64,000 bases of DNA from Flavobacterium sediminis (GTDB taxonomy: Bacteria > Bacteroidota > Bacteroidia > Flavobacteriales > Flavobacteriaceae). The notes beneath the pieces are model-generated. The model saw nothing but the letters and a program-made list of their open reading frames with translations. It ran no database searches and was not told the DNA's origin. Made by a program: the position numbers and the translations under genes. The stretch lies in contig NZ_CP029463.1 of assembly GCF_003148385.1 (NCBI RefSeq), forward strand, positions 992,001 to 1,056,000, written 5' to 3'. How positions within the stretch are numbered: the first letter of the stretch is position 1; the number at the start of each line of letters is the position of its first letter. Positions 1 through 64,000 of the stretch are shown one piece after another.

Positions 1-10
1 ACAGGAAATC

Positions 11-979
11 ATGTCAATTTTAATATACGCTGAATCAGCAGAAGGAAAATTTAAAAAAGTGGCTTTAGAGTTAGCATCTTACGCTAAAAATGTAGCCGAT
101 GCTATGGGAACTACAGTTACTGCCGTAACTGTAAATGCAACTGACGTTAGTGATTTAGCAAAATACGGTGTTAGTAAAGTTTTAAAAGTATCAAACGACA
201 AACTAGCTAACTTTAATGCTAAAGCTTATGCCGATGTCATCAAACAAGCGGCTGAAAAAGAAGGAACAAAATTAGTGGTATTATCATCAACGACCGACAG
301 TTTATATTTAGCTCCTATCGTTGCTGTTAATTTAAATGCCGGTTACGCTTCAAATGTAGTTGCATTACCTGTAAGTACTAGTCCGTTCCAAGTAAAGAGA
401 AATGCTTTCTCAAACAAAGCGTTCAACATTACTGAAATTTCAACAGATGTTAAAGTTATCGGCTTAGCTAAAAACTCATTCGGTTTAGCAGAAGGAGCCG
501 TTTCGTTAACAGAAGAAGATTTTGCACCGGCATTAAATGATGCTGATTTTAACATAAAAACGGAAAACGTTGAAAAAGTAACAGGAAAAGTAACTATTGC
601 TGATGCTGAAATCGTTGTTTCTGCCGGTAGAGGATTAAAAGGCCCTGAAAACTGGGGTATGATCGAAGAACTGGCTTCTGTTTTAGGAGCTGCAACAGCT
701 TGTTCAAAACCGGTTTCTGACATCGGATGGAGACCTCACAGTGAACACGTAGGACAAACCGGTAAACCGGTAGCAGCTAACTTATATATTGCTGTAGGTA
801 TTTCAGGTGCTATCCAGCACATTGCCGGGATCAACGCATCAAAAGTAAAAGTAGTAATCAACAACGACCCGGAAGCTCCTTTCTTTAAAGTAGCCGATTA
901 TGGTGTTGTAGGTGATGCTTTTGAAGTTGTACCGAAACTAATTGAAAAATTAAAAGCGTTCAAAGCAAATAACGCATAA
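11..979 (+). CDS. etfA: Electron transfer flavoprotein alpha subunit
   Basis: FAD-binding alpha subunit of the electron transfer flavoprotein heterodimer, a soluble carrier that takes electrons from acyl-CoA dehydrogenases to the quinone pool. The protein is 322 aa, the usual length. The N-terminal half is the adenine-nucleotide-hydrolase-like fold. The C-terminal FAD domain, from about residue 200, shows the family signatures [44 protein letters not shown] and a late [10 protein letters not shown]. The ATG at 11 follows AGGAAATC. etfB is expected just upstream, outside the window. A hairpin terminator follows. Confidence 0.95.
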
Positions 980-1003
980 TATTTATTTCTAAAACTTTAA
1001 AAT

Positions 1004-1037
1004 AAGAGTTATCTTTGTTAGGATAGCTCTTTTTTTT
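1004..1037 (+). terminator. Rho-independent terminator after etfA
   Basis: A 10-bp stem (AAGAGTTATC pairing with GATAGCTCTT, one G-T wobble) with an 8-nt loop, followed by a run of T. It separates etfA from the next gene. Confidence 0.75.
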
Positions 1038-1090
1038 ATTTTTGACGAATTAATTAGAAGCGTGTTATTTATTTTTTACACTACGGAAGT

Positions 1091-1726
1091 ATGAGTTTAG
1101 TTAAATTAACAATAAAAGGAATTTCGTATAGCCAAACCCAGAATGGTGCTTATGCGCTTATCCTAAATGAAGTGGACGGTGAAAGAAATTTACCTATTGT
1201 TATTGGTGCTTTTGAAGCCCAGTCCATTGCTATTGCACTTGAAAAAGAAATAAAACCTCCCAGACCTTTAACGCACGATCTGTTCAAAAATTTTGCAGAA
1301 CGATTTGATATTGTCGTAAAACAGGTTATCATTCACAAATTAGTAGACGGTGTTTTCTTTTCCAGTATTATTTGTGAACGCGATAAGATTGAAGAAATTA
1401 TCGATGCCCGAACATCTGATGCGATAGCATTAGCTATTAGGTTCGGAGCGCCTATATTTACCTACAAGAACATTTTAGACAAAGCCGGTATTTACCTAAA
1501 AACTAATCTTTCTGAAGAATCAAAAGAAAATGCAGAAAACGAAGAAGAGATTCTGACTACTCCGGAAGCTTTTGGCCTAAATGAAGAAGAAAAACCGGAA
1601 GAAACAGAAAGCCTTAGCAAATACACTTTACAAGAACTTTACGACAAACTAGAAGAAGCTGTTCAAAACGAAGATTATGAAAAAGCAGCTAAAATAAGAG
1701 ATGAGATCTCAAAAAAAGAATCCTAA
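1091..1726 (+). CDS. Bifunctional nuclease family protein (DUF151) with UVR motif
   Basis: DUF151/BFN-domain protein of 211 aa. Residues about 1-135 carry the family core: LPIVIGAFEAQSIAIALE, then RPLTHDLF, then ARTSDAIALAIRFGAPIF. An acidic linker follows. Residues about 175-205 (YDKLEEAVQNEDYEKAAKIRDEI) match the UvrB/UvrC interaction helix pair. Plant and archaeal family members have been reported to have DNase/RNase activity. The role here is inferred only, and the UVR motif suggests a link to repair or to Clp-type partners. It lies 18 bp before the nucleoside transporter, so co-transcription is likely. Confidence 0.85.
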   Translation: MSLVKLTIKGISYSQTQNGAYALILNEVDGERNLPIVIGAFEAQSIAIALEKEIKPPRPLTHDLFKNFAERFDIVVKQVIIHKLVDGVFFSSIICERDKIEEIIDARTSDAIALAIRFGAPIFTYKNILDKAGIYLKTNLSEESKENAENEEEILTTPEAFGLNEEEKPEETESLSKYTLQELYDKLEEAVQNEDYEKAAKIRDEISKKES

Positions 1727-1744
1727 TTAATTCCAGACCTGAAA

Positions 1745-3406
1745 ATGATTAAGAAATTTTATTTCCTTATATTTTTTTGCCTTTTTACCTTAGGCATCTC
1801 TGCTCAACAGCTTGAAAAAAAATGGCAACTGAGCTCTTCCAAAAATGATTATTTAGAGTTAAAGGAAGGAACCTATCAACTTAAACTTTCTTCTGACAGC
1901 ATTTTTCAAAAAGGGGATTATTGGATACAGGACAATTATCTTTTCTTATTTGAGAACGGAGCTGATTCCCCAACCAAACGTTTCTTAATCGAAACCAAAA
2001 CAGACTCTACTTTAACATTAAAAAAAGGAAATGAAGCCTATTCTTTCTTTGCCTCTAACAAAGTGAAGAAAAAAGAGCTTCAACAAGATACAATTATTCC
2101 CAATCAGGGATTAACAACTTCCGGGCTGATTCGAGGAATCATAGGCATGCTTGCTTTATTAGCGATTGCCTTCCTTTTTAGCTCTAACAAAAAAGCAATC
2201 AACTGGAAAACTGTCGGCTTAGGATTATTATCACAATTGATCCTAGCCATTGGCGTATTGAAAATATCTTTTGTAAAATTAGCCTTTGAATACGTCGGGA
2301 ATTTATTTGTCTTAATCTTAGACTTTACTAAAGCCGGTAGCGAATTTTTATTAGGCGGAATGATGAATGTAGAAACCTTTGGTTTTATCTTCATTTTCCA
2401 AGTACTTCCAACTATTATTTTCTTTTCGGCATTAACTTCTCTACTGTTCTATTTGGGAGTTATTCAGATTGTAGTAAAAGGAATGGCTATGGTTTTAACC
2501 AAAATACTTCAGATCTCAGGTGCAGAAAGCCTTTCAGTAGCCGGTAATATTTTCTTAGGACAGACTGAAGCGCCGCTAATGATCAAAGCGTATTTGGAGA
2601 AAATGAACAAAAGTGAGATCCTTTTAGTTATGGTCGGTGGTATGGCCACAGTAGCAGGTGGCGTTTTGGCAGCTTACATTGGTTTCTTAGGAGGAAATGA
2701 TCCTGTACTTCGCCTGGAATTTGCAAAACACTTACTGGCAGCTTCAGTAATGGCAGCTCCCGGAGCTATTGTTATCTCAAAAATGTTATATCCGCAAACC
2801 GAAAGCATCAATACACAAGTTGAAGTTACCAAAGACAAGATCGGCTCTAATATATTAGACGCTATTGCTACAGGAACAACTGAAGGTCTGAAATTAGCGG
2901 CTAACGTTGCAGCCATGCTATTGGTTTTCATTGCATTTATCGCTATGATTAATTATATGCTAGGCTATTTTGGTGATCTTACAGGTTTAAATGATATTAT
3001 TGCCGCTCATACACCATATACTAAGTTTTCACTTGAAACCATCCTAGGAATCATCTTCTCTCCGCTGATGTGGTTAATCGGTGTAGCAAAAGAAGACATG
3101 ATGTTGATGGGGCAATTATTAGGCATAAAATTAGCAGCTTCGGAATTTGTGGGTTACATTCAATTAGCTGAGCTTAAAAATGCAGCAAACGATATACATT
3201 TTACGTATGAGAAGTCTGTAATTATGGCAACATATATGTTGTGTGGTTTTGCTAATTTTGCGTCTATTGGTATTCAGATCGGAGGAATCGGATCTTTAGC
3301 GCCAAACCAACGTAAAACGTTGTCTGAATTCGGATTAAAAGCTGTAATCGGGGGTAGTTTAGCCTCATTACTATCAGCTACTATTGCCGGAATGATTATA
3401 GGATAA
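1745..3406 (+). CDS. NupC/CNT-family nucleoside transporter with periplasmic N-terminal extension
   Basis: Concentrative nucleoside:cation symporter of the inner membrane, 553 aa and longer than the roughly 400-aa enterobacterial NupC. A signal peptide (to about ...LGISAQQ) and a roughly 80-residue beta-rich soluble segment precede the transporter. The membrane core starts near residue 130 and holds the CNT signature NIFLGQTEAPLMIKAYLEKM, followed by a Gly/Ala-rich helix (VGGMATVAGGVLAAYIG). The late NMIxY-like and GFANFASIGIQIGGIG segments also fit CNT. The soluble extension is a Bacteroidota feature of unknown role. It is followed by a short palindromic repeat and thyA, so nucleoside uptake sits next to thymidylate synthesis. 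Confidence 0.88.
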   Translation: MIKKFYFLIFFCLFTLGISAQQLEKKWQLSSSKNDYLELKEGTYQLKLSSDSIFQKGDYWIQDNYLFLFENGADSPTKRFLIETKTDSTLTLKKGNEAYSFFASNKVKKKELQQDTIIPNQGLTTSGLIRGIIGMLALLAIAFLFSSNKKAINWKTVGLGLLSQLILAIGVLKISFVKLAFEYVGNLFVLILDFTKAGSEFLLGGMMNVETFGFIFIFQVLPTIIFFSALTSLLFYLGVIQIVVKGMAMVLTKILQISGAESLSVAGNIFLGQTEAPLMIKAYLEKMNKSEILLVMVGGMATVAGGVLAAYIGFLGGNDPVLRLEFAKHLLAASVMAAPGAIVISKMLYPQTESINTQVEVTKDKIGSNILDAIATGTTEGLKLAANVAAMLLVFIAFIAMINYMLGYFGDLTGLNDIIAAHTPYTKFSLETILGIIFSPLMWLIGVAKEDMMLMGQLLGIKLAASEFVGYIQLAELKNAANDIHFTYEKSVIMATYMLCGFANFASIGIQIGGIGSLAPNQRKTLSEFGLKAVIGGSLASLLSATIAGMIIG

Positions 3407-3415
3407 GCATAACCT

Positions 3416-3477
3416 TGTCATTCCGAACTTGTTTCGGAATCTCGAGAATTAGATGCTGAAATAAATTCAGCATGACA
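3416..3477. repeat. Short dispersed palindromic repeat (MITE/REP-like)
   Basis: A 62-bp intergenic element with inverted ends (TGTCAT...ATGACA). It contains two internal hairpin motifs: TTCCGAACTTGTTTCGGAA, and GATGCTGAAATAAATTCAGCAT. Elements of this look are common between genes in flavobacterial genomes (general knowledge, not searched). It overlaps the upstream candidate start of thyA, which is why the later ATG is preferred. Confidence 0.6.
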
Positions 3478-3492
3478 ATAAAAAAAAAGAAA

Positions 3493-4317
3493 ATGAAACA
3501 ATACCACGACTTAGTAAAGCATGTTTTAGAAAACGGTCACCAAAAAGGCGATAGAACCGGAACCGGAACTATCAGTGTTTTCGGTTACCAAATGCGTTTT
3601 GATTTAAGTGAAGGATTTCCTTTGGTCACTACTAAAAAATTACACCTAAAATCTATTATTTACGAGTTGTTGTGGCTCTTAAAAGGAGAAACCAATATTG
3701 GTTACCTCAAAGAAAACGGCGTAAAAATATGGGACGAATGGGCTGATAAAAATGGCGATTTAGGTCCTATATACGGTCACCAATGGCGTAATTGGAATAG
3801 CGAAGAGATAGACCAAATATCTGAATTGATCGAAACGTTAAAAAACAACCCAAACAGTCGTCGTATGTTGGTTTCTGCATGGAATCCAAGCGTTTTACCG
3901 GATACTTCTGTTTCTTTTGCTGAAAATGTTGCCAATCAAAAAGCAGCTTTACCTCCATGTCATGCATTCTTTCAATTTTATGTCGCTGATGGAAAATTAA
4001 GCTGTCAATTGTATCAAAGAAGTGCTGATATTTTCTTAGGAGTACCGTTTAACATTGCATCTTATGCTTTATTAACCATGATGATTGCTCAGGTATGCGA
4101 TCTGCAGCTTGGAGATTTTGTTCACACTTTCGGAGATGCTCATATTTACAACAACCACATTGAGCAGTTAAACCTACAATTATCAAGAGAATGCAGACCG
4201 TTACCGACCATGAAGCTGAATCCTGAGATCAAAAATATTTTTGATTTTACGTATGAGGATTTCACATTGGAAGGTTATGATCCGCACCCACACATTAAAG
4301 GTCAAGTTGCTGTTTAA
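3493..4317 (+). CDS. thyA: Thymidylate synthase
   Basis: Makes dTMP from dUMP using methylene-tetrahydrofolate, in the cytoplasm. The protein is 274 aa from the ATG at 3493. An in-frame ATG at 3472 lies inside the palindromic repeat and would add a lysine-rich leader, so it is rejected. Family motifs are [11 protein letters not shown], the NSRRM arginine pair, the catalytic cysteine in [13 protein letters not shown], and [20 protein letters not shown]. The folA ATG begins 2 nt after the stop codon, giving the classic thyA-folA pair in which DHFR recycles the dihydrofolate made here. Confidence 0.97.
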
Positions 4318-4318
4318 C

Positions 4319-4822
4319 ATGAGGGAGATAATTATTATAGCTGCTGCTGCTGAAAACAATGCCTTAGGAAAAGACAATACTTTGGTGTGGCATTTACCGG
4401 ATGATTTTAAGCGTTTTAAAGCCTTAACTTCGGAACATTATATTATCATGGGAAGAAAAACCTTCGAAAGTTTCCCAAAGCCATTACCAAACCGCACACA
4501 TATCATTATTACACGCCAAAAGAACTATAAAGTTCCTAAAGGTTGTTTAGTTGTTTCTTCAATTGAAGAAGCCATATCAGTCTGTCCTCAAGAAGAAAAT
4601 TTATTCATCATCGGGGGAGGCGAAATCTACAAACAATCTATGTTAGTGGCTACTAAAATAGAATTAACCAGAGTTCATACAGAAGTGGAAGCCGATACTT
4701 TTTTCCCGGAAATCAAATCGGAAGATTGGAAACTTGTCGAAGAAAGCTTTCATCCCTCTGATGAAAAACATTCATTCCCCTTTACCTTTTTAACCTATGT
4801 AAAAAGAGATTTGTCTGAATAA
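4319..4822 (+). CDS. folA: Dihydrofolate reductase
   Basis: NADPH-dependent reduction of dihydrofolate to tetrahydrofolate. The ATG at 4319 gives 167 aa beginning with the beta strand REIIIIAAAAENNALG; longer forms would run through thyA. DHFR motifs are VWHLPDDFKRFKALT (acidic active-site region), IIMGRKTFESFPKPLPNR and FIIGGGEIYKQ. It is translationally coupled to thyA, with its start 2 nt after the thyA stop. Confidence 0.96.
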   Translation: MREIIIIAAAAENNALGKDNTLVWHLPDDFKRFKALTSEHYIIMGRKTFESFPKPLPNRTHIIITRQKNYKVPKGCLVVSSIEEAISVCPQEENLFIIGGGEIYKQSMLVATKIELTRVHTEVEADTFFPEIKSEDWKLVEESFHPSDEKHSFPFTFLTYVKRDLSE

Positions 4823-4836
4823 AATTTGTACTTTTG
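4811..4836 (+). promoter_or_regulatory. Candidate promoter of ubiE/menG
   Basis: The -7 element TACTTTTG (4829-4836) fits the Bacteroidota TAnnTTTG consensus and lies 22 nt before the ubiE ATG. A TTG at 4811-4813 could be the -33 element, but its 15-nt spacing is short, so only the -7 box is well supported. Confidence 0.4.
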
Positions 4837-4858
4837 CTTCCCACTAATTTGATATAGA

Positions 4859-5590
4859 ATGTCTAAAAATATTACGCCATATAAAGATTCACAATTGGGT
4901 AAAAAAGAGCAAGTTGCCCAAATGTTTGATACTATTTCCGAAAATTACGATGGTTTAAACCGGGTTATTTCTTTTGGAATTGACATCAAATGGCGTAAAA
5001 AAGTATTGCAATTAGTTGCCGACAAAAAGCCACAAACTGTTTTAGACATTGCAACGGGAACCGGAGATCTTGCTATTTTAATGACCAAAACTTCCGCTAC
5101 AGAAATCGTTGGTTTAGACATTTCTGCCGGAATGCTTGAAGTAGGAAAACAAAAAATAAAAGCCCAAAATCTGGATCATAAAATTAAAATGGTTTTAGGA
5201 GATAGTGAAAACATTCCTTATCCGGATAACTATTTTGATGCCATTACAGTTGCTTTCGGTGTTCGCAATTTTGAAACCCTAGAAAAAGGTCTGGCTGAAA
5301 TTTTAAGAGTCTTAAAACCGGGTGGAATTTTTGTAATTTTGGAAACTTCCGTTCCTACAAGATTCCCATACAAACAAGGTTATGCCTTTTATTCCAAATA
5401 TATCTTACCTACTATTGGAAAATTGTTCTCAAAAGACAAAGTGGCTTACCAATATCTATCTGATTCTGCAAATATTTTCCCTTTCGGAGAGGCATTGAAC
5501 AATATTTTGCGAAAAATCGGGTTTATAGAGGTAAAACACTTGCCGCAAACTTTTGGTGTGGCAACTATTTATCAAGCTTCTAAAAAGTAG
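4859..5590 (+). CDS. ubiE: Demethylmenaquinone methyltransferase (UbiE/MenG)
   Basis: SAM-dependent C-methylation of demethylmenaquinone, the last step of menaquinone synthesis, which is the expected quinone in Flavobacteriaceae. It is 243 aa. The SAM-binding motif I is VLDIATGTGDLAI, followed by GLDISAGMLEVGK, the family signature YPDNYFDAITVAFGVRNFE, and RVLKPGGIFVILE. The FAKVAYQYLSDS-like C-terminal region (KDKVAYQYLSDSANIFP) fits UbiE. The next gene starts 1 nt after its stop. Confidence 0.95.
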   Translation: MSKNITPYKDSQLGKKEQVAQMFDTISENYDGLNRVISFGIDIKWRKKVLQLVADKKPQTVLDIATGTGDLAILMTKTSATEIVGLDISAGMLEVGKQKIKAQNLDHKIKMVLGDSENIPYPDNYFDAITVAFGVRNFETLEKGLAEILRVLKPGGIFVILETSVPTRFPYKQGYAFYSKYILPTIGKLFSKDKVAYQYLSDSANIFPFGEALNNILRKIGFIEVKHLPQTFGVATIYQASKK

Positions 5591-5591
5591 T

Positions 5592-6284
5592 ATGAAAAAG
5601 ATTCTAATTCTATTCTTAATCAGTATTTCTTCTTACGGGCAATTTAAAATGTTCGGCAGAGATCCTCTTATCAATAAAGAAAACTTTGATAAGCAACGTG
5701 TGCATTGGGGATATTTCTTAGGGTTCAACAGCTTAGATTTTAAATTTGATTACTTATCCGTTACCGAAGACATTCAGGTAAACTCCACTATCGGATTTAA
5801 TGTAGGACTCATAGGAAATCTTCGCCTGAGCGATCATTTTGATTTTCGTTTTGAGCCGGGGCTTTATATTACACAACGCAATTTAACTTATCCTACTATT
5901 GAGGATCCGATCGAGAGGTTTCGCGAAGTAAAATCAACCTATATTTTCTTTCCTGCCTTATTAAAATTTTCTTCAAAAAGAACAGGCAACATCAAACCTT
6001 ATTTGATCGGAGGTTTATCTACAGCTTTAAACTTAGGGAGTTTAGCCAAATCACCTGAAGACAATTATAATCGTAAATTCAGAATGACCAATTGGTCTAG
6101 CTTTTACGAAATAGGTTTCGGAATTGATGTTTATTTTGAATACTTTAAATTTTCGCCATCTATTCGCGGAGTGTTCAGCACTAAAGACGAATTAATCCGT
6201 GACAATAACCCAAACAGCCCGTGGACAGGAAACGTTCAATCCATGAAAACACGCGGGATCTTCATTAACTTCGCATTTCACTAA
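5592..6284 (+). CDS. porT: PorT/SprT-like outer membrane beta-barrel protein (type IX secretion)
   Basis: A 230-aa protein from the ATG at 5592, one base after the ubiE stop. The signal peptide is MKKILILFLISISSYGQ. Alternating hydrophobic strands predict an eight-strand outer membrane barrel (FDFRFEPGLYITQRNL, FFPALLKFSSKR, FYEIGFGIDVYFEYFKFSPSIR). PorT/SprT is a type IX secretion component, and in flavobacteria it commonly follows ubiE and precedes an SPOUT methyltransferase, as here. The symbol rests on that gene order and the barrel pattern, since PorT itself has few fixed motifs. Substrates encoded nearby include the metalloprotease at 18,995. Confidence 0.75.
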   Translation: MKKILILFLISISSYGQFKMFGRDPLINKENFDKQRVHWGYFLGFNSLDFKFDYLSVTEDIQVNSTIGFNVGLIGNLRLSDHFDFRFEPGLYITQRNLTYPTIEDPIERFREVKSTYIFFPALLKFSSKRTGNIKPYLIGGLSTALNLGSLAKSPEDNYNRKFRMTNWSSFYEIGFGIDVYFEYFKFSPSIRGVFSTKDELIRDNNPNSPWTGNVQSMKTRGIFINFAFH

Positions 6285-7009
6285 TTTCGTCTGAATTCGC
6301 TCAATGTAATTGCCGTAGCTGTAGCTACATTCAGACTTTCAGTTTTTTGAATATTCCCGAAACGAGGAATCGCAATTCTCTTTGTTACCGCTAGTTCTAC
6401 TTCCGGTGAAATTCCGTTTGCTTCATTCCCCATCACAACAACAGCATCTTCAGGCAATTTTTCAGCATAAATAGTAGCTCCGTCCATGAAAGTACCATAA
6501 ACAGGTAACTTTGTTTCCTTTAAAAAAGGGATCAGATCCTCATAGATCACTTTTACCCTGCTAATCGACCCCATAGTAGACTGGATTACTTTAGGATTAT
6601 ATACATCAACAGTCTCTTTGGAGCACAATAATGTTTCCACTCCAAACCAATCGCATAACCTAATAATTGTACCCAAGTTTCCCGGATCTCTGATATCGTC
6701 TAAGGCAACTATTAATCCTTTAGCCTCAAAAGAAGCATGAACAGGTATTTTAAAAACAGCCAAACATTCATTAGGTGTAACCAAAGCACTTATTTTTTTT
6801 AATTCCGTTTCAGAAATGGCACATATCTTGCTCTGATTAACCTGAGAAAACAGTCCTTCTTGAGTTGTATAAATCTGTACTAATTCAAATTGAGCATCAA
6901 GAAACTCATCTATTACTTTTTTAGTCTCTGCAAAAAATAATTGATGTTGATTTCTATATTTTTTTTGCTGTAAACTCGTTATAAGTTTAATTTGGTTTTT
7001 ACTAACCAT
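6281..7009 (-). CDS. TrmH/SpoU-family RNA 2'-O-methyltransferase
   Basis: SAM-dependent ribose methyltransferase of tRNA or rRNA, 242 aa. An N-terminal substrate-binding domain (residues 1-90) precedes the SPOUT knot with its three signatures: LDDIRDPGNLGTIIRLCDWF (motif 1), VVMGNEANGIS (motif 2) and IPRFGNIQKTESLNVATATA (motif 3). The exact target cannot be read from the sequence; RlmB- or TrmH-like roles are possible. It is convergent with the porT-like gene (stops overlap by 4 nt) and divergent from the BamA-family gene. Confidence 0.9.
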   Translation of the reverse strand: MVSKNQIKLITSLQQKKYRNQHQLFFAETKKVIDEFLDAQFELVQIYTTQEGLFSQVNQSKICAISETELKKISALVTPNECLAVFKIPVHASFEAKGLIVALDDIRDPGNLGTIIRLCDWFGVETLLCSKETVDVYNPKVIQSTMGSISRVKVIYEDLIPFLKETKLPVYGTFMDGATIYAEKLPEDAVVVMGNEANGISPEVELAVTKRIAIPRFGNIQKTESLNVATATAITLSEFRRN

Positions 7010-7025
7010 AAAAGTTGTATTTTTG
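6992..7025 (+). promoter_or_regulatory. Promoter of the TamL-like gene
   Basis: TTG (6992-6994) and TATTTTTG (7018-7025) with a 23-nt spacer match the Bacteroidota -33/-7 pattern. Transcription would begin about 15 nt before the TTG start codon at 7046. Confidence 0.55.
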
Positions 7026-7045
7026 ACTAATTATATAATGCTATT

Positions 7046-9607
7046 TTGAAAAAAAGTTTCCCAAAAATACTATTATTATTCGGAATAGGACTTGGTTTTT
7101 ATTCGTGTTCCATCACAAAAAAAGTTCCGGAAGGACAACAGCTCCTGACTAAAAACACCATTTTAGTTAATGACACCGTTAAAAAGGATGAGATTCTGGA
7201 AAATTTTTATTACCAAAAACCAAACGGAAAGTTTTTCGGTTACCCATTGCGTTTGGCTATGTACAACATGGCAAAAGACAATCCGGATTCATTATACTAT
7301 GACTGGTTAAGCCGCAAACCAAACCGTAGAGAGCGTCTGGCTAAATTACTTTCTGACAAACAAGTAGATCGCTTAAGTCAATCTTTTTTAGTTTCCGGAC
7401 TGAGTAACTTTCTTAAAAATACAGGACAGGCTCCAGTAATTATCAACGATAAAAAGATAAAAAGTACCCGTAATAAACTTAAAGCCTACTACAATTATAA
7501 TTTAGGGTATTTTAAAGCCGATGTGCAAACGCAAATAGATTCTTCAGGTCCCAAAAAAGGTCAGGTCACTTACAAGATCACAACCGGAAAAGCATCCGTT
7601 CTCGATACTATTTCACATAGAATTGAAACCCCGGAACTGGAAAAACTATTTACAGATATCGAGCAAGAGTCCTTGCTCAAAAAAGGAGATGTCTTTAATT
7701 CTCAAAATTTCTTAAGTGAAAGATCGCGTATCACTAATTATTTCAGAAACCATGGAGTATATCATTTTCAGGTAAACAATGTAAAATATGACATTGATAC
7801 CTTAAACCCGAATTACAAAGTGAATGTTGTCGTTGACATTGAGGATCGAAGCGTTAAAAAGGGAGACACTCTGATCAAAACCCCTTTTAAAATTTACAAG
7901 ATCAGTCAGGTTAATGTTTTCACATCCAATTCTTCCAGAAAAGAAACCGATCAAATAAAAGATAGTGTTTTCTACAAAAAGTACAACATATATAGCTCCG
8001 GAAAATTAAATTATAGGCCTAAAGCTCTAACTGATGCTATCTTTATTGAAAAAGGAGACTATTTCAGTGACGACAAAAAATCGTTAACCTCACAGTCTAT
8101 AAGTAATCTCAAAGTGTTTAATTTTCCAACCATAGAATACGTTGAAGACAGTCTGAGTGTAGACAATGACGGTTTAATTGCTAATATTTATTTAGTCCCG
8201 AAAAAAAAATACAACCTCAACTTTTCAACCGACTTTACTCATTCTAATATTCAGGATTTTGGTATTTCTGGTAATTTATCTTTAATGTTCCGAAACATTT
8301 TTAAAGGAGCAGAAATTCTGGAAATTTCAGGAAGAGGAAATATCGGATCTTCAAGAGACTTAGCCAACCCGAACAACACCTTTTTTAACATTTCGGAATA
8401 CGGTGGCGACATGAAGCTGAGTTTTCCCCGTATCTTCTTTCCTATCAACACCCAAAAGATCATTAAAAAAGAAATGCTTCCTACAACTCAAGTTTCCGTT
8501 GGTTTTTCAAGTCAACGAAATATTGGTTTAGACAAAGAGAGTGTATCAGGAAGTTTAAATTACAACTGGAAAACCAACAACCAAAGAAACAACTTTAAGC
8601 TTGAGCTTTTAGGTGTTAATTATGTCAGAAACTTAAATGTTGGCAATTACTTTAATGTCTACAGAACTTCCTATAATAGCCTGAATGAATTTGCGGCGAT
8701 CTATGGCACTGCTCCGGCAAACCTTGACGAATATGGTAATCTAACCAGCGAAGGAGCTGTCAATTTTATGGCTGAAGCATTAAGCGGAAGTTATTTATCA
8801 CCACAAGATGCGGATTTCAAATCGATTTTAAGTATTTCCGAACGATATGTCCGTTTGATTGAAGACAACCTGATCGTTTCTTCGAGTTTTACGTTCAGCA
8901 GAACTACAAAGAACAACATTACTGATAAGAATTATTACAATTTCAGAACAAAACTTGAATCTGCCGGTAATCTTCTGCGATTACTCGCAAATAGTTTTAG
9001 CAATTCAGACCAAACCAGTGCTGCCGGAAACCAAAAAGTTTTTGGTATTGAATATGCTCAATATGCCAAAGGCGAAGTAGAATACATCAAACACTGGGAT
9101 CTGGGACGCAAAAAAAGTATTGCAATACGCTCTTTTGCCGGTATTGCTATCCCATATGGAAACGGAACGTCAATTCCTTTCTCCCGAAGTTATTTCGGTG
9201 GTGGATCAAATGATAACAGAGGTTGGCAAGCCTATAGCTTAGGTCCCGGAAGGAGTTCCAGCATATTAGACTTCAATGAAGCCAACATGAAATTGGCATT
9301 TAGTGCCGAATATCGCTTTAATTTCTTTGGAAATTTAGATGGTGCTTTATTCTCAGATATGGGAAACATTTGGAATGTATTTGACAATGTGGAAAATAAA
9401 GATTTTACCTTTAACGGTCTTAAATCATTTGAAGATCTGGCGGTAGGATCCGGTATCGGTTTCCGATATGATTTTAGCTTTTTTGTTTTCAGGATCGATT
9501 TAGGATATAAAACTTATGATCCTTCAAGAGAGATGAGTGACCGTTGGCTTAAAGGCATCAATTTCAGTAAAACTGTTTTAAATTTTGGTATTAATTATCC
9601 TTTCTAA
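7046..9607 (+). CDS. BamA/TamA-family outer membrane lipoprotein (TamL-like)
   Basis: An 853-aa Omp85-superfamily protein. The start is TTG; no in-frame ATG is available before the signal sequence. The signal peptide ends in a lipobox-like GFYSC, so the mature protein is probably lipidated. Residues about 25-400 fit POTRA-like repeats. The C-terminal half is a 16-strand bacterial surface antigen barrel, with the YFGGGSNDNRGW loop motif and a terminal aromatic residue (...NFGINYPF). A lipidated TamA homologue is known in Bacteroidota as TamL. It normally works with TamB, which is not in the window. Alternative: a general BamA paralogue. Confidence 0.82.
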   Translation: MKKSFPKILLLFGIGLGFYSCSITKKVPEGQQLLTKNTILVNDTVKKDEILENFYYQKPNGKFFGYPLRLAMYNMAKDNPDSLYYDWLSRKPNRRERLAKLLSDKQVDRLSQSFLVSGLSNFLKNTGQAPVIINDKKIKSTRNKLKAYYNYNLGYFKADVQTQIDSSGPKKGQVTYKITTGKASVLDTISHRIETPELEKLFTDIEQESLLKKGDVFNSQNFLSERSRITNYFRNHGVYHFQVNNVKYDIDTLNPNYKVNVVVDIEDRSVKKGDTLIKTPFKIYKISQVNVFTSNSSRKETDQIKDSVFYKKYNIYSSGKLNYRPKALTDAIFIEKGDYFSDDKKSLTSQSISNLKVFNFPTIEYVEDSLSVDNDGLIANIYLVPKKKYNLNFSTDFTHSNIQDFGISGNLSLMFRNIFKGAEILEISGRGNIGSSRDLANPNNTFFNISEYGGDMKLSFPRIFFPINTQKIIKKEMLPTTQVSVGFSSQRNIGLDKESVSGSLNYNWKTNNQRNNFKLELLGVNYVRNLNVGNYFNVYRTSYNSLNEFAAIYGTAPANLDEYGNLTSEGAVNFMAEALSGSYLSPQDADFKSILSISERYVRLIEDNLIVSSSFTFSRTTKNNITDKNYYNFRTKLESAGNLLRLLANSFSNSDQTSAAGNQKVFGIEYAQYAKGEVEYIKHWDLGRKKSIAIRSFAGIAIPYGNGTSIPFSRSYFGGGSNDNRGWQAYSLGPGRSSSILDFNEANMKLAFSAEYRFNFFGNLDGALFSDMGNIWNVFDNVENKDFTFNGLKSFEDLAVGSGIGFRYDFSFFVFRIDLGYKTYDPSREMSDRWLKGINFSKTVLNFGINYPF

Positions 9608-9653
9608 TTTAGATTTTATTAATTTTGCTTATTAATCATAAACCAACAAAACT

Positions 9654-10721
9654 ATGAAGCACAATATTAAACCGGGCGTTGCAACGGGTGATCAAGTCCA
9701 GGAAATTTTCAACTATGCAAAAGCAAAAGGATTTGCGCTACCTGCAGTAAACGTAGTAGGTTCAAGCACAATTAACGGTGTTTTAGAAACAGCTTCAAAG
9801 CTAAATGCACCTGTAATCATCCAATTCTCAAATGGGGGTGCACAATTCAATGCCGGAAAAGGCTTAAGTAATGAAAATGAAAAATCCGCTATATTAGGAG
9901 CAGTTGCAGGAGCTAAGCATATCCACACCTTAGCTGAAGCTTACGGTACAACCGTTATCTTACACACTGATCACTGCGCTAAAAAATTACTTCCTTGGAT
10001 CGACGGATTACTGGATGCTTCGGAAAAGCACTTTGCCGAAACCGGAAAACCATTATTCAGTTCTCACATGATTGATCTTTCAGAAGAGCCGATTGCAGAA
10101 AATCTTGAAATTTCTAAAAAATATTTAGAAAGAATGAGCAAGATGGGAATGACTCTTGAAATTGAATTAGGAATTACAGGAGGAGAAGAAGATGGTGTTG
10201 ACAATTCTGATGTTGACAGCTCTAAATTATATACACAACCGGAAGAAGTAGCATTCGCTTATGAAGAGCTGATGAAAATTAGTCCTCGATTTACAATTGC
10301 TGCTGCTTTTGGTAACGTTCACGGAGTTTACAAACCCGGAAACGTTAAATTAACTCCAAAAATCTTAAAGAATTCTCAGGAATATGTTCAGAAAAAATTC
10401 GGAACAGAAGAGAATCCGGTTGACTTTGTATTTCACGGTGGTAGTGGCTCAACTTTAGAAGAGATCAGAGAAGCTATCTCTTACGGAGTAATCAAAATGA
10501 ATATTGATACCGATCTACAATTTGCTTATACTGAAGGAATTCGTGACTATGTAACTTCTAAAATCGACTATCTGAGAACACAGATCGGTAACCCTGAAGG
10601 TTCGGATAGCCCGAATAAAAAATATTACGATCCTAGAAAATGGGTTCGTGAAGGCGAAATAACTTTCAACAAACGTTTAGAACAAGCATTTGCAGATTTA
10701 AATAACGTAAACACGTTATAA
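9654..10721 (+). CDS. fbaA: Class II fructose-bisphosphate aldolase
   Basis: Zinc-dependent cleavage of fructose 1,6-bisphosphate to dihydroxyacetone phosphate and glyceraldehyde 3-phosphate in glycolysis and gluconeogenesis. It is 355 aa, the long class IIA form. Metal and substrate residues are visible in VILHTDHCAKK, LEIELGITGGEEDGVDN, AAFGNVHGVYKPGNV, FVFHGGSGS and IKMNIDTDLQFAYTEGIR. A -7-like box TAATTTTG lies at 9620-9627 before the start. A GC hairpin separates it from accD. Confidence 0.97.
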   Translation: MKHNIKPGVATGDQVQEIFNYAKAKGFALPAVNVVGSSTINGVLETASKLNAPVIIQFSNGGAQFNAGKGLSNENEKSAILGAVAGAKHIHTLAEAYGTTVILHTDHCAKKLLPWIDGLLDASEKHFAETGKPLFSSHMIDLSEEPIAENLEISKKYLERMSKMGMTLEIELGITGGEEDGVDNSDVDSSKLYTQPEEVAFAYEELMKISPRFTIAAAFGNVHGVYKPGNVKLTPKILKNSQEYVQKKFGTEENPVDFVFHGGSGSTLEEIREAISYGVIKMNIDTDLQFAYTEGIRDYVTSKIDYLRTQIGNPEGSDSPNKKYYDPRKWVREGEITFNKRLEQAFADLNNVNTL

Positions 10722-10756
10722 AAACACAAAATATTAATCATTAATCGGTCGAGATC

Positions 10757-10778
10757 TTAGCCGGATTTTTCCGGCTAA
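10757..10778. other. GC-rich hairpin between fba and accD
   Basis: A perfect 8-bp stem TTAGCCGG/CCGGCTAA closes a 6-nt loop. There is no T-tract after it, so it is not a typical terminator. It lies 25 bp before the accD ATG and could act in the leader RNA. Confidence 0.35.
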
Positions 10779-10802
10779 TACTCTGACATCTAACTAAAGA
10801 CT

Positions 10803-11657
10803 ATGGCTTGGTTTAAAAGAAAAGAAAAAGGTATACAAACTCCAACGGAAGAAAAAAAGGATGTACCTAAAGGCTTATGGTATAAATCACCAACCGGGAA
10901 AATTGTTGACACAGAAGAATTAGCTAAAAACCTTTGGGTAAGCCCGGAAGATGATTTCCACGTAAGAATCGGTAGTGCTGAATATTTTGAAATTCTTTTT
11001 GACAATAATGAGTTTGAAGAATTAAATCCGAATATGACTTCAAAGGATCCTCTAAAGTTCGTTGACACCAAAAAATATAGCGATCGTTTAAAAGATGTAA
11101 TGGCTAAAACCCATTTAAAAGATGCTGTCAGAACTGCTGTAGGAAAATCTAAAGGTAAAGACATTGTTGTAGCCTGTATGGATTTCGCTTTTATCGGAGG
11201 CTCAATGGGGGCTGTTGTAGGAGAAAAAATAGTACGTGCAATTGACTATTCGATCAAACACAACGTTCCTTTTTTAATGATCTCAAAATCCGGTGGAGCT
11301 CGTATGATGGAGGCAGCACAATCACTGATGCAATTAGCTAAAACCTCTGCTAAATTGGTACAATTAGCAGAAGCTAAAATCCCTTATATCTCATTGTGTA
11401 CAGATCCTACTACAGGTGGTACAACAGCTTCGTATGCAATGTTAGGAGACATTAACATCGGTGAACCCGGAGCTTTGATCGGATTTGCCGGACCTCGCGT
11501 CGTAAAAGACACAACCGGAAAAGATTTGCCGGAAGGCTTCCAAACATCAGAATTCTTATTAGAACACGGATTCCTTGATTTTATTATCCACAGAAAAGAG
11601 CTTAAAAACAAGGTAAATTTATATCTTGACTTAATATTAAATCAGGAAGTCAGATAA
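10803..11657 (+). CDS. accD: Acetyl-CoA carboxylase carboxyltransferase subunit beta
   Basis: Beta half of the carboxyltransferase that moves CO2 from biotin to acetyl-CoA, the first step of fatty acid synthesis. It is 284 aa. The crotonase-like core is clear: [50 protein letters not shown] and [11 protein letters not shown]. The N-terminal zinc ribbon of the E. coli type is not intact: around residues 25-50 the expected CxxC pairs read KSPTGK and VSPED, with no cysteines. The partner subunits accB and accC lie at 24.7-26.7 kb. A strong terminator follows. Confidence 0.95.
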
Positions 11658-11659
11658 TA

Positions 11660-11688
11660 AAAAAACCGCTCGTTTGAGCGGTTTTTTT
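11660..11688 (+). terminator. Rho-independent terminator after accD
   Basis: Stem AACCGCTC/GAGCGGTT with a GTTT loop, flanked by A and T runs. The same stem sequence recurs after the gene ending at 13,404. Confidence 0.85.
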
Positions 11689-11725
11689 ATTATATTGCAT
11701 TAGCCAATTCTTTAAACTACAGGTT

Positions 11726-12397
11726 ATGAAAAACAAATTCAGCTTAAATATCGACAATCCTTGTTCAGAGGACTTTAATAATTTTTCGTCTACTGCTAAA
11801 GGTGGATTTTGTGATTCCTGTAAAAAAGAAGTTATCGATTTTAGTAAAATGAATTCTGACGAAATCATCCAATACTTTAAAAAAGGTGATGTTATCTGTG
11901 GTAGGTTTAAACCCGATCAATTAAAAGTTTATGAAAAGAATCATCCAAAAAGGAAATATTTAAGTTTTTTTAGCGGAATTGGTTTAGCCTATCTATCTTT
12001 TTTTAATAGCGGAAACATTCAGGCTCAGGAAATAAAATCTCAGGAAGACCCTAACCAGAAACCCATTGAAGAAAGTAAACAGCAACAAGAATACATTACC
12101 GTAAAAGGAACGGTTGTAGATGAATTGGGACCTGTTGCCGGCGCTAATGTTGTTCTTGAAGGAACTGCAATAGGAACAACAACTGACTTTGACGGGAATT
12201 TTGAATTTCCTGAAAAACTTAAAAAAGGAGACGTATTACTTTTTAGTTATGTAGGCCTAGAATCAAAAAAGGTTATCATGGGCAACGAGAATTCCAATTT
12301 ACAGATTGAATTAAACGTTAATATGAGTTCCTGCACTCTTTACATGATGGGAAAAGTTGCTAAAAAAGGGGTATACTCTTCAAAAAAGAAAAAATAA
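11726..12397 (+). CDS. CarboxypepD_reg-like domain protein with N-terminal Cys motif
   Basis: A 223-aa protein of unknown function. The N-terminal 70 residues form a small domain with four spaced cysteines (NPCSEDF, GFCDSCKKEVIDFS, VICGRF) seen at the start of many Bacteroidota proteins. One hydrophobic segment (FFSGIGLAYLSFFNSG, about residues 80-97) suggests a membrane anchor. Residues about 125-190 are a carboxypeptidase-regulatory-like beta sandwich (VKGTVVDELGPVAGANVV, TTTDFDGNFEF), as found at the N-termini of TonB-dependent receptors. It lies 11 bp before the transglutaminase gene and probably shares its transcript. Confidence 0.7.
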   Translation: MKNKFSLNIDNPCSEDFNNFSSTAKGGFCDSCKKEVIDFSKMNSDEIIQYFKKGDVICGRFKPDQLKVYEKNHPKRKYLSFFSGIGLAYLSFFNSGNIQAQEIKSQEDPNQKPIEESKQQQEYITVKGTVVDELGPVAGANVVLEGTAIGTTTDFDGNFEFPEKLKKGDVLLFSYVGLESKKVIMGNENSNLQIELNVNMSSCTLYMMGKVAKKGVYSSKKKK

Positions 12398-12408
12398 GAT
12401 TTCCTTGC

Positions 12409-13404
12409 ATGAAAAGTATCCTCATACTCTTTTTATTTCTTTTCTTTACAACTGCAAATGCTCAAATTTCTGATTTTAATTCAATTGATCTAAAAAAAGC
12501 AGATAATATCGCTAAATTAAACGACGGAGAAAACTTAGAGAACCTTCCTGTCCTTTCGTATAAACTCACACATAAGCTTTCAACTGATATCGAAAAGTTC
12601 AGAGCTATTTTTTATTGGGTATGCCATAACATCTCTGCGGATGATTTCCTAAATTCAAAAGTCATCCAAATGCGAAAAAAATTCCAAAACGACAGTTTAG
12701 CTTATATCGCCTGGAGCAATAAGCATAAGAAAAAGACTTTTAAAAAACTGATCAAGCAAAAAACAACTGCCTGTACCGGTTATGCTTATTTAGTTAAAGA
12801 ATTGTGCTTTTTTGCAAATATTAAATGCGAAATTATTAATGGATACGGAAGAACATCTGATGACAATGTCAAATCTTTAGATCTGGTCAATCATTCATGG
12901 AATGCTGTTCAGGTAAATAACAAATGGTATTTATGCGATGCTACTTGGGCAAGCGGTTATTTAAATGAAAAAGGATATTTCATTAAAGAATATAATGATG
13001 GATATTTCTTAACAGAACCTAATCTATTTGAAAAAAATCATATCCCAGAAGACTCAAAATGGGCTCTCAAAACTAATAGTAAAGAAACAAAAGAAATATT
13101 TCCACTTGTTTACGGAGAAACTTTTAAGTTAAATATTGATCCCATATTGCCCAATGAAATGATCAATAGATTTAAAATAGGAGAAGAAATTGCATTTAGC
13201 TATAAAAGCTCAAATAGTGAATACAAAACATCGCTTGTAGAATTAATAGGATCAAGAGAAATTCCTTTTGAAATTTATAATATTCAAAAAAAAGATGATA
13301 TAACATCATTCGTATATAAATTTAACAAGAAAGGAAACTACGATGTACATCTTAAAATCAACGATTATATAGTTGCAACTTATATCATAAAAATAGTAGA
13401 CTAA
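12409..13404 (+). CDS. Secreted transglutaminase-like protein
   Basis: A 331-aa protein with a signal peptide (ends ...TTANAQ). The transglutaminase/peptidase-like core is at residues about 100-200. It has a complete Cys-His-Asp triad: cysteine in TTACTGYAYLV, histidine in NHSWNAVQV and aspartate in WYLCDATWASGYL. The C-terminal 120 residues are beta-rich and unassigned. Bacterial members act as peptidases or crosslinkers in the envelope, but the substrate here cannot be told. It probably forms a two-gene unit with the preceding carboxypepD_reg-like gene. Confidence 0.8.
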   Translation: MKSILILFLFLFFTTANAQISDFNSIDLKKADNIAKLNDGENLENLPVLSYKLTHKLSTDIEKFRAIFYWVCHNISADDFLNSKVIQMRKKFQNDSLAYIAWSNKHKKKTFKKLIKQKTTACTGYAYLVKELCFFANIKCEIINGYGRTSDDNVKSLDLVNHSWNAVQVNNKWYLCDATWASGYLNEKGYFIKEYNDGYFLTEPNLFEKNHIPEDSKWALKTNSKETKEIFPLVYGETFKLNIDPILPNEMINRFKIGEEIAFSYKSSNSEYKTSLVELIGSREIPFEIYNIQKKDDITSFVYKFNKKGNYDVHLKINDYIVATYIIKIVD

Positions 13405-13412
13405 AATACAAT

Positions 13413-13445
13413 AAAAAAACCGCTCAATGAGCGGTTTTTATTTTT
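13413..13445 (+). terminator. Rho-independent terminator after the transglutaminase gene
   Basis: Stem AACCGCTC/GAGCGGTT with an AAT loop, A-run before and T-run after. Same stem as at 11,660. Confidence 0.85.
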
Positions 13446-13482
13446 AACAATTTTGTAAATAAAGTTATGTCATTACTAGAAA

Positions 13483-13923
13483 TTAATACTTATGACTTAC
13501 ATTAACATCTTGGTAAATTTGCATTAGCACTAATGTGCCTATTACACAAGAAGCAACTCCCTCAAAGAATAGCACTCCACAATATTGTAGAATACTTACT
13601 TTACCCACAAAAAAGAAAGTATTAGATAAAGTGTTTAGATACGTTTCTCCTCCTTTTAAATAGATAAAAATGATAAGGCCAACGATTCCTAAAAAAACAC
13701 CTAAAACTCCAGTAATGAAGCCAGAAAAAAAGTTTTCAAAATAGTCTATTTTACCTTTTAAGTAACTTTCTCTTATGGTTTTACGAATACCGTACAAAAC
13801 GATAAACGCATTTAAAGCTCTTAAGTAATTTTTACTTGCTAAACCTAAAAAATCCATTGCTAGGAAAAACAAGGCAATTCCTATAAAAATTAGAACTGCA
13901 TTTTTTAAAACCGAATTATTCAT
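13483..13923 (-). CDS. DUF4199-like integral membrane protein
   Basis: A 146-aa protein from the ATG at 13,923; an ATG three codons earlier is also possible. Four hydrophobic helices are visible (NAVLIFIGIALFFLAMDFL; ALNAFIVLYGIRKTI; GFITGVLGVFLGIVGLIIFI; CGVLFFEGVASCVIGTLVLM). Order and pattern match the DUF4199 family of Bacteroidota membrane proteins, including the IRESYLKGKIDYFENFFSG loop. Function is unknown. It is monocistronic and convergent with the transglutaminase gene. Confidence 0.65.
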   Translation of the reverse strand: MNNSVLKNAVLIFIGIALFFLAMDFLGLASKNYLRALNAFIVLYGIRKTIRESYLKGKIDYFENFFSGFITGVLGVFLGIVGLIIFIYLKGGETYLNTLSNTFFFVGKVSILQYCGVLFFEGVASCVIGTLVLMQIYQDVNVSHKY

Positions 13924-14041
13924 GACTAACAAAATTTAAACTATAAAGTTACAAAATATCAATATAAAACACTGATAATCAATACATAAAATTACGTTAA
14001 ATTAAAATTAGCATCTCTATTTGACTAAAAAATATTTCCTC

Positions 14042-14085
14042 ACAAAAAATAAAAAGCTAAAGCCAACTTTAAAAGTTGGCTTTAG
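14042..14085 (-). terminator. Terminator of the AIM24-family gene (minus strand)
   Basis: A 13-bp stem CTAAAGCCAACTT/AAGTTGGCTTTAG followed, on the minus strand, by a T-rich tail. Confidence 0.75.
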
Positions 14086-14104
14086 TATGTTATATTAATT
14101 ATAA

Positions 14105-14905
14105 TTAAAAACTATTATCTCCATCTAAAAGGTTTCCTAAACCTCCCAATAAACTTCCTTCGCCTTTATCTTTCCCTCCCATTTGAGGTGCAGCCTGGAT
14201 TACTCTGTCTGCCAATCTACTAAATGGTAAAGACTGGATATAAGCCACTCCGGGACCTCGTAAGGTAGCATAAAACATTCCTTCGCCTCCGAAAATAGTA
14301 TTCTTGATCCCTCCTATAAATTCAATATCGTAGTGTACATCTTTTGTAAAGCCTACAATACAACCTGTATCTACTTTTAAAACTTCTCCGGGTTGTAATT
14401 CTTTTCTTGCTAGCGTTCCTCCGGCATGAACAAATGCCATTCCGTCTCCTTCCAGCTTCTGCATAATGAATCCTTCACCTCCGAACAAACCTCGACCTAA
14501 TTTCTTTGAAAATTCAATTCCTACTGAAACTCCTTTGGCAGCACATAAAAAAGCATCTTTCTGACATATAAATCTACCACCGTATTTTTGTAGATCTATC
14601 GGAACTATTTTACCGGGATATGGCGATGCAAAAGAAACCTTCTTCTTACCGAAATCCACATTTTGGTAAGCCGTCATGAATAAACTTTCACCTGTTAAAA
14701 CACGTTTCCCGGCAGACAACAATTTTCCGAAGATCCCGCTTGTTTGATTGCTTCCGTCACCGAAAATAGTTTCCATTTTAATACCATTATCCATCATCAT
14801 AAAACTTCCGGCCTCAGCAACTACAACTTCTTGCGGATCCAGTTCTATTTCAACATATTGCATTTCTTCACCATAAATATGGTAGTCAATTTCGTGTGCA
14901 GTCAT
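14105..14905 (-). CDS. AIM24/TIGR00266-family protein
   Basis: A 266-aa all-beta protein of the AIM24 family. It has the typical opening [22 protein letters not shown] and many glycine turns ([49 protein letters not shown]). It ends in a Gly-rich tail ([13 protein letters not shown]). Members are widespread and mostly uncharacterised; the fungal homologue is a mitochondrial inner-membrane protein. No catalytic residues can be named. It is transcribed apart from the mtgA operon upstream. Confidence 0.8.
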
Positions 14906-14959
14906 AATTTATATTTTTGATTGATTAGTCGAAAAACAGCGTTTTTTGTTACTGAAAAA

Positions 14960-15697
14960 CTAATACTCCAACTTCACATAGCCAATATAACGGCTAATTG
15001 TTTTCTTACGACGATTAATATAAGGCGTTGAATTTACAGGTTTATATCTTCGAGGATTAGGCAAAATAGCCGCTATCCCTGCCGCTTCATAACGCGATAA
15101 ATTCCGGGCTTCTTTATGATACCAATGTCTGGAAGCGGCTTCTGCACCATACACTCCGTCTCCCATCTCTATACTATTCAGATAGACTTCCATAATGCGC
15201 TCTTTACTCCACAACAACTCGATCAAAACCGTAAAATAAGCTTCAAATCCTTTTCGAACATAACTACGACCCGGCCATAAAAACACATTTTTGGCTGTTT
15301 GCTGTGAAATTGTACTCCCTCCTTTTATTTTTTTTCCTTTCTGATTGCCTTCAAAAGCTTTTTGCATAGCTGTAAAATCAAAACCATTATGCTCTAAAAA
15401 ATGGCCGTCTTCACTGGCTATAACTGCTTTTTGTAAATTTGGTGAAATGTATTCTATTGCCACCCAATGATGTGAACAGGTCATTTCTTTCCCGACATTT
15501 TTTTGCTCAATTGCTCTGATAGCCATTAAAGGAGTATAAGGAACCGGAACGAACTTATACAACAACACCCAGAAAATACAGATCCCATTAAACCAAAGAA
15601 TGAACTTCAGTACAAAACGAAGTAATTTTTGCTTAAAAGTTCTTTTTACCGGTTTTTTAGCCGGTTTCTTTTTGGTAGTTGTCTTCTTTGCTGTCAT
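14960..15697 (-). CDS. mtgA: Monofunctional biosynthetic peptidoglycan transglycosylase
   Basis: GT51 enzyme that polymerises lipid II into glycan strands at the outer face of the inner membrane. It is 245 aa. A basic N-terminus (KKTTTKKKPAKKPVKR) precedes one membrane helix (FVLKFILWFNGICIFWVLLY). GT51 motifs are ASEDGHFLEHNGFD (catalytic Glu), GGSTISQQTAKNVFL, RKGFEAYFTVLIELLWSKERIMEVYLN and GDGVYGAEAASRHWY. There is no transpeptidase domain. Its start directly follows the stop of the oxidoreductase gene, so translation is coupled within a four-gene operon. Confidence 0.94.
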   Translation of the reverse strand: MTAKKTTTKKKPAKKPVKRTFKQKLLRFVLKFILWFNGICIFWVLLYKFVPVPYTPLMAIRAIEQKNVGKEMTCSHHWVAIEYISPNLQKAVIASEDGHFLEHNGFDFTAMQKAFEGNQKGKKIKGGSTISQQTAKNVFLWPGRSYVRKGFEAYFTVLIELLWSKERIMEVYLNSIEMGDGVYGAEAASRHWYHKEARNLSRYEAAGIAAILPNPRRYKPVNSTPYINRRKKTISRYIGYVKLEY

Positions 15698-16813
15698 TTA
15701 TAGTAAATCCGCTAATTCTTTTCCTGTTAAACCTCCTATTGCTACTCCCATTCCGCCTAAACGAACACCACAGGCCACATTATCAGAAAGTTGTTTTACA
15801 ATCGGTCTTTTATGATTTCCTACTCCCATTATTCCGCTCCAACGGTGTTCAATTTCAAAATCAAATTGCGGCAAAATTACACTTTTAAGTAATTGTTCTA
15901 ACTGTTCCTGAATAATTTTTGTTTGCCCTAAATGAGTTGTAGTTTCACCTTCAAAATCAAGGTTCCTTCCGCCACCAAAAAGAATTCTGTTCTCAATATT
16001 TCGGAAATAGTAATACCCTCTGTCTAGATGAAAAGTCCCCTTGACCGAAAGGCCTTCTATAGGCTTTGTTACCAATACCTGAGCCCGGGCCGGCTTGATA
16101 TCCCCTTTCATCAATTCAGAAGCAAATCCGTTAGTAGCCAATAATAGTTTGTTGGTATAAAAAGAGATACCATTGGTAACGACCTCTACTTTAGCACCCG
16201 AATCATGGAAAGTAGTAACATTTTGTTGATTCAGAATTAAAATATCATTTGCTATTGCTTTTTTTAACAAAGCCTGCATCATGTTTCCGGTATCGATCTG
16301 ACCTTCAAAAGAATTATACAGCAAATAATTAAAAATGTTTTGAAAACCAAAGACATTGCTTTTTTTAATAAAAACTTTCTCTTTAAAAATCGGACTTAAA
16401 ATTTGGTTGACTAATGAAAGCTGATTTACACATTCATCAAAAAAAGCTTCATCCTGCTGTAAAAACAACTCATAACCTCCATATTGTCTGAAATCTAAAA
16501 TCTTATCTCCTAAATTCTTACGAAGCAATTGTAATCCATTCCATCTTTTTTCTACCAAAGAAACTACTTCATCTTCCGTATGTGTTTTTAAATCATCTAA
16601 AATTTCGGAAAGACTTCCAAAACAGGCAAAACCTGCATTTTTTGTACTGGCTCCCTGAGGTAATATTCCTTTTTCTAAGACCAATATCTTAGCTTTCGGA
16701 AAGCGTTGTTTTAATTCTATCGCACAATGCAATCCTACTATTCCACTTCCTACAATAGTAAAATCTACATTCGTAAACCAGTTTTTCAACTCCCAGTAAC
16801 TTAATGGTATCAT
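15698..16813 (-). CDS. FAD-dependent oxidoreductase (DAO family)
   Basis: A 371-aa flavoenzyme. The FAD-binding Rossmann motif near the N-terminus is TIVGSGIVGLHCAIELKQRF, followed by VLEKGILPQGASTKNAGFACFG. The C-terminal part (HRWSGIMGVGNHKRPIV, GVRLGGMGVAIGGLTGKELADLL) closes the DAO/glycine-oxidase-like fold. The substrate, an amino acid or amine, cannot be assigned. It overlaps the dedA stop by 4 nt (ATGA) and abuts mtgA. Confidence 0.82.
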   Translation of the reverse strand: MIPLSYWELKNWFTNVDFTIVGSGIVGLHCAIELKQRFPKAKILVLEKGILPQGASTKNAGFACFGSLSEILDDLKTHTEDEVVSLVEKRWNGLQLLRKNLGDKILDFRQYGGYELFLQQDEAFFDECVNQLSLVNQILSPIFKEKVFIKKSNVFGFQNIFNYLLYNSFEGQIDTGNMMQALLKKAIANDILILNQQNVTTFHDSGAKVEVVTNGISFYTNKLLLATNGFASELMKGDIKPARAQVLVTKPIEGLSVKGTFHLDRGYYYFRNIENRILFGGGRNLDFEGETTTHLGQTKIIQEQLEQLLKSVILPQFDFEIEHRWSGIMGVGNHKRPIVKQLSDNVACGVRLGGMGVAIGGLTGKELADLL

Positions 16814-17499
16814 TCCTTTTTAGATTTGTTTTTAGCCGACTTTATTGCTTTCATTACTAAAGGAAAAGTAGTTACAGCAATAAGGATAAAAATAATCTTT
16901 TCAATATGTTTTTTTAAGTCCAGATCAAACTCTTCTAAGAACAAACCATAGAGATAATGTCCCGCAAAAACTAAAATAAACGACCACATAACAGAACTCA
17001 ATACATTATAAAACATGAAGCGTGTTTTTTTCATGTGAACAATTCCGGCAATGATCGGGACAAAGGTTCTTATGATAGGTAAAAAACGAGCAAAAATAAT
17101 AGCTTTCCCTCCATGTCTTTCAAAAAATATCTGTGATTCGTGCAAGTATCTTTTCTTAAAGAAAAAACTATCCTCTCTTTGGTATAAAAATTGTCCGCTA
17201 CGCGCTCCGAACCAATAACCGAATATGTTTCCCAAAGTAGCTGCCGCAGCAATCAACAAACCTAAAATTGTAACGTTAGAAAAATCACCCGGTATATAGA
17301 AAAAAGTCTCCACTAATTCTCTGGAGTAGATTCCGGATAGAAACAACAAGCTGTCTCCGGGCAGGAAAAAACCGGCAAATAACCCTGTTTCGGCAAACAC
17401 AATAAATAAAACCATATAGATACCGACAGGAACCCCACCGATTTCCATTGTGATGTAAAACTCAGGATTAAATAATTTCGTCCAGTGAAAATCTTCCAT
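16810..17499 (-). CDS. DedA-family membrane protein
   Basis: A 229-aa inner-membrane protein of the DedA/SNARE-associated superfamily, thought to work in lipid (undecaprenyl-phosphate) flipping and envelope homeostasis. Signatures are VFAETGLFAGFFLPGDSLLFLSG, NIFGYWFGARSGQFLY, GGKAIIFARFLPIIRTFVPIIAGIVHM and a final helix with a lysine-rich tail. It lies between the symporter (1-nt gap) and the oxidoreductase (4-nt overlap). Confidence 0.92.
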   Translation of the reverse strand: MEDFHWTKLFNPEFYITMEIGGVPVGIYMVLFIVFAETGLFAGFFLPGDSLLFLSGIYSRELVETFFYIPGDFSNVTILGLLIAAAATLGNIFGYWFGARSGQFLYQREDSFFFKKRYLHESQIFFERHGGKAIIFARFLPIIRTFVPIIAGIVHMKKTRFMFYNVLSSVMWSFILVFAGHYLYGLFLEEFDLDLKKHIEKIIFILIAVTTFPLVMKAIKSAKNKSKKE

Positions 17500-17500
17500 A

Positions 17501-18762
17501 TTACGCTAATTTATCTACTGATTTTGCCACAACCATTGAAACTGCTGCATCTCCGGTTACATTTACTGTGGTTCTGCACATATCCAGAGGTCTGTCAATG
17601 GCAAAAATCAAGGCTAATCCTGCTTCGGGTATTCCTGCTTGTGCCAAAACAATTACCAACATTACCATACCTGCACCCGGAACTGCTGCACTTCCTATAG
17701 AAGCCAAAGTTGCTGTTGTAATAATTCCTAACTGAACTCCCAAACTTAAATCCATACCGAAAGCCTGTGCGATAAAGACAGCCGCTATGGCCTGATATAA
17801 ACTGGTTCCGTCCATATTAATAGTAGCCCCTATCGGTAATACAAAACTGGCTACTTCATCATCTACGCCTAAATTATCGACTACTCGTTCCATCGTAACC
17901 GGTAAAGTTGCCGCACTTGAACTTGTTGAAAAGGCTAATAATTGAGCCGGAGATATACCATTAAAGAAGAACTTCGGAGATTTTCTTGCCAATACTTTCA
18001 CTAAAAACATATAAACCAATATCATTATCCCCAATCCTATCAGCACTGTTATCCCATACATCCCCAAAGCTTTAAACAGATCAAAGCTAGGCGATTCAGC
18101 CACTAATGATGCTAAAAGTGCAAAAACACCAAACGGAGCAGCTAACATGATAATATCTATCATTTTCAAGATCACTTCATTAAATCCGTCAAAAAAAGCT
18201 TTGACCGGAGCAGCCTGATCTTGTGGAATAAGGATTAAGGCAATCCCGAAAAAGACTGCAAAAAAGATCACTTGTAACATATTACCGTTATCTGAAGCCG
18301 CCTTCATGATATTACTTGGCACCATATCTTCTAAAGCCTGTAGAGGTCCTGTTTCGCTCTGCTCTTCAGCCGCCATGATCTTAGAGTTAGCATCACTGGC
18401 ATAGTTTCCGACCAATTCAGTACGTGTTTCTTTGGAAATATAACTTCCCGGCTTTATTATGTTTACAACAACTAAACCGATCGAAACTGCTAAAACAGTA
18501 GTCAGCACATACATCCCTATAGTTCTCCCTCCCATTCTGGATAGTTTCGATATATCTTTTAAATCGGAAACTCCTTTTATCAAAGATGCTAAAATCAAGG
18601 GAACGGCTATCAGTTTAAGCAGGTTAATAAAAATATTACCGAAGGGTTTAATCCAATCCACAATAATTTCTTTCCCCCAACTAAATTGTATCAAAACAAC
18701 AGCAAAAAGTACCCCAGAAACATCCCTAAAAGTATTTGCCAATGTAATGCCAGTTTCCTCAT
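17501..18762 (-). CDS. Dicarboxylate/amino acid:cation symporter, frameshifted near its start
   Basis: DAACS-family (GltP/DctA-like) inner-membrane symporter. Core motifs are intact: AFSTSSSAATLPVTMERV (serine-rich hairpin), GATINMDGTSLYQ and DRPLDMCRTTVNVTGDA. An ATG at 18,762 opens a good N-terminus (MRKLALHWQILLGMFLG), but that frame stops after 19 codons. The remaining frame continues VLFAVVLIQFSWG. Adding one G to the G4 run at 18,712-18,715 joins them into a normal 420-aa protein. Read without repair, only a 413-aa form with an unnatural start (18,742) is possible. It heads the operon symporter-dedA-oxidoreductase-mtgA. A sequencing error is likelier than true loss. Confidence 0.85.
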
Positions 18763-18897
18763 AACAGCTAATTAATATATTAAGCTGTGAAAATACGGAT
18801 ATTTTTTCAAATCACACCCCAATACTCTCTCTCTAATTACCTCAAATTCTAACAAAATTCATTTCTTAAATGTAATAAATACAGCTATTTTTTATCG

Positions 18898-18918
18898 TTT
18901 TGTTATATTTTAACAAAA
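18898..18918. repeat. Small inverted repeat upstream of the secreted protease
   Basis: 8-bp arms TTTTGTTA/TAACAAAA around a 5-nt spacer in the 232-bp AT-rich gap between the symporter and the protease. It could be an operator. A -7-like TACATTTG lies downstream at 18,958-18,965. Confidence 0.3.
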
Positions 18919-18994
18919 TATACAGAAAAACTGTAACTATTTTAACATTAGAATAAATACATTTGATTTGATAATTAACCTTAACTATTTTTTT

Positions 18995-21900
18995 ATGAAA
19001 CAAAAATTCCTAGGAATTGCCTTACTGGCAATCTCATCCTTTGCCTTTGGGCAAAACGGAGACTCATTCTGGTTCAGAACCCAGAAAAAAGCAGATTCTG
19101 AAATAGTTCAGAACAAAAGAATGATCCAAAATCCAAAACTCTTCGGATTGGATATGGTAAAAATGAAACAAAAGCTAAGTCAATTGTCCCACAAAACAAC
19201 TTCAGCTGACCAATCTAACTTAACCTTATCATTCCCAAATGCAGAAGGTGCACTTGAAAATTTTAAAATTATTGAGTATTCCGTTATGGATCCCGATCTG
19301 GCTAATCGTTATCCGGATATTAAATCTTATGTCGGACAAGGTGTCGAAAACCCGGGAGCAACAATTTACATCAGTATTTCCCCGCTTGGGTTCCAATCCA
19401 TGACTCTCTATCCCGATCAATCAGCACTATTTATTGAACCTTATACTTCAGATCTATCTTCTTATGCGGTTTACAGAAAATCAGATAAAAGACAAGCTTT
19501 TTCAAAATTTGAATGTTCTGTAATAGATCAGGTAAACCAATCTGCTGTTGTTGGCACTCAACTACGCCCTAATGCAGACGATTCAACCCTGAGAACATTC
19601 CGCTTAGCTATGTCTGTAACAGGTGAATACACAGCTTATTTCGGAGGAACAAAGACAAATGCCTTGGCTGCTATCAATAACACTATGACACGTGTTAACG
19701 GTGTTTTTGAAAAAGACTTTGGCGTTCGACTAGTTCTGATTTCAAATACTGATTCAGTTATTTATACCAATTCTTCAACTGATCCTTATTCACCTTCAAG
19801 TAGTATGTCGAATTGGAATTCACAATTACAATCGACTTTAACTAGTGTAATCGGCGAATCTAACTATGATATCGGACACCTATTCGGAAAAGACGGCGGC
19901 GGCGGAAATGCCGGTTGTATCGGTTGTGTTTGTGTAGACGGACAAAAAGGTAGCGGATACACTTCTCCGGCTGACGGAATTCCTTCAGGTGACAATTTTG
20001 ACATTGATTATGTAGCTCACGAATTAGGACATCAATTAGGGGCTAATCACACTTTTTCAATGAGCAATGAAGGAACCGGAGCCAATATGGAACCGGGATC
20101 TGGCTCCACAATTATGGGATATGCCGGTATTACTTCTCAAGATATTCAAGCACATTCTGATGCTTACTTCCACTCTATCAGTATACAACAAGTCACTAAT
20201 AACATTAAGGCAAAATCTTGTCCGACCCTTACCAGTACAGGAAATAGTGTTCCGACTGCAAATGCGGGTTCTGACTACACTATTCCTAAAAGCACTCCAT
20301 TTATGTTAACCGGTTCCGGAATAGATGCTAACGGAGATGCACTTACATATTGTTGGGAACAAATGGACAATGCTTCAAGCTCACAAACAGGATCTAGCTC
20401 AGCCGCTAGCGCAACTAAAACCAGCGGTCCGAATTTCAGATCCTATACTCCAACGACTTCATCTACTCGTTATTTCCCAATGATGTCCAGAGTTCTGGCA
20501 GGTGCTACAACAACTTCAGGTTCAGAAATTACCGTTGAAGCTCTTTCTTCGGTAGCCAGAACTTTAAATTTCAGATTTACTGTAAGAGATAACAGAGCCG
20601 GCGGATCAGCTAATAATAGTGACGATATGGTCGTAACTGTAAATGGCACGGCAGGACCATTTGTAGTTACAGCTCCTAATACCGCCGTAACTTATACAGG
20701 TGGAAGTACGCAAACAATCACTTGGAATGTTGCAGGAACTACTTCTAACGGTGTGAACTGTGCTAATGTAGATATTTTACTTTCTACAAACGGAGGAAGC
20801 ACTTGGACAACTCTTTTAGCCGCTACAACGAACGACGGAACACAGGATGTTACTATACCAAACACACCTTCTTCACAGTGTAGAATTATGATCAAAGGAA
20901 CCAATCATATTTTCTTTGATGTTTCTAATACTAATTTTACCATTACTGCAGGTTCAGGAAATGATACAACAGCACCAAGTGCACCGACCAATTTAGCAGC
21001 TTCAGGAACGACACAAACAACTACAAGTTTAAACTGGACTGCTTCAACAGATAATGTGGCTGTGACAGGTTATAATGTATATCAAAACGGAACTCAGATC
21101 GGAACTTCTTCTACCACTTCTTATAATGTTACCGGATTAACAGCTTCCACTACTTACAGTTTTACTGTTAAAGCTAAAGATGCTGCCGGAAATATTTCAA
21201 GCACAAGTAATACCGTAAACGTTACAACATTATCCGGTTCCACCACACCGACTTATTGTACTTCTCAAGGAAATACAGTTACGGACGAATATATCGGAAG
21301 AGTTCAATTGAACACCATCAATAATTCATCAGGTAACGGAAACGGCTATTCTGATTTTACTTCTATATCTACAAACCTTACAAAAGGAACAGCTTATACC
21401 ATTACTATTACTCCAACATGGACAGGAACTGTTTATAGTGAGGGTTATGCGGTTTGGATCGACTATAACCAAAACGGAAGCTTTAATGACTCAGGAGAAC
21501 TGGTTTGGAGTAATGCCGCAAGCACAACAACTCCGGTTTCCGGAACTTTCACTATACCGACAACAGCTACCAGCGGAGCAACTCGAATGAGAGTTTCCAT
21601 GAAATACAACGGAATTCCGACTTCCTGCGAGACTTTCTCTTACGGAGAAGTTGAAGATTACACCGTTAATTTAGCTACCGGAGCTGCAGATACGACAGCT
21701 CCTTCAGCACCTACTCTTTCAGCAAGCGGAACAACCCAAACCACCACTAATTTAAGTTGGACAGCTTCTACGGACAACGTAGGCGTAACGGGATATAACG
21801 TTTACCAAAACGGAAGTCAGATCGGAACCACCACTACTGCTACATCTTATAGTGTTACCGGATTAACAGCTTCTACTACATATAGCTTTACAGTAAAAGC

Positions 21901-22657
21901 CAAAGACGCTGCCGGAAACATATCCGCATCCAGTAATACAGTTAGTGTAACGACATCTGCTAACACAGTAACGTATTGTTCTTCACAAGGTAACAACACT
22001 TCTGATGAGCGAATTGCACAAGTAGTTTACGGTTCTATCAACAATTCTTCAACAGGAACTTCCGGATATGAAGATTTTACTTCTGTATCTACTAATGCTG
22101 CCAGAGGTTCTTCTCAAACCATTACCATAACCCCTTATTGGTCAGGAACTGTTTACAGTGAAGGTTATGCGGTTTGGATCGATTTCAACCAAGATGGTGA
22201 CTTTGACGACTCCGGAGAGTTAGTATGGAGCAAATCTGCAAGTAAAACAACTCCGGTTTCCGGAACCATTACAATTCCTTCAACAGCTACACTTGGAGCT
22301 ACAAAAATGAGAGTTTCGATGAAGTATAATGCAATCCCGACTTCTTGCGAATCTTTCACTTACGGACAAGTTGAAGATTATACTGTAAATATCACTTCAA
22401 GTGGAAAAGAAATTGAAGATACTGTGTTTACTTCAACTGAAATCACTTTATATCCGAACCCGACCAGTAGCATTCTAAACATTACCGGATTGAGTAATAG
22501 TAGTGCTTTTACAATCTACAATCTATTAGGCCAACCGGTTAAAAAAGGAAATGCAGAAAACAATATGATTAACGTAGAGAGTTTAGAACAAGGACATTAT
22601 ATAATTGAAATTCAAAATAATGACCAAATCACAACGAAACGATTTATCAAAAAATAA
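18995..22657 (+). CDS. Secreted reprolysin-like metalloprotease with FN3/GEVED repeats and type IX sorting tail
   Basis: A 1220-aa secreted protein from the ATG at 18,995; a TTG at 18,968 is less likely. The signal peptide is MKQKFLGIALLAISSFAFGQ. A propeptide is followed by a zincin domain with HELGHQLGANH at residue 342 and the Met-turn region IMGYAG, giving the M12B-type HExxHxxGxxH zinc site. Next come a Pro/Ser-rich stretch, then two tandem fibronectin-III plus GEVED units (first FN3 near 20,964, second near 21,695). GEVED blocks show WIDYNQNGSFNDSGELVW and YGEVEDYTVN. The last 70 residues (LYPNPTSSILNI...KRFIKK) are a type A T9SS C-terminal signal. Confidence 0.88.
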   Translation: MKQKFLGIALLAISSFAFGQNGDSFWFRTQKKADSEIVQNKRMIQNPKLFGLDMVKMKQKLSQLSHKTTSADQSNLTLSFPNAEGALENFKIIEYSVMDPDLANRYPDIKSYVGQGVENPGATIYISISPLGFQSMTLYPDQSALFIEPYTSDLSSYAVYRKSDKRQAFSKFECSVIDQVNQSAVVGTQLRPNADDSTLRTFRLAMSVTGEYTAYFGGTKTNALAAINNTMTRVNGVFEKDFGVRLVLISNTDSVIYTNSSTDPYSPSSSMSNWNSQLQSTLTSVIGESNYDIGHLFGKDGGGGNAGCIGCVCVDGQKGSGYTSPADGIPSGDNFDIDYVAHELGHQLGANHTFSMSNEGTGANMEPGSGSTIMGYAGITSQDIQAHSDAYFHSISIQQVTNNIKAKSCPTLTSTGNSVPTANAGSDYTIPKSTPFMLTGSGIDANGDALTYCWEQMDNASSSQTGSSSAASATKTSGPNFRSYTPTTSSTRYFPMMSRVLAGATTTSGSEITVEALSSVARTLNFRFTVRDNRAGGSANNSDDMVVTVNGTAGPFVVTAPNTAVTYTGGSTQTITWNVAGTTSNGVNCANVDILLSTNGGSTWTTLLAATTNDGTQDVTIPNTPSSQCRIMIKGTNHIFFDVSNTNFTITAGSGNDTTAPSAPTNLAASGTTQTTTSLNWTASTDNVAVTGYNVYQNGTQIGTSSTTSYNVTGLTASTTYSFTVKAKDAAGNISSTSNTVNVTTLSGSTTPTYCTSQGNTVTDEYIGRVQLNTINNSSGNGNGYSDFTSISTNLTKGTAYTITITPTWTGTVYSEGYAVWIDYNQNGSFNDSGELVWSNAASTTTPVSGTFTIPTTATSGATRMRVSMKYNGIPTSCETFSYGEVEDYTVNLATGAADTTAPSAPTLSASGTTQTTTNLSWTASTDNVGVTGYNVYQNGSQIGTTTTATSYSVTGLTASTTYSFTVKAKDAAGNISASSNTVSVTTSANTVTYCSSQGNNTSDERIAQVVYGSINNSSTGTSGYEDFTSVSTNAARGSSQTITITPYWSGTVYSEGYAVWIDFNQDGDFDDSGELVWSKSASKTTPVSGTITIPSTATLGATKMRVSMKYNAIPTSCESFTYGQVEDYTVNITSSGKEIEDTVFTSTEITLYPNPTSSILNITGLSNSSAFTIYNLLGQPVKKGNAENNMINVESLEQGHYIIEIQNNDQITTKRFIKK
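20964..22395 (+). repeat. Tandem FN3-GEVED duplication inside the protease gene
   Basis: Two consecutive units of roughly 700 bp encode near-identical domain pairs. Shared phrases include NVYQNG, TYSFTVKAKDAAGNIS, GTVYSEGYAVWID and SGELVWS. This points to an internal duplication. Confidence 0.7.
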
Positions 22658-22676
22658 AATCTTTAATCACTTCAAG

Positions 22677-22702
22677 AAAGCCTCAGAAATGAGGCTTTTT
22701 TT
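22677..22702 (+). terminator. Rho-independent terminator after the protease
   Basis: Stem AAAGCCTCA/TGAGGCTTT with a GAAA tetraloop and a T7 tail. Confidence 0.85.
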
Positions 22703-22747
22703 ATAGCCTTTATTTAAGTAATTTTATACGCTACAAATTTAAACCCT

Positions 22748-24641
22748 ATGAAAAAACAATTTTTATCTATTATTTTAATTATGGCAGGACTTTCACTTAG
22801 TGCTCAAGAAGTCATGACACCCGAACTTTTATGGAAGCTCGGACGCATTTCTCCTTTAGGAATTTCAAAAGACGGAAAATCAATCATTTATAAAGTATCA
22901 ACCCCTTCTGTTGAAGAAAACAAATCAAATAGTGTATTTTACAGTATCCCTGTAACAGGCGGCAAAGCAACTGTAATTGAAAACGCTTCTGATTTAGTAA
23001 ATGATAAAAATAATAATGAAAAAGGCGGCACTCTTTCTCATAAAGAAGTTAAAATTGATAACGTTTATGGAAAAGACTTTTATCCTGAATTAGAAAAAAG
23101 CGAAGTTCATATCTATAACGGATTAGATTACCGTCATTGGGATACTTGGAACGACGGTACTCACAACCATATTATTTTTACGAATAACCAAAAAGAAGAA
23201 ATTGATATTATGGCTAACGAACCTTTTGATTCACCACAAAAACCTTTCGGTGGGGATGAGGACTACATTTGGTCTCCTGATGGTTCAAAAATAATATATG
23301 TATGTAAAAAGAAAACAGGAGCAGCTTACGCTATTAGTACTAATACAGACCTATATGAGTACGATATAAACACCAAAACAACTAAAAATTTAACGAAGGA
23401 AAACAAAGGATATGATGTTGCCCCACAGTTTTCTCCTAACGGCGATCTCTCATGGCTGCAAATGAAACGAGAAGGCTATGAGGCCGATAAAAATGATATT
23501 GTAGTTAACCACAAAGGCTTTTTAATCAACTTAACTTCTGCTTGGGACGGAACTGTAGACAGTTTCATTTGGAGCGAAGATGGGAAAAAAGTATATTTTT
23601 TAGCGCCTGTTGACGGAACCAAACAACTTTTTGAAGTGAATTTCCCGGGGCTGAGTAAGATTATGGTAAGAGTTAAGCAACTAACAGAAGGTCAGTTCGA
23701 TGTCAATCAGATTATCGGTTTTAGCGGAAATAATGTTTTAGTTACAAGAAGTGATATGAACCATGCCAATGAAATTTTTTCCTATGACCTGAAAAAGAAA
23801 AAATGGAATCAGATTACCAATGTAAATACCAAGACATATGCCAAATTAGCTTTGCCAACTGTTGAAAAAAGAATGGTTAAAACTACCGACGGTAAAGACA
23901 TGTTAGTTTGGGTTATTTTACCGCCAAATTTTGACAAAACTAAAAAATATCCAACCCTATTATATTGCCAAGGGGACCACAAGGGGCTCTTTCACAATTT
24001 TATTCTTTCCGTTGGAATTTTCAGGTAATGGCCTCACAAGATTATATTGTAGTTGCCCCTAACCGCAGAGGTATGCCGGGACACGGTGTAAAATGGAATG
24101 AAGATATCAGCAAGGATTGGGGGGACAAGCTATCCAGGATTATCTAAGTGCTATTGATGATGTTGCCAAAGAACCTTACGTAGATAACAAACGTTTAGGA
24201 GCTGTTGGTGCAAGTTACGGTGGTTATTCGGTTTTCTATTTAGCAGGAATTCACAACAATCGTTTCAAAACATTCATTTCGCATTGTGGCGTTTTCAATC
24301 TTGAAAGTATGTATGGAACAACGGAAGAAGTTTTCTTTACGAATTGGGATTTGGGCGGACCTTATTGGGATAAAAATAATGTTGCCGCTCAAAAAACGTA
24401 TCAACAATTCAATCCTATTAAACTCGTTGATAAATGGAACACTCCGATTTTTGTAATTCAGGGCGGAAAAGATTTCCGGGTTCCGATCGGACAAGGACAA
24501 GAAGCTTTTCAGGCAGCCCAACTGAAAGGAATACACAGCCGTTTTATGTTTTTCCCTGACGAGAACCACTGGGTTTTAAAACCTCAAAACGGAATTGTTT
24601 GGCAACGCGAATTCTTTAAATGGTTAAAAGAAACTCTGTAG
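22748..24641 (+). pseudogene. S9 prolyl-oligopeptidase-family peptidase with two apparent frameshifts
   Basis: Serine peptidase of the DPP4/acylaminoacyl-peptidase type with a signal peptide (ends ...LSLSAQE), periplasmic. The beta-propeller portion reads to 24,028. The alpha/beta hydrolase domain continues in two other frames. The nucleophile is in GASYGGYSV (codon 24,213-24,215), the Asp in GGKDFRVP and the His in DENHWVL. One extra G in the G4 run near 23,981 restores YCQGGPQGALSQF. One extra G in the G6 run at 24,119-24,124 restores DWGGQAIQDYL. The repaired protein is 631 aa, normal for the family. Either a doubly broken gene or, more likely, homopolymer undercalls. Confidence 0.85.
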
Positions 24642-24655
24642 CTGTAATCAATAAT

Positions 24656-24690
24656 AAAAAATCCCGATTCAAAGAATCGGGATTTTTTAT
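24656..24690. terminator. Bidirectional terminator between the S9 peptidase and accC
   Basis: Stem AAAAATCCCGATTC/GAATCGGGATTTTT with an AAA loop, serving the two convergent genes. Confidence 0.85.
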
Positions 24691-24705
24691 TGAAATTATA
24701 TTTCA

Positions 24706-26055
24706 CTATTCTTTAATTTCTTCCATTTTGAAATCCTCCATAAACTTAGTGGTATAATTTCCGGCAACATAATCCGGATTCTCCATTAACTGTCTGTGGA
24801 AAGGAATAGTTGTTTTGATTCCTTCAATTACGAACTCATCTAAAGCTCGTTTCATTTTATTAATTGCCTCTTCTCTTGTTTGAGCTGTTGTAATCAACTT
24901 AGCAATCATAGAATCATAATTCGGCGGAATAGTATATCCGGCGTAAACATGAGTATCCAAACGTACTCCATGACCTCCCGGTGCGTGTAAAACAGTAATT
25001 TTACCCGGAGATGGTCTGAAATCATTATATGGATCCTCAGCATTAATACGACACTCTATGGAATGCAATTGCGGATAATAATTTTTACCTGAAATCGGCA
25101 CTCCTGATGCAACTAATATTTGCTCACGAATCAAATCATAATCTACAACTTGTTCCGTAATAGGATGTTCAACCTGAATACGAGTATTCATTTCCATGAA
25201 GTAGAAATTACGATGCTTATCTACCAAGAACTCAATAGTCCCTGCTCCTTCGTAATTAATATACTCAGCTGCTTTCACAGCTGCTTCACCCATTTTATCA
25301 CGTAACTCCTGCGTCATAAAAGGCGAAGGCGTTTCTTCTGTCAATTTTTGGTGACGACGTTGAATAGAACAATCTCTTTCAGAAAGGTGACACGCTTTTC
25401 CGTATTGGTCTCCCACAACTTGGATCTCGATATGTCTTGGCTCTTCAATTAATTTTTCCATGTACATACCGTCATTTCCGAATGCTGCAGCAGCTTCCTG
25501 ACGAGCACTTTCCCAAGCTTTTTGCAATTCGTCTTCTTTCCAAATAGCACGCATTCCTTTTCCACCTCCACCGGCAGTGGCTTTCATCATCACAGGATAA
25601 CCTATTTCTTTAGCTACTTTTTTAGCTTGTTCAAAAGATTCCAAAATTCCGTCTGAACCGGGAACACAAGGTACACCCGCTGCTTTCATTGTTGCTTTTG
25701 CGGTAGCTTTATCTCCCATTTTTTCAATCATTTCTGCTGAAGCACCGATAAACTTTATTCCGTGCTCTTCACAAATCTTTGAAAACTTAGCATTTTCAGA
25801 TAAGAATCCGTATCCGGGATGAATTGCATCTGCATTCGTGATCTCTGCAGCAGCTATGATATTTGACATTTTCAAGTAAGACAAATTACTTGGCGGCGGA
25901 CCAATACACACTGCTTCATCTGCAAAACGAACGTGTAAACTATCAGCATCTGCAGTGGAATATACTGCTACTGTTTTGATCCCCATTTCTCTACAGGTTC
26001 TAATTACACGTAGTGCAATTTCTCCTCTGTTTGCGATTAATATTTTTTTAAACAT
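24706..26055 (-). CDS. accC: Acetyl-CoA carboxylase biotin carboxylase subunit
   Basis: ATP-dependent carboxylation of the biotin on AccB. It is 449 aa from the ATG at 26,055 ([17 protein letters not shown]); an ATG three codons earlier is possible. ATP-grasp features are [22 protein letters not shown], the Gly-rich [12 protein letters not shown] and [16 protein letters not shown] with catalytic Glu and Arg. The [18 protein letters not shown] segment is also diagnostic. It follows accB by 112 bp within the fabH-accB-accC operon. Confidence 0.97.
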
Positions 26056-26167
26056 AATAATCAAATTAGATAATTAGTCCATCCCGAAAAAACGGGACAA
26101 GTTGTGTCAATTAGACAATTAAATGAAATCAAAAAATATGATCTCTAACTTCTAATTTCTAACTTTA

Positions 26168-26656
26168 TTAAGATGGATCTACTAAGAATAAAGGTTGATC
26201 AAATTCTACCGGGGAGGCATCGTCTACTAATACTTTAACGATTTTCCCTGAAATTTCTGACTCAATCTCATTGAATAGTTTCATAGCTTCAATCACACAA
26301 ACCACATCTCCTTTTGAAATTGTACTTCCTACTTCTGCAAACACAGGTTTATCCGGTGCCGGCTTTCTATAGAATGTACCGATGATAGGAGATTTTATAG
26401 TGATATATTTACTATTTTCTTCTGAACTTTTAACTTCCGGAGCAACCGGCGCAGCTGCTGTTGTAGGAGCAACTGGCATAGGAGCCGCAGCCTGTGGCAA
26501 AGCTGTAGTTACAGGAACCTGTTGAACGTAAGTTGTTTCAGTTCCTTCCTGAGTGGTTTTAATGGTGATTTTAAAATCCTCCATTTCTAACTTCACCTCT
26601 GTAGCACCAGATTTAGCTACAAACTTAATTAGGTTTTGAATTTCTCTAATATCCAT
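26168..26656 (-). CDS. accB: Biotin carboxyl carrier protein of acetyl-CoA carboxylase
   Basis: A 162-aa BCCP. An N-terminal helical region (MDIREIQNLIKFVAKSG) is joined by an Ala/Pro-rich flexible linker (about residues 45-75) to a C-terminal biotinyl domain with the biotinylation motif VIEAMKLFNEIE. It carries the carboxyl group between AccC and the carboxyltransferase (AccD at 10.8 kb). It lies 28 bp after fabH. Confidence 0.97.
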   Translation of the reverse strand: MDIREIQNLIKFVAKSGATEVKLEMEDFKITIKTTQEGTETTYVQQVPVTTALPQAAAPMPVAPTTAAAPVAPEVKSSEENSKYITIKSPIIGTFYRKPAPDKPVFAEVGSTISKGDVVCVIEAMKLFNEIESEISGKIVKVLVDDASPVEFDQPLFLVDPS

Positions 26657-26684
26657 ACTCTTTGAAATTTGGTTTAGCTTGTTG

Positions 26685-27686
26685 TTATTTTGTATCGTAT
26701 GCCCATTTCAGATAAATAGCTCCCCAAGTGAAGCCACCTCCGAATGCTGCAAAAATTATATTATCTCCTTTTTTAATTTGCTTTTCGAATTCACAAAGTA
26801 ATAACGGTAATGTAGCTGAAGTTGTATTACCATACTTGTGAATATTAATCAGAACTTTTGAATCATCAACTCCCATTCTGTTTGCTGTAGCATCAATAAT
26901 TCGTTTATTAGCCTGATGAGCAACCAGCCAATTTACATCCTCATGCGACAAATTGTTTCGCTGCATGATCTTCTCGCTCACATCAGCCATTCCGGAAACA
27001 GCATATTTGAATACTGTTTTTCCATCCTGAAAAACATAATGTTGCTTATTTTTAACTGTTTCTTCTGAAGCCGGCAATATTGAACCTCCTGCATCGATCT
27101 TTAAAAATTCACGCCCTACGCCATCACTTTTCAATACTTCATCCTGAAGACCGAAACCTTCTTCATTAGGTTCAAATAAAACAGCGCCACCTCCATCACC
27201 GAAAATGATACAAGTGGCTCTATCTGTATAATCTATTATAGATGACATCTTATCAGCACCTATTAATAATATTTTTTTATATTTTCCTGATTGAATATAA
27301 GCAGATGCGACTGACATTCCGTAAAGAAAACTGGAACAGGCAGCTTGCAAGTCAAAAGCAAAAGCATTGGTCGCTCCGATCTGTGTTGCTACATAAACTC
27401 CTGTTGAAGCTACAGGCATATCCGGTGTGGCAGTTGCCATAATAACCAGATCAATTTCTTTAGGATCAAGATTTGCCTTTTCTATAAGGTTCTGAGCTGC
27501 TTTTATAGCTAAATAAGAAGTCCCGACTCCTTCATCCTCTTTTAAAATCCTTCTTTCTTTTATCCCTGTACGGGTTGTAATCCATTCATCGTTAGTGTCT
27601 ACCATTGTTTCCAATACCTGGTTAGACAAAACATATTTAGGCACATAAGAACCGATTGCTGTAATGGCAGCCGTTATTTTACTCAT
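26685..27686 (-). CDS. fabH: Beta-ketoacyl-ACP synthase III
   Basis: Condenses an acyl-CoA with malonyl-ACP to start fatty acid chains. It is 333 aa. The catalytic triad is visible: Cys in LQAACSSFLYG, His in VAHQANKRI and Asn in HKYGNTTSAT. The N-terminal GIKERR and C-terminal FAAFGGGFTWGAIYLKW segments are typical. It is the first gene of the fabH-accB-accC cluster, separated from rpmF by a terminator-like hairpin. Confidence 0.96.
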   Translation of the reverse strand: MSKITAAITAIGSYVPKYVLSNQVLETMVDTNDEWITTRTGIKERRILKEDEGVGTSYLAIKAAQNLIEKANLDPKEIDLVIMATATPDMPVASTGVYVATQIGATNAFAFDLQAACSSFLYGMSVASAYIQSGKYKKILLIGADKMSSIIDYTDRATCIIFGDGGGAVLFEPNEEGFGLQDEVLKSDGVGREFLKIDAGGSILPASEETVKNKQHYVFQDGKTVFKYAVSGMADVSEKIMQRNNLSHEDVNWLVAHQANKRIIDATANRMGVDDSKVLINIHKYGNTTSATLPLLLCEFEKQIKKGDNIIFAAFGGGFTWGAIYLKWAYDTK

Positions 27687-27850
27687 TTGTCAATTTTTTA
27701 AAAAATGGTAACTACTTTTTTATATAGAAAAACAGCCTTGGTTATTTTTAGCGCACCAAAAATTTGTAATCTCCTAAAAAAGTGGTGGAAATTACAAAAA
27801 AATATACGATTATAAAACCAATGCTAAATAAAAGAGCTGTACTAGTAACA

Positions 27851-27876
27851 AAAAAACCCTCACTTCGTGAGAGTTT
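27851..27876 (-). terminator. Terminator after rpmF (minus strand)
   Basis: Imperfect stem AAAACTCTCAC/GTGAGGGTTTT with a GAA loop and a T-run on the minus strand. It suggests that fabH has its own promoter in the 27,687-27,850 gap. Confidence 0.65.
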
Positions 27877-27893
27877 TCTGTATTTTAAAACAA

Positions 27894-28088
27894 TTACGCT
27901 ACTGCTTCAGTTTTATCAACTACTACCTGACCTCTGTAATATAATTTACCTTCATGCCAGTAAGCTCTGTGATACAAATGAGCCTCTCCTGTTACCGGGC
28001 AAGTTGCGATCTGTGGAACAGATGCTTTGTAGTGCGTTCTTCTTTTATCTCTTCTTGTTGACGACTGTCTTCTCTTAGGATGTGCCAT
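27894..28088 (-). CDS. rpmF: 50S ribosomal protein L32
   Basis: A 64-aa ribosomal protein with the typical start [20 protein letters not shown] and [14 protein letters not shown]. Only one of the four zinc-ribbon cysteines is present (a C- form). It follows the yceD gene by 2 nt, the widely conserved yceD-rpmF pair. Confidence 0.96.
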
Positions 28089-28090
28089 TT

Positions 28091-28630
28091 TTACTTATTT
28101 TTATCCGTTAATAGTTTTTTTAAATTTTCCCACCTTGGGTCTATATCTTCTTTTTCTTTTTTCTCTTCTTTCGGAGCCAACTGCTCCAATTTCTGTAAAG
28201 CGTCCGTTTGTAAAGTTCCGTCTTTCACTCCCGGATGCACTCTCTTAGCCGGAACTGAAAGCACTATCATCTCGTAGATATACTGTGAAACATCTACTTG
28301 AAACTCTCCGTGTGGCAATATCAGCAATTCTTCATTTTCATCATTAAACTCCTCTCCGAACTTCACTATTAGTTTTAATTTTCCTTTTACAGGTAAATTA
28401 AAATATTCACTAGTCAAGTCACAAGGCACTCTAACTTCTCCTTTATGCTTAAAAGCCAACTCCAACATTGTACTTTTTTTCTCCAGAACTATATTCACTT
28501 TAATATCAGCCGCATCAAACTCATCATAATTAAAGTGTTTAAAGAACGAATTATCTATCTGATAATCAAACTGATGCTTACCTATCTTTAATCCTGAAAA
28601 CGGGATCAAATATTCTTTAATATTCTTCAT
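28091..28630 (-). CDS. yceD: YceD/DUF177-family protein
   Basis: A 179-aa protein of the DUF177 family, linked to large-subunit rRNA accumulation in other bacteria and plants. Visible signatures are [16 protein letters not shown] and the C-terminal block [22 protein letters not shown] lysine/glutamate-rich helix ends the protein ([11 protein letters not shown]). It is directly upstream of rpmF, the conserved neighbour. Confidence 0.88.
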
Positions 28631-28658
28631 AACAACAGTTTACCCTCTAAAAGGGATG

Positions 28659-28686
28659 CAAATATATAAAATTATTACAAATCCAA
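28659..28686 (-). promoter_or_regulatory. Promoter of the yceD-rpmF unit
   Basis: On the minus strand, TTG (28,686-28,684), a 17-nt spacer and TATATTTG (28,666-28,659) fit the Bacteroidota consensus, about 30 nt before the yceD ATG. Confidence 0.55.
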
Positions 28687-28716
28687 AACCAGTTATAAAC
28701 ATTTTTTTGTTTACAA

Positions 28717-29760
28717 CTACCCTTGTTTTATTTTCAAAGGGTTCTGTATAAGCTCCTGATATTCATTTCTTTTATGAAAAACATCAATCGCAAGATACAC
28801 TGCTTCTCTGAAAGAATTATAGCTAGCCACTCCTTTTCCGGCTATCTCATAAGCCGTACCATGGTCGGGAGATGTTCTTATTTTTTCCAATCCTGCAGTA
28901 TAATTCACCCCATTACCAAAAGACAGCGTTTTAAACGGTATCAAACCCTGATCATGATACATTGCCAATATAGCATCAAACTTCTCATACTGATTCGATC
29001 CGAAAAAACTATCTGAAGAATAAGGTCCGAAAGCCATTATTCCGCTATTAAATAATTCTTCAACTTTGGGACGAATAATATCTTGCTCTTCTTTTCCTAT
29101 AACTCCATTGTCTCCACTATGCGGATTAAGTCCTAAAACTGCAATCTTAGGTTTTACAATTCCGAAATCCCGGATTAAAGATTGTTGAATGGTTCTTATT
29201 TTTGATTCCAGGAATTCCGGAGTCAGATATTTTGTAATTTCATTTACAGGAACATGATCAGTCAACAAACCTATTCGCAAGTTTCCACTCACCATCAACA
29301 TTAAAGCACTCCCTTCAATTTCCTGATTCAAATAATCTGTGTGTCCCGGAAACTTGAATTCATCCGACTGAATATTGTATTTATTGATCGGAGCAGTAAC
29401 CAAAACATCGACAAAACCATCCTTCAAGGCTTTGGTAGCAGTTACAAACGATTTAACGGCATAACGTCCGACATTGTCGTCTGCTTTACCAAAATCTAAA
29501 TTCACACCTTCCCGCCAAACATTCAACACATTCAGCTTACCCGGGACAATCTGTTCTAAATTATCGATTCCCTGAACACTAACCTCTGCATTTAATGTTT
29601 TTTTTATAAAGGAAATTATTTTTGTATTGGCAAAAATAACCGGCGTACAAAAATCAAACATCCTATTGTCCTCAAAAGTTTTCAAAACAATCTCAGGCCC
29701 AATCCCATTCAAATCACCTATTGAGATACCAACTATTATATTTTCTACCTTTTTAACCAT
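28717..29760 (-). CDS. pdxA: 4-hydroxythreonine-4-phosphate dehydrogenase
   Basis: NAD-dependent, divalent-metal enzyme of the DXP-dependent pyridoxal phosphate pathway. It is 347 aa. Motifs are ISIGDLNGIGPEIVLK at the N-terminus, TAPINKYNI, FPGHTDYL with a metal-binding His, LGLNPHSGDNGVIG, ILAMYHDQGLIPFK with a further metal His, and RTSPDHGTAYEIAG. It is divergent from ribE, with a 59-bp shared promoter region. Confidence 0.96.
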   Translation of the reverse strand: MVKKVENIIVGISIGDLNGIGPEIVLKTFEDNRMFDFCTPVIFANTKIISFIKKTLNAEVSVQGIDNLEQIVPGKLNVLNVWREGVNLDFGKADDNVGRYAVKSFVTATKALKDGFVDVLVTAPINKYNIQSDEFKFPGHTDYLNQEIEGSALMLMVSGNLRIGLLTDHVPVNEITKYLTPEFLESKIRTIQQSLIRDFGIVKPKIAVLGLNPHSGDNGVIGKEEQDIIRPKVEELFNSGIMAFGPYSSDSFFGSNQYEKFDAILAMYHDQGLIPFKTLSFGNGVNYTAGLEKIRTSPDHGTAYEIAGKGVASYNSFREAVYLAIDVFHKRNEYQELIQNPLKIKQG

Positions 29761-29819
29761 TTTCGGTTATTATTATTTACGTATTTTTGAACTGCAAATT
29801 TAATAAAATAAAATCAGTT

Positions 29820-30410
29820 ATGTTTACAGGAATTATAGAAACACTCGGAACAGTAGAAGATATTCAAAAAGAGCAAGATAACCTCCATATTACAATCAAC
29901 TCCACCATTACTAACGAATTAAAGATAGACCAAAGTGTAGCTCATAACGGCATTTGCCTCACAGTTGTAGCAATAGACGAAAACAACTACACTGTCACTG
30001 CAATTAAAGAAACCATCGACAAAACCAACATAGGATTGTGGCAAAAAGGAGACTTAATCAACTTAGAAAGAGCCATGAAATTAGGAGACCGCTTAGACGG
30101 ACATATTGTTCAAGGCCATGTTGACCAAACAGGAACTTGCATAAATATTCAGGAAACAAACGGAAGCTGGCTTTTCACCTTTGAATATAATGACAAGCTC
30201 AACAACATTACAATAGAAAAAGGGTCAATTACCATAAACGGAACCAGTCTAACAGTAGTCAACTCCAAAAGAAATGAATTCAGCGTAGCCATTATACCTT
30301 ACACGTATGAGCACACTAATTTCAAAACATTTAAAAAAGGAACAGAAGTCAATTTAGAATTTGATGTTTTAGGCAAATATGTAAAACGAATCCATGAATT
30401 AAATCAGTAG
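29820..30410 (+). CDS. ribE: Riboflavin synthase alpha chain
   Basis: Dismutates two 6,7-dimethyl-8-ribityllumazine to riboflavin. It is 196 aa from the ATG at 29,820, giving the canonical MFTGIIETLG start. Two lumazine-binding barrels are present; the second repeat carries GDRLDGHIVQGHVDQTG and ITINGTSLTVV. A -7-like TATTTTTG lies at 29,782-29,789. A strong terminator follows. Confidence 0.96.
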   Translation: MFTGIIETLGTVEDIQKEQDNLHITINSTITNELKIDQSVAHNGICLTVVAIDENNYTVTAIKETIDKTNIGLWQKGDLINLERAMKLGDRLDGHIVQGHVDQTGTCINIQETNGSWLFTFEYNDKLNNITIEKGSITINGTSLTVVNSKRNEFSVAIIPYTYEHTNFKTFKKGTEVNLEFDVLGKYVKRIHELNQ

Positions 30411-30420
30411 TAACAATAAC

Positions 30421-30454
30421 AAAAAAAGCTCTTTTTTAAAAAGAGCTTTTTTTT
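30421..30454. terminator. Terminator after ribE
   Basis: Stem AAAAAAGCTCTTTTT/AAAAAGAGCTTTTTT. It also covers the stop codon of the convergent small gene. Confidence 0.8.
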
Positions 30455-30651
30455 GCTGATATATATTTTTTTGATATAAAATAGCCAAATATTAATGCCA
30501 AGAAGAACAAAAATACTAATCCCCCATCAATAGGTAAACCTGGCGGTGGTGGTGGCGTTGGTGGCGGCGGGGTCGGATCAGCTGCCAAAGCCATATCAAC
30601 ATTTAGTAATGCCACGAAAACTAAAACTATTTTTTGTACTGCTAATTTCAT
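30436..30651 (-). CDS. Small PID-CTERM-type membrane protein
   Basis: A 71-aa protein with an N-terminal signal peptide (cut near ALAAD), a short polyproline stretch (PTPPPPTPPPPPG) and the tail motif LPIDGGLVFLFFLALIFGYF, then basic residues. The PIDxG plus hydrophobic helix plus Lys tail arrangement matches the PID-CTERM sorting tail annotated in flavobacteria. Function and processing are unknown. It is the last core gene before the genomic island. Confidence 0.65.
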   Translation of the reverse strand: MKLAVQKIVLVFVALLNVDMALAADPTPPPPTPPPPPGLPIDGGLVFLFFLALIFGYFISKKYISAKKSSF

Positions 30652-30837
30652 AGGCCTAAAGTATAAATTTTTATTCTTTAATGGAAGAAAATGGGTTTTC
30701 TTAATTATTTATTAACGATTTGCAAACAAAGTCGTTAAAACATTGCTTTTGAAAACACGAAAATAAAAATATTTTTATATTAATCAATGATTTTTAAAAA
30801 AAAACTTAAAAAAATCTTAATTTCTTCCTCATCAGCT

Positions 30838-30866
30838 AAAAAAAATAGTCTTTTACCGACTATTTC
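30838..30866 (-). terminator. Displaced tRNA terminator outside the island
   Basis: On the minus strand, stem AAATAGTC/GACTATTT with a 7-nt loop is followed by T8. It lies just outside the left att repeat, where the terminator of the tRNA would sit in an empty chromosome. Confidence 0.6.
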
Positions 30867-30875
30867 TTTCAACTT

Positions 30876-30918
30876 GTGGTCCCACCTGGGCTCGAACCAG
30901 GGACCACCTGATTATGAG
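30876..30918 (-). repeat. Left attachment repeat (tRNA 3' fragment)
   Basis: 43 bp identical to the 3' half of the tRNA at 50,098-50,171, from the anticodon loop to the discriminator end. After it the sequence diverges from the tRNA. Confidence 0.92.
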
Positions 30919-31032
30919 ACTGTAACAAATGTCTTACAGATTATTGCTTTTCTTTGTAAATGTTTGAAAACAAATGATTTACTAATATTAATAGTTTCTT
31001 TTGTTTTCAGATTTTTACTCTTTTCAGCAAAA

Positions 31033-31054
31033 ATGTTTGACCTATGTTTGACCT
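31033..31054 (+). repeat. Left TTTGACCT arm-site candidate
   Basis: A 22-bp site containing TTTGACCTATGTTTGACCT, an 11-bp tandem motif. An identical copy in the same orientation is at 50,028-50,049, just inside the other island end. Confidence 0.7.
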
Positions 31055-31128
31055 CAAATTCAATTGGTCTTTTTCAGAACCTTTTCATTCGAGGTGCAAA
31101 TATATTCTAAATATCTATTTTACAAAAC

Positions 31129-31410
31129 TTATTCTTTAAATTTTGTTATAATTTTTAAAACCATCTCCTTTTTAAAATTTCGCTTTGTTTTAATTTTAAT
31201 TAAATTCTCCTTATTATCAAATACACAAAAAGCACTTAAAATATCACAATTATAAAAGAGATAAATCTGATATTTTCTAATCTTTCTATATCTATATAAT
31301 TCATAAGCAAAATTGTTTTCAGCTAAAAAGCAACCTAAAGGATTTAAATCAAACTCATGTAACTCATATTCTTCTCCTAATCTGAACAAAGGAATTGATA
31401 GTTTTACCAT
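31129..31410 (-). CDS. Hypothetical island protein
   Basis: About 93 aa from the ATG at 31,410; an ATG at 31,416 is also possible. A longer reading from 31,455 would translate the terminator hairpin at 31,415-31,440 and is rejected. It is basic and rich in Lys, Phe and Tyr (LYRYRKIRKYQIYLFYNC), with no recognised domain. It may be a small cytoplasmic protein or not expressed. Confidence 0.4.
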   Translation of the reverse strand: MVKLSIPLFRLGEEYELHEFDLNPLGCFLAENNFAYELYRYRKIRKYQIYLFYNCDILSAFCVFDNKENLIKIKTKRNFKKEMVLKIITKFKE

Positions 31411-31414
31411 AAGC

Positions 31415-31440
31415 ATAAAAAAACCACCTAAAAGGTGGTA
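31415..31440 (-). terminator. Terminator after the TPR gene (minus strand)
   Basis: Stem CCACCTTTT/AAAAGGTGG-type hairpin (CCACCT/AGGTGG core) followed by a T-run on the minus strand, directly after the stop at 31,443. Confidence 0.65.
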
Positions 31441-31442
31441 GA

Positions 31443-32156
31443 TTAATTTGTACAATATTTTTCAAATATGGGATTGACTTCTTGATTACCCAAACTCTCT
31501 GCGATAATCAATTTCAAACAACCTTTGTCTTTTTCTCCTGTATTCAACATACATAAACCGCCATATAAATAAGCTTCGCTATTTTCATGATTATATGAAA
31601 GTGCTAAATCAACGTCTTCATAAGCTGCCTTAAATTGATTAATTTTTATTTTAGCAAATGCTCTTAGACAATAAGCTCTACTTATCTCTGCTGGTTTATT
31701 TAACTTCAAAAATATTTGTAATCCATAATTAGCTTTGGAATCATTATAATTATTGATTATTGTATTTAGGTCTTCAATTGCACTGTCAAAATGATTTAAT
31801 TGGCATTTTAACAACGCTCTTTCCTGAAGAGCTTGATTCCAATAATACTCTTTTGTATTCATTGAACTAATTGATAGGTTATAATATTCTAATGCTTCAG
31901 CATATCTATTAGTTTTAAACAAAGTAAAACCTTTGAAATAATACAATTTGGAGTTAGTTAACGGATAGTTTAAATTTTGGTTTTCTTTTGAAAAGCTTTT
32001 GCTTTTAATCGCCAAATCAAAATTATTTAAAGCATTAACATAATCTCTCTTTGATAAAAATTCTTCTCCTAAATCAAAATAATAATTCTTTGTTTGATTT
32101 TGAGAGTTTGCAATTAAAGAATAGCATAGAGCTAAAACGAATATAATTTTTTTCAT
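31443..32156 (-). CDS. Secreted TPR-repeat protein
   Basis: A 237-aa protein with a signal peptide (ends ...LIANSQ) and about five tetratricopeptide repeats. Examples are YFDLGEEFLSKRDYVNALNN, FKTNRYAEALEYYNLSI and YCLRAFAKIKINQFKAAYED. The C-terminal GEKDKGCLKL segment with spaced cysteines resembles periplasmic TPR proteins of Bacteroidota. No catalytic motif. Its role in the island is unknown. Confidence 0.75.
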   Translation of the reverse strand: MKKIIFVLALCYSLIANSQNQTKNYYFDLGEEFLSKRDYVNALNNFDLAIKSKSFSKENQNLNYPLTNSKLYYFKGFTLFKTNRYAEALEYYNLSISSMNTKEYYWNQALQERALLKCQLNHFDSAIEDLNTIINNYNDSKANYGLQIFLKLNKPAEISRAYCLRAFAKIKINQFKAAYEDVDLALSYNHENSEAYLYGGLCMLNTGEKDKGCLKLIIAESLGNQEVNPIFEKYCTN

Positions 32157-32168
32157 GTTGTTTTGTAT

Positions 32169-32480
32169 TTAATTTAAAAGTGATTTAATCCATTCTGTAA
32201 TAAAAAGTATAATGTGCATTCCAACAAAGAGAGCAAATGATGTAAATATTGAAATGCTTAAAATTGACAAATACCCTAACCCTTTCTGAGAATCTTCTTT
32301 GTCAACTTTTTTATAGGAGTTAATTATTAGTAAAGCAATAAACATGAGTAGAAAGAAAATAATGAAATTCTTTTCGTCTGCAATTAAATGTCTTAGCTCT
32401 TTTGTGTAAATAAAGCATGAGATGAATAAGACAACTATAACAGCAATTACAGTTAATAATAAAACTTCAATTCTTTTCAT
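32169..32480 (-). CDS. Small three-helix membrane protein
   Basis: A 103-aa protein with three hydrophobic helices (VLLLTVIAVIVVLFISCFIY; FIIFFLLMFIALLIINSY; YLSILSISIFTSFALFVGMHIILFI). No family recognised. It is 12 bp upstream of the TPR gene on the same strand, so they are probably co-transcribed. It is divergent from the XRE regulator. Confidence 0.6.
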   Translation of the reverse strand: MKRIEVLLLTVIAVIVVLFISCFIYTKELRHLIADEKNFIIFFLLMFIALLIINSYKKVDKEDSQKGLGYLSILSISIFTSFALFVGMHIILFITEWIKSLLN

Positions 32481-32572
32481 TTAATCTTTAAATAAATTTC
32501 AGTTGTACTTTATGATAACCAACTAAGCAAATTTATAACAAATTTTGACTTGTCGTAAAATACAACTCTGAT

Positions 32573-32794
32573 TTGTCTAAAATTGAAAATAATACACTTA
32601 AGAAAATTGGTAAAAGAATCCAAGAACTGAGGGAATTGCAAAATTTATCTCAACAGGATTTTGCTGCTAAAATCAATTATGACAAAAGTAACATGAGCAG
32701 ATTGGAAGCTGGAAAAACCAATATGACGGTTACAACACTTGAAAAAATTTCCAAAGCTTTGAATGTAGAACTTGTAGAATTATTCAAATTCTAA
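32573..32794 (+). CDS. XRE-family helix-turn-helix regulator
   Basis: A 73-aa single-domain Cro/C1-type DNA-binding protein: IGKRIQELRELQNLSQQDFAA, then DKSNMSRLEAGKTNMTVTTL. The start is TTG at 32,573; no suitable in-frame ATG exists. It probably controls the divergent promoter or the island. The 92-bp gap to the divergent gene (32,480) likely holds its operator. Confidence 0.85.
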   Translation: MSKIENNTLKKIGKRIQELRELQNLSQQDFAAKINYDKSNMSRLEAGKTNMTVTTLEKISKALNVELVELFKF

Positions 32795-33363
32795 AAAGGA
32801 ACATCTTCTCTATTAATCTGATTATTGTTTTTTTCTACATTTTCAGGATTAATAGATTCAGTATTATAAGTATTTCCATCTTCTATTACAGTATCATACA
32901 AAAGGTAGTAACTTAAATTTTCGCTATTTATATAGGACTCCTCAATAAGGAAATTTACCCAATGTGTAAAATGTATATGATTAGGATTCTTCATGTCCTT
33001 TTTCATTAATTCATCATTGTATTCGATGTAACAAATTTTAGCACGATTACAAGCTGATAATTGATTTTCACATTTACATTTTACTGCTGGTAAACCAGCA
33101 ATTTCAGGAAACAATACTGCTAAATTGTTATACGCAATGATTAAGGGATTGGTTTGTATTGCTTCCCAATCCCATTTATCTTTGAATTTTATAAGTATTT
33201 CTTCATTCCAATTTACATACTGGTTCTTTGAAAGTATTTTAAAATCAATATTACTTTCATAATCCTGCATGTCTTCAAATGTAAAAGGGAAGAAAGTAAA
33301 AAGTACTTCTCTTAAAATTTGGTTTTGGTATTCTAAAGGATATTCATTTAAACTCTTCTCCAC
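32791..33363 (-). CDS. Hypothetical protein ending in an SSB-like acidic tip
   Basis: A 190-aa protein with no recognised domain. It has a CKCENQLSACNRAKICYIEY cysteine cluster (about residues 99-118) and a Trp-rich N-terminal half. The last residues, NREDVPF, resemble the DD(L/I)PF tip of SSB proteins (the host SSB here ends NDDLPF), which is a docking peptide for replication and repair partners. It is convergent with the XRE gene, with a 4-nt overlap. Function unknown. Confidence 0.55.
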   Translation of the reverse strand: MEKSLNEYPLEYQNQILREVLFTFFPFTFEDMQDYESNIDFKILSKNQYVNWNEEILIKFKDKWDWEAIQTNPLIIAYNNLAVLFPEIAGLPAVKCKCENQLSACNRAKICYIEYNDELMKKDMKNPNHIHFTHWVNFLIEESYINSENLSYYLLYDTVIEDGNTYNTESINPENVEKNNNQINREDVPF

Positions 33364-33488
33364 AATCTTAAAGTTGTCATAAAAGATAAAATTAAGAAAA
33401 AGCTATTTATAATAATCTTAAATTTTTTACACATTTCAATTTACTATCATAAAGATGGATTTTTGAATACGTTCACATTTACATGAAC

Positions 33489-33929
33489 TTAAAATAATCC
33501 TTCATTAGCCATACTCAAAAAGTTGTTTTTGGTAATAATGATATGGTCTAAAAGTGTGATTTCTAATAAATTTCCAGCTTCTTTAATTTTCTTAGTAATT
33601 TTAATATCCTGTTCGCTTGCTTTTAGTGTTCCACTTGGATGATTATGTGCAACAATTATTGAAGTCGCATTACACTTTAAAGCTACAGCAAAAAGTAATT
33701 TTAAATCGACTACAGTTCCAGCAGAACCACCTTTTGAAAGAGGATAAATCCCTAATACGTTATTTGCTCTATTTAATAATAGAACTTTGAATTCTTCTTG
33801 AAGTTCTATTGTATTTTGCGACCATGAATTGTATAACAAATCAAAGGCTGACTTTCCACAAGCTACTTTTGGTCTTACTCTGCTATTGGTTGAATAGCTA
33901 ACCTGAATTTCGGCAACATTATTTTCCAT
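33489..33929 (-). CDS. RadC-family JAB-domain protein
   Basis: A 146-aa protein with only the C-terminal JAB/MPN part of RadC. The JAMM metal site is present: VAHNHPSGTLKASEQD, with an upstream glutamate in the LQEEFKVLLLNRAN strand. LLDHIIITKNNFLSMANEGLF is the usual ending. These short RadC proteins are common on Bacteroidota mobile elements. Their biochemical role is unclear, and a DNA-repair role is not established. Confidence 0.9.
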   Translation of the reverse strand: MENNVAEIQVSYSTNSRVRPKVACGKSAFDLLYNSWSQNTIELQEEFKVLLLNRANNVLGIYPLSKGGSAGTVVDLKLLFAVALKCNATSIIVAHNHPSGTLKASEQDIKITKKIKEAGNLLEITLLDHIIITKNNFLSMANEGLF

Positions 33930-34019
33930 GATTAAAAAAATAAAAGAGTGTCTGAAATTTATAATCTTCTCTTATTGAGTTTGTATAAATTTCAGACACA
34001 AGGTTAATACTGCAATTTG

Positions 34020-34439
34020 TTAAGCATGTTCTAAAACACCATTTTTGGAAAAGGTATGTTCTTCATCAATTCCTTGAATGAAATCATCTACTTTAGTAGC
34101 ACTTTTCTCAACATGTGATGTAATAGCGTTTTCTTGTTGCTGGTTTTCTTCAACATACTCAAATCTGTGAGCCAATGTGATAACTTCACCAGTATCTTTG
34201 ATAACATACTCATAAGGCTCACAAGTAACTTTCTCTACTTTACCAGGCAATTCAGAACCAATTAAAGCTTGACAAGTCATTTCATCAAATGTACTTGCAA
34301 TGTTTGCCTTTCTTGCAGTTACATAATGTTTCCCAGTAGCTTTGGATTTTACTAATTCAATTCCACCTTGAATCTCTAACACGAAGAAATCTTTTCCCTC
34401 CTCCGTTGTTCTTTTTTGATAGTTTACAATTCTTACCAT
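34020..34439 (-). CDS. Conserved-type island protein of unknown function
   Basis: 139 aa from the ATG at 34,439 (MVRIVNYQKRTTEEGKDFFV). The ATG at 34,514 would add a hydrophobic leader without support. It is a small beta-rich domain with FVLEIQGGIELVKSKATGKHY and KVEKVTCEPYEYVIKDTGEV, then an acidic low-complexity tail. Similar small proteins sit near RadC genes in Bacteroidota elements (recollection, not searched). Function unknown. Confidence 0.55.
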   Translation of the reverse strand: MVRIVNYQKRTTEEGKDFFVLEIQGGIELVKSKATGKHYVTARKANIASTFDEMTCQALIGSELPGKVEKVTCEPYEYVIKDTGEVITLAHRFEYVEENQQQENAITSHVEKSATKVDDFIQGIDEEHTFSKNGVLEHA

Positions 34440-34739
34440 TTCTTTAGTTTTTTGAGTTAAACATAAAATTTGTAACAACCTTTGATAAACCAGCAGAAGG
34501 ATAAAAACATTCACTACAAATGAATATCATTAATCCTGCTGGTAAATTTTGGATTGCTCCTAATGGGTGGGGGTATTTCGATGAGCTTTAGATAGGTGGG
34601 GGTAGTTTGTGAGGGTGTCTCAAAAATGCCTATTTTTTGTGTTGATTTTTTTTAAAAAATATAAAAATTCAAATATCTTATTAATTTAGTACTCAATAAG
34701 CAAGTAGTTCTTTTTTAGAAATTTATAAATTAATAATAT
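34440..34739. other. Upstream region of the defence operon with G-rich repeats
   Basis: 300 bp without a convincing gene. It contains an imperfect inverted repeat (ACCAGCAGAAGGAT at 34,489-34,502 against ATCCTGCTGGT at 34,533-34,543) and a G-rich stretch (34,565-34,615) with two copies of GGTGGGGGTA. It ends in an AT-rich promoter-like region with TAATTTAG at 34,682-34,689. No perfect TAnnTTTG box was found. Confidence 0.5.
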
Positions 34740-37700
34740 ATGAGTGCTATTTCAGCATTAAAAGGTTACCGTACACAATTTTTATATTCATTATACAGAA
34801 TATTAAGCAATCATAATGAGGAATATATTTTCAAAGTAGAAGGTAAATATGAAGACCTCGATATTTTAGACTCATCTTATAAATATATAGAAACTATACA
34901 GATTAAAAATAAAGGAGAAACACTAAGTTTTTCTGATATGTTCTCAAAAAAAGATTCATTTTTTAAAAGAGCTGAAGAATTAGTCTTGCAAGACCCTGAT
35001 GTAATTGTAAAAATAGTGTCTTTTAATAAAATAAGCGATGATTTAACAGACAAAGAAAAATTAAATAAAAAACTTCAAAAGAAAGGGTTTAAAAAAATAA
35101 ATATTGACAAAACTTTGACCAGCTATTGTAGTCCTGAAATAGTCGATGAAGAAACTCTTGTAAATAAGATAATTAGCATTATTAAGTCTTATAACATCTT
35201 CACTAATCCTGAAATAGCTTTGGAATTATTGCTATTCTGGATTTATAAATCAGGTGAGAATCAGAAAGAAATAAGAACTAAAAATTTATTTGAAGATTTA
35301 AATAAAATTGGAAAGTTTTTAAGTGAACAAAGCTCATTTAATAATCAATTCGGAAATTCAATTATTCCTTTAAGTATCAAAAGCCTAAAAAATGAAGATA
35401 CAAATCTTTTACATAAAGGATTTTATTATGGTGTTTCTGCAAAATTTGAGCATATTCTTGCTAACCTTGATGTAGTAAGAAATGAAAAACTTGAAATTAT
35501 AAATTCCTCACTAAAGAAAACTAATATTTTCTTTATTCATGGAGCATCAGGACAAGGAAAAAGCACATTAGCATACCGTTATCTACACAATTATGTAGAC
35601 AGTAACACAGCCTATGAATTAAAACTTTCTGACAGATTAGGGGAAGTTTTTGAAACTATAAACTGTTTAGATTCTCTTTCAAAAGGGTTAAAATTCCCAA
35701 TAACCCTGTACATAGATGTATCTCCCGAAAATAATTACTGGAATGAGGTTTTAAAGGAGCTTTCTACAAAATCTAATCTCAATTTTTTAATTACAATTCG
35801 ACAAGAAGATTGGAATAGAACCAGTTTAGGTGTTGATTTTGATTTTGATGATTTAGAATTAACATTTGATAAAAAAGAAGCTGAAATAATTTATAAATCT
35901 TTATCAGAATATAAATTAGACCTTAAGTTTACTGATTTTGAAGAATCTTGGCTTCAACATGGGGAAAGAGGGATGTTGTTAGAATATGTCTATCTTCTTA
36001 ATCAAGGTGACAAGCTTAAAGTAAGATTACAAAATCAAGTTAGAAGACTTGAAAAAGAAAACAGAATAGATGAACTTGAAATTTTACGATTTGTATGTCT
36101 ATGTGATTCTTATAGCTCAAAGATTAATTATGTTGCTCTGATTACAAGTTTAAATATAAATATTGGAATATCTAACTCTTTTGTTGATTTACTTGAAAAT
36201 GAATATTTATTAAAATTTAATGAAAATAAAAAATACTTAACAGGTTTACACCCTATACGTTCAAAATTATTATGTGAGATATTATTTTCAGAAAATGATT
36301 ATATTGATATTAACCATTATATAGATAAATCTCTTTCCCTTATTGACGAAAAAGACCTGCAAATATTTTTACTTAATAGTTTTGATAATGGTTATAGTGT
36401 TGAAACTTTAAATATACAATTAACTAATATTCAATTAAATTCTTTTACAGGACTAAACAATGTCTTTAATGCTCTCTTATGGAAAGGTATTTATGATTTT
36501 ATATTCATTAAAAACAAAGTTGTCTTTGATACTCTTTATAACAATTACAGAGGCTTATGGAATTTTATTATTCCATATGATTATTCTGAGGTTACAAGTG
36601 GAGCACTTCATGATTTATTTAAAGAATATATACCGAAAGAAGTCAATGAAAATATAGAAAAAATACAATCTCAATTTACCCCCAAAGAAGATGTATATGA
36701 ATATGTGAAAATTTGGTTAGAAAATAAAAAAAGTTTTAACTCTGAATGTTTTTTGGATACAGATTTAAGTTCTTTAGGTAGGTTTTTATTCTGGATTAGT
36801 CATTTAAAATTAAATGATAAAGTAAAAGTTAACTTGAATAAAGACAATATAATCAAGTTAATACAAGCCAATAACACATCATTAGGAAATATTTCAGAAC
36901 TTATTTTGGGTTTAGAATATTATAAATCATATGATAAATTACTTTTAGATATAAAAACTTATGCAATATCAAATCTCAGAAGCAGATATAACATTATTAA
37001 CTTAGATATTCAAGAACATATTGAATGTGTTTATTTTTATAATCCTGTTGATTTTGAAGACAACTCTAATTCAGGAAACAATTTTTTTAATGACAGAACA
37101 ATGGAAATAATAGACCTCTTGAGAAATGTTTTTCCATTTAAAGAGAAGTATAATATAGTTGGAATAGGCAAAAACTTTTTTGGAATCAATATGCCTTATG
37201 ATCCTTCTGAAAAAAGCATTGAAAATAAAAATTTACCAATACCCTATCTTGTTCAAATTAATGTCCTAATTAATAATTTGTACTTATACCAATACAGATA
37301 TGAGAGTTGGTCAAAGTATATTGAAGCAATACAAGCTAAGAGGAATAAATATAACGAACTAAGCTCTAAATTAATTAACTCTTTTTCAGATTATTTTCGA
37401 ACTAATAATTTTAAGTTTTTCATAGATATCATCTCTGAAATAGAGTTAGAGATTAAGAAAATAAAAACGATTCCTTTACCTAAAAACATATCCGATAATT
37501 GGGGGTATATATCAGAGGGGAAATCAAGAAATACTATAACTGAAAATCAAGAATCTCATGAAGATAAACAAATCAAATCAATCTCTTTAATAAAGTACGA
37601 ATCTTTCAGAAAAGCCCAAAGGGATTATTTCTCTTCAATTGAGAATTTTTTAAATCAAATTGGGCAAAATATTTTGTCATTATATAAAATAAGAACAGAA

Positions 37701-38747
37701 ATAGACAGTATTGATGATTATCATTCAGGAGCTATTACCAGCAATATAAAAAATGCATTAATTAATCATAGTTTATATATAACAATTTTTGAGAAACATT
37801 TTAATAAATTTTTCAATAAGTCAGATTTAGACAGAATGAATAAATCTGAAGAAGATAATCTTATAACTATGTTTTATTGTTGGAAACAAATTTTAAATCA
37901 AAAAGGGAATATCAACAATAAAGTTCGTAAAAATGCAATTGCAATGTTTTCTGAAACTAAAGAAAATCTAACAAAAAAAATAAAAAAAGAAAGACAAAAA
38001 ATATTTGAAGATTTTGGTTTATCATATACAATTGAGATAAATAATTCAAAAAGTAAGCTTGGAAAAACACTGTTATTAACATGTGATGTTAATTCTCAAA
38101 CATATTTGACATCACTTATAGTTGCACGTATATTTATCCAAAACTCCATTAACTCAGACTATTTTAGTTTTAAAAGAATAATTATTGAATCAAATATTGA
38201 TTCAGTAATTTATATTCCTCTCTTTGAAGGGAAAGCATTAAACAAAAGAGCAGTAGAAATATCACTACATAATCTTGATAATGATATTGATGAAGATAAT
38301 ATTTTTATGTATTTCAATACTTTTTCCAAAATTGAAAATAATATTATTTCACATTTAGACTTATCTTTTTGGAATGAAATTATCTGGGAAATTCAGGATT
38401 ATGAAAATATCATGGGAGAAATTTCTAACATGAAGGAACTAACAAACCAAGTTTTATCTATAGCCAAAGAAATAAAAGATTCTTTTGGAGAATCTATTTT
38501 TTTAAGATATAAAGGAGTTATTGATAATTTTCTGAATGAAGGGATAAAAAAATCTCAGAAAAGCCTAAATAGAATTGAAGAGCACTTAGACATAAAACTA
38601 TCTAATGAAATCAAAAATCTATTTAATAGGTATTCGTTTGACAATAATGATGTTAATCAATTAGAGATGTTGCAACAACATCTGACTGAAAATTATTATT
38701 TTTTCTGTGAAACCATGATATATAAACAAATTGAAAATGAATTATAG
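34740..38747 (+). CDS. Cap4/DUF4297-like nuclease fused to a STAND-type NTPase
   Basis: A 1335-aa putative anti-phage sensor-effector. Residues 1-110 look like a PD-(D/E)xK dsDNA nuclease of the DUF4297/Cap4 kind: GYRTQFLYSLYRIL, then E34, the acidic YEDLDIL (D39, D41) and ETIQIKNK with Gln54 and Lys56. A P-loop NTPase follows, with Walker A HGASGQGKST (Lys274), Walker B TLYIDVS (Asp326) and a sensor-like LITIRQEDWNR. The remaining roughly 850 residues are helical, rich in Lys, Asn and Ile, and unassigned; in STAND proteins this part senses the trigger. It is first in a three-gene operon with a CHAT protease and an ADP-ribosyltransferase. Domain names rest on motifs read by eye. Confidence 0.8.
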   Translation: MSAISALKGYRTQFLYSLYRILSNHNEEYIFKVEGKYEDLDILDSSYKYIETIQIKNKGETLSFSDMFSKKDSFFKRAEELVLQDPDVIVKIVSFNKISDDLTDKEKLNKKLQKKGFKKINIDKTLTSYCSPEIVDEETLVNKIISIIKSYNIFTNPEIALELLLFWIYKSGENQKEIRTKNLFEDLNKIGKFLSEQSSFNNQFGNSIIPLSIKSLKNEDTNLLHKGFYYGVSAKFEHILANLDVVRNEKLEIINSSLKKTNIFFIHGASGQGKSTLAYRYLHNYVDSNTAYELKLSDRLGEVFETINCLDSLSKGLKFPITLYIDVSPENNYWNEVLKELSTKSNLNFLITIRQEDWNRTSLGVDFDFDDLELTFDKKEAEIIYKSLSEYKLDLKFTDFEESWLQHGERGMLLEYVYLLNQGDKLKVRLQNQVRRLEKENRIDELEILRFVCLCDSYSSKINYVALITSLNINIGISNSFVDLLENEYLLKFNENKKYLTGLHPIRSKLLCEILFSENDYIDINHYIDKSLSLIDEKDLQIFLLNSFDNGYSVETLNIQLTNIQLNSFTGLNNVFNALLWKGIYDFIFIKNKVVFDTLYNNYRGLWNFIIPYDYSEVTSGALHDLFKEYIPKEVNENIEKIQSQFTPKEDVYEYVKIWLENKKSFNSECFLDTDLSSLGRFLFWISHLKLNDKVKVNLNKDNIIKLIQANNTSLGNISELILGLEYYKSYDKLLLDIKTYAISNLRSRYNIINLDIQEHIECVYFYNPVDFEDNSNSGNNFFNDRTMEIIDLLRNVFPFKEKYNIVGIGKNFFGINMPYDPSEKSIENKNLPIPYLVQINVLINNLYLYQYRYESWSKYIEAIQAKRNKYNELSSKLINSFSDYFRTNNFKFFIDIISEIELEIKKIKTIPLPKNISDNWGYISEGKSRNTITENQESHEDKQIKSISLIKYESFRKAQRDYFSSIENFLNQIGQNILSLYKIRTEIDSIDDYHSGAITSNIKNALINHSLYITIFEKHFNKFFNKSDLDRMNKSEEDNLITMFYCWKQILNQKGNINNKVRKNAIAMFSETKENLTKKIKKERQKIFEDFGLSYTIEINNSKSKLGKTLLLTCDVNSQTYLTSLIVARIFIQNSINSDYFSFKRIIIESNIDSVIYIPLFEGKALNKRAVEISLHNLDNDIDEDNIFMYFNTFSKIENNIISHLDLSFWNEIIWEIQDYENIMGEISNMKELTNQVLSIAKEIKDSFGESIFLRYKGVIDNFLNEGIKKSQKSLNRIEEHLDIKLSNEIKNLFNRYSFDNNDVNQLEMLQQHLTENYYFFCETMIYKQIENEL

Positions 38748-40632
38748 CCCACCTAAAATTGACAATAGATTTATTTGTATAATAAATAGAGATAATAAAG
38801 AATTGGCAGCATTGATTACAAGCTATATTAGTTCTCCCAATATGTATAATTTGATTTTTGAGTTCCCTTCAGTTACAACTGAACATTATGATTATTTAGA
38901 TGATGATATTGATGAACATCATATATCAAGAACAATTGCAAATGAGTTTAATATTAAAGTTAAAAACGCGATTAATCAAGTTTATGGTTGCGAATATTTA
39001 ATAATAGCAGGACTAAGTGAAGAACAAAAAAGTTATCTAACTTTCTTAGAAAAATACAACGTAATAGAAATTCAAAACTACTATGATGTTGAGACCAATC
39101 TTGAAGCATTTAATTCAAAAAAAAACATTCTTAAATGTAGGTCTTGTGATATTTTAAATGGATTACACAAAGCTATAAAGTCTAATTCTATTTTAAAAAT
39201 AGATGAACAAGCTGAAGAAGTTATAATCACACTTGAAGCTAATTCAGGCATTATTGTCGTTGAAGACATTAATAAGGTTTCATGCGTTATAAGTGTTATA
39301 TATGCGACGTCCTTAAATTTATCCTTATATGTAATTCCAGAAATAGATATTGATAAAAGAAAAATTTCAGATTTCATAGAAAAATGGAAGAATAGTAATA
39401 ATGATAGCTACTTATATGATTTAAGCTCACTTATTTATCCAAGTATTGAAAATGTTGATTTTGCATCTTATCAATTTGCAACTTTTTTTACTGTTGGGAT
39501 TCCATATTCACTAATAATAAAAAATGTGATACCCTGCACTCATGTACATCTTTATATAAATCCTGACTTTTTTGTCTTTAATGCTATTTATTATCAAAAT
39601 GCTTTTAATATAAATTCAGCAATTGTATTTTCTCCTTTAGAATTTATAGATGAAGAAACTGATAATATAATTAACACTTTAAAGAATAATAATTACTATG
39701 TAGCTGAATTAGTTGATAAGAATGCAAATGCAATCAATCTTGATTATCATATAAAAGAGTTCCCTTTTAATTTATTACATATTTGTAGTCATGGTGGAGA
39801 AATTGGAGGCTATGATGTTAGTTTTGAATTTATTGATAGAGATGGTAATAAACATATCGTAGAATATGATGAAGTAGTAACTTTTGATTTAACACAAATA
39901 GATTTTAAGAATCCTGAAGAAAAAGTACCTGTAGTATTTAAATACCTATGGAGAAAATTTGATGGTTACATTTGGAGAAGTGAGGAACTTAGAAGTAAAA
40001 ATTATCCCCATTATGTATATTCAGATATGCTAAATCAAATATCAAAAAGAGAAAACATGATTAGGAAACCTAAAGATTCAATAACAAATTCATGTGCAAT
40101 AAAATGTTATTCATCATACTATCAAGCTATGTTTAACATTATTGCTGGTATTCATTCTCCCATTATTTTTAACAATACCTGCTGGTCTTGGTCTGATATA
40201 GCTGACCATTTTATCAGTTCAGGTGCAAGAGGTTATATAGGAACTTTGTGGAATATTAATAATGATGTAGCGAAGCAAAGTGCTGAACATTTTTACTCAA
40301 ATTTATTTTCTACAACCATTATGAATTCACTTCATGATTCTTTAATATATTCTAAAGGAAGTAAGGATGAAAATATATACATATACTATGGACTTCATTT
40401 TTCATCATTAAAAAAGGGAATTTCTTTAAATAATAGTAAAGAAGAAGTAGTAATAAGATTGATTAGTTCTTTAGAAAGATGGAAAGAAAAATTATCTATA
40501 ACAAAAAAAGAATCAGTAAGAAAAAACATTCAAGAATTAATCAAATGGAATGCTACTTTATTAGCAACTAAATTTAAAAATGAAACTATAAATATTATTG
40601 GAGAACAGTTTAAAAAAGATAATGGGATATAG
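38737..40632 (+). CDS. CHAT-domain caspase-like protease
   Basis: 631 aa from the ATG at 38,737, which overlaps the upstream stop by 11 nt; a TTG two codons earlier is possible. The C-terminal half is a CHAT (caspase/separase-clan) domain with catalytic His352 in HICSHGGEIGG and Cys482 in NNTCWSWSDIADHF, followed by the typical GARGYIGTLWNINNDVA. Residues 1-300 are unassigned, possibly a partner-binding or degenerate protease half. CHAT proteases serve as effectors in several bacterial defence systems (gasdermin activation, type III-E CRISPR). Here it would be activated with, or by, the neighbouring STAND protein; that link is inference. Confidence 0.85.
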   Translation: MNYSPPKIDNRFICIINRDNKELAALITSYISSPNMYNLIFEFPSVTTEHYDYLDDDIDEHHISRTIANEFNIKVKNAINQVYGCEYLIIAGLSEEQKSYLTFLEKYNVIEIQNYYDVETNLEAFNSKKNILKCRSCDILNGLHKAIKSNSILKIDEQAEEVIITLEANSGIIVVEDINKVSCVISVIYATSLNLSLYVIPEIDIDKRKISDFIEKWKNSNNDSYLYDLSSLIYPSIENVDFASYQFATFFTVGIPYSLIIKNVIPCTHVHLYINPDFFVFNAIYYQNAFNINSAIVFSPLEFIDEETDNIINTLKNNNYYVAELVDKNANAINLDYHIKEFPFNLLHICSHGGEIGGYDVSFEFIDRDGNKHIVEYDEVVTFDLTQIDFKNPEEKVPVVFKYLWRKFDGYIWRSEELRSKNYPHYVYSDMLNQISKRENMIRKPKDSITNSCAIKCYSSYYQAMFNIIAGIHSPIIFNNTCWSWSDIADHFISSGARGYIGTLWNINNDVAKQSAEHFYSNLFSTTIMNSLHDSLIYSKGSKDENIYIYYGLHFSSLKKGISLNNSKEEVVIRLISSLERWKEKLSITKKESVRKNIQELIKWNATLLATKFKNETINIIGEQFKKDNGI

Positions 40633-41341
40633 TTATAAAAAAGTAGTTGAAATTTTATTTGAAATTTTATATAAAAAATATATAACTCAACTTATAAACA
40701 ATGACTTTAAGCCTAATGGATATTCATTTTTTATCAATACAACGGAAATTGATAATGCCATGGGAATGTATCAAAATTATTCATTACAAATTGAAAAAGA
40801 GTATAATAATTCTCATTTTTTTGATGGAACGGAATTATTACCTTATACAATAATAAAATATTACACAGGTTATTTTCACGAAAAAATTAACAATAACTTA
40901 AGAGGCATACTGCCTAATAATCAAAAATCATTAATAATTAATAAAATTCTAAAACATACAGAAATTCTAAAAAAAGAAATAGAAAAGTTTCCATTAAAGT
41001 CAAATTTTGTAGTAACTCGAAGAATTAGTAATACATTTTTAAAAGAAGTTTATTTAGAAAGAAAACAACTAAAGAAGAATGGAGTGATACAAGAATTAGC
41101 CTTTTTAAGCACTTCATTGGACTTGTTTTACAGAAAAGATTATGAAAGTAATTATTCTCCATTAAAAAATGAAACTATCATCATAATTAAAGTACCTAAA
41201 GGAATTAATGCATTATATCTTGAACCCATAAGTAATAGAGAAGAATTTGAATTATTACTTGATTCTGGTTTAAAAATGAAGATTGAAGATAAAAAAACAA
41301 TATTTGGAAATAATATAATTCTCACTCAGATAATTAAGTAA
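40622..41341 (+). CDS. Putative ADP-ribosyltransferase (R-STS-ExE type)
   Basis: 239 aa from the ATG at 40,622, overlapping the CHAT stop by 11 nt; a TTG at 40,598 would be eight codons longer. The C-terminal half carries the Vip2/C3-like ART signature in order: Arg133/134 in NFVVTRRIS, the LAFLSTSLD strand (Ser163-Thr-Ser), and E208-x-E210 in NREEFELLLDSG. The N-terminal helical half (residues 1-110) is unassigned. An ExE motif is typical of arginine-specific transferases, so modification of a host or phage protein is possible. No secretion signal is seen, which suits an intracellular effector. Confidence 0.72.
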   Translation: MGYSYKKVVEILFEILYKKYITQLINNDFKPNGYSFFINTTEIDNAMGMYQNYSLQIEKEYNNSHFFDGTELLPYTIIKYYTGYFHEKINNNLRGILPNNQKSLIINKILKHTEILKKEIEKFPLKSNFVVTRRISNTFLKEVYLERKQLKKNGVIQELAFLSTSLDLFYRKDYESNYSPLKNETIIIIKVPKGINALYLEPISNREEFELLLDSGLKMKIEDKKTIFGNNIILTQIIK

Positions 41342-41349
41342 AATTTAAA

Positions 41350-41383
41350 AAAATCCAATCTCTAATTTAAAAAGAGATTGGAT
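41350..41383 (-). terminator. Terminator between convergent ART and DUF3871-like genes
   Basis: An 11-bp stem ATCCAATCTCT/AGAGATTGGAT. The T7 tail is on the minus strand. Confidence 0.7.
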
Positions 41384-41387
41384 ACAT

Positions 41388-42410
41388 TTAACTCAAAAAC
41401 CAAGAATAGTTAGAATTACTATCACTTAGTGCATTTGAGATGCCTTTTGCAAATGAAAAGGCATTCACTCCTCTATCAAGGAAAGTATCAATATAAGAGC
41501 TTTTATTAGCTCCTGTAAATAGATTATATATGTTCCAAAGATTAATTTCTCCATTACTCTCTCTACAAAAACTTTCATCATTGTAATAATCTTTTGCAAT
41601 AGCAGAGATATGTCCATCATTCATAAGTAATTCAGGTAATAATGCTTTTTCATTCTTTGGTAAATAATTATACAATCTACTTTTACCAATAATTTGAGCA
41701 AACTGTTTTTCAGTTAATTTATAATCAACTAAATCATTCATACTCTTTATTTGCTGGTGTATATTATATGATTGTACAATTTCCATGATTTTACCTGATA
41801 GCTCCTGACTACTTGTAGCTTTAATCTCATCTTTAAATCCATCTGTAGAAACACAAAGATTACAGCATACCATATTTTGGAAGCCAATAAAAAACTTAAA
41901 CTTTTCAAAAGTCTTTTTGTTGTAAAGGTTTTCCAAATTGTAACTTCTTACTCCGCCTATGGTTAAAGCTAATTCATTACCATTAATATTTTCAGTAATT
42001 GAAGAAATCCTGATAATGAAAGCCATTCTCTCATAGTACATTGTTCTTTGATGTTCCAATAATTCCTTTGCTGGTACATGTAAAGCATCAGGAGTTCTAC
42101 CTCTAATTAAATGACTTGTCCTAATTTCAGGAGTATCTATCACTTCATTTGGGAATAATTTACTTATACCAGCAAAAGCAGAATCAATAAACTCTTGGTG
42201 AGATATGGTAATTTCGTTATCCTTTGTGAATACAGGAATAATGCAGTCTTCTTTTAATTGTGAAAGGCTAACCTCTTCTGTGTTAGCCTCTATAAATGGA
42301 GAAGTCTTTTTATAAGTTGGCACTTCTCTGTGAAAACCAGCAGAAGGAATAATTATTTGCTTTGCTGGTATTTGTACATCAGTTTCAATTGTGTGTAGTT
42401 CCATTTCCAT
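41388..42410 (-). CDS. DUF3871-family protein
   Basis: A 340-aa protein recalled as the DUF3871 family of Bacteroidota mobile elements. Characteristic stretches are PEIRTSHLIRGRTPDALHVP, YYERMAFIIRI and LTIGGVRSYNLENLYNKK, plus the C-terminal NLWNIYNLFTGANKSSYIDTFL. The fold resembles phage DUF932/Mu-like recombination-associated proteins, but no function is proven. Its start overlaps the stop of the upstream AAA ATPase by 26 nt, so the pair is translationally coupled and probably acts together. Confidence 0.7.
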   Translation of the reverse strand: MEMELHTIETDVQIPAKQIIIPSAGFHREVPTYKKTSPFIEANTEEVSLSQLKEDCIIPVFTKDNEITISHQEFIDSAFAGISKLFPNEVIDTPEIRTSHLIRGRTPDALHVPAKELLEHQRTMYYERMAFIIRISSITENINGNELALTIGGVRSYNLENLYNKKTFEKFKFFIGFQNMVCCNLCVSTDGFKDEIKATSSQELSGKIMEIVQSYNIHQQIKSMNDLVDYKLTEKQFAQIIGKSRLYNYLPKNEKALLPELLMNDGHISAIAKDYYNDESFCRESNGEINLWNIYNLFTGANKSSYIDTFLDRGVNAFSFAKGISNALSDSNSNYSWFLS

Positions 42411-43245
42411 TTGTTGGTTTAATTGCGTTATTAATTAGGTTCTGAAGTAAATCTCTTTTATTAATGAAATCTTTCTCAATGGTTTTAGCCAAATCAAGAT
42501 TATTTTGATAGAGTTCAGTAAGTTCTTTCAAAGTATTGCATTCAATTACTTTTACTTTGAGTTCCTCTTTTGTCATGGTACTATTGCACCAATTCAAGAT
42601 TTTCTTTCCTGTTTGAGTATTAATGATAAATTGTGGTTTGCCTTCAAATAGTAAAGTTCTATCCTTACTTGAAGTAGCAAAATGTTTACTGTCAATATCA
42701 AACACAATAGTAAACTCATAGCTAATCTCATCCCTTTGTATAGCTTTTAAACCTACCTTTTCAGGAACCATTTTACCATTCTTTTCAGATAAAACATAAT
42801 CTTGTTTTACTCTCATAGTTGCTATGATATGAGAATTGCTATTGAGTATCTTATCTACAAAAGCCTTTTGTCTTGGTGTGATTTTATTCCAATTGGTAAA
42901 TGAATTACCAGCAAGAGAAGAATGATAATCGAGTAGAAAATCCCAACAATGTGAGATTGAATCTAAAATGATAACTTCCATACCTGCTTTTTCACAAACT
43001 TCAATTGCTTCAATATATCTCTCAGGTGAATGTGGATTATTCAATGTAAGTACATTAAACTTTCCTAAGTGAGCATATAAGTCAGCACTTCCATTTTCTG
43101 TATCAATGATGGCAACTTTATTAAGGTTTCCATTTGTCAATCCTTGTGCAATTAAAATTGCACTCATAGTTTTTCCTGAACCACTTGGTCCTTGTAAAGC
43201 CATCTTGATTTTTGCTTTACTTCTTTCTGATTTTCTTAATTGCAT
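42385..43245 (-). CDS. RecA/Sak4-like AAA ATPase
   Basis: A 286-aa P-loop ATPase. Walker A is ALQGPSGSGKTMSAILIAQGL; a TENGSADLYAHLG segment follows; Walker B is MEVIILDSISHCW. DNA-recombination ATPases of this short type (Sak4, phage RecA-like) help single-strand annealing in phages and mobile elements. The last 80 residues are helical. It is coupled to the DUF3871-like gene downstream. An element replication or recombination role is the best guess. Confidence 0.75.
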   Translation of the reverse strand: MQLRKSERSKAKIKMALQGPSGSGKTMSAILIAQGLTNGNLNKVAIIDTENGSADLYAHLGKFNVLTLNNPHSPERYIEAIEVCEKAGMEVIILDSISHCWDFLLDYHSSLAGNSFTNWNKITPRQKAFVDKILNSNSHIIATMRVKQDYVLSEKNGKMVPEKVGLKAIQRDEISYEFTIVFDIDSKHFATSSKDRTLLFEGKPQFIINTQTGKKILNWCNSTMTKEELKVKVIECNTLKELTELYQNNLDLAKTIEKDFINKRDLLQNLINNAIKPTNGNGTTHN

Positions 43246-43271
43246 AATTGTATTGTTTAATTTTTAGGTAT

Positions 43272-43300
43272 AAAAAAAGGGAGCAAATGCTCCCTTTAAA
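43272..43300 (-). terminator. Terminator of the sensor operon (minus strand)
   Basis: Stem AAAGGGAGCA/TGCTCCCTTT with a short loop and a T7 tail on the minus strand, downstream of the receiver gene. Confidence 0.8.
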
Positions 43301-43322
43301 TATTCTTATTCTAAATTTAAAT

Positions 43323-43691
43323 TTATTTCACAAAATCATCTATTACATCCTTTAATTCATCTAAAAAAATAGGTTTAGAAAGAATTTTTATTTCACTTAA
43401 CCCTCTTTTTTTTAATTCCTCTTCAACCAAATTTCCTGTCAAAACAACTATGTTGTCATTTCCAAATCTTTTAATATCCTCAATTACTCCATAACCATCT
43501 TTTTCACTTGTAGGAGATAAATCTATATCAACAAAAATTAGGTCAAAATCTTTCACGTTTTTATAGTCTCCAAAATTTTGAGATTTATCAATATATTTTA
43601 CTGATAACTCATTATTAAAATCCAATTCATTAACATCTACAAAAGCATCCTTTACCTTTGGAATTTCATTTTCAAACACTAATATTTTCAT
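43323..43691 (-). CDS. Stand-alone response-regulator receiver domain
   Basis: A 122-aa single receiver domain with no output domain. The phospho-acceptor is Asp55 in DLIFVDIDLSP. The switch Thr is in IVVLTGN and the conserved Lys in ILSKPIFLDEL. The N-terminal acidic pocket is Glu7/Glu9 rather than Asp-Asp. It overlaps the kinase gene by 20 nt, so the pair is coupled. Without a DNA-binding domain it probably signals by protein contact. Confidence 0.82.
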   Translation of the reverse strand: MKILVFENEIPKVKDAFVDVNELDFNNELSVKYIDKSQNFGDYKNVKDFDLIFVDIDLSPTSEKDGYGVIEDIKRFGNDNIVVLTGNLVEEELKKRGLSEIKILSKPIFLDELKDVIDDFVK

Positions 43692-44604
43692 TTCTTAACT
43701 TCTTAATTTTTATTTCGTTATTGAAAGTTTTATTTTCTTGATCAATAAAAATTCTATTATTTATATTTTTCTTTCTTAATAATCTTCTAATAAAACTTAG
43801 ACCATGAGTTTTTCTACTATAAATTTCATCATTGTCCTTTAAATTATATAGACTAACTATTTCATCTAAATCGAGTTTGTTTCTCTCAAAATCTTTAATC
43901 TCATTAACAAATTTTATAGTAACAAAATCTTCTTGGATTGAAATTTCAACTTTTCTAACATGAGTACCATACTTGTTAATATTTTCAATTATATCTGTAA
44001 AGACAAAATCAAACATCATTTGATTAATTTCAATATCAAAATCAGATAAATCATCTATATTAATTATTACATCATCTATATTATTAAAATGAAAATACCA
44101 ATGTTTTCTTATGTCATCAACCAAAGTTTTTAATGAAATTATTTCGTCATTTTCATCAATAATATTATCTACCCCTTTTATTAAAATTTCTGCTTTTTTA
44201 ATGATTCCTTTTATTTCATTACTGTTATTATTATTCTTCAATCTTCCTTCAATATATTTTTTTTGCTCTGAGTTTATCTCCTGTTTAAAGTATCTATCTA
44301 TCAAACCAATTGTTGCAGTTACTGGAGATAATTTATTCTTCACAAAGTGTAAAGCATTTTGAGCATCAAAAACATAGGCAACTTTTTGTTTAATTATTTT
44401 TTGATTATGATTATTTACCTCAATCAAAGAATTACTCATAAAAAAAATCCTCGCTATGTATTCAAAAATTGGTCTTAAATTAGAAATCAATGATTCATTA
44501 AAAACATTCTCTTTTTTCAAAGAAATCATAAAGTAATAATCTTTATTCTGAACTTTATGATTTAACCAATAACAATTTTGATACTTTATATTATCAATGG
44601 TCAC
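43672..44604 (-). CDS. Histidine kinase part (GAF C-terminal half, H-box, HATPase)
   Basis: 310 aa from a GTG. Residues 8-55 look like the second half of a GAF domain. The H-box is ALHFVKNKLSPVTATIGLI with His86, and the HATPase N-box is FTDIIENINKYGTH. The glycine boxes are minimal (KTHGLSFIRRLLRKK). No good start codon exists and the frame is open back into the upstream gene. A single extra G in the GGG of the GGGTTTG near 44,661 joins it to the 6-TM gene as a 561-aa sensor kinase. A true -1 slip at G_GGT_TTG is the other option. Confidence 0.75.
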   Translation of the reverse strand: MTIDNIKYQNCYWLNHKVQNKDYYFMISLKKENVFNESLISNLRPIFEYIARIFFMSNSLIEVNNHNQKIIKQKVAYVFDAQNALHFVKNKLSPVTATIGLIDRYFKQEINSEQKKYIEGRLKNNNNSNEIKGIIKKAEILIKGVDNIIDENDEIISLKTLVDDIRKHWYFHFNNIDDVIINIDDLSDFDIEINQMMFDFVFTDIIENINKYGTHVRKVEISIQEDFVTIKFVNEIKDFERNKLDLDEIVSLYNLKDNDEIYSRKTHGLSFIRRLLRKKNINNRIFIDQENKTFNNEIKIKKLRNENISV

Positions 44605-44645
44605 AGAATCTTTAAGAGGATTTTTTTTAATCTTTGACCCAACTA

Positions 44646-45356
44646 TTAATTGTTCAAACCCAATGATGAAGTAATGTCATTATTAATTACAAACTTTGAT
44701 GCCTTTATCAATACCAGTTTTTCACTATTATTAATAAATAAAAAAATCTCATCTACTTGATTTATAATTTTGACCTTAGAATCATTAATTTTAGTTATTA
44801 CATCCTTTAATATTTTATGACTATTATTCTCATTTACATTTTCAATAAACAAATCCCCAATTAAAACTATAATTTCCTGATTTACAAATAAAAATGACTT
44901 CCTTATACTCAAAATAAAGATAAAAAAATAAAATATTATTGGAATCAAATGATGTGTTAATATTAAACTAAATTTATCAATATTCAATAGTGACAAATGT
45001 ACTCCTAAGACAAAATATATAAGTTTGTCATTTTTATTGGAATGACTTTGTACATTATAAATTAAGAGAAAAAAAGGCAAATAATTTAAAATATAATTAA
45101 GGTCTTTATTATACAAGAATATATTTATGATTGCCAAATCTAAAACCAACCTTACAACTCCTTTTCTTTCAATTTTAACAAAAAATAAATTCAAAAAAAG
45201 TAGAGCAATATATATTATTAATGAAGCATAGTAAATCCAATCACTAAAAAAATTTTGATTAAATATTATTATACTTACAAGTATAATAATCAAAACTATA
45301 CGAAGAATAAAAGAATTGAATCTCCTTATATCGTAATCAATATCGTTTAATGTCAT
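44646..45356 (-). CDS. Six-TM sensor part with GAF N-terminal half
   Basis: A 236-aa membrane protein. About six hydrophobic helices run from residue 18 to 155 (FILRIVLIIILVSIIIF; ASLIIYIALLFLNLFFV; LIPIIFYFFIFILSI). A cytoplasmic segment, ILKDVITKINDSKVKIINQV then DEIFLFINNSEKLVLIKAS, has the look of the first helix and strands of a GAF domain and stops abruptly after SSLGLNN. It begins directly after the stop of the 2-TM gene (TAA-ATG). It is best read as the N-terminal half of the downstream histidine kinase. Confidence 0.7.
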   Translation of the reverse strand: MTLNDIDYDIRRFNSFILRIVLIIILVSIIIFNQNFFSDWIYYASLIIYIALLFLNLFFVKIERKGVVRLVLDLAIINIFLYNKDLNYILNYLPFFLLIYNVQSHSNKNDKLIYFVLGVHLSLLNIDKFSLILTHHLIPIIFYFFIFILSIRKSFLFVNQEIIVLIGDLFIENVNENNSHKILKDVITKINDSKVKIINQVDEIFLFINNSEKLVLIKASKFVINNDITSSLGLNN

Positions 45357-46079
45357 TTATTGTAATTTTATTTTATTAAACATTTCCATTATTAAATAAT
45401 TCCCTATAACTAAAAATAAAAATGCTTTTTGAAAAGCTAATAAGATAACTCCCCAAAAGTTTAATGGTTTTACCTCCATTTTTTCATCTAATTCAAATAA
45501 ATAAGAAATTAGGTTTGCAAAATTATTTGACCACACACATTCTGTAAAACTTATTTTTTTGACCTCAATTATTGCAAATATTTCAAATTTAGCATCACAA
45601 AATATTAAAGTAGAAAAAAACAAATAGATTATAATCATTAATAATAAAATATATAAATTATAAGAAATACCCTTAAGAAATAATTTAAACAAACTGGTAA
45701 AAAAATCTTGCCCATTTTTAATTTTTTCCCAATAATATTTTAATTCAACATCATTTAAAATACACATCATCTCTTTGGCTTCATCATCATTACCATTTTT
45801 AGAAAGTGATTTAATAAGATGGTTTAACAATTCCCTTTGTTCACTTATGCTAAAAGGAGTTAACAGTTTTTCCATTTTATCAGGAGTTAATTTATTATAA
45901 TTATAACCTCTCAAATGAAAAATTTCAGAATATATTTCAAAAATTAATTTTAAGTCTTTGAAAGCATCATATTTTATGTAATTTTCAAACCTTCTTACAT
46001 TTTTTTGATATAAATAAAAGTGTTGTTCAAACACAATTTCTTTCTCCTGTAATGCTGCTCTTAATTTATTTTCTTCCAT
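45357..46079 (-). CDS. Two-TM protein heading the sensor operon
   Basis: A 240-aa protein of unknown family. The first 135 residues are soluble and helical (ENKLRAALQEKEIVFEQHF; SISEQRELLNHLIKSLSKNG). Then come a membrane helix (LYILLLMIIIYLFFSTLIFC), a roughly 45-residue external loop and a second helix (FWGVILLAFQKAFLFLVIGNY). As first gene of the operon it could be the membrane effector or stimulus receptor of the kinase. No sequence motif decides. Confidence 0.6.
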   Translation of the reverse strand: MEENKLRAALQEKEIVFEQHFYLYQKNVRRFENYIKYDAFKDLKLIFEIYSEIFHLRGYNYNKLTPDKMEKLLTPFSISEQRELLNHLIKSLSKNGNDDEAKEMMCILNDVELKYYWEKIKNGQDFFTSLFKLFLKGISYNLYILLLMIIIYLFFSTLIFCDAKFEIFAIIEVKKISFTECVWSNNFANLISYLFELDEKMEVKPLNFWGVILLAFQKAFLFLVIGNYLIMEMFNKIKLQ

Positions 46080-46112
46080 AAACCTAAATATAGGTTTTAA
46101 AGATAAATATTT

Positions 46113-47321
46113 TTACATAATTAATCTTTCATTTTCTTTATCAATAACATCATCTTCAAAATCTTTTAAATATGCTGTTGTGATTGCAACATTTTTATGT
46201 CCCATAGATTGAGATACTATGTCAGTTGAAACTCCAATTTGTTTTAAATTTGTTGCATAACTATGCCTTGCTACATAACTACTTAAAGGTTTATCAACCC
46301 CAACTATTCCTGCAATTTTCTTCAAGTCACTATTAAACTTTTTTAGCTTTTTGTGTTTTCTATTTTGAATTTGAGTTGCAGTTAAATTATTACTTAATAA
46401 TATTGGGAAAACATAATCTGTTGTTGATGGTCTATTTCTATAAGAATCTAAAATTTCTTTGACAGGTTGTAGTATGTTGATGTTAAACTTCCCTTTAGTT
46501 TTTGACCTAATATAGGTTATTCTATCTCCTGAAACACTTGACCATTTTAACATCATAATATCAAAATAATTCATCCCTCTACAGTAATAAGAAAAGAGAA
46601 AAATTCTTTTAGCTTCTGCAAGATTTGGATATTTTGTTTCATCAAAATTCTCTATCAATCTTACCTCTTCTCTTGTTAATGCTTTTTTAATATTTCCAAC
46701 TTTTAACTTAGATACTTTATAAACCTTGAAAGGATAATACTTTTCATCAATAACATTTTTCTTGATTGCTCTATTATATAGTGAACGTAATTCTCTCATT
46801 TTAAAAGCTACCCCTCCATCTGAATTATTGTTTTCTCTCAAATAAACTTCGTACTTCTCCAAAAAAGTTGGTGTAATCTCCTTAAACATCAAGTTGTTTT
46901 TTTTATGAAAATTAAATACGGATTTCTTTGTTTCACTTAATGCTTTTGCATTTCCAGCTTTTCCTGACTTATTCAAATCTGAAATTACTTCATTCCAAAA
47001 TTCTAACACAGTAATTTTATTAGGTTCAATACCTCTAAACTTTTCTTCAAATTGGTCAAGACTAAAATCTATCTCTTCTAATTCAAAGTCATTGATAATC
47101 TTCAAAGCTTTCTCTCTCATCTTAGCTAACAACAAATTACTTTGTGTATGATTTGGAAATGTCTTCTTAAATTGAATGTTAACTTCATCCCAGTCTAATA
47201 AATTACACTTAAATCCTAATGAAATAATCTTTGACTTTCTGTTATTAGTTATTCTCAATATAACTGGATAAAGTCCTTCATTTGTTGATTTATCTCTTAA
47301 TAATATTTTTATACTTGCCAT
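46113..47321 (-). CDS. Tyrosine recombinase (island integrase)
   Basis: 402 aa from the ATG at 47,321 (MASIKILLRDKS); an ATG eleven codons upstream is less likely. The N-terminal arm-binding domain is typical of Bacteroidota integrases (YPVILRITNNRKSKIISLG). A SAM-like core-binding domain follows (residues about 110-210). The catalytic domain has Arg in YCRGMNYFDIMMLKW, Lys in RSKTKGKFNI, the second Arg in SSYVARHSYATNLK, His in QSMGHKNVAITTAYL and the nucleophilic Tyr in that last block. It fits integration into the tRNA 3' end at 50,097. Confidence 0.93.
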   Translation of the reverse strand: MASIKILLRDKSTNEGLYPVILRITNNRKSKIISLGFKCNLLDWDEVNIQFKKTFPNHTQSNLLLAKMREKALKIINDFELEEIDFSLDQFEEKFRGIEPNKITVLEFWNEVISDLNKSGKAGNAKALSETKKSVFNFHKKNNLMFKEITPTFLEKYEVYLRENNNSDGGVAFKMRELRSLYNRAIKKNVIDEKYYPFKVYKVSKLKVGNIKKALTREEVRLIENFDETKYPNLAEAKRIFLFSYYCRGMNYFDIMMLKWSSVSGDRITYIRSKTKGKFNINILQPVKEILDSYRNRPSTTDYVFPILLSNNLTATQIQNRKHKKLKKFNSDLKKIAGIVGVDKPLSSYVARHSYATNLKQIGVSTDIVSQSMGHKNVAITTAYLKDFEDDVIDKENERLIM

Positions 47322-47381
47322 AATTTTATATTTTGAGTTGACAAATTCTAACAATAGGAAGTGTGGAATTTGTCAATATTT

Positions 47382-48275
47382 TTATTTGCTTAATAATTGA
47401 TTGAACTTTTCTGTTAATTGTATTCTCAAATGATTTTTTACTTTCTGAAGATTGTGCTTTTCTAAAAGAGCTAAATACCTTTTCTTATGATTGGATTTAA
47501 CTTGTCTTTTATTTGCCTCATTTAGTTTATTCCAAAAAATGAAACTCGAATACATGTTTAACTTCTCATAGTCTTTTTCAGAAATTAAATCCTCAGAGTA
47601 ATCATCAACAATTAATAGCTCATTAAATCTCTTTAGTAAATAGTCAAATAAGTTTTCAAGTACTTCTTTATTTTTTAAATCATTTAAATTGTAAACACCA
47701 AGTGGGTTAAATTCTTTTGAGCTTAAAAACTTAATTTCAAATCTTAAAATATTCTCATTACTAAGTTTATATTGTTTTGCTTTATCATAAATTTTTATGA
47801 TATAATTGAAATGTTCAAAACTCATTAAGTAACCTTTTCCTTTAAACTTATTTATCATAGAATGTCTGTCAAAATTGTGCATTAATACACTTTTTGAAAT
47901 TAATTCTTGAGCTGGAATAGGAACTCTTAAGTTAAATCCGAATTCAAGTTGTGTTAGTTTTTTATTCGTTATTTCAATAACATTATCTCTTAAGTAATCA
48001 ATAACAGAACATAATTGAGAATAAGTAAAATCGTTATGATTGTGTTCTTTACCCTCAATCAACAAATTATTCAGTTTGTGAATTGAATTCTTTGCATATC
48101 CACTTTTCTCATTAACTACAACCTCAATATTTTCGAGATTAACTTTATAAGGATATAATACTTCTGCTGAATGATATTCTAAGACAGAAAACATCTTCTC
48201 AAAATTATTTGGGTCTTTGATAAAAGTCTCTAATTTGATTTTATCATTATAGTGAACTCTTACAAAATCAATCAT
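47382..48275 (-). CDS. Rep-like protein (gpII/RstA-type replication initiator candidate)
   Basis: A 297-aa protein. The opening MIDFVRVHYNDKIKLE, the central KKLTQLEFGFNLRVPIPA and IKIYDKAKQYKLSNENILRFEIKF recall rolling-circle-type initiators of filamentous phages and small plasmids, where a YDK...E...R.E strand pair is common. The nicking tyrosine cannot be assigned with confidence. It overlaps the upstream HTH gene by 4 nt. If correct, it would let the excised element replicate. Alternative: an uncharacterised mobile-element protein. Confidence 0.5.
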   Translation of the reverse strand: MIDFVRVHYNDKIKLETFIKDPNNFEKMFSVLEYHSAEVLYPYKVNLENIEVVVNEKSGYAKNSIHKLNNLLIEGKEHNHNDFTYSQLCSVIDYLRDNVIEITNKKLTQLEFGFNLRVPIPAQELISKSVLMHNFDRHSMINKFKGKGYLMSFEHFNYIIKIYDKAKQYKLSNENILRFEIKFLSSKEFNPLGVYNLNDLKNKEVLENLFDYLLKRFNELLIVDDYSEDLISEKDYEKLNMYSSFIFWNKLNEANKRQVKSNHKKRYLALLEKHNLQKVKNHLRIQLTEKFNQLLSK

Positions 48276-48568
48276 AATCTTGATTTTTGAGTTCGACCTA
48301 AATATGAATTTATTTCATCTTCTATTTCTTCAGTAGAAATTGACTTGCTATTCAAAACCCAATTATCAAGTTCTGACTTTTTGAAATAAATTTTTTTTCC
48401 TCCAGGATTATAAAAAGGAATTTCCTTTTTGCTGGTCATTTTATACAACGCAGATTTTGATAAACATAAATAATCTGCACCCTCATCAAGAGTTAAAATT
48501 TCTTTACCTAAAGCATATTGTCTCTTTAATAATGCTTCAATTTCATTTAGTTTTTGGAATAAGTCCAT
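48272..48568 (-). CDS. HTH excisionase-family protein
   Basis: A 98-aa winged-helix protein of the MerR/excisionase (HTH_17) kind: TLDEGADYLCLSKSALYKMTSKKEIPFYN, then GGKKIYFKKSELDNWVLN. It likely directs excision with the integrase, or regulates the coupled rep-like gene (4-nt overlap). A helical N-terminus (LNEIEALLKRQYALGKE) may dimerise. Confidence 0.88.
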   Translation of the reverse strand: MDLFQKLNEIEALLKRQYALGKEILTLDEGADYLCLSKSALYKMTSKKEIPFYNPGGKKIYFKKSELDNWVLNSKSISTEEIEDEINSYLGRTQKSRL

Positions 48569-48628
48569 AATCTTAAAAAATTATGGAAAAGCGCTTTTCC
48601 TGTTATTACTGAAGCAAAGTAAGCGCAT

Positions 48629-48662
48629 AAAAAAACCCTTATTTCTACAGTGTAATAAGGGT
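48629..48662 (-). terminator. Terminator after the 430-aa gene (minus strand)
   Basis: Stem ACCCTTATT/AATAAGGGT with a 10-nt loop and a T7 tail on the minus strand. Confidence 0.75.
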
Positions 48663-48695
48663 GTAAGACAAAATGTAAGGTAAAGTGTAAGACAC

Positions 48696-49988
48696 TTATT
48701 CTAAATATTTTTCAGTAAGCTTATTTATTAATAAATCTATATCACTTTTCAATCTGGTGTTTTCAATATTTCCTCTTGATAATGCGGTATATAAATCTGA
48801 TGATTTGATAAGCTTATTTTGTTTATTATAAAATTGTTGACTTTTTTCAATGGTAAGAGGATTCAAATTATCAAAAAACACTTCAATTGATTTTAAGTAG
48901 TAAGCAATAAAAGGATTTGATTTTGTAAACTTCAATTTCAAATCATTCTCACTTTCCTTATAAACCAAAATACTCAAAAAATCATCCTCTGATAATTCCT
49001 CTGAATCAAACATTTCAATTTCTTCTGACTTTGTATATAAATCTATAAAAAGTTCTATTCTTAAATTTCTTTTTGGTTTAAAATCAGATTTACTAACGTC
49101 ATCGCCTTCAATAATAATTCTATATAATTTATGATTTATATTTAATGATTTGTATTTTGAGTACAATACTGATACAATATTATTTACTGAATGGCAAATT
49201 AATTCAAATTCATGTTTCTTTAAATCTTCTGCTTTTAAATAATAATTGAACAAAGTATCTAATTGTTGAATTAAATAATTCTTAAAATCAGTTTGTTGAG
49301 AGTTATTATGCACTATTTCCAAACCAGCAGTAGAATAATAATCACTTACAACTTTACTATATTTTGGAAAATCCATTTGATAACTCATGTCTTTTTTCTG
49401 TACCCAAGATTCAAAAAATATTTTTTCATCCCTATGAAAAATATATCTGTAATCTTTGGTATGTATTGTTTTATAATCATATGATTGGCTTAATCTTTCA
49501 AACCCATCACTGTATAATAAATCATCTAAAAATTTAAAAGGAGTTAAGTCAGAACCTAAATTAAAGTAAATAGAAGTATTATGTTTAATTTCAACATTCT
49601 CTAATACATCGCCATAGTTTATCTTAATGTATTTAATGATATTTTCTAATTCAGAATTTACATCTTCTTGGTAATCTTTAATGCGGTCAATATTTGATTT
49701 GTAATTATTGAGTTTGCTTATTAAAGTACTAATGTAGTTTTCAATTTCAAGTTCATTTAAATCTGAAATTTCTTTAACAATATTATTAACTATCTTTTTC
49801 CTTATTTCTTGAAAAAAGGAATGAATATAATCTTTTTCATTTGGGTATTCTTCAAAATTCTCTACGACTAAAATTTCTTTTAAATAAACTTTATTGGAAT
49901 AGTAATCTTGCTTGAGAATATTCAAAAAATCCTCAAAGTAAATTAAATGAAAAATATGAAGTGGATTATCTGTTAAATTGGATAACAT
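48696..49988 (-). CDS. Hypothetical 430-aa island protein
   Basis: A 430-aa soluble protein next to the right end of the island. It is largely helical with a coiled-coil-like region at residues about 65-120 (EIENYISTLISKLNNYKSNI). The C-terminus has SSDLYTALSRGNIENTRLKS, recalled from other Bacteroidota element proteins encoded beside excisionase genes. No catalytic motif. Its position between the tRNA and the HTH/integrase block suggests an element maintenance role, but that is only inference. Confidence 0.55.
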   Translation of the reverse strand: MLSNLTDNPLHIFHLIYFEDFLNILKQDYYSNKVYLKEILVVENFEEYPNEKDYIHSFFQEIRKKIVNNIVKEISDLNELEIENYISTLISKLNNYKSNIDRIKDYQEDVNSELENIIKYIKINYGDVLENVEIKHNTSIYFNLGSDLTPFKFLDDLLYSDGFERLSQSYDYKTIHTKDYRYIFHRDEKIFFESWVQKKDMSYQMDFPKYSKVVSDYYSTAGLEIVHNNSQQTDFKNYLIQQLDTLFNYYLKAEDLKKHEFELICHSVNNIVSVLYSKYKSLNINHKLYRIIIEGDDVSKSDFKPKRNLRIELFIDLYTKSEEIEMFDSEELSEDDFLSILVYKESENDLKLKFTKSNPFIAYYLKSIEVFFDNLNPLTIEKSQQFYNKQNKLIKSSDLYTALSRGNIENTRLKSDIDLLINKLTEKYLE

Positions 49989-50027
49989 ACTGCTTAATTA
50001 ATACCGCAAAGTAATAATTAAAATTAT

Positions 50028-50049
50028 ATGTTTGACCTATGTTTGACCT
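50028..50049 (+). repeat. Right TTTGACCT arm-site candidate
   Basis: Identical 22-bp copy of the site at 31,033-31,054, same orientation, 47 bp inside the right att repeat. Confidence 0.7.
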
Positions 50050-50055
50050 AAAAAA

Positions 50056-50093
50056 AATAAAGCCTCCCAATTGTCTTGGAAGGCTTTATTTTA
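50056..50093 (-). terminator. tRNA terminator supplied by the island
   Basis: Imperfect stem AAATAAAGCCT/AGGCTTTATTT with an extended CCAA/TTGG part and a T-rich tail on the minus strand, directly downstream of the tRNA. Confidence 0.7.
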
Positions 50094-50094
50094 C

Positions 50095-50171
50095 TGGTGG
50101 TCCCACCTGGGCTCGAACCAGGGACCACCTGATTATGAGTCAGGTGCTCTAACCAACTGAGCTATAGGACC
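50095..50171 (-). tRNA. tRNA with CAU anticodon (Met or lysidine-modified Ile2), integration site
   Basis: A 74-nt cloverleaf plus encoded CCA. Acceptor GGTCCTA/TGGGACC (one G-T pair), D-arm GCTC...GAGC, anticodon stem CCTGA/TCAGG with loop CTCATAA, T-arm CCTGG/CCAGG with TTCGAGC. CAU could be elongator Met or Ile2 read through TilS; the sequence alone does not settle it. Its 3' half is the island attachment site, and the gene is left intact on this side. Confidence 0.95.
50097..50139 (-). repeat. Right attachment repeat within the tRNA
   Basis: 43-bp copy identical to 30,876-30,918; it continues as a functional tRNA beyond 50,139. Confidence 0.92.
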
Positions 50172-50222
50172 AGTTTTGAGGTTGCAATATTAATACTAAT
50201 TTCTTTTTGTTGCAAGAAAATT

Positions 50223-50624
50223 TTAGTTTATTTCCTGACAAAGTTCAACTAGAACTCCATTTGTCGTTTTTGGATGCAAAAAAGCTACCCATTTATTATC
50301 CGCTCCCTTTTTAGGTTGTTCGTTTAAAACCACAAACCCTTCTGCTTTTAAACGCTCAATTTCAGCTACAATATCTGTTACATCAAAAGCAATATGATGA
50401 ATTCCTTCTCCTTTTTTTTCTATAAATTTTGCAATAGGACTATCTTCTCTGGTTGCTTCCAATAATTCTATTTTATTAGGACCATTCATAAAAAAAGAAG
50501 TTTTCACCCCTTCACTTTCCACTTCTTCTTCTTTATAAGCCGGCTGCCCGAAAAGCTTCTCAAAAATCAAATTAGACTCTTTCAAATCTTTCACCGCTAT
50601 TCCTATATGTTCTATTTTATTCAT
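50223..50624 (-). CDS. mce: Methylmalonyl-CoA epimerase
   Basis: A 133-aa VOC-superfamily enzyme converting (S)- to (R)-methylmalonyl-CoA in propionate metabolism. It opens with the metal-binding HIGIAVKDL, followed by FFMNGPNKIELLEATREDSPI and IHHIAFDVTDI, and closes with PKTTNGVLVELCQE bearing the metal glutamate. It is the first core gene after the tRNA. Confidence 0.94.
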   Translation of the reverse strand: MNKIEHIGIAVKDLKESNLIFEKLFGQPAYKEEEVESEGVKTSFFMNGPNKIELLEATREDSPIAKFIEKKGEGIHHIAFDVTDIVAEIERLKAEGFVVLNEQPKKGADNKWVAFLHPKTTNGVLVELCQEIN

Positions 50625-50742
50625 CTTTTTTATAATTTATTTTTACCTATTATACCAAAACAAATTTGAATTCCTGACTCACAAAAGTAAAACAAAGTTT
50701 CAGCACTAAAAAACTAAATTACTTTTTATGTATTTTTGCAGT

Positions 50743-51135
50743 ATGGAAACAAACAGACAAAAAAAAATTGGCAACCTCATACAGAATGATTTGGTTGATA
50801 TTTTACAAGGTGAAGTGAGAAAAAACGGAATTCACAATCTTATTATATCCGTATCAAGAGTAAATGTTACCTCTGATTTATCGATCGCTAAGATTTTCTT
50901 AAGCGTTTTCCCTTCTGAAAAAGGAGCAGAAATCTTAAAAGCAATAAAATCAAACAGTCCCTTAATCAAAAATGACTTAGCTCAACGTGTTAAAAACCAA
51001 TTACGAAAAGTACCGAACTTAGTTTTCTATATCGATGACAGCTTAGACTACATAGAAAAGATAGATCAAGCACTAAGCGGAGAAGAAAATCCGGTTAAAA
51101 ACCCTGATCTATTAGCCAAAAGAAAAAAATCATAA
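50743..51135 (+). CDS. rbfA: Ribosome-binding factor A
   Basis: 30S maturation and cold-adaptation factor, 130 aa from the ATG at 50,743 (METNRQKKIGNLIQNDL). The KH-like fold shows VRKNG, VSRVNVTSDLSIAKIFLSVF and RVKNQLRKVPNLVFYIDDSLDY. A -7-like TATTTTTG ends 4 nt before the ATG, so the transcript may have almost no leader if this promoter is used. The permease gene starts 1 nt after its stop. Confidence 0.94.
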   Translation: METNRQKKIGNLIQNDLVDILQGEVRKNGIHNLIISVSRVNVTSDLSIAKIFLSVFPSEKGAEILKAIKSNSPLIKNDLAQRVKNQLRKVPNLVFYIDDSLDYIEKIDQALSGEENPVKNPDLLAKRKKS

Positions 51136-51136
51136 T

Positions 51137-52333
51137 TTGAATTTCTCTCTATACATAGCTAAACGGTATAGCATTTCTTTCAGTAAAAGTTCAGCAATCA
51201 ACTTTATCACCATTATTGCCTCTATAGGCATTATTGCTAGCTCCATGGCTCTTTTTGTTGTCCTTTCTGTCTTTAGCGGCTTACGCGATTTCAGCCTGAG
51301 CTTTACCAATGCAACAGATCCTGATTTACGTATACAACCTATTCAGGGCAAAGTTTTAACACTTTCTCCGGAAATTGAAAAAGAACTCCAAAAAAGTACC
51401 ATCATTGCCGATTTCAGCAAAACTATTGAAGAACGCGTACTTTTTTACTACAAGGAAAAAGAACAAGTCGCTTATATAAAAGGTGTAGACTCAAATTTCA
51501 GCAAGGTAACCGACATCAAGCGACATCTTTATGCCGGTAACTGGCTTGAAACCCAATCGAACGAAGTGGTTGTCGGTTCTGAGATAAGCAGAAAATTAAA
51601 CTTAGGGCTTTTTGATTTCAACAATGCCTTAGAAGTTTACACACCAAAAGCCGGAAAAGGCGCTATTGACAATATAGAAGATGCTTTTACCATAAAAAAA
51701 CTAGCCCCGACAGGCATTTTCAGTATTAGTGAAGACATTGACAATAAATATGTATTTTGCGATTTAAGTCTGGCTCAAAATTTATTATTCTTCAAACCGA
51801 ACCAGATTAGTTTTATTGAAGTCAAACTCAACGAAGGCATAAGTGAAGATCAAGGAATTACAGAATTAAACAGAATTTTTAAAGACCAGATCAAGATTAA
51901 AAACAGAGCTCAATTAAACGATGCGCTGTACAAAATGCTCAATTCCGAAAATATTGCCGTATATCTTATTTTTACCCTTGTCATCATCATTGCTCTTTTT
52001 AACCTGATCGGCGCCTTAATCATGATGATTATCGACAAAAAGAACAATTTAAAAACACTACTCTCTTTAGGGTGTTTAAAACAGGAACTTTCCAGAATAT
52101 TTTTATACCAAGGTCTGTTAATGACCTTTTCAGGAGGAATAATCGGTCTACTTTTAGGCATTTTGCTTGTTATTTTACAACAACAATTCAGCTTAATTAT
52201 GATCACCCCTAACTTAGCTTACCCTGTTGTTTTTGAAATACAAAACATAGCTATCGTTATCATCACTATTACCACATTAGGCTACTTAGCCTCCTTAATT
52301 GCCAGCAGAAGTATTTCTAAGTTTATAAAATAA
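51137..52333 (+). CDS. FtsX/LolE-family ABC transporter permease
   Basis: A 398-aa inner-membrane protein with a TTG start. An N-terminal TM helix (FITIIASIGIIASSMALFVVLSVFSGL) is followed by a MacB-like periplasmic domain (residues about 50-265) and three C-terminal TM helices. This is the FtsX arrangement of LolC/LolE, which extract outer-membrane lipoproteins. The partner ATPase is not adjacent. It is likely co-transcribed with rbfA. Confidence 0.85.
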   Translation: MNFSLYIAKRYSISFSKSSAINFITIIASIGIIASSMALFVVLSVFSGLRDFSLSFTNATDPDLRIQPIQGKVLTLSPEIEKELQKSTIIADFSKTIEERVLFYYKEKEQVAYIKGVDSNFSKVTDIKRHLYAGNWLETQSNEVVVGSEISRKLNLGLFDFNNALEVYTPKAGKGAIDNIEDAFTIKKLAPTGIFSISEDIDNKYVFCDLSLAQNLLFFKPNQISFIEVKLNEGISEDQGITELNRIFKDQIKIKNRAQLNDALYKMLNSENIAVYLIFTLVIIIALFNLIGALIMMIIDKKNNLKTLLSLGCLKQELSRIFLYQGLLMTFSGGIIGLLLGILLVILQQQFSLIMITPNLAYPVVFEIQNIAIVIITITTLGYLASLIASRSISKFIK

Positions 52334-52346
52334 ACACATATTAATA

Positions 52347-52383
52347 TAAAAAAAGGGTTGTGAAATTTCACAACCCTTTTTTT
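52347..52383. terminator. Bidirectional terminator between the permease and rpmA
   Basis: A perfect 15-bp palindromic stem AAAAGGGTTGTGAAA/TTTCACAACCCTTTT with A and T tracts on both sides. Confidence 0.85.
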
Positions 52384-52401
52384 ATCTGTTTTTTACACTT
52401 A

Positions 52402-52662
52402 TTAAGCTTCAAACGGAACTACAGAAACATAAGATTTGTTATCTCTTTTCTTTTGAAACTGAACAATTCCGTCAACTTTAGCATGTAAAGTATGATCTTT
52501 ACCCATGTAAACGTTTTCACCTGGGTTATGTTTAGAACCTCTTTGTCTAACGATGATGTTCCCTGCGATAGCAGCTTGACCACCATAAATTTTAACGCCT
52601 AAACGTTTCGATTCTGATTCTCTACCGTTCTTCGAACTACCGACACCTTTCTTATGAGCCAT
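52402..52662 (-). CDS. rpmA: 50S ribosomal protein L27
   Basis: An 86-aa large-subunit protein near the peptidyl-transferase centre. It starts [20 protein letters not shown] and has no cleavable Firmicutes-type leader. It contains [20 protein letters not shown]. It follows rplU, the usual L21-L27 pair. Confidence 0.97.
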
Positions 52663-52693
52663 GACGTTTTGATTTTAAAAGTTAATACTCAAA

Positions 52694-53311
52694 TTAAACA
52701 GCTTTACCACCGTTTAATTCATCTTGTAATTTCTGTAATTCATCCCACTTCCCGTCAGCAGCTAATTGTGCTTGTTGAGCCCAAGTAGTAGGATCTAAAT
52801 GTTGTACTTTAGCTTCAGCTGCATCTAAAATTTCTTTTACTTTATCAGCAGAAGTTCCAGCTAATTTAGCATAAGTATCTACTCCGGCAGCTACTAACAC
52901 CTCAGCAGCTTTAGGCCCGATACCTTCAATTTTTTTCAAATCATCTCCTTTTTTAGCAGCAGCTTTTGCTTTTGGCGCAGCAGCTTTTTTAGGAGCTCCT
53001 GAAGCTACAATACCTTCAATAATAATTTGAGTCAATGCTTGTCTGTGACCATTTTTCTTTTTGTAACCTTTTCTTCTTTTCTTTTTGAAAACGATTACTT
53101 TGTCACCTTTTACATGTTGTAAAACTTTGGCTTCCACAGAAGCACCTTCTATAGCTGGGGCGCCTAAAGTTACTGTACCATTATCCTCTAACAAAAGAAC
53201 TTTATCGAAAGAAACTTTATCTCCTTCAGCTCCTGTTAAACGATGTACAAAAACTTTTTGGTCTTTGCTTACTTTAAATTGTTGCCCTGCTATCTCTACG
53301 ATTGCGTACAT
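52694..53311 (-). CDS. rplU: 50S ribosomal protein L21 with C-terminal helix-hairpin-helix extension
   Basis: 205 aa, about twice the usual L21. Residues 1-105 are standard L21 ([35 protein letters not shown]). An Ala/Lys linker leads to a helix-hairpin-helix-like module ([37 protein letters not shown]) and a helical tail. The added domain resembles the nucleic-acid-binding HhH found in several Bacteroidota proteins, and its role on the ribosome is unknown. It heads the rplU-rpmA operon. Confidence 0.95.
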
Positions 53312-53495
53312 ACAGTATGAATTTTTTTAGTTAAAATTTCAAGTGTGCAAATATACAACTAATTCTTTAATTTCCAACACTTAAAAAATCACCTTGACTA
53401 CTTTTTGTTAAAAAAGACAAAAAACAGACCTCTATTGTAACAAAAAATCAGAAATTGCAACTTATTAAAAACGTTTTTTAATTAAATTATAATTT

Positions 53496-54821
53496 ATGAA
53501 AAAATCTTTAATGGCTTTGAGTACTGCATTACTACTTGGAGGTGTTACCAATGCTCAAAAGGTAGCATTTGAAGAATATGATTTAGCCAATGGATTACAC
53601 GTTGTGCTTCACCAAGACAACTCAGCACCGGTAGTCATTACATCTGTAATGTACCACGTAGGAGCTAAAGATGAACAACCGGACAGAACCGGATTCGCTC
53701 ACTTTTTTGAACACTTATTATTTGAAGGCACTAAAAACATCGACCGTGGAGAATGGTTTAAGATTGTTACAGCCAACGGAGGGCAAAATAATGCCAATAC
53801 TACCGACGACAGAACATACTACTATGAAGTATTCCCTTCAAACAACTTAGAATTAGCCATTTGGATGGAATCGGAACGTTTGATGCATCCGGTTATCAAT
53901 CAAATTGGTGTTGACACGCAAAATGAGGTAGTAAAAGAAGAAAAAAGACTTCGTGTTGACAATCAACCTTACGGAAATCTTATTAAAGCCGTAAAACAAA
54001 ACATGTTTAAAGTTCACCCGTACCGTTGGACAACCATCGGAGAAATGGAACATTTAGACGCAGCGACCTTAGAAGAATTCCAAGCTTTTAACAAAAAATT
54101 CTACATTCCTAACAACGCTGTTTTAGTAGTTGCCGGGCAATTTGATACAGCTCAGGCAAAAGAATGGATTGCGCGATATTTCAGTCCTATTCCAAAAGGG
54201 ACTCCTGTAACCCGCAAGCATTATGAAGAAGCTCCGATCACTGAGTCATTCAAAACCACCTGGGAAGACCCGAACATTCAGATTCCTATGTATGTGGCTT
54301 GCTACAGAACACCCTCTATGAAAACACGTGATGCCAGAGTTTTAGACATGATCTCTTCTTACCTTTCTGACGGAAAAAGTTCAAAACTATACAAAAAGTT
54401 AGTTGACGATCAGAAAAAAGCATTGCAAATCGGCGCTTTTAACTACAGTCAGGAAGATTATGGTATGTACTTTATCTACAGTTTACCAATGGGACAAACT
54501 ACAGAAGAAGACTTATTAAAAGGTATAGATGAAGAAATAACCAAACTGCAAACAGAACTTATTTCTGAAAAAGACTATGAAAAACTTCAGAATAAATTTG
54601 AAAGTGACTATGTAAACAGTAATGCAAGTGTGGAAGGAATTGCTAACAACTTAGCCAATTACTATTTACTATATGGAGACATCAATCTGATCAACACAGA
54701 AATTGACATTTTCCGTTCTATTACCAGAGAAGAAATCAAAGAAGTAGCTAACAAGTACCTAAAACCTAACCAAAGAATGGTTTTAGATTACGTACCTGCT
54801 AAGGAAAAAACTCAAAACTAA
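53496..54821 (+). CDS. M16-family zinc peptidase (catalytic)
   Basis: A 441-aa periplasmic or secreted pitrilysin-family protease with a signal peptide (ends ...GVTNAQ). The inverted zinc motif HxxEH is in GFAHFFEHLLFEGTKN, with the downstream glutamate in NEVVKEEKRLR. It pairs with the following gene, which lacks the metal site. Together they form the active and inactive M16B subunits seen in many bacteria. Confidence 0.92.
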   Translation: MKKSLMALSTALLLGGVTNAQKVAFEEYDLANGLHVVLHQDNSAPVVITSVMYHVGAKDEQPDRTGFAHFFEHLLFEGTKNIDRGEWFKIVTANGGQNNANTTDDRTYYYEVFPSNNLELAIWMESERLMHPVINQIGVDTQNEVVKEEKRLRVDNQPYGNLIKAVKQNMFKVHPYRWTTIGEMEHLDAATLEEFQAFNKKFYIPNNAVLVVAGQFDTAQAKEWIARYFSPIPKGTPVTRKHYEEAPITESFKTTWEDPNIQIPMYVACYRTPSMKTRDARVLDMISSYLSDGKSSKLYKKLVDDQKKALQIGAFNYSQEDYGMYFIYSLPMGQTTEEDLLKGIDEEITKLQTELISEKDYEKLQNKFESDYVNSNASVEGIANNLANYYLLYGDINLINTEIDIFRSITREEIKEVANKYLKPNQRMVLDYVPAKEKTQN

Positions 54822-54828
54822 GACGACA

Positions 54829-56880
54829 ATGAAGAAAATAGTATATATTGCTACCTGCTTATTTTTAACAATAACAATGCAAGCACAAGACAGATCCATG
54901 CCGAAACCGGGCCCGGCTCCTACAATTAATATTAAAAATCCTGAAACGTTCACTTTGAAAAACGGATTGAAAGTTTTGATTGTAGAAAATCATAAATTAC
55001 CCAGAGTTTCTTACACCTTAACTTTAGACAATGCTCCTTATGCTCAGGGCGATAAAAAAGGAGTTGCCGACTTATTGGGTTCCATGTTAGGAAGTGGCAC
55101 TGAAAACATCTCTAAAGATGCTTTTAATGAAGAGATCGATTTCTTAGGAGCAAATATCAACTTTTGGTCAGAAGGAGCTTCTGCAAACGGATTATCTCGT
55201 TATTCTTCCAGAATTTTAGAGTTAATGGCAGATGGTGCTTTAAACCCTGTATTCACTCAAGAAGAGTTTGACAAGCAAAAAGATAAAATGATCGAAGGCT
55301 TAAAAGCTGACGAAAAAAGCGTTCCTTCAATTGCTCGTCGAGTTGAAAACGCATTGACTTTCGGTAAAAAACACTATAAAGGAGAATTCGTTTCAGAAGA
55401 AACTTTAAAAAATGTTTCCTTAGCAGATGTTAAATTGAACTACAACGAATATTTCGTTCCGGGAAATGCTTATTTAGTGATCGTAGGAGATATTGATTAT
55501 AAGAAAACAAAAAAACAAGTAGAAAAACTTTTCGGTAAATGGAAAAAAGCAATTGCTCCGCAAATTGCTTACAACGACCCTAAAGACGTTCAATATAGCC
55601 AAATCAACTTCGTTGATGCTTCAAACGCTGTACAGTCTGAGATTTCATTAGTAAATCTTTCTAATTTGAAAATGACAGACAAAGACTACTTTGCAGTTTT
55701 AATTGCGAACCAAATTTTAGGCGGTGGCGGAGAAGGTCGCTTATTCTTAAACCTTCGTGAAAAACACGGTTGGACTTACGGTTCTTACTCTTCAATAGGA
55801 GCCGGAAAATATATCAATAAATTCAGATCAAGTGCTTCAGTACGTAATACTGTAACTGACAGTGCTGTTGTTGAAATATTCAATGAATTAAAAAGAATCA
55901 GAACAGAATTAGTTTCTGAAGAAGAACTGAAAAACGCTAAAGCTAAGTACATCGGTAACTTTGTAATGCAGATCGAGAAACCTACAACTATCGCTCGTTA
56001 TGCTTTAAACAAAGAAACACAGAACTTACCGGATGATTTCTACGAAAAATACATGCAAAACATCAACGCTGTAACTTCAGAGGATGTTCTAAATGCTGCC
56101 AAAAAATATTTCTTAGCTGACAATACGAGAGTAATCATCGTTGGGAAAGCAGCAGATGTTTTACCGGGACTTGAGGATTTAAGCAAATCCGCTAAATTAC
56201 CTATTTTCTATTTTGACAAATATGGTAACCCTACTGACAAACCTGTTGTAAAAAAACCAATTCCTGCAGGCGTAACTGCAAAATCTGTAATTGAGAAACA
56301 CATTCAGGCTATCGGTGGCTTAGAAGCTCTTAAAAAAGTAAAAAGTGTTATGAGCTTTTCAGGTGCTACTATCCAAGGACAAAAACTTGATATGGTTACT
56401 AAATCAGCTCAGGATAAATTCTCTGCTGAGATCAGCATGATGGGAATGACTGTTTCAAAAACCGTTGTGACTCCTAAATACGGTTACACTATTAACCAAG
56501 GACAAAGAATGGACATCACAGGAGATGATTTGAAACAAATGCAGGAATCTGCAGGAACTTTCAAAGAGTTAAAACTTTTAAACAACCCTGATATTGAATT
56601 AGCCGGAATTGAAACGATCAAAGACAAAGATGCTTATGCTATCAAAAAAGGCGAAACAACATATTACTACGACGTAAAATCAGGATTAAAAGTTGCTGAA
56701 TCCAGAGAGAAAGAACAAATGGGACAAAAAATGACTCAGTTCACTTACTATGATAATTATGTAGATGTAAAAGGAATCAAGTTTCCGTACAATACGACTT
56801 TAAGCGTAGGAATGGATCTTGAATTCACAACTTCTGATGTTAAGATCAATGAAGGGGTTTCTGATTCGGATTTTGAATAA
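54829..56880 (+). CDS. M16-family peptidase-like protein, non-catalytic, with C-terminal extension
   Basis: A 683-aa protein with a signal peptide (ends ...TMQAQ). The M16 fold is clear (LKNGLKVLIVENHKLPRVSYTLTLDN; GGGGEGRLFLNLREKHGWTYGSYS). At the HxxEH position it reads KKGVADLLGSMLGSGTEN, so the zinc site is lost. The last roughly 210 residues (from about VIEKHIQAIGGLEALKKV) form a separate beta-rich domain resembling outer-membrane lipoprotein-sorting folds. It starts 7 nt after the catalytic partner. Confidence 0.88.
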   Translation: MKKIVYIATCLFLTITMQAQDRSMPKPGPAPTINIKNPETFTLKNGLKVLIVENHKLPRVSYTLTLDNAPYAQGDKKGVADLLGSMLGSGTENISKDAFNEEIDFLGANINFWSEGASANGLSRYSSRILELMADGALNPVFTQEEFDKQKDKMIEGLKADEKSVPSIARRVENALTFGKKHYKGEFVSEETLKNVSLADVKLNYNEYFVPGNAYLVIVGDIDYKKTKKQVEKLFGKWKKAIAPQIAYNDPKDVQYSQINFVDASNAVQSEISLVNLSNLKMTDKDYFAVLIANQILGGGGEGRLFLNLREKHGWTYGSYSSIGAGKYINKFRSSASVRNTVTDSAVVEIFNELKRIRTELVSEEELKNAKAKYIGNFVMQIEKPTTIARYALNKETQNLPDDFYEKYMQNINAVTSEDVLNAAKKYFLADNTRVIIVGKAADVLPGLEDLSKSAKLPIFYFDKYGNPTDKPVVKKPIPAGVTAKSVIEKHIQAIGGLEALKKVKSVMSFSGATIQGQKLDMVTKSAQDKFSAEISMMGMTVSKTVVTPKYGYTINQGQRMDITGDDLKQMQESAGTFKELKLLNNPDIELAGIETIKDKDAYAIKKGETTYYYDVKSGLKVAESREKEQMGQKMTQFTYYDNYVDVKGIKFPYNTTLSVGMDLEFTTSDVKINEGVSDSDFE

Positions 56881-56901
56881 AATTTACTTTTTATACAAAC
56901 A

Positions 56902-56935
56902 AAAAAGGGTTTCCTAACGGAAACCCTTTTTTTAT
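56902..56935. terminator. Bidirectional terminator after the M16 operon
   Basis: Stem AAAAAGGGTTTCC/GGAAACCCTTTTT with a TAAC loop. Confidence 0.85.
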
Positions 56936-57801
56936 TTTCTACTGGAGAAATAGACTCCGATTAACACTACTACAGCTCCGATTATCTGAAGAACGTTCAA
57001 ACTTTCATTCATAAAAAATGTTCCGAGAAAGATAGCCACAACCGGAATGATATAAGTAACGGAAGAAGCAAAAACCGGTGAAGACAACTGGATCAACTTA
57101 AAGAAAATGATATTCGAAATCCCCGTACCTACCATACCCAAGATCCCGATAAACAACAAGGAAGTCTGTACTTTCGGCTGATCTGCGATCAAAAAGAAAT
57201 CTGAAAAATACAATACCAGAATAGCAGGTATTATCATAATTGAAAAATTCCCCACACTAATGGTCAACGGATGCAAATCTGAAAGATACTTCTTTATCAG
57301 ATTTACATTGGTTCCATAAAAAAGTGAAGCCAGAACTATCAGTACGGCATATAAATAATTTTCTGTTGTTCCGTGATTATTTCCGAATAATACCAATAAA
57401 ACACATCCTAGAAAACCTAAGCCTACACCAAAAAACTGTCTTCTCTCTACCGGAATTTTAAAGAACAGCAAGCCTACCAAAAGCGTGTTCAGCGGAGTAA
57501 GTGAGTTTAAAATAGAACTTATGGATCCGTCAATTTTTGACAAAGCCATAGCAAACAGAAAAACCGGAACAAACGTTCCGCATAAAGCTGTTAAGGCTAT
57601 ATATTTCCATTTATAGGATGGTATTTTCTTTAAATGATTAAAACCGATCACTAACAAAAACAATCCTGCAAAAATGATCCGCAACGAACCTAGCTGAATC
57701 GGATTTACGCCTTTTAAACCTAATTGCATCAGGATAAATGAGCTACCCCATACGCACCCCAAGAACCCTAACAAATACCACTTTAAATTATTCTTTCCCA
57801 T
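56932..57801 (-). CDS. EamA/DMT-family transporter
   Basis: A 289-aa inner-membrane protein with ten predicted TM helices in two EamA repeats. The first repeat begins YLLGFLGCVWGSSFILMQLGLKG. The second contains FYGTNVNLIKKYLSDLHPL and ends FLGTFFMNESLNVLQIIGAVVVLIGVYFS. Substrate unknown; metabolite or amino-acid export is usual. Convergent with the M16 operon. Confidence 0.88.
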   Translation of the reverse strand: MGKNNLKWYLLGFLGCVWGSSFILMQLGLKGVNPIQLGSLRIIFAGLFLLVIGFNHLKKIPSYKWKYIALTALCGTFVPVFLFAMALSKIDGSISSILNSLTPLNTLLVGLLFFKIPVERRQFFGVGLGFLGCVLLVLFGNNHGTTENYLYAVLIVLASLFYGTNVNLIKKYLSDLHPLTISVGNFSIMIIPAILVLYFSDFFLIADQPKVQTSLLFIGILGMVGTGISNIIFFKLIQLSSPVFASSVTYIIPVVAIFLGTFFMNESLNVLQIIGAVVVLIGVYFSSRK

Positions 57802-57896
57802 ACCTTTTTTTAAGGTTCAAAATTCTAACTTTATTTTTAAATACGGTTTTAAATTTTGTATTTTTGTCAATAATTCATGTTAAACCTCAATTTGTT

Positions 57897-58283
57897 ATGA
57901 AAAAAATAAAAGTTTTTTCCCTAATAATCCTTTCTGCTATAGCTTTAACAAGCTGTAAAAAAGAAAACGAAGAATCTGCCAAAGTTCAAGTAGCCGAAAC
58001 TACAAAAACAGAAGCTCAAAATGACGTTCCGGCAAAAGTTGAAACAGCTAGTTTTACAATTGACGGTATGACTTGCGAAATAGGTTGTGCTAAAACAATT
58101 GAAAGTAAACTTTCCGGTCTGGAAGGTGTAGAAGAAGCAAAAGTAAACTTTGAAGAGAAAAAAGCTACTGTTGTTTTTGACGCTAACAAACAATCTGCTG
58201 AAAGTTTAAAATCAACTGTTGAAGATGTAGCCGGCGGTGATACTTACACCGTAAGTGATATTCAGGTAACTCCGAAAGCATAA
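57897..58283 (+). CDS. HMA-domain lipoprotein
   Basis: 128 aa from the ATG at 57,897 with a lipoprotein signal (LSAIALTSC). An acidic and Lys-rich linker precedes a heavy-metal-associated domain (residues about 55-125): FTIDGMTCEIGCAKTIESKL, then GVEEAKVNFEEKKATVVFD. The metal loop has CxxxC (CEIGC) instead of the usual CxxC. A -7-like TATTTTTG is at 57,859-57,866. It probably handles copper or a similar metal in the periplasm. Confidence 0.85.
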   Translation: MKKIKVFSLIILSAIALTSCKKENEESAKVQVAETTKTEAQNDVPAKVETASFTIDGMTCEIGCAKTIESKLSGLEGVEEAKVNFEEKKATVVFDANKQSAESLKSTVEDVAGGDTYTVSDIQVTPKA

Positions 58284-58302
58284 TGAAAATTTATTTCTAA
58301 TA

Positions 58303-58333
58303 AAAAAGCCTCTGTATAAAACAGAGGCTTTTT
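58303..58333. terminator. Bidirectional terminator between the HMA lipoprotein and gldD
   Basis: Stem AAAAAAGCCTCTGT/ACAGAGGCTTTTTT with an ATAAA loop. Confidence 0.85.
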
Positions 58334-58335
58334 TA

Positions 58336-58887
58336 TTATTCTTTCCATTCAACAGATTCCATAATCCTCCTGATATCGTCCTTGACATAACTGGCTGCAG
58401 GTAAAATAGAATCAAAATTAGGTTTTGCATAGAAATACATACTGCCTACTAAAAAGTTCTTTGTACTATCCGTAACATAAAACTGTGCATTTGTAGCTGC
58501 ATTTCCTCCGACTTCCGAAAACATACCGTATACCTTTTTTTCTGAATTTATATAGGGCTGCGTACTGATCTCATCTGCTTTGATGGCATGTTCGTATGTT
58601 AGTTTTTGAGCATCTCTCAATAAGTCTTCTACATTTCCTTCAACTTTTTTATACGTAACATATATTGTTGCTTTCATTTTAGGATAATGCAGTTCAAAAG
58701 AACAATTCTCATTTCCTTTTATTTTTGTTTCATTATTAACGTCAAAAGTAAAAGGACAACTACCTTCTAACTTCCCGTAAACAGGATTCGGATATTCCAA
58801 TCGCAATTGCCCTTGCGGTTTAGGCAAAGTGTCTTCACCACAAGATTGTAAACCTAAAAAAAGTAGAATCAATATAATTTTTCGCAT
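58336..58887 (-). CDS. gldD: Gliding motility lipoprotein GldD
   Basis: A 183-aa lipoprotein from the ATG at 58,887; an ATG six codons earlier is possible. The signal peptide ends with the lipobox LGLQSC. Typical GldD sequence follows: PKPQGQLRLEYPNPVY, CPFTFDVN, and NCSFELHYPKMKATIYVTYK. GldD is required for gliding and type IX secretion in F. johnsoniae. It lies directly downstream of gldE, the conserved pair. Confidence 0.92.
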   Translation of the reverse strand: MRKIILILLFLGLQSCGEDTLPKPQGQLRLEYPNPVYGKLEGSCPFTFDVNNETKIKGNENCSFELHYPKMKATIYVTYKKVEGNVEDLLRDAQKLTYEHAIKADEISTQPYINSEKKVYGMFSEVGGNAATNAQFYVTDSTKNFLVGSMYFYAKPNFDSILPAASYVKDDIRRIMESVEWKE

Positions 58888-58904
58888 AATACTCTTTTTC
58901 AACA

Positions 58905-60200
58905 TTACGATAACGTAACTTTAATCTGTTTTATTCTTCGCTTATCTAAACTCTCAATTGTAAACAAGTAAGATTCAAATGAGATTTTCTGTCCTTTTTT
59001 AGGAAAATTACCGGATATCTCTAATATAAATCCGGCTAAGGTTTCTGCCTCTCCTTTTGCTTGTTCAAATACTTCTTCATCAACCTCTACAATTCTGAAA
59101 AAATCTTTCAGTCCTATCTTTCCGTCGAACACATAATTTTTATCATCAATCTGTGAATACACCAAGTTTTCATCGTCAAACTCATCGCTTATATCTCCGA
59201 CAATTTCTTCCAAAATATCTTCCAGAGAAATCAAACCGGAAGTTCCTCCGTATTCATCTACCACAATGGCTAAGTGATTTTTCATTCCCTGAAATTCTTT
59301 CAACAAGTTATCCAGTTTTTTATTCTCAGGAACAAAGAACGGTTCTCTGATCAGACTTTGCCATTTAAAATCTTTCTTTTCGTCTATATAAGGAATAAGG
59401 TCTTTAATAAAAAGAACGCCTTCTATCTGATCGACACTTTCTTTATACACCGGAATACGAGAGTATCCTTTATCTATGATTTTCGGTAAGACTTCATCAA
59501 AAGTTTCTTCTATATCCAATGCGAAAAGGTCAATACGAGGACTCATTACCTGACGTACTTCCGTATTCCCGAAAGAAACAATTCCTTCCAACAGCTTTTG
59601 TTCTTCTACCGTTGTTTCTTCCTGATTGGTCAACTCTAAAGCCTGAGAAAGCTGATCTACCGAAAAATTTGTTTTTTGAACACTAAATTTCTTTTCTATA
59701 TACAAAGTGATATTTCGCATCGGAATGGCTATTGGTGCCAGAACTCTGAACAATAGAGAAACCGGAATTAAAACCATTTTAGCAAAAGTTACATTATTTC
59801 TATTAGCATAGATCTTCGGTAACACTTCCCCGAAAAGCAATATCAGGAATGTAACGACAACTACTTCGAGTACAAAACGCATCACAACCGAATGAACACT
59901 TCCAAAAAGCCTTTCGCTAAAAGAAGAAAAAATAATAACTACACCAATATTAATGAAATTATTAGCCACTAAGATCGTAGCCAATAACTGCTTGGGTCTG
60001 TTAAGTAATTTAGTAACCTGATTGCCTTTATTTGTATCCTCATGCTCTAAATCGTCAATATCTTTCTGTGAAAGCGAAAAAAGAGCTACTTCAGAACCGG
60101 AAATAAAAGCTGAGCAAATAAGCAGAACGAAAACAACTAACATTCCGGTTAGCATTTCAAAATCAATAGTAGAAAAAAAACTGGAAGGGTCCGAGTCCAA
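58905..60200 (-). CDS. gldE: Gliding motility-associated protein GldE (CorC/HlyC family)
   Basis: A 431-aa membrane protein. A DUF21/CNNM membrane domain (residues about 15-200; SAFISGSEVALFSLSQKDID) is followed by two CBS domains (VMSPRIDLFALD...YSRIPVYKES and FQGMKNHLAIVVDEYGGTSGLISLEDILEEIVGDI) and a C-terminal CorC_HlyC domain. GldE partially compensates for GldD loss in F. johnsoniae. It precedes gldD, and ssb and mutY lie upstream on the same strand. Confidence 0.92.
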   Translation of the reverse strand: MDSDPSSFFSTIDFEMLTGMLVVFVLLICSAFISGSEVALFSLSQKDIDDLEHEDTNKGNQVTKLLNRPKQLLATILVANNFINIGVVIIFSSFSERLFGSVHSVVMRFVLEVVVVTFLILLFGEVLPKIYANRNNVTFAKMVLIPVSLLFRVLAPIAIPMRNITLYIEKKFSVQKTNFSVDQLSQALELTNQEETTVEEQKLLEGIVSFGNTEVRQVMSPRIDLFALDIEETFDEVLPKIIDKGYSRIPVYKESVDQIEGVLFIKDLIPYIDEKKDFKWQSLIREPFFVPENKKLDNLLKEFQGMKNHLAIVVDEYGGTSGLISLEDILEEIVGDISDEFDDENLVYSQIDDKNYVFDGKIGLKDFFRIVEVDEEVFEQAKGEAETLAGFILEISGNFPKKGQKISFESYLFTIESLDKRRIKQIKVTLS

Positions 60201-60222
60201 ATTAGTACGTATTAGTTAAACA

Positions 60223-60666
60223 TTAAAAAGGTAAATCGTCATTACCTAAATTTTCGTCGTCAAAATTACTATTTTTCGGAGATTCCTGTTCATTAGACTT
60301 TAAGTTTTGTCTGTTTGCATCAGGATCTTTTTTAGTAGTCAGAAAAGTAAACTCTGTAACCTGAATCTCAGTGGTATATTTGGTATTACCATCTTCAGCC
60401 TGCCATTGTCTTGACTTAATACGACCTTCAATATAAATTTTATCTCCTTTAGAAAGATATTTTTCACAAATTTCAGCAGCTTTATTACGCACTACAATAT
60501 TATGCCATTCTGTAGATGTAATTTTCTCTCCTGTTGTTTTATTAATATAAACTTCATTGGTTGCCAACGGAAATCTGCCAATACAATTTCCTCCGTCAAA
60601 ATAATGCATCTTCACTTCGTCTCCCAAATGTCCTATTAAAAGTACTTTATTTACTGTTCCGTTCAT
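60223..60666 (-). CDS. ssb: Single-stranded DNA-binding protein
   Basis: A 147-aa OB-fold protein: NKVLLIGHLGDEVKMHYFDGG, EWHNIVVRNKAAEICEKYLSKGDKIYIEGRIKSRQW. A flexible Asn/Glu tail ends in the NDDLPF docking tip used to recruit repair and replication enzymes. It stands between mutY and gldE; a -7-like TATATTTG on the minus strand lies at 60,699-60,692. Confidence 0.96.
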   Translation of the reverse strand: MNGTVNKVLLIGHLGDEVKMHYFDGGNCIGRFPLATNEVYINKTTGEKITSTEWHNIVVRNKAAEICEKYLSKGDKIYIEGRIKSRQWQAEDGNTKYTTEIQVTEFTFLTTKKDPDANRQNLKSNEQESPKNSNFDDENLGNDDLPF

Positions 60667-60706
60667 GGCGTATATTTGTGTTAGTATAAATCAAATATAG
60701 TATTTT

Positions 60707-61743
60707 TTAGAATACCGTACTAAGGTTTGCTATAATAAAATTATGCAACACTATAGGAACAGGCAATTTCAAAAGCGCTTCCGGTTCGATCGCATTTTTT
60801 ACTTCTGTATGCAATTGTACCTGAAAGAAACGAATGTTCAAATGTTGATGTGATAATTTATGAATCACTGAGGCTCCTTCAAAAAAAACAGAAGTTGCTC
60901 CCTTATACTTTTCCGCTATTTTATTTTTCACTTCAGTTATCGGGATCTCTTTTTCTGTTTCGACTAACGGAAATTGATACAAGTTATGCCAGATTCCTTT
61001 AGATGTTCTCTTTTCGACCAAAAAGTTCCCATTAACATCCGTTACTATTAAATAATTAAAGTAGCGATCTTTTATTTTTACTTTCTTAGACTTTACCGGC
61101 AACGCCTCCACTCTTTTTCGTTGCAAAGCAAAACAGCTTTCATTTAAAGGACAAACATTACAATCCGGATTTTTAGGCACACATTGCATTGCCCCGAATT
61201 CCATAACCGCCTGATTGAACAAAGCCGCTTTCCCTTTGGGTAATAAACTGTTTGCCAATTCCTGAAATTCTTTTTTAGTTTTCGACTGGGCAATATCTGA
61301 TTCAACACCAAAATAACGTGCCAGCACCCGGAAAACATTTCCGTCTACAACTGCCACATCTTCATTAAACGAAATAGAAGCTATCGCAGCAGCCGTATAC
61401 TCCCCACTCCTTTTAATTTCAGCAATTCTTTATAGGTATCCGGAAAATTACCTTGCAACTCCTTACTAATATATTTAGCGGTAGCGTGCAGGTTACGCGC
61501 TCTGGAATAATACCCCAGTCCCTGCCATAGTTTCAAGACCATTTCCTCGCTTGCATCTGCCAAGTTATGAATTACAGGAAAAGCCTCTGTGAAAGCCTCA
61601 TAATAAGGCATTCCCTGAGCTACTCGGGTTTGCTGTAACATGATTTCAGACAGCCAAATATGATACGGATTTTGCGTTTTTCGCCAAGGCAAGTCCCGTT
61701 TGTTTTGTAAATACCAATTAATTAAAGAGTTAGAAAAATTCAT
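60707..61743 (-). pseudogene. mutY: A/G-specific adenine glycosylase MutY with one apparent frameshift
   Basis: Removes adenine opposite 8-oxoG. The 5' part (61,743-61,381) has WYLQNKRDLPWRKTQNPYHIWLSEIMLQQTRV and LKLKGVGS. The 3' part (61,357-60,707) has VAVVDGNVFRVLARYFG, the four-cysteine Fe-S loop (MQCVPKNPDCNVCPLNESC) and the C-terminal MutT-like 8-oxoG domain. One added G in the G4 run at 61,420-61,423 (plus-strand C4) restores LKGVGEYTAAAIASISFNED and a 345-aa enzyme. All key residues then read correctly, so a sequence error is likely. Confidence 0.88.
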
Positions 61744-61801
61744 TTTTTACAATTGAAAAACAAAATTATAACTTTAACATTTAAAATTTAATCAATTAAG
61801 G

Positions 61802-61833
61802 TTGATTTATTGTTTTTTTAATTTGTATATTTG
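61802..61833 (+). promoter_or_regulatory. Promoter of the HU gene
   Basis: TTG (61,802-61,804), a 21-nt spacer and TATATTTG (61,826-61,833) form a near-ideal Bacteroidota promoter, about 40 nt before the ATG. Confidence 0.7.
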
Positions 61834-61873
61834 CACACTCTAAAAATGAACATAAAAATTAATACGAAAGAAA

Positions 61874-62167
61874 ATGACGAAAGCAGATATCGTAGCGAAA
61901 ATTTCTGAAAAACTAGGTCTTGAAAAAGCAGATGTTCAAGCAACAGTTGAATCTTTCATGGAAGAAGTGAAAAATTCATTAGAAACAGGAGACAATGTTT
62001 ACTTAAGAGGTTTCGGAAGCTTCATCATCAAAACAAGAGCTGAAAAAACAGGAAGAAACATCTCTAAAAACACTACAATTAAAATTCCTGCACACAACAT
62101 CCCTGCATTTAAACCCGCTAAAGTTTTTGTTGAAGGAGTAAAAACAAAGACTGAAGTAACCGTATAA
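61874..62167 (+). CDS. HU/IHF-family DNA-binding protein
   Basis: A 97-aa nucleoid protein: MTKADIVAKISEKLGLEKAD, GDNVYLRGFGSFIIKTRAEK, the DNA-contacting arm GRNISKNTTIKIPAHNIPAFKP and a short acidic-free tail. The proline in the arm tip motif is placed as in IHF/HU. It stands alone behind a strong promoter and just before the small basic peptide gene. Confidence 0.94.
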   Translation: MTKADIVAKISEKLGLEKADVQATVESFMEEVKNSLETGDNVYLRGFGSFIIKTRAEKTGRNISKNTTIKIPAHNIPAFKPAKVFVEGVKTKTEVTV

Positions 62168-62195
62168 TTATTTATTAATCTAAACCAACAAAGTT

Positions 62196-62288
62196 ATGCC
62201 AAGTGGTAAAAAGAGAAAAAGACATAAGGTAGCAACTCACAAGCGTAAAAAGAGAGCGAGAGCTAACCGTCACAAAAAGAAAAAGTAG
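62196..62288 (+). CDS. 30-residue very basic peptide, possible small ribosomal protein
   Basis: An ATG opens a 30-codon frame ending TAG at 62,286-62,288. About two thirds of residues are Lys, Arg or His (starts MPSGKKRKRHKVATHKRKKR and ends in a Lys run). It lies 28 bp after the HU gene, and its stop is inside a perfect terminator hairpin. It is too short for most gene finders. I recall the same peptide between HU and rng in other flavobacteria. It could be one of the tiny Bacteroidota ribosomal proteins, but this is not shown here. Confidence 0.65.
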   Translation: MPSGKKRKRHKVATHKRKKRARANRHKKKK

Positions 62289-62311
62289 TATAATACTACT
62301 TTTCTTTTTTT
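62281..62311 (+). terminator. Rho-independent terminator over the small gene's stop codon
   Basis: A perfect 10-bp stem AAAAGTAGTA/TACTACTTTT with a TAA loop and a T-rich tail. It ends the HU/small-peptide transcript. Confidence 0.75.
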
Positions 62312-62329
62312 AAAAGTTCTTTGAAATGG

Positions 62330-62347
62330 ATCGATCACGTGATCGAT
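62330..62347. repeat. Perfect 18-bp palindrome upstream of rng
   Basis: ATCGATCACGTGATCGAT is its own reverse complement. It sits 110 bp before the rng start and is the size of a dimeric regulator operator. Confidence 0.5.
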
Positions 62348-62456
62348 TCTCGGGTAAAATACCTGTAAAAAAATGTTTAATCCATCCTTGCAGAAGTTAA
62401 TGACTAGTGTAACAAACGCTTTGTCAGATGCTAATTCACGGATAAAAATGTACTGC

Positions 62457-63998
62457 ATGAACAAAGAATTAATTATTCGTTCCAGTTCCGGTGCCGTAGA
62501 TTTTGCCTTATTAAAAGATGGAAAACTAATAGAATTACACAAAGAAGAGGAAAAAGGAACCCAATTTCAGGTTGGTGATATTTTTATCGCTAAAATAAGA
62601 AAACCTGTTCCCGGCTTAAATGCCGCTTTTGTTAATGTAGGTTACGAAAAAGATGCCTTTCTACATTATCATGACTTGGGACCTAATCTGACTTCTTTGA
62701 TGAAATTCATTAAACTTGTAAGCGCAGGTAAATTAAAAGACTATTCACTCAAAAATTTTCCTTTTGAACCTGAAATTGATAAAAACGGTGCTATTGCTGA
62801 TGTACTTAGTGCCAATCAATCTATTTTAGTGCAAATTGTGAAAGAACCCATTTCGACTAAAGGACCAAGAATTAGTTCTGAGATCTCTTTAGCCGGAAGA
62901 TATGTCGTTTTAGTTCCTTTTTCAGACAGAGTATCGGTTTCTCAAAAAATCGTTTCCAAAGACGAAAAAGAGCGTTTAAAACGTTTAGTTCTTTCCATTA
63001 AACCAAAAGGATTCGGCGTAATTGTCCGTACGGTAGCCGAAGGCAAAAAAGTAGCTGAACTTGACCGTGATTTATTAAACCTCATGGATCGTTGGTCAGC
63101 TATGTGCAAAAGATTGCAAACGGCTCATCACCCGTCAAAAGTTCTTGGTGAACTCAATAAAGCATCTTCTATTTTAAGAGATGTATTTAATGATACTTTC
63201 ACCGGAATACATGTTGACGAAGAAGAATTGTATTTACAAACGAAGGAGTATTTGCAAGAGATAGCTCCGGATAAAGTGTCTATCGTAAAACACTATCAAT
63301 CAAAAGAATTACCTCTTTTTGAGAAATATCATATAGAACGACAGATAAAAACGTCTTTCGGTCGAACTGTTTCCATGAGCAAAGGAGCATACCTTATCAT
63401 TGAACATACTGAAGCTTTACACGTAATTGACGTGAACAGCGGTAATCGTTCAAACAAAGCCCAAAGCCAGGAAGAAACAGCTCTAGAAGTAAACCTAATT
63501 GCTGCCGCTGAAATTGCGCGCCAATTAAGACTTCGGGACATGGGCGGAATTATTGTCGTCGATTTTATTGACATGCAAAACGCAGAAAATAGAAAAAAAC
63601 TATATGACTTCTTAAAAGAAGAAATGAGTGACGATAAGGCTAAACACAAAATCTTGCCTCCTAGTAAATTTGGTTTGATACAAATTACTAGACAAAGAGT
63701 CAGACCAGAAGTTCACATTAAAACGAGAGAAGAAGACCCGAATGAAAACGGGGAAATTGAAGCTCCGATTTTATTGATCGACAAAATAGAAGCTGACCTG
63801 GAAAGAATTACAAAAGACCACAAAAAGGTTGTATTGAATACACATCCATTTGTGGCAGCATACCTTACAAAAGGTTTTCCATCCGTTCGTTCAAAATGGT
63901 ATTTTGAACACAAACGTTGGGTGAAAGTTATACCTCGTGACGCTTACACGTATTTAGAATATCATTTCTTTGACAAAGAAGGAAATGAAATTAAATAA
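62457..63998 (+). CDS. rng: Ribonuclease G (Rne/Rng family)
   Basis: 513 aa from the ATG at 62,457 (MNKELIIRSSSGAVDFALLK); the ATG at 62,373 would add 28 unsupported residues. The S1-like domain (VGDIFIAKIRKPVPGLNAAFVNVGYEKDAFLHYHDL) and the RNase H-like catalytic core with HVIDVNSGNRS and GGIIVVDFIDMQ (catalytic Asp residues) are intact, then ITRQRVRPE. It matures the 16S 5' end and takes part in mRNA decay. The stop is just inside the window. Confidence 0.95.
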   Translation: MNKELIIRSSSGAVDFALLKDGKLIELHKEEEKGTQFQVGDIFIAKIRKPVPGLNAAFVNVGYEKDAFLHYHDLGPNLTSLMKFIKLVSAGKLKDYSLKNFPFEPEIDKNGAIADVLSANQSILVQIVKEPISTKGPRISSEISLAGRYVVLVPFSDRVSVSQKIVSKDEKERLKRLVLSIKPKGFGVIVRTVAEGKKVAELDRDLLNLMDRWSAMCKRLQTAHHPSKVLGELNKASSILRDVFNDTFTGIHVDEEELYLQTKEYLQEIAPDKVSIVKHYQSKELPLFEKYHIERQIKTSFGRTVSMSKGAYLIIEHTEALHVIDVNSGNRSNKAQSQEETALEVNLIAAAEIARQLRLRDMGGIIVVDFIDMQNAENRKKLYDFLKEEMSDDKAKHKILPPSKFGLIQITRQRVRPEVHIKTREEDPNENGEIEAPILLIDKIEADLERITKDHKKVVLNTHPFVAAYLTKGFPSVRSKWYFEHKRWVKVIPRDAYTYLEYHFFDKEGNEIK

Positions 63999-64000
63999 CT

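Follow-up and report, generated by a model that had tools for sequence, protein, structure and literature searches.

Do three overlapping genes on a mobile island of Flavobacterium sediminis, coding for a nuclease-STAND NTPase, a CHAT protease and an ADP-ribosyltransferase (ART), form one defence system, and how might their products act together? The locus was found in a stretch of 64,000 nucleotides (contig NZ_CP029463.1, positions 992,001 to 1,056,000; hereafter the window), for which a preliminary description had proposed a tRNA-integrated island carrying a single three-gene defence operon at 34737..41341. Our tentative reading, to which we give somewhat less than an even chance, is that a nuclease-STAND protein gained a CHAT-ART pair and uses it as a sensor-protease-effector relay. 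That the three genes make up one system is plausible from their anatomy and from a few recurring pairs.

Organisation of the operon

The operon consists of the following features (window coordinates):

34740..38747, plus strand: sensor gene (nuclease-STAND), 1335 aa, ATG start at 34740
38737..40632, plus strand: CHAT protease gene, 631 aa from the ATG, with H352/C482
40622..41341, plus strand: ADP-ribosyltransferase gene, 239 aa, with R133, S163-T164-S165 and E208-x-E210
41353..41383, plus strand: 11-bp stem-loop, a likely terminator, located where the ART and DUF3871 genes converge

All three ORFs are intact and lie on the plus strand (34740-41341), so that the three overlapping genes and the end at 41341 given by the preliminary description hold, while the beginning of the STAND gene is moved to the ATG at 34740. 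The stop of the STAND gene (38747) lies beyond the ATG of the CHAT gene (38737), giving an 11-nt overlap, and an overlap of the same length is formed by the CHAT stop (40632) and the ART ATG (40622). The TTG starts chosen by the ORF tool are located 6 nt (CHAT) and 24 nt (ART) before these ATGs, and H352/C482, numbered here from the ATG, become 354/484 when counted from the TTG at 38731. The region 3' of the ART gene folds into a hairpin (fold z-score -5.45, 41336-41395); a simple terminator scan has no entry for the stem-loop. The two start/stop overlaps and the hairpin after the third gene delimit the three genes as one unit, the transcript of which is apparently translation-coupled. Chance ORFs were considered as well, and are ruled out by the family matches and conserved catalytic residues.

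The overlaps speak against the possibility that independent systems have simply been stacked, i.e. that the nuclease-STAND protein, a CHAT protease working on its own (similar in kind to Borvo, a single-gene system) and the ART happen to share a transcript within a cargo slot and act separately, a reading which we consider unlikely. According to the ORF reading, no fourth gene, such as an antitoxin, is present 3' in the operon. The ART has no signal-like start by eye, and its role is likely cytosolic; since the operon holds no antitoxin-like gene, a cytosolic ART would need some other restraint.

Domain assignment and conserved residues

The layout of the first protein comprises a Cap4/DUF4297-type nuclease (~5-196), a STAND NTPase (~203-586) and a long, mostly helical C-terminal region. 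The STAND NTPase is matched by Pfam with 28.8 bits (E 1.2e-6), which is below the curated cut-off of 34. The nuclease domain of the window protein has no Pfam match, and its Cap4/DUF4297-type fold (DUF4297 having the accession PF14130) is assigned to residues 5-196 from the predicted structure. The structure model was built without residues 1201-1335; the residues after 560 are mostly helical in it, and the fold search covered mainly 5-529. K56 and K274 are invariant in all 32 aligned sequences (window protein included), and K56 is present at 90% or more in a set of 42 rows.

The second protein is matched by the Pfam CHAT family (PF12770) with 28.2 bits against a cut-off of 24, and thus combines a score above the curated cut-off with a caspase-clan fold and a His/Cys dyad; it is a protease of the caspase/gingipain fold. 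The catalytic pair, including C482, is invariant in 42 of 42 aligned sequences. The third protein matches ADPrib_exo_Tox (PF03496) with 48.4 bits against 23.4, and its profile also matches ARTs of solved structure, namely Certhrax (E 2e-10), C3larvin and C3. R133, S163-T164-S165 and E208-x-E210 are invariant in all 15 ART sequences, the E-x-E motif being the signature of arginine-type ARTs. The domain calls of the preliminary description are thus supported, by Pfam for CHAT and ART, by a sub-cut-off match for STAND and by the predicted structure for the nuclease, and none of the nuclease, CHAT and ART folds or families is missing; the residues it had singled out (K56, K274, Cys482 and E210) are conserved.

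Alignment with its 14 relatives shows in the ART no insertion that these lack, and only some 40 residues of leader ahead of the conserved core. No gate through which a protease would control it, as the relay implies, is therefore evident from this comparison, from which a gate common to the whole family would escape.

Mobile island and cargo slot

The operon is enclosed by these features:

30872..30918: left attachment repeat, 47 bp, a direct repeat 98% identical to 50093-50139
33489-33929, minus strand: RadC gene, left border of the cargo slot
34020-34514, minus strand: 164-aa ORF, left border of the cargo slot
41388..42410, minus strand: DUF3871 gene (PF12987, E 1.7e-135), right border of the cargo slot
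46113..47354, minus strand: putative tyrosine-type integrase of the island, identified by eye from its translation
50093..50139: right attachment repeat, overlapping tRNA-Met at its 3' end
50095-50171, minus strand: tRNA-Met, with its 3' end within the right 47-bp repeat

Two 47-bp repeats, of which the right one coincides with the tRNA-Met 3' end, and the integrase-like gene bear out the proposal of a tRNA-integrated island. Homologs of the integrase are found at 50-67% identity in sister islands L086, L087, L090, L096, L101 and L103, and at 26-32% in L047, L092, L093 and L104. The repeats bound some 19 kb of AT-rich DNA, whose GC content is 0.21-0.32 per 1-kb step between 31 and 50 kb, compared to 0.32-0.42 outside it, where a single step, at 13 kb, is lower (0.27).

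Homologs of DUF3871 occur in 36 of 249 genus genomes, the own genome included. A slot delimited by DUF3871 and the 164-aa ORF is present in 17 of the 21 islands viewed (20 fetched ones, to which the own genome contributes two, and L047; slot calls were made by reading), where it is filled in 16 cases and empty in one (L097). The exceptions are L094, which is truncated, and L102, L104 and L105, in which the arrangement is different. The own genome has two more DUF3871 loci, one with the same slot and other cargo (L092) and one arranged otherwise (L105). The cargo scan took in 49 proteins, namely the three of the window, the L046 STAND protein, two from L104 and 43 ORFs selected in 14 of the 17 slots; among the first 25 of 506 PADLOC and the first 25 of 47 Pfam families, the cargo scores for Type I and III restriction-modification, LmuB (Lamassu-like), TIR_2/SEFIR, Abi_2, ABC-3C CTDs, GmrSD_N and QueC. 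It is because the slots of sister islands hold defence genes that a defence role, as suggested by the preliminary description, is likely for the trio as cargo of a mobile island integrated at tRNA-Met. This context provides the best evidence for the role, and it is silent on mechanism. In L047, an island with the same backbone, the slot contains a STAND relative of 47% identity, which an apparent insertion sequence splits, and a 257-aa ORF outside the scan. The STAND relative being the only recognised defence gene there, this slot is in favour of independent systems.

Distribution of the three genes

At E 1e-3, a search of the protein database found 271 relatives of CHAT, at least 384 of STAND (own included) and 15 of ART (own included). 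No phage, plasmid or IMG/VR relatives were found for CHAT and ART; for STAND there are 11 distant plasmid records, one phage record and one IMG/VR locus (L036, in which the next ORF starts about 316 nt further on). A profile scan of contigs with the CHAT alignment gave 29 other loci, for which a one-sequence query gave none; broken or partial CHAT genes (L025, L027, L029 and L030) were kept among the 29. Neither STAND nor ART was found beside CHAT in any of these loci (blastp, ORFs of at least 60 aa, flanks of up to 10 kb, several of them shorter), or anywhere in the 26 CHAT-bearing genomes searched (L025, L027 and L030 were left out, and the own genome served as positive control). Conversely, seven STAND-bearing congeners have neither CHAT nor ART in their fetched flanks or genome-wide; the flank of L052 ends with its contig just after the STAND gene. 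CHAT was found in 1/40, 1/395 and 1/395 sampled genomes, each time the own genome (some genomes may be shared between the second and third samples). STAND is present in 8 of 398 genus genomes at E 1e-100 and, at E 1e-20, in 4 of 397 genomes sampled from the family, the own genome included in both counts; the three other family matches are distant (26-29%), and their fetched flanks are without CHAT or ART. The complete trio is thus seen in one genome only, and is not a widely conserved unit.

That STAND and CHAT each occur without the other genes in the loci examined is in agreement with a stack of independent systems. The 29 CHAT loci devoid of an ART of the window family also imply another substrate or role for the protease there, as would be the case if the STAND protein activated its own nuclease, CHAT and the ART independently, with CHAT cleaving host or phage proteins and not the ART. 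The absence of a visible gating insertion in the ART relative to its relatives points in the same direction, but parallel activation leaves no evident restraint on the ART, and we regard it as rather improbable.

The relay draws on the pairs that do recur. In Tenacibaculum KUL118, CHAT (P0001) and ART (P0122) have consecutive locus tags and are 68% and 67% identical to those of the window; this matched identity is difficult to reconcile with stacked, independent systems. In Dokdonia Asnod1-B02, CHAT (P0066) and STAND (P0147) are on one chromosome. These two pairs are also supported by shared organism names. A further likely pair is suggested by the equal size (12719 bp) of the contigs carrying CHAT P0077 and STAND P0145, such a coincidence between CHAT and STAND having a chance of 23% anywhere and of 3.8% at 12 kb or more in trials with jittered lengths. 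No other pair is present among the matches listed (the best 120 of 271 for CHAT and the best 120 of 384 for STAND). The claim of one conserved three-gene system is therefore weakly supported, with only pairs recurring; its conservation as a unit elsewhere is largely contradicted, by 0 of 29 CHAT loci and 0 of 7 STAND congeners.

The KUL118 pair could also be taken to mean that CHAT and ART are the core, CHAT restraining the ART in a toxin-antitoxin-like manner until a phage disturbs the pair, and that the STAND nuclease was added later. Three-gene systems of an ART toxin, an antitoxin and a SecB chaperone have been described, as far as the cited part of PMC7159879 goes. Such a guard pair is nonetheless very unlikely, as the invariance of the CHAT catalytic pair (42/42) implies that proteolysis matters, and the KUL118 contig, of only 5518 bp, may end short of a STAND gene.

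In three species, CHAT also adjoins a member of a second nSTAND family, which argues against its acting alone in a stack of systems. In L003, L005 and L018 (Aquaticitalea, Lacinutrix and Nonlabens), it is divergent from, and 85-118 bp away from, a 1252-aa protein (split into two ORFs in L018), which matches nSTAND3 in L003 and has homologs of that copy in L005 and L018. The profile of the window STAND family does not match these nSTAND3-type proteins. Identities among the three loci are 81-93% for CHAT and 84-97% for the nSTAND3-type protein, as if the two genes had moved together. The N-terminus of the nSTAND3-type protein looks nuclease-like by eye, and a relative of 25% identity is located downstream of CHAT in L011. 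In L007, L008, L012 and L015, CHAT directly follows DUF5712 and a TraG/TrwB-like gene, and so lies within mobilisation genes (both families were scanned in L007, and the other three loci have homologs). In L019, a 248-aa gene (11858-12604) begins 3 nt after CHAT; it has an ART-like beginning by eye and no profile match, and could constitute a second CHAT-effector pairing. As for STAND, in L046 (8001-14774) a relative is directly followed by a KAP-type NTPase gene, so that the nuclease-STAND family appears to gain varied partners: CHAT and ART in the window, the KAP-type NTPase in L046, and neither in L047.

Comparison with known systems

No named system matching the trio was found in PADLOC or in the literature searched, in line with the novelty claimed earlier. 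PADLOC gave no match for CHAT or ART, and PDC-S01 (weak, E 0.049) as the sole match for STAND. One of the closest likenesses is with Avs (AVAST), especially Avs3/Avs4 and the SIR2-STAND Avs5, which have a central STAND NTPase with a Walker A motif, present here too, and an N-terminal effector domain, to which the predicted Cap4/DUF4297-type fold (5-196) would correspond; the window operon differs by its additional CHAT and ART genes. Avs proteins further have a TPR-like C-terminal sensor and bind a phage protein such as terminase or portal; for the C-terminal region of the window protein, the model shows mostly helices after residue 560, in a part largely beyond the reach of the fold search. 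No PADLOC model named Avs was matched by the window at E 5, or by the 32 aligned STAND sequences at E 0.01, the presence of such models in the library being unconfirmed. Unlike in CBASS Cap4, HerA-DUF and Lamassu LmuA, the Cap4/DUF4297 nuclease is fused to a STAND NTPase and not to SAVED or a partner ATPase.

Craspase TPR-CHAT (Csx29), SAVED-CHAT and Borvo are likewise CHAT defence proteases, whereas the window operon has no CRISPR partner. None of the 42 CHAT members matches a Borvo-named PADLOC model at E 1, again with the presence of such a model in the library unconfirmed; the part of PMC10952713 cited here counts Borvo among the CHAT systems. In CmdTAC-type systems, as presented in the cited parts of PMC7159879 and PMC11618068, the ART is likewise the toxic component among three genes, alongside an antitoxin and a SecB-like chaperone. 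None of the three window genes has a match of either kind, and the partners of the ART here are a STAND nuclease and a protease. The cited sections of PMC7159879 also catalogue STAND and other NTPases with caspase-like peptidases among conflict systems, and do not describe the trio.

The arrangement of sensor, protease and separate enzymatic effector is shared with the AVAST and Hachiman nuclease-protease pairs and the canu loci, where partner proteases activate pro-nucleases (cited portion of PMC12799240). Those systems use a trypsin-like protease or an Ig-containing caspase, with a nuclease of the MBL type as effector, as opposed to CHAT and an ART with no evident gating loop here; MBL, trypsin and Ig domains were not found in any of the three proteins (Pfam, E 5). 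In the CARD-NLR-like LypABC, lysis needs both peptidase and ATPase functions, according to the cited part of PMC13236601. The protease-activated effectors of bacterial immunity covered by the cited parts of these sources are nucleases (PMC12799240) and gasdermins (PMC13236601).

Proposed mechanism

The relay is plausible, being consistent with the anatomy and having analogues among these published systems. The nuclease-STAND protein would be an NLR-like (Avs-like) sensor, the C-terminal region of which binds a phage product. Its STAND ATPase would then oligomerise, bringing the N-terminal Cap4/DUF4297-type domains to cut DNA, and the activated assembly would switch on the CHAT protease. Cleavage by CHAT could license the ART, directly or by release from a complex, and the ART would ADP-ribosylate a host or phage component as a second, abortive arm. 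The trigger, the oligomerisation, the order of the steps and the target of the ART are what we infer here. A more specific version, in which an inflammasome- or apoptosome-like chain from STAND through CHAT to ART ends in two outputs, DNA cutting as well as ADP-ribosylation, and provides the first protease-licensed ART effector in immunity, is doubtful but a serious possibility. Because no gate is evident in the ART, independent stacked systems and parallel activation of the effectors stay live rivals to the relay. The operon would be a concrete candidate for protease-activated immunity with a new effector class, in a defence system seemingly assembled from parts usually found apart, and it offers a directly testable set of catalytic mutants.

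A second gene block of the island

The island carries a second block of genes on the minus strand (43323-46079), for which blastp gave no homolog in the fetched stretches of 21 sister islands and Pfam was uninformative for the two ORFs scanned. By eye, it consists of a receiver-like ORF, a GHKL-ATPase-looking one and two membrane-protein-like ones, and it may be a further two-component-like system of the Detocs kind.
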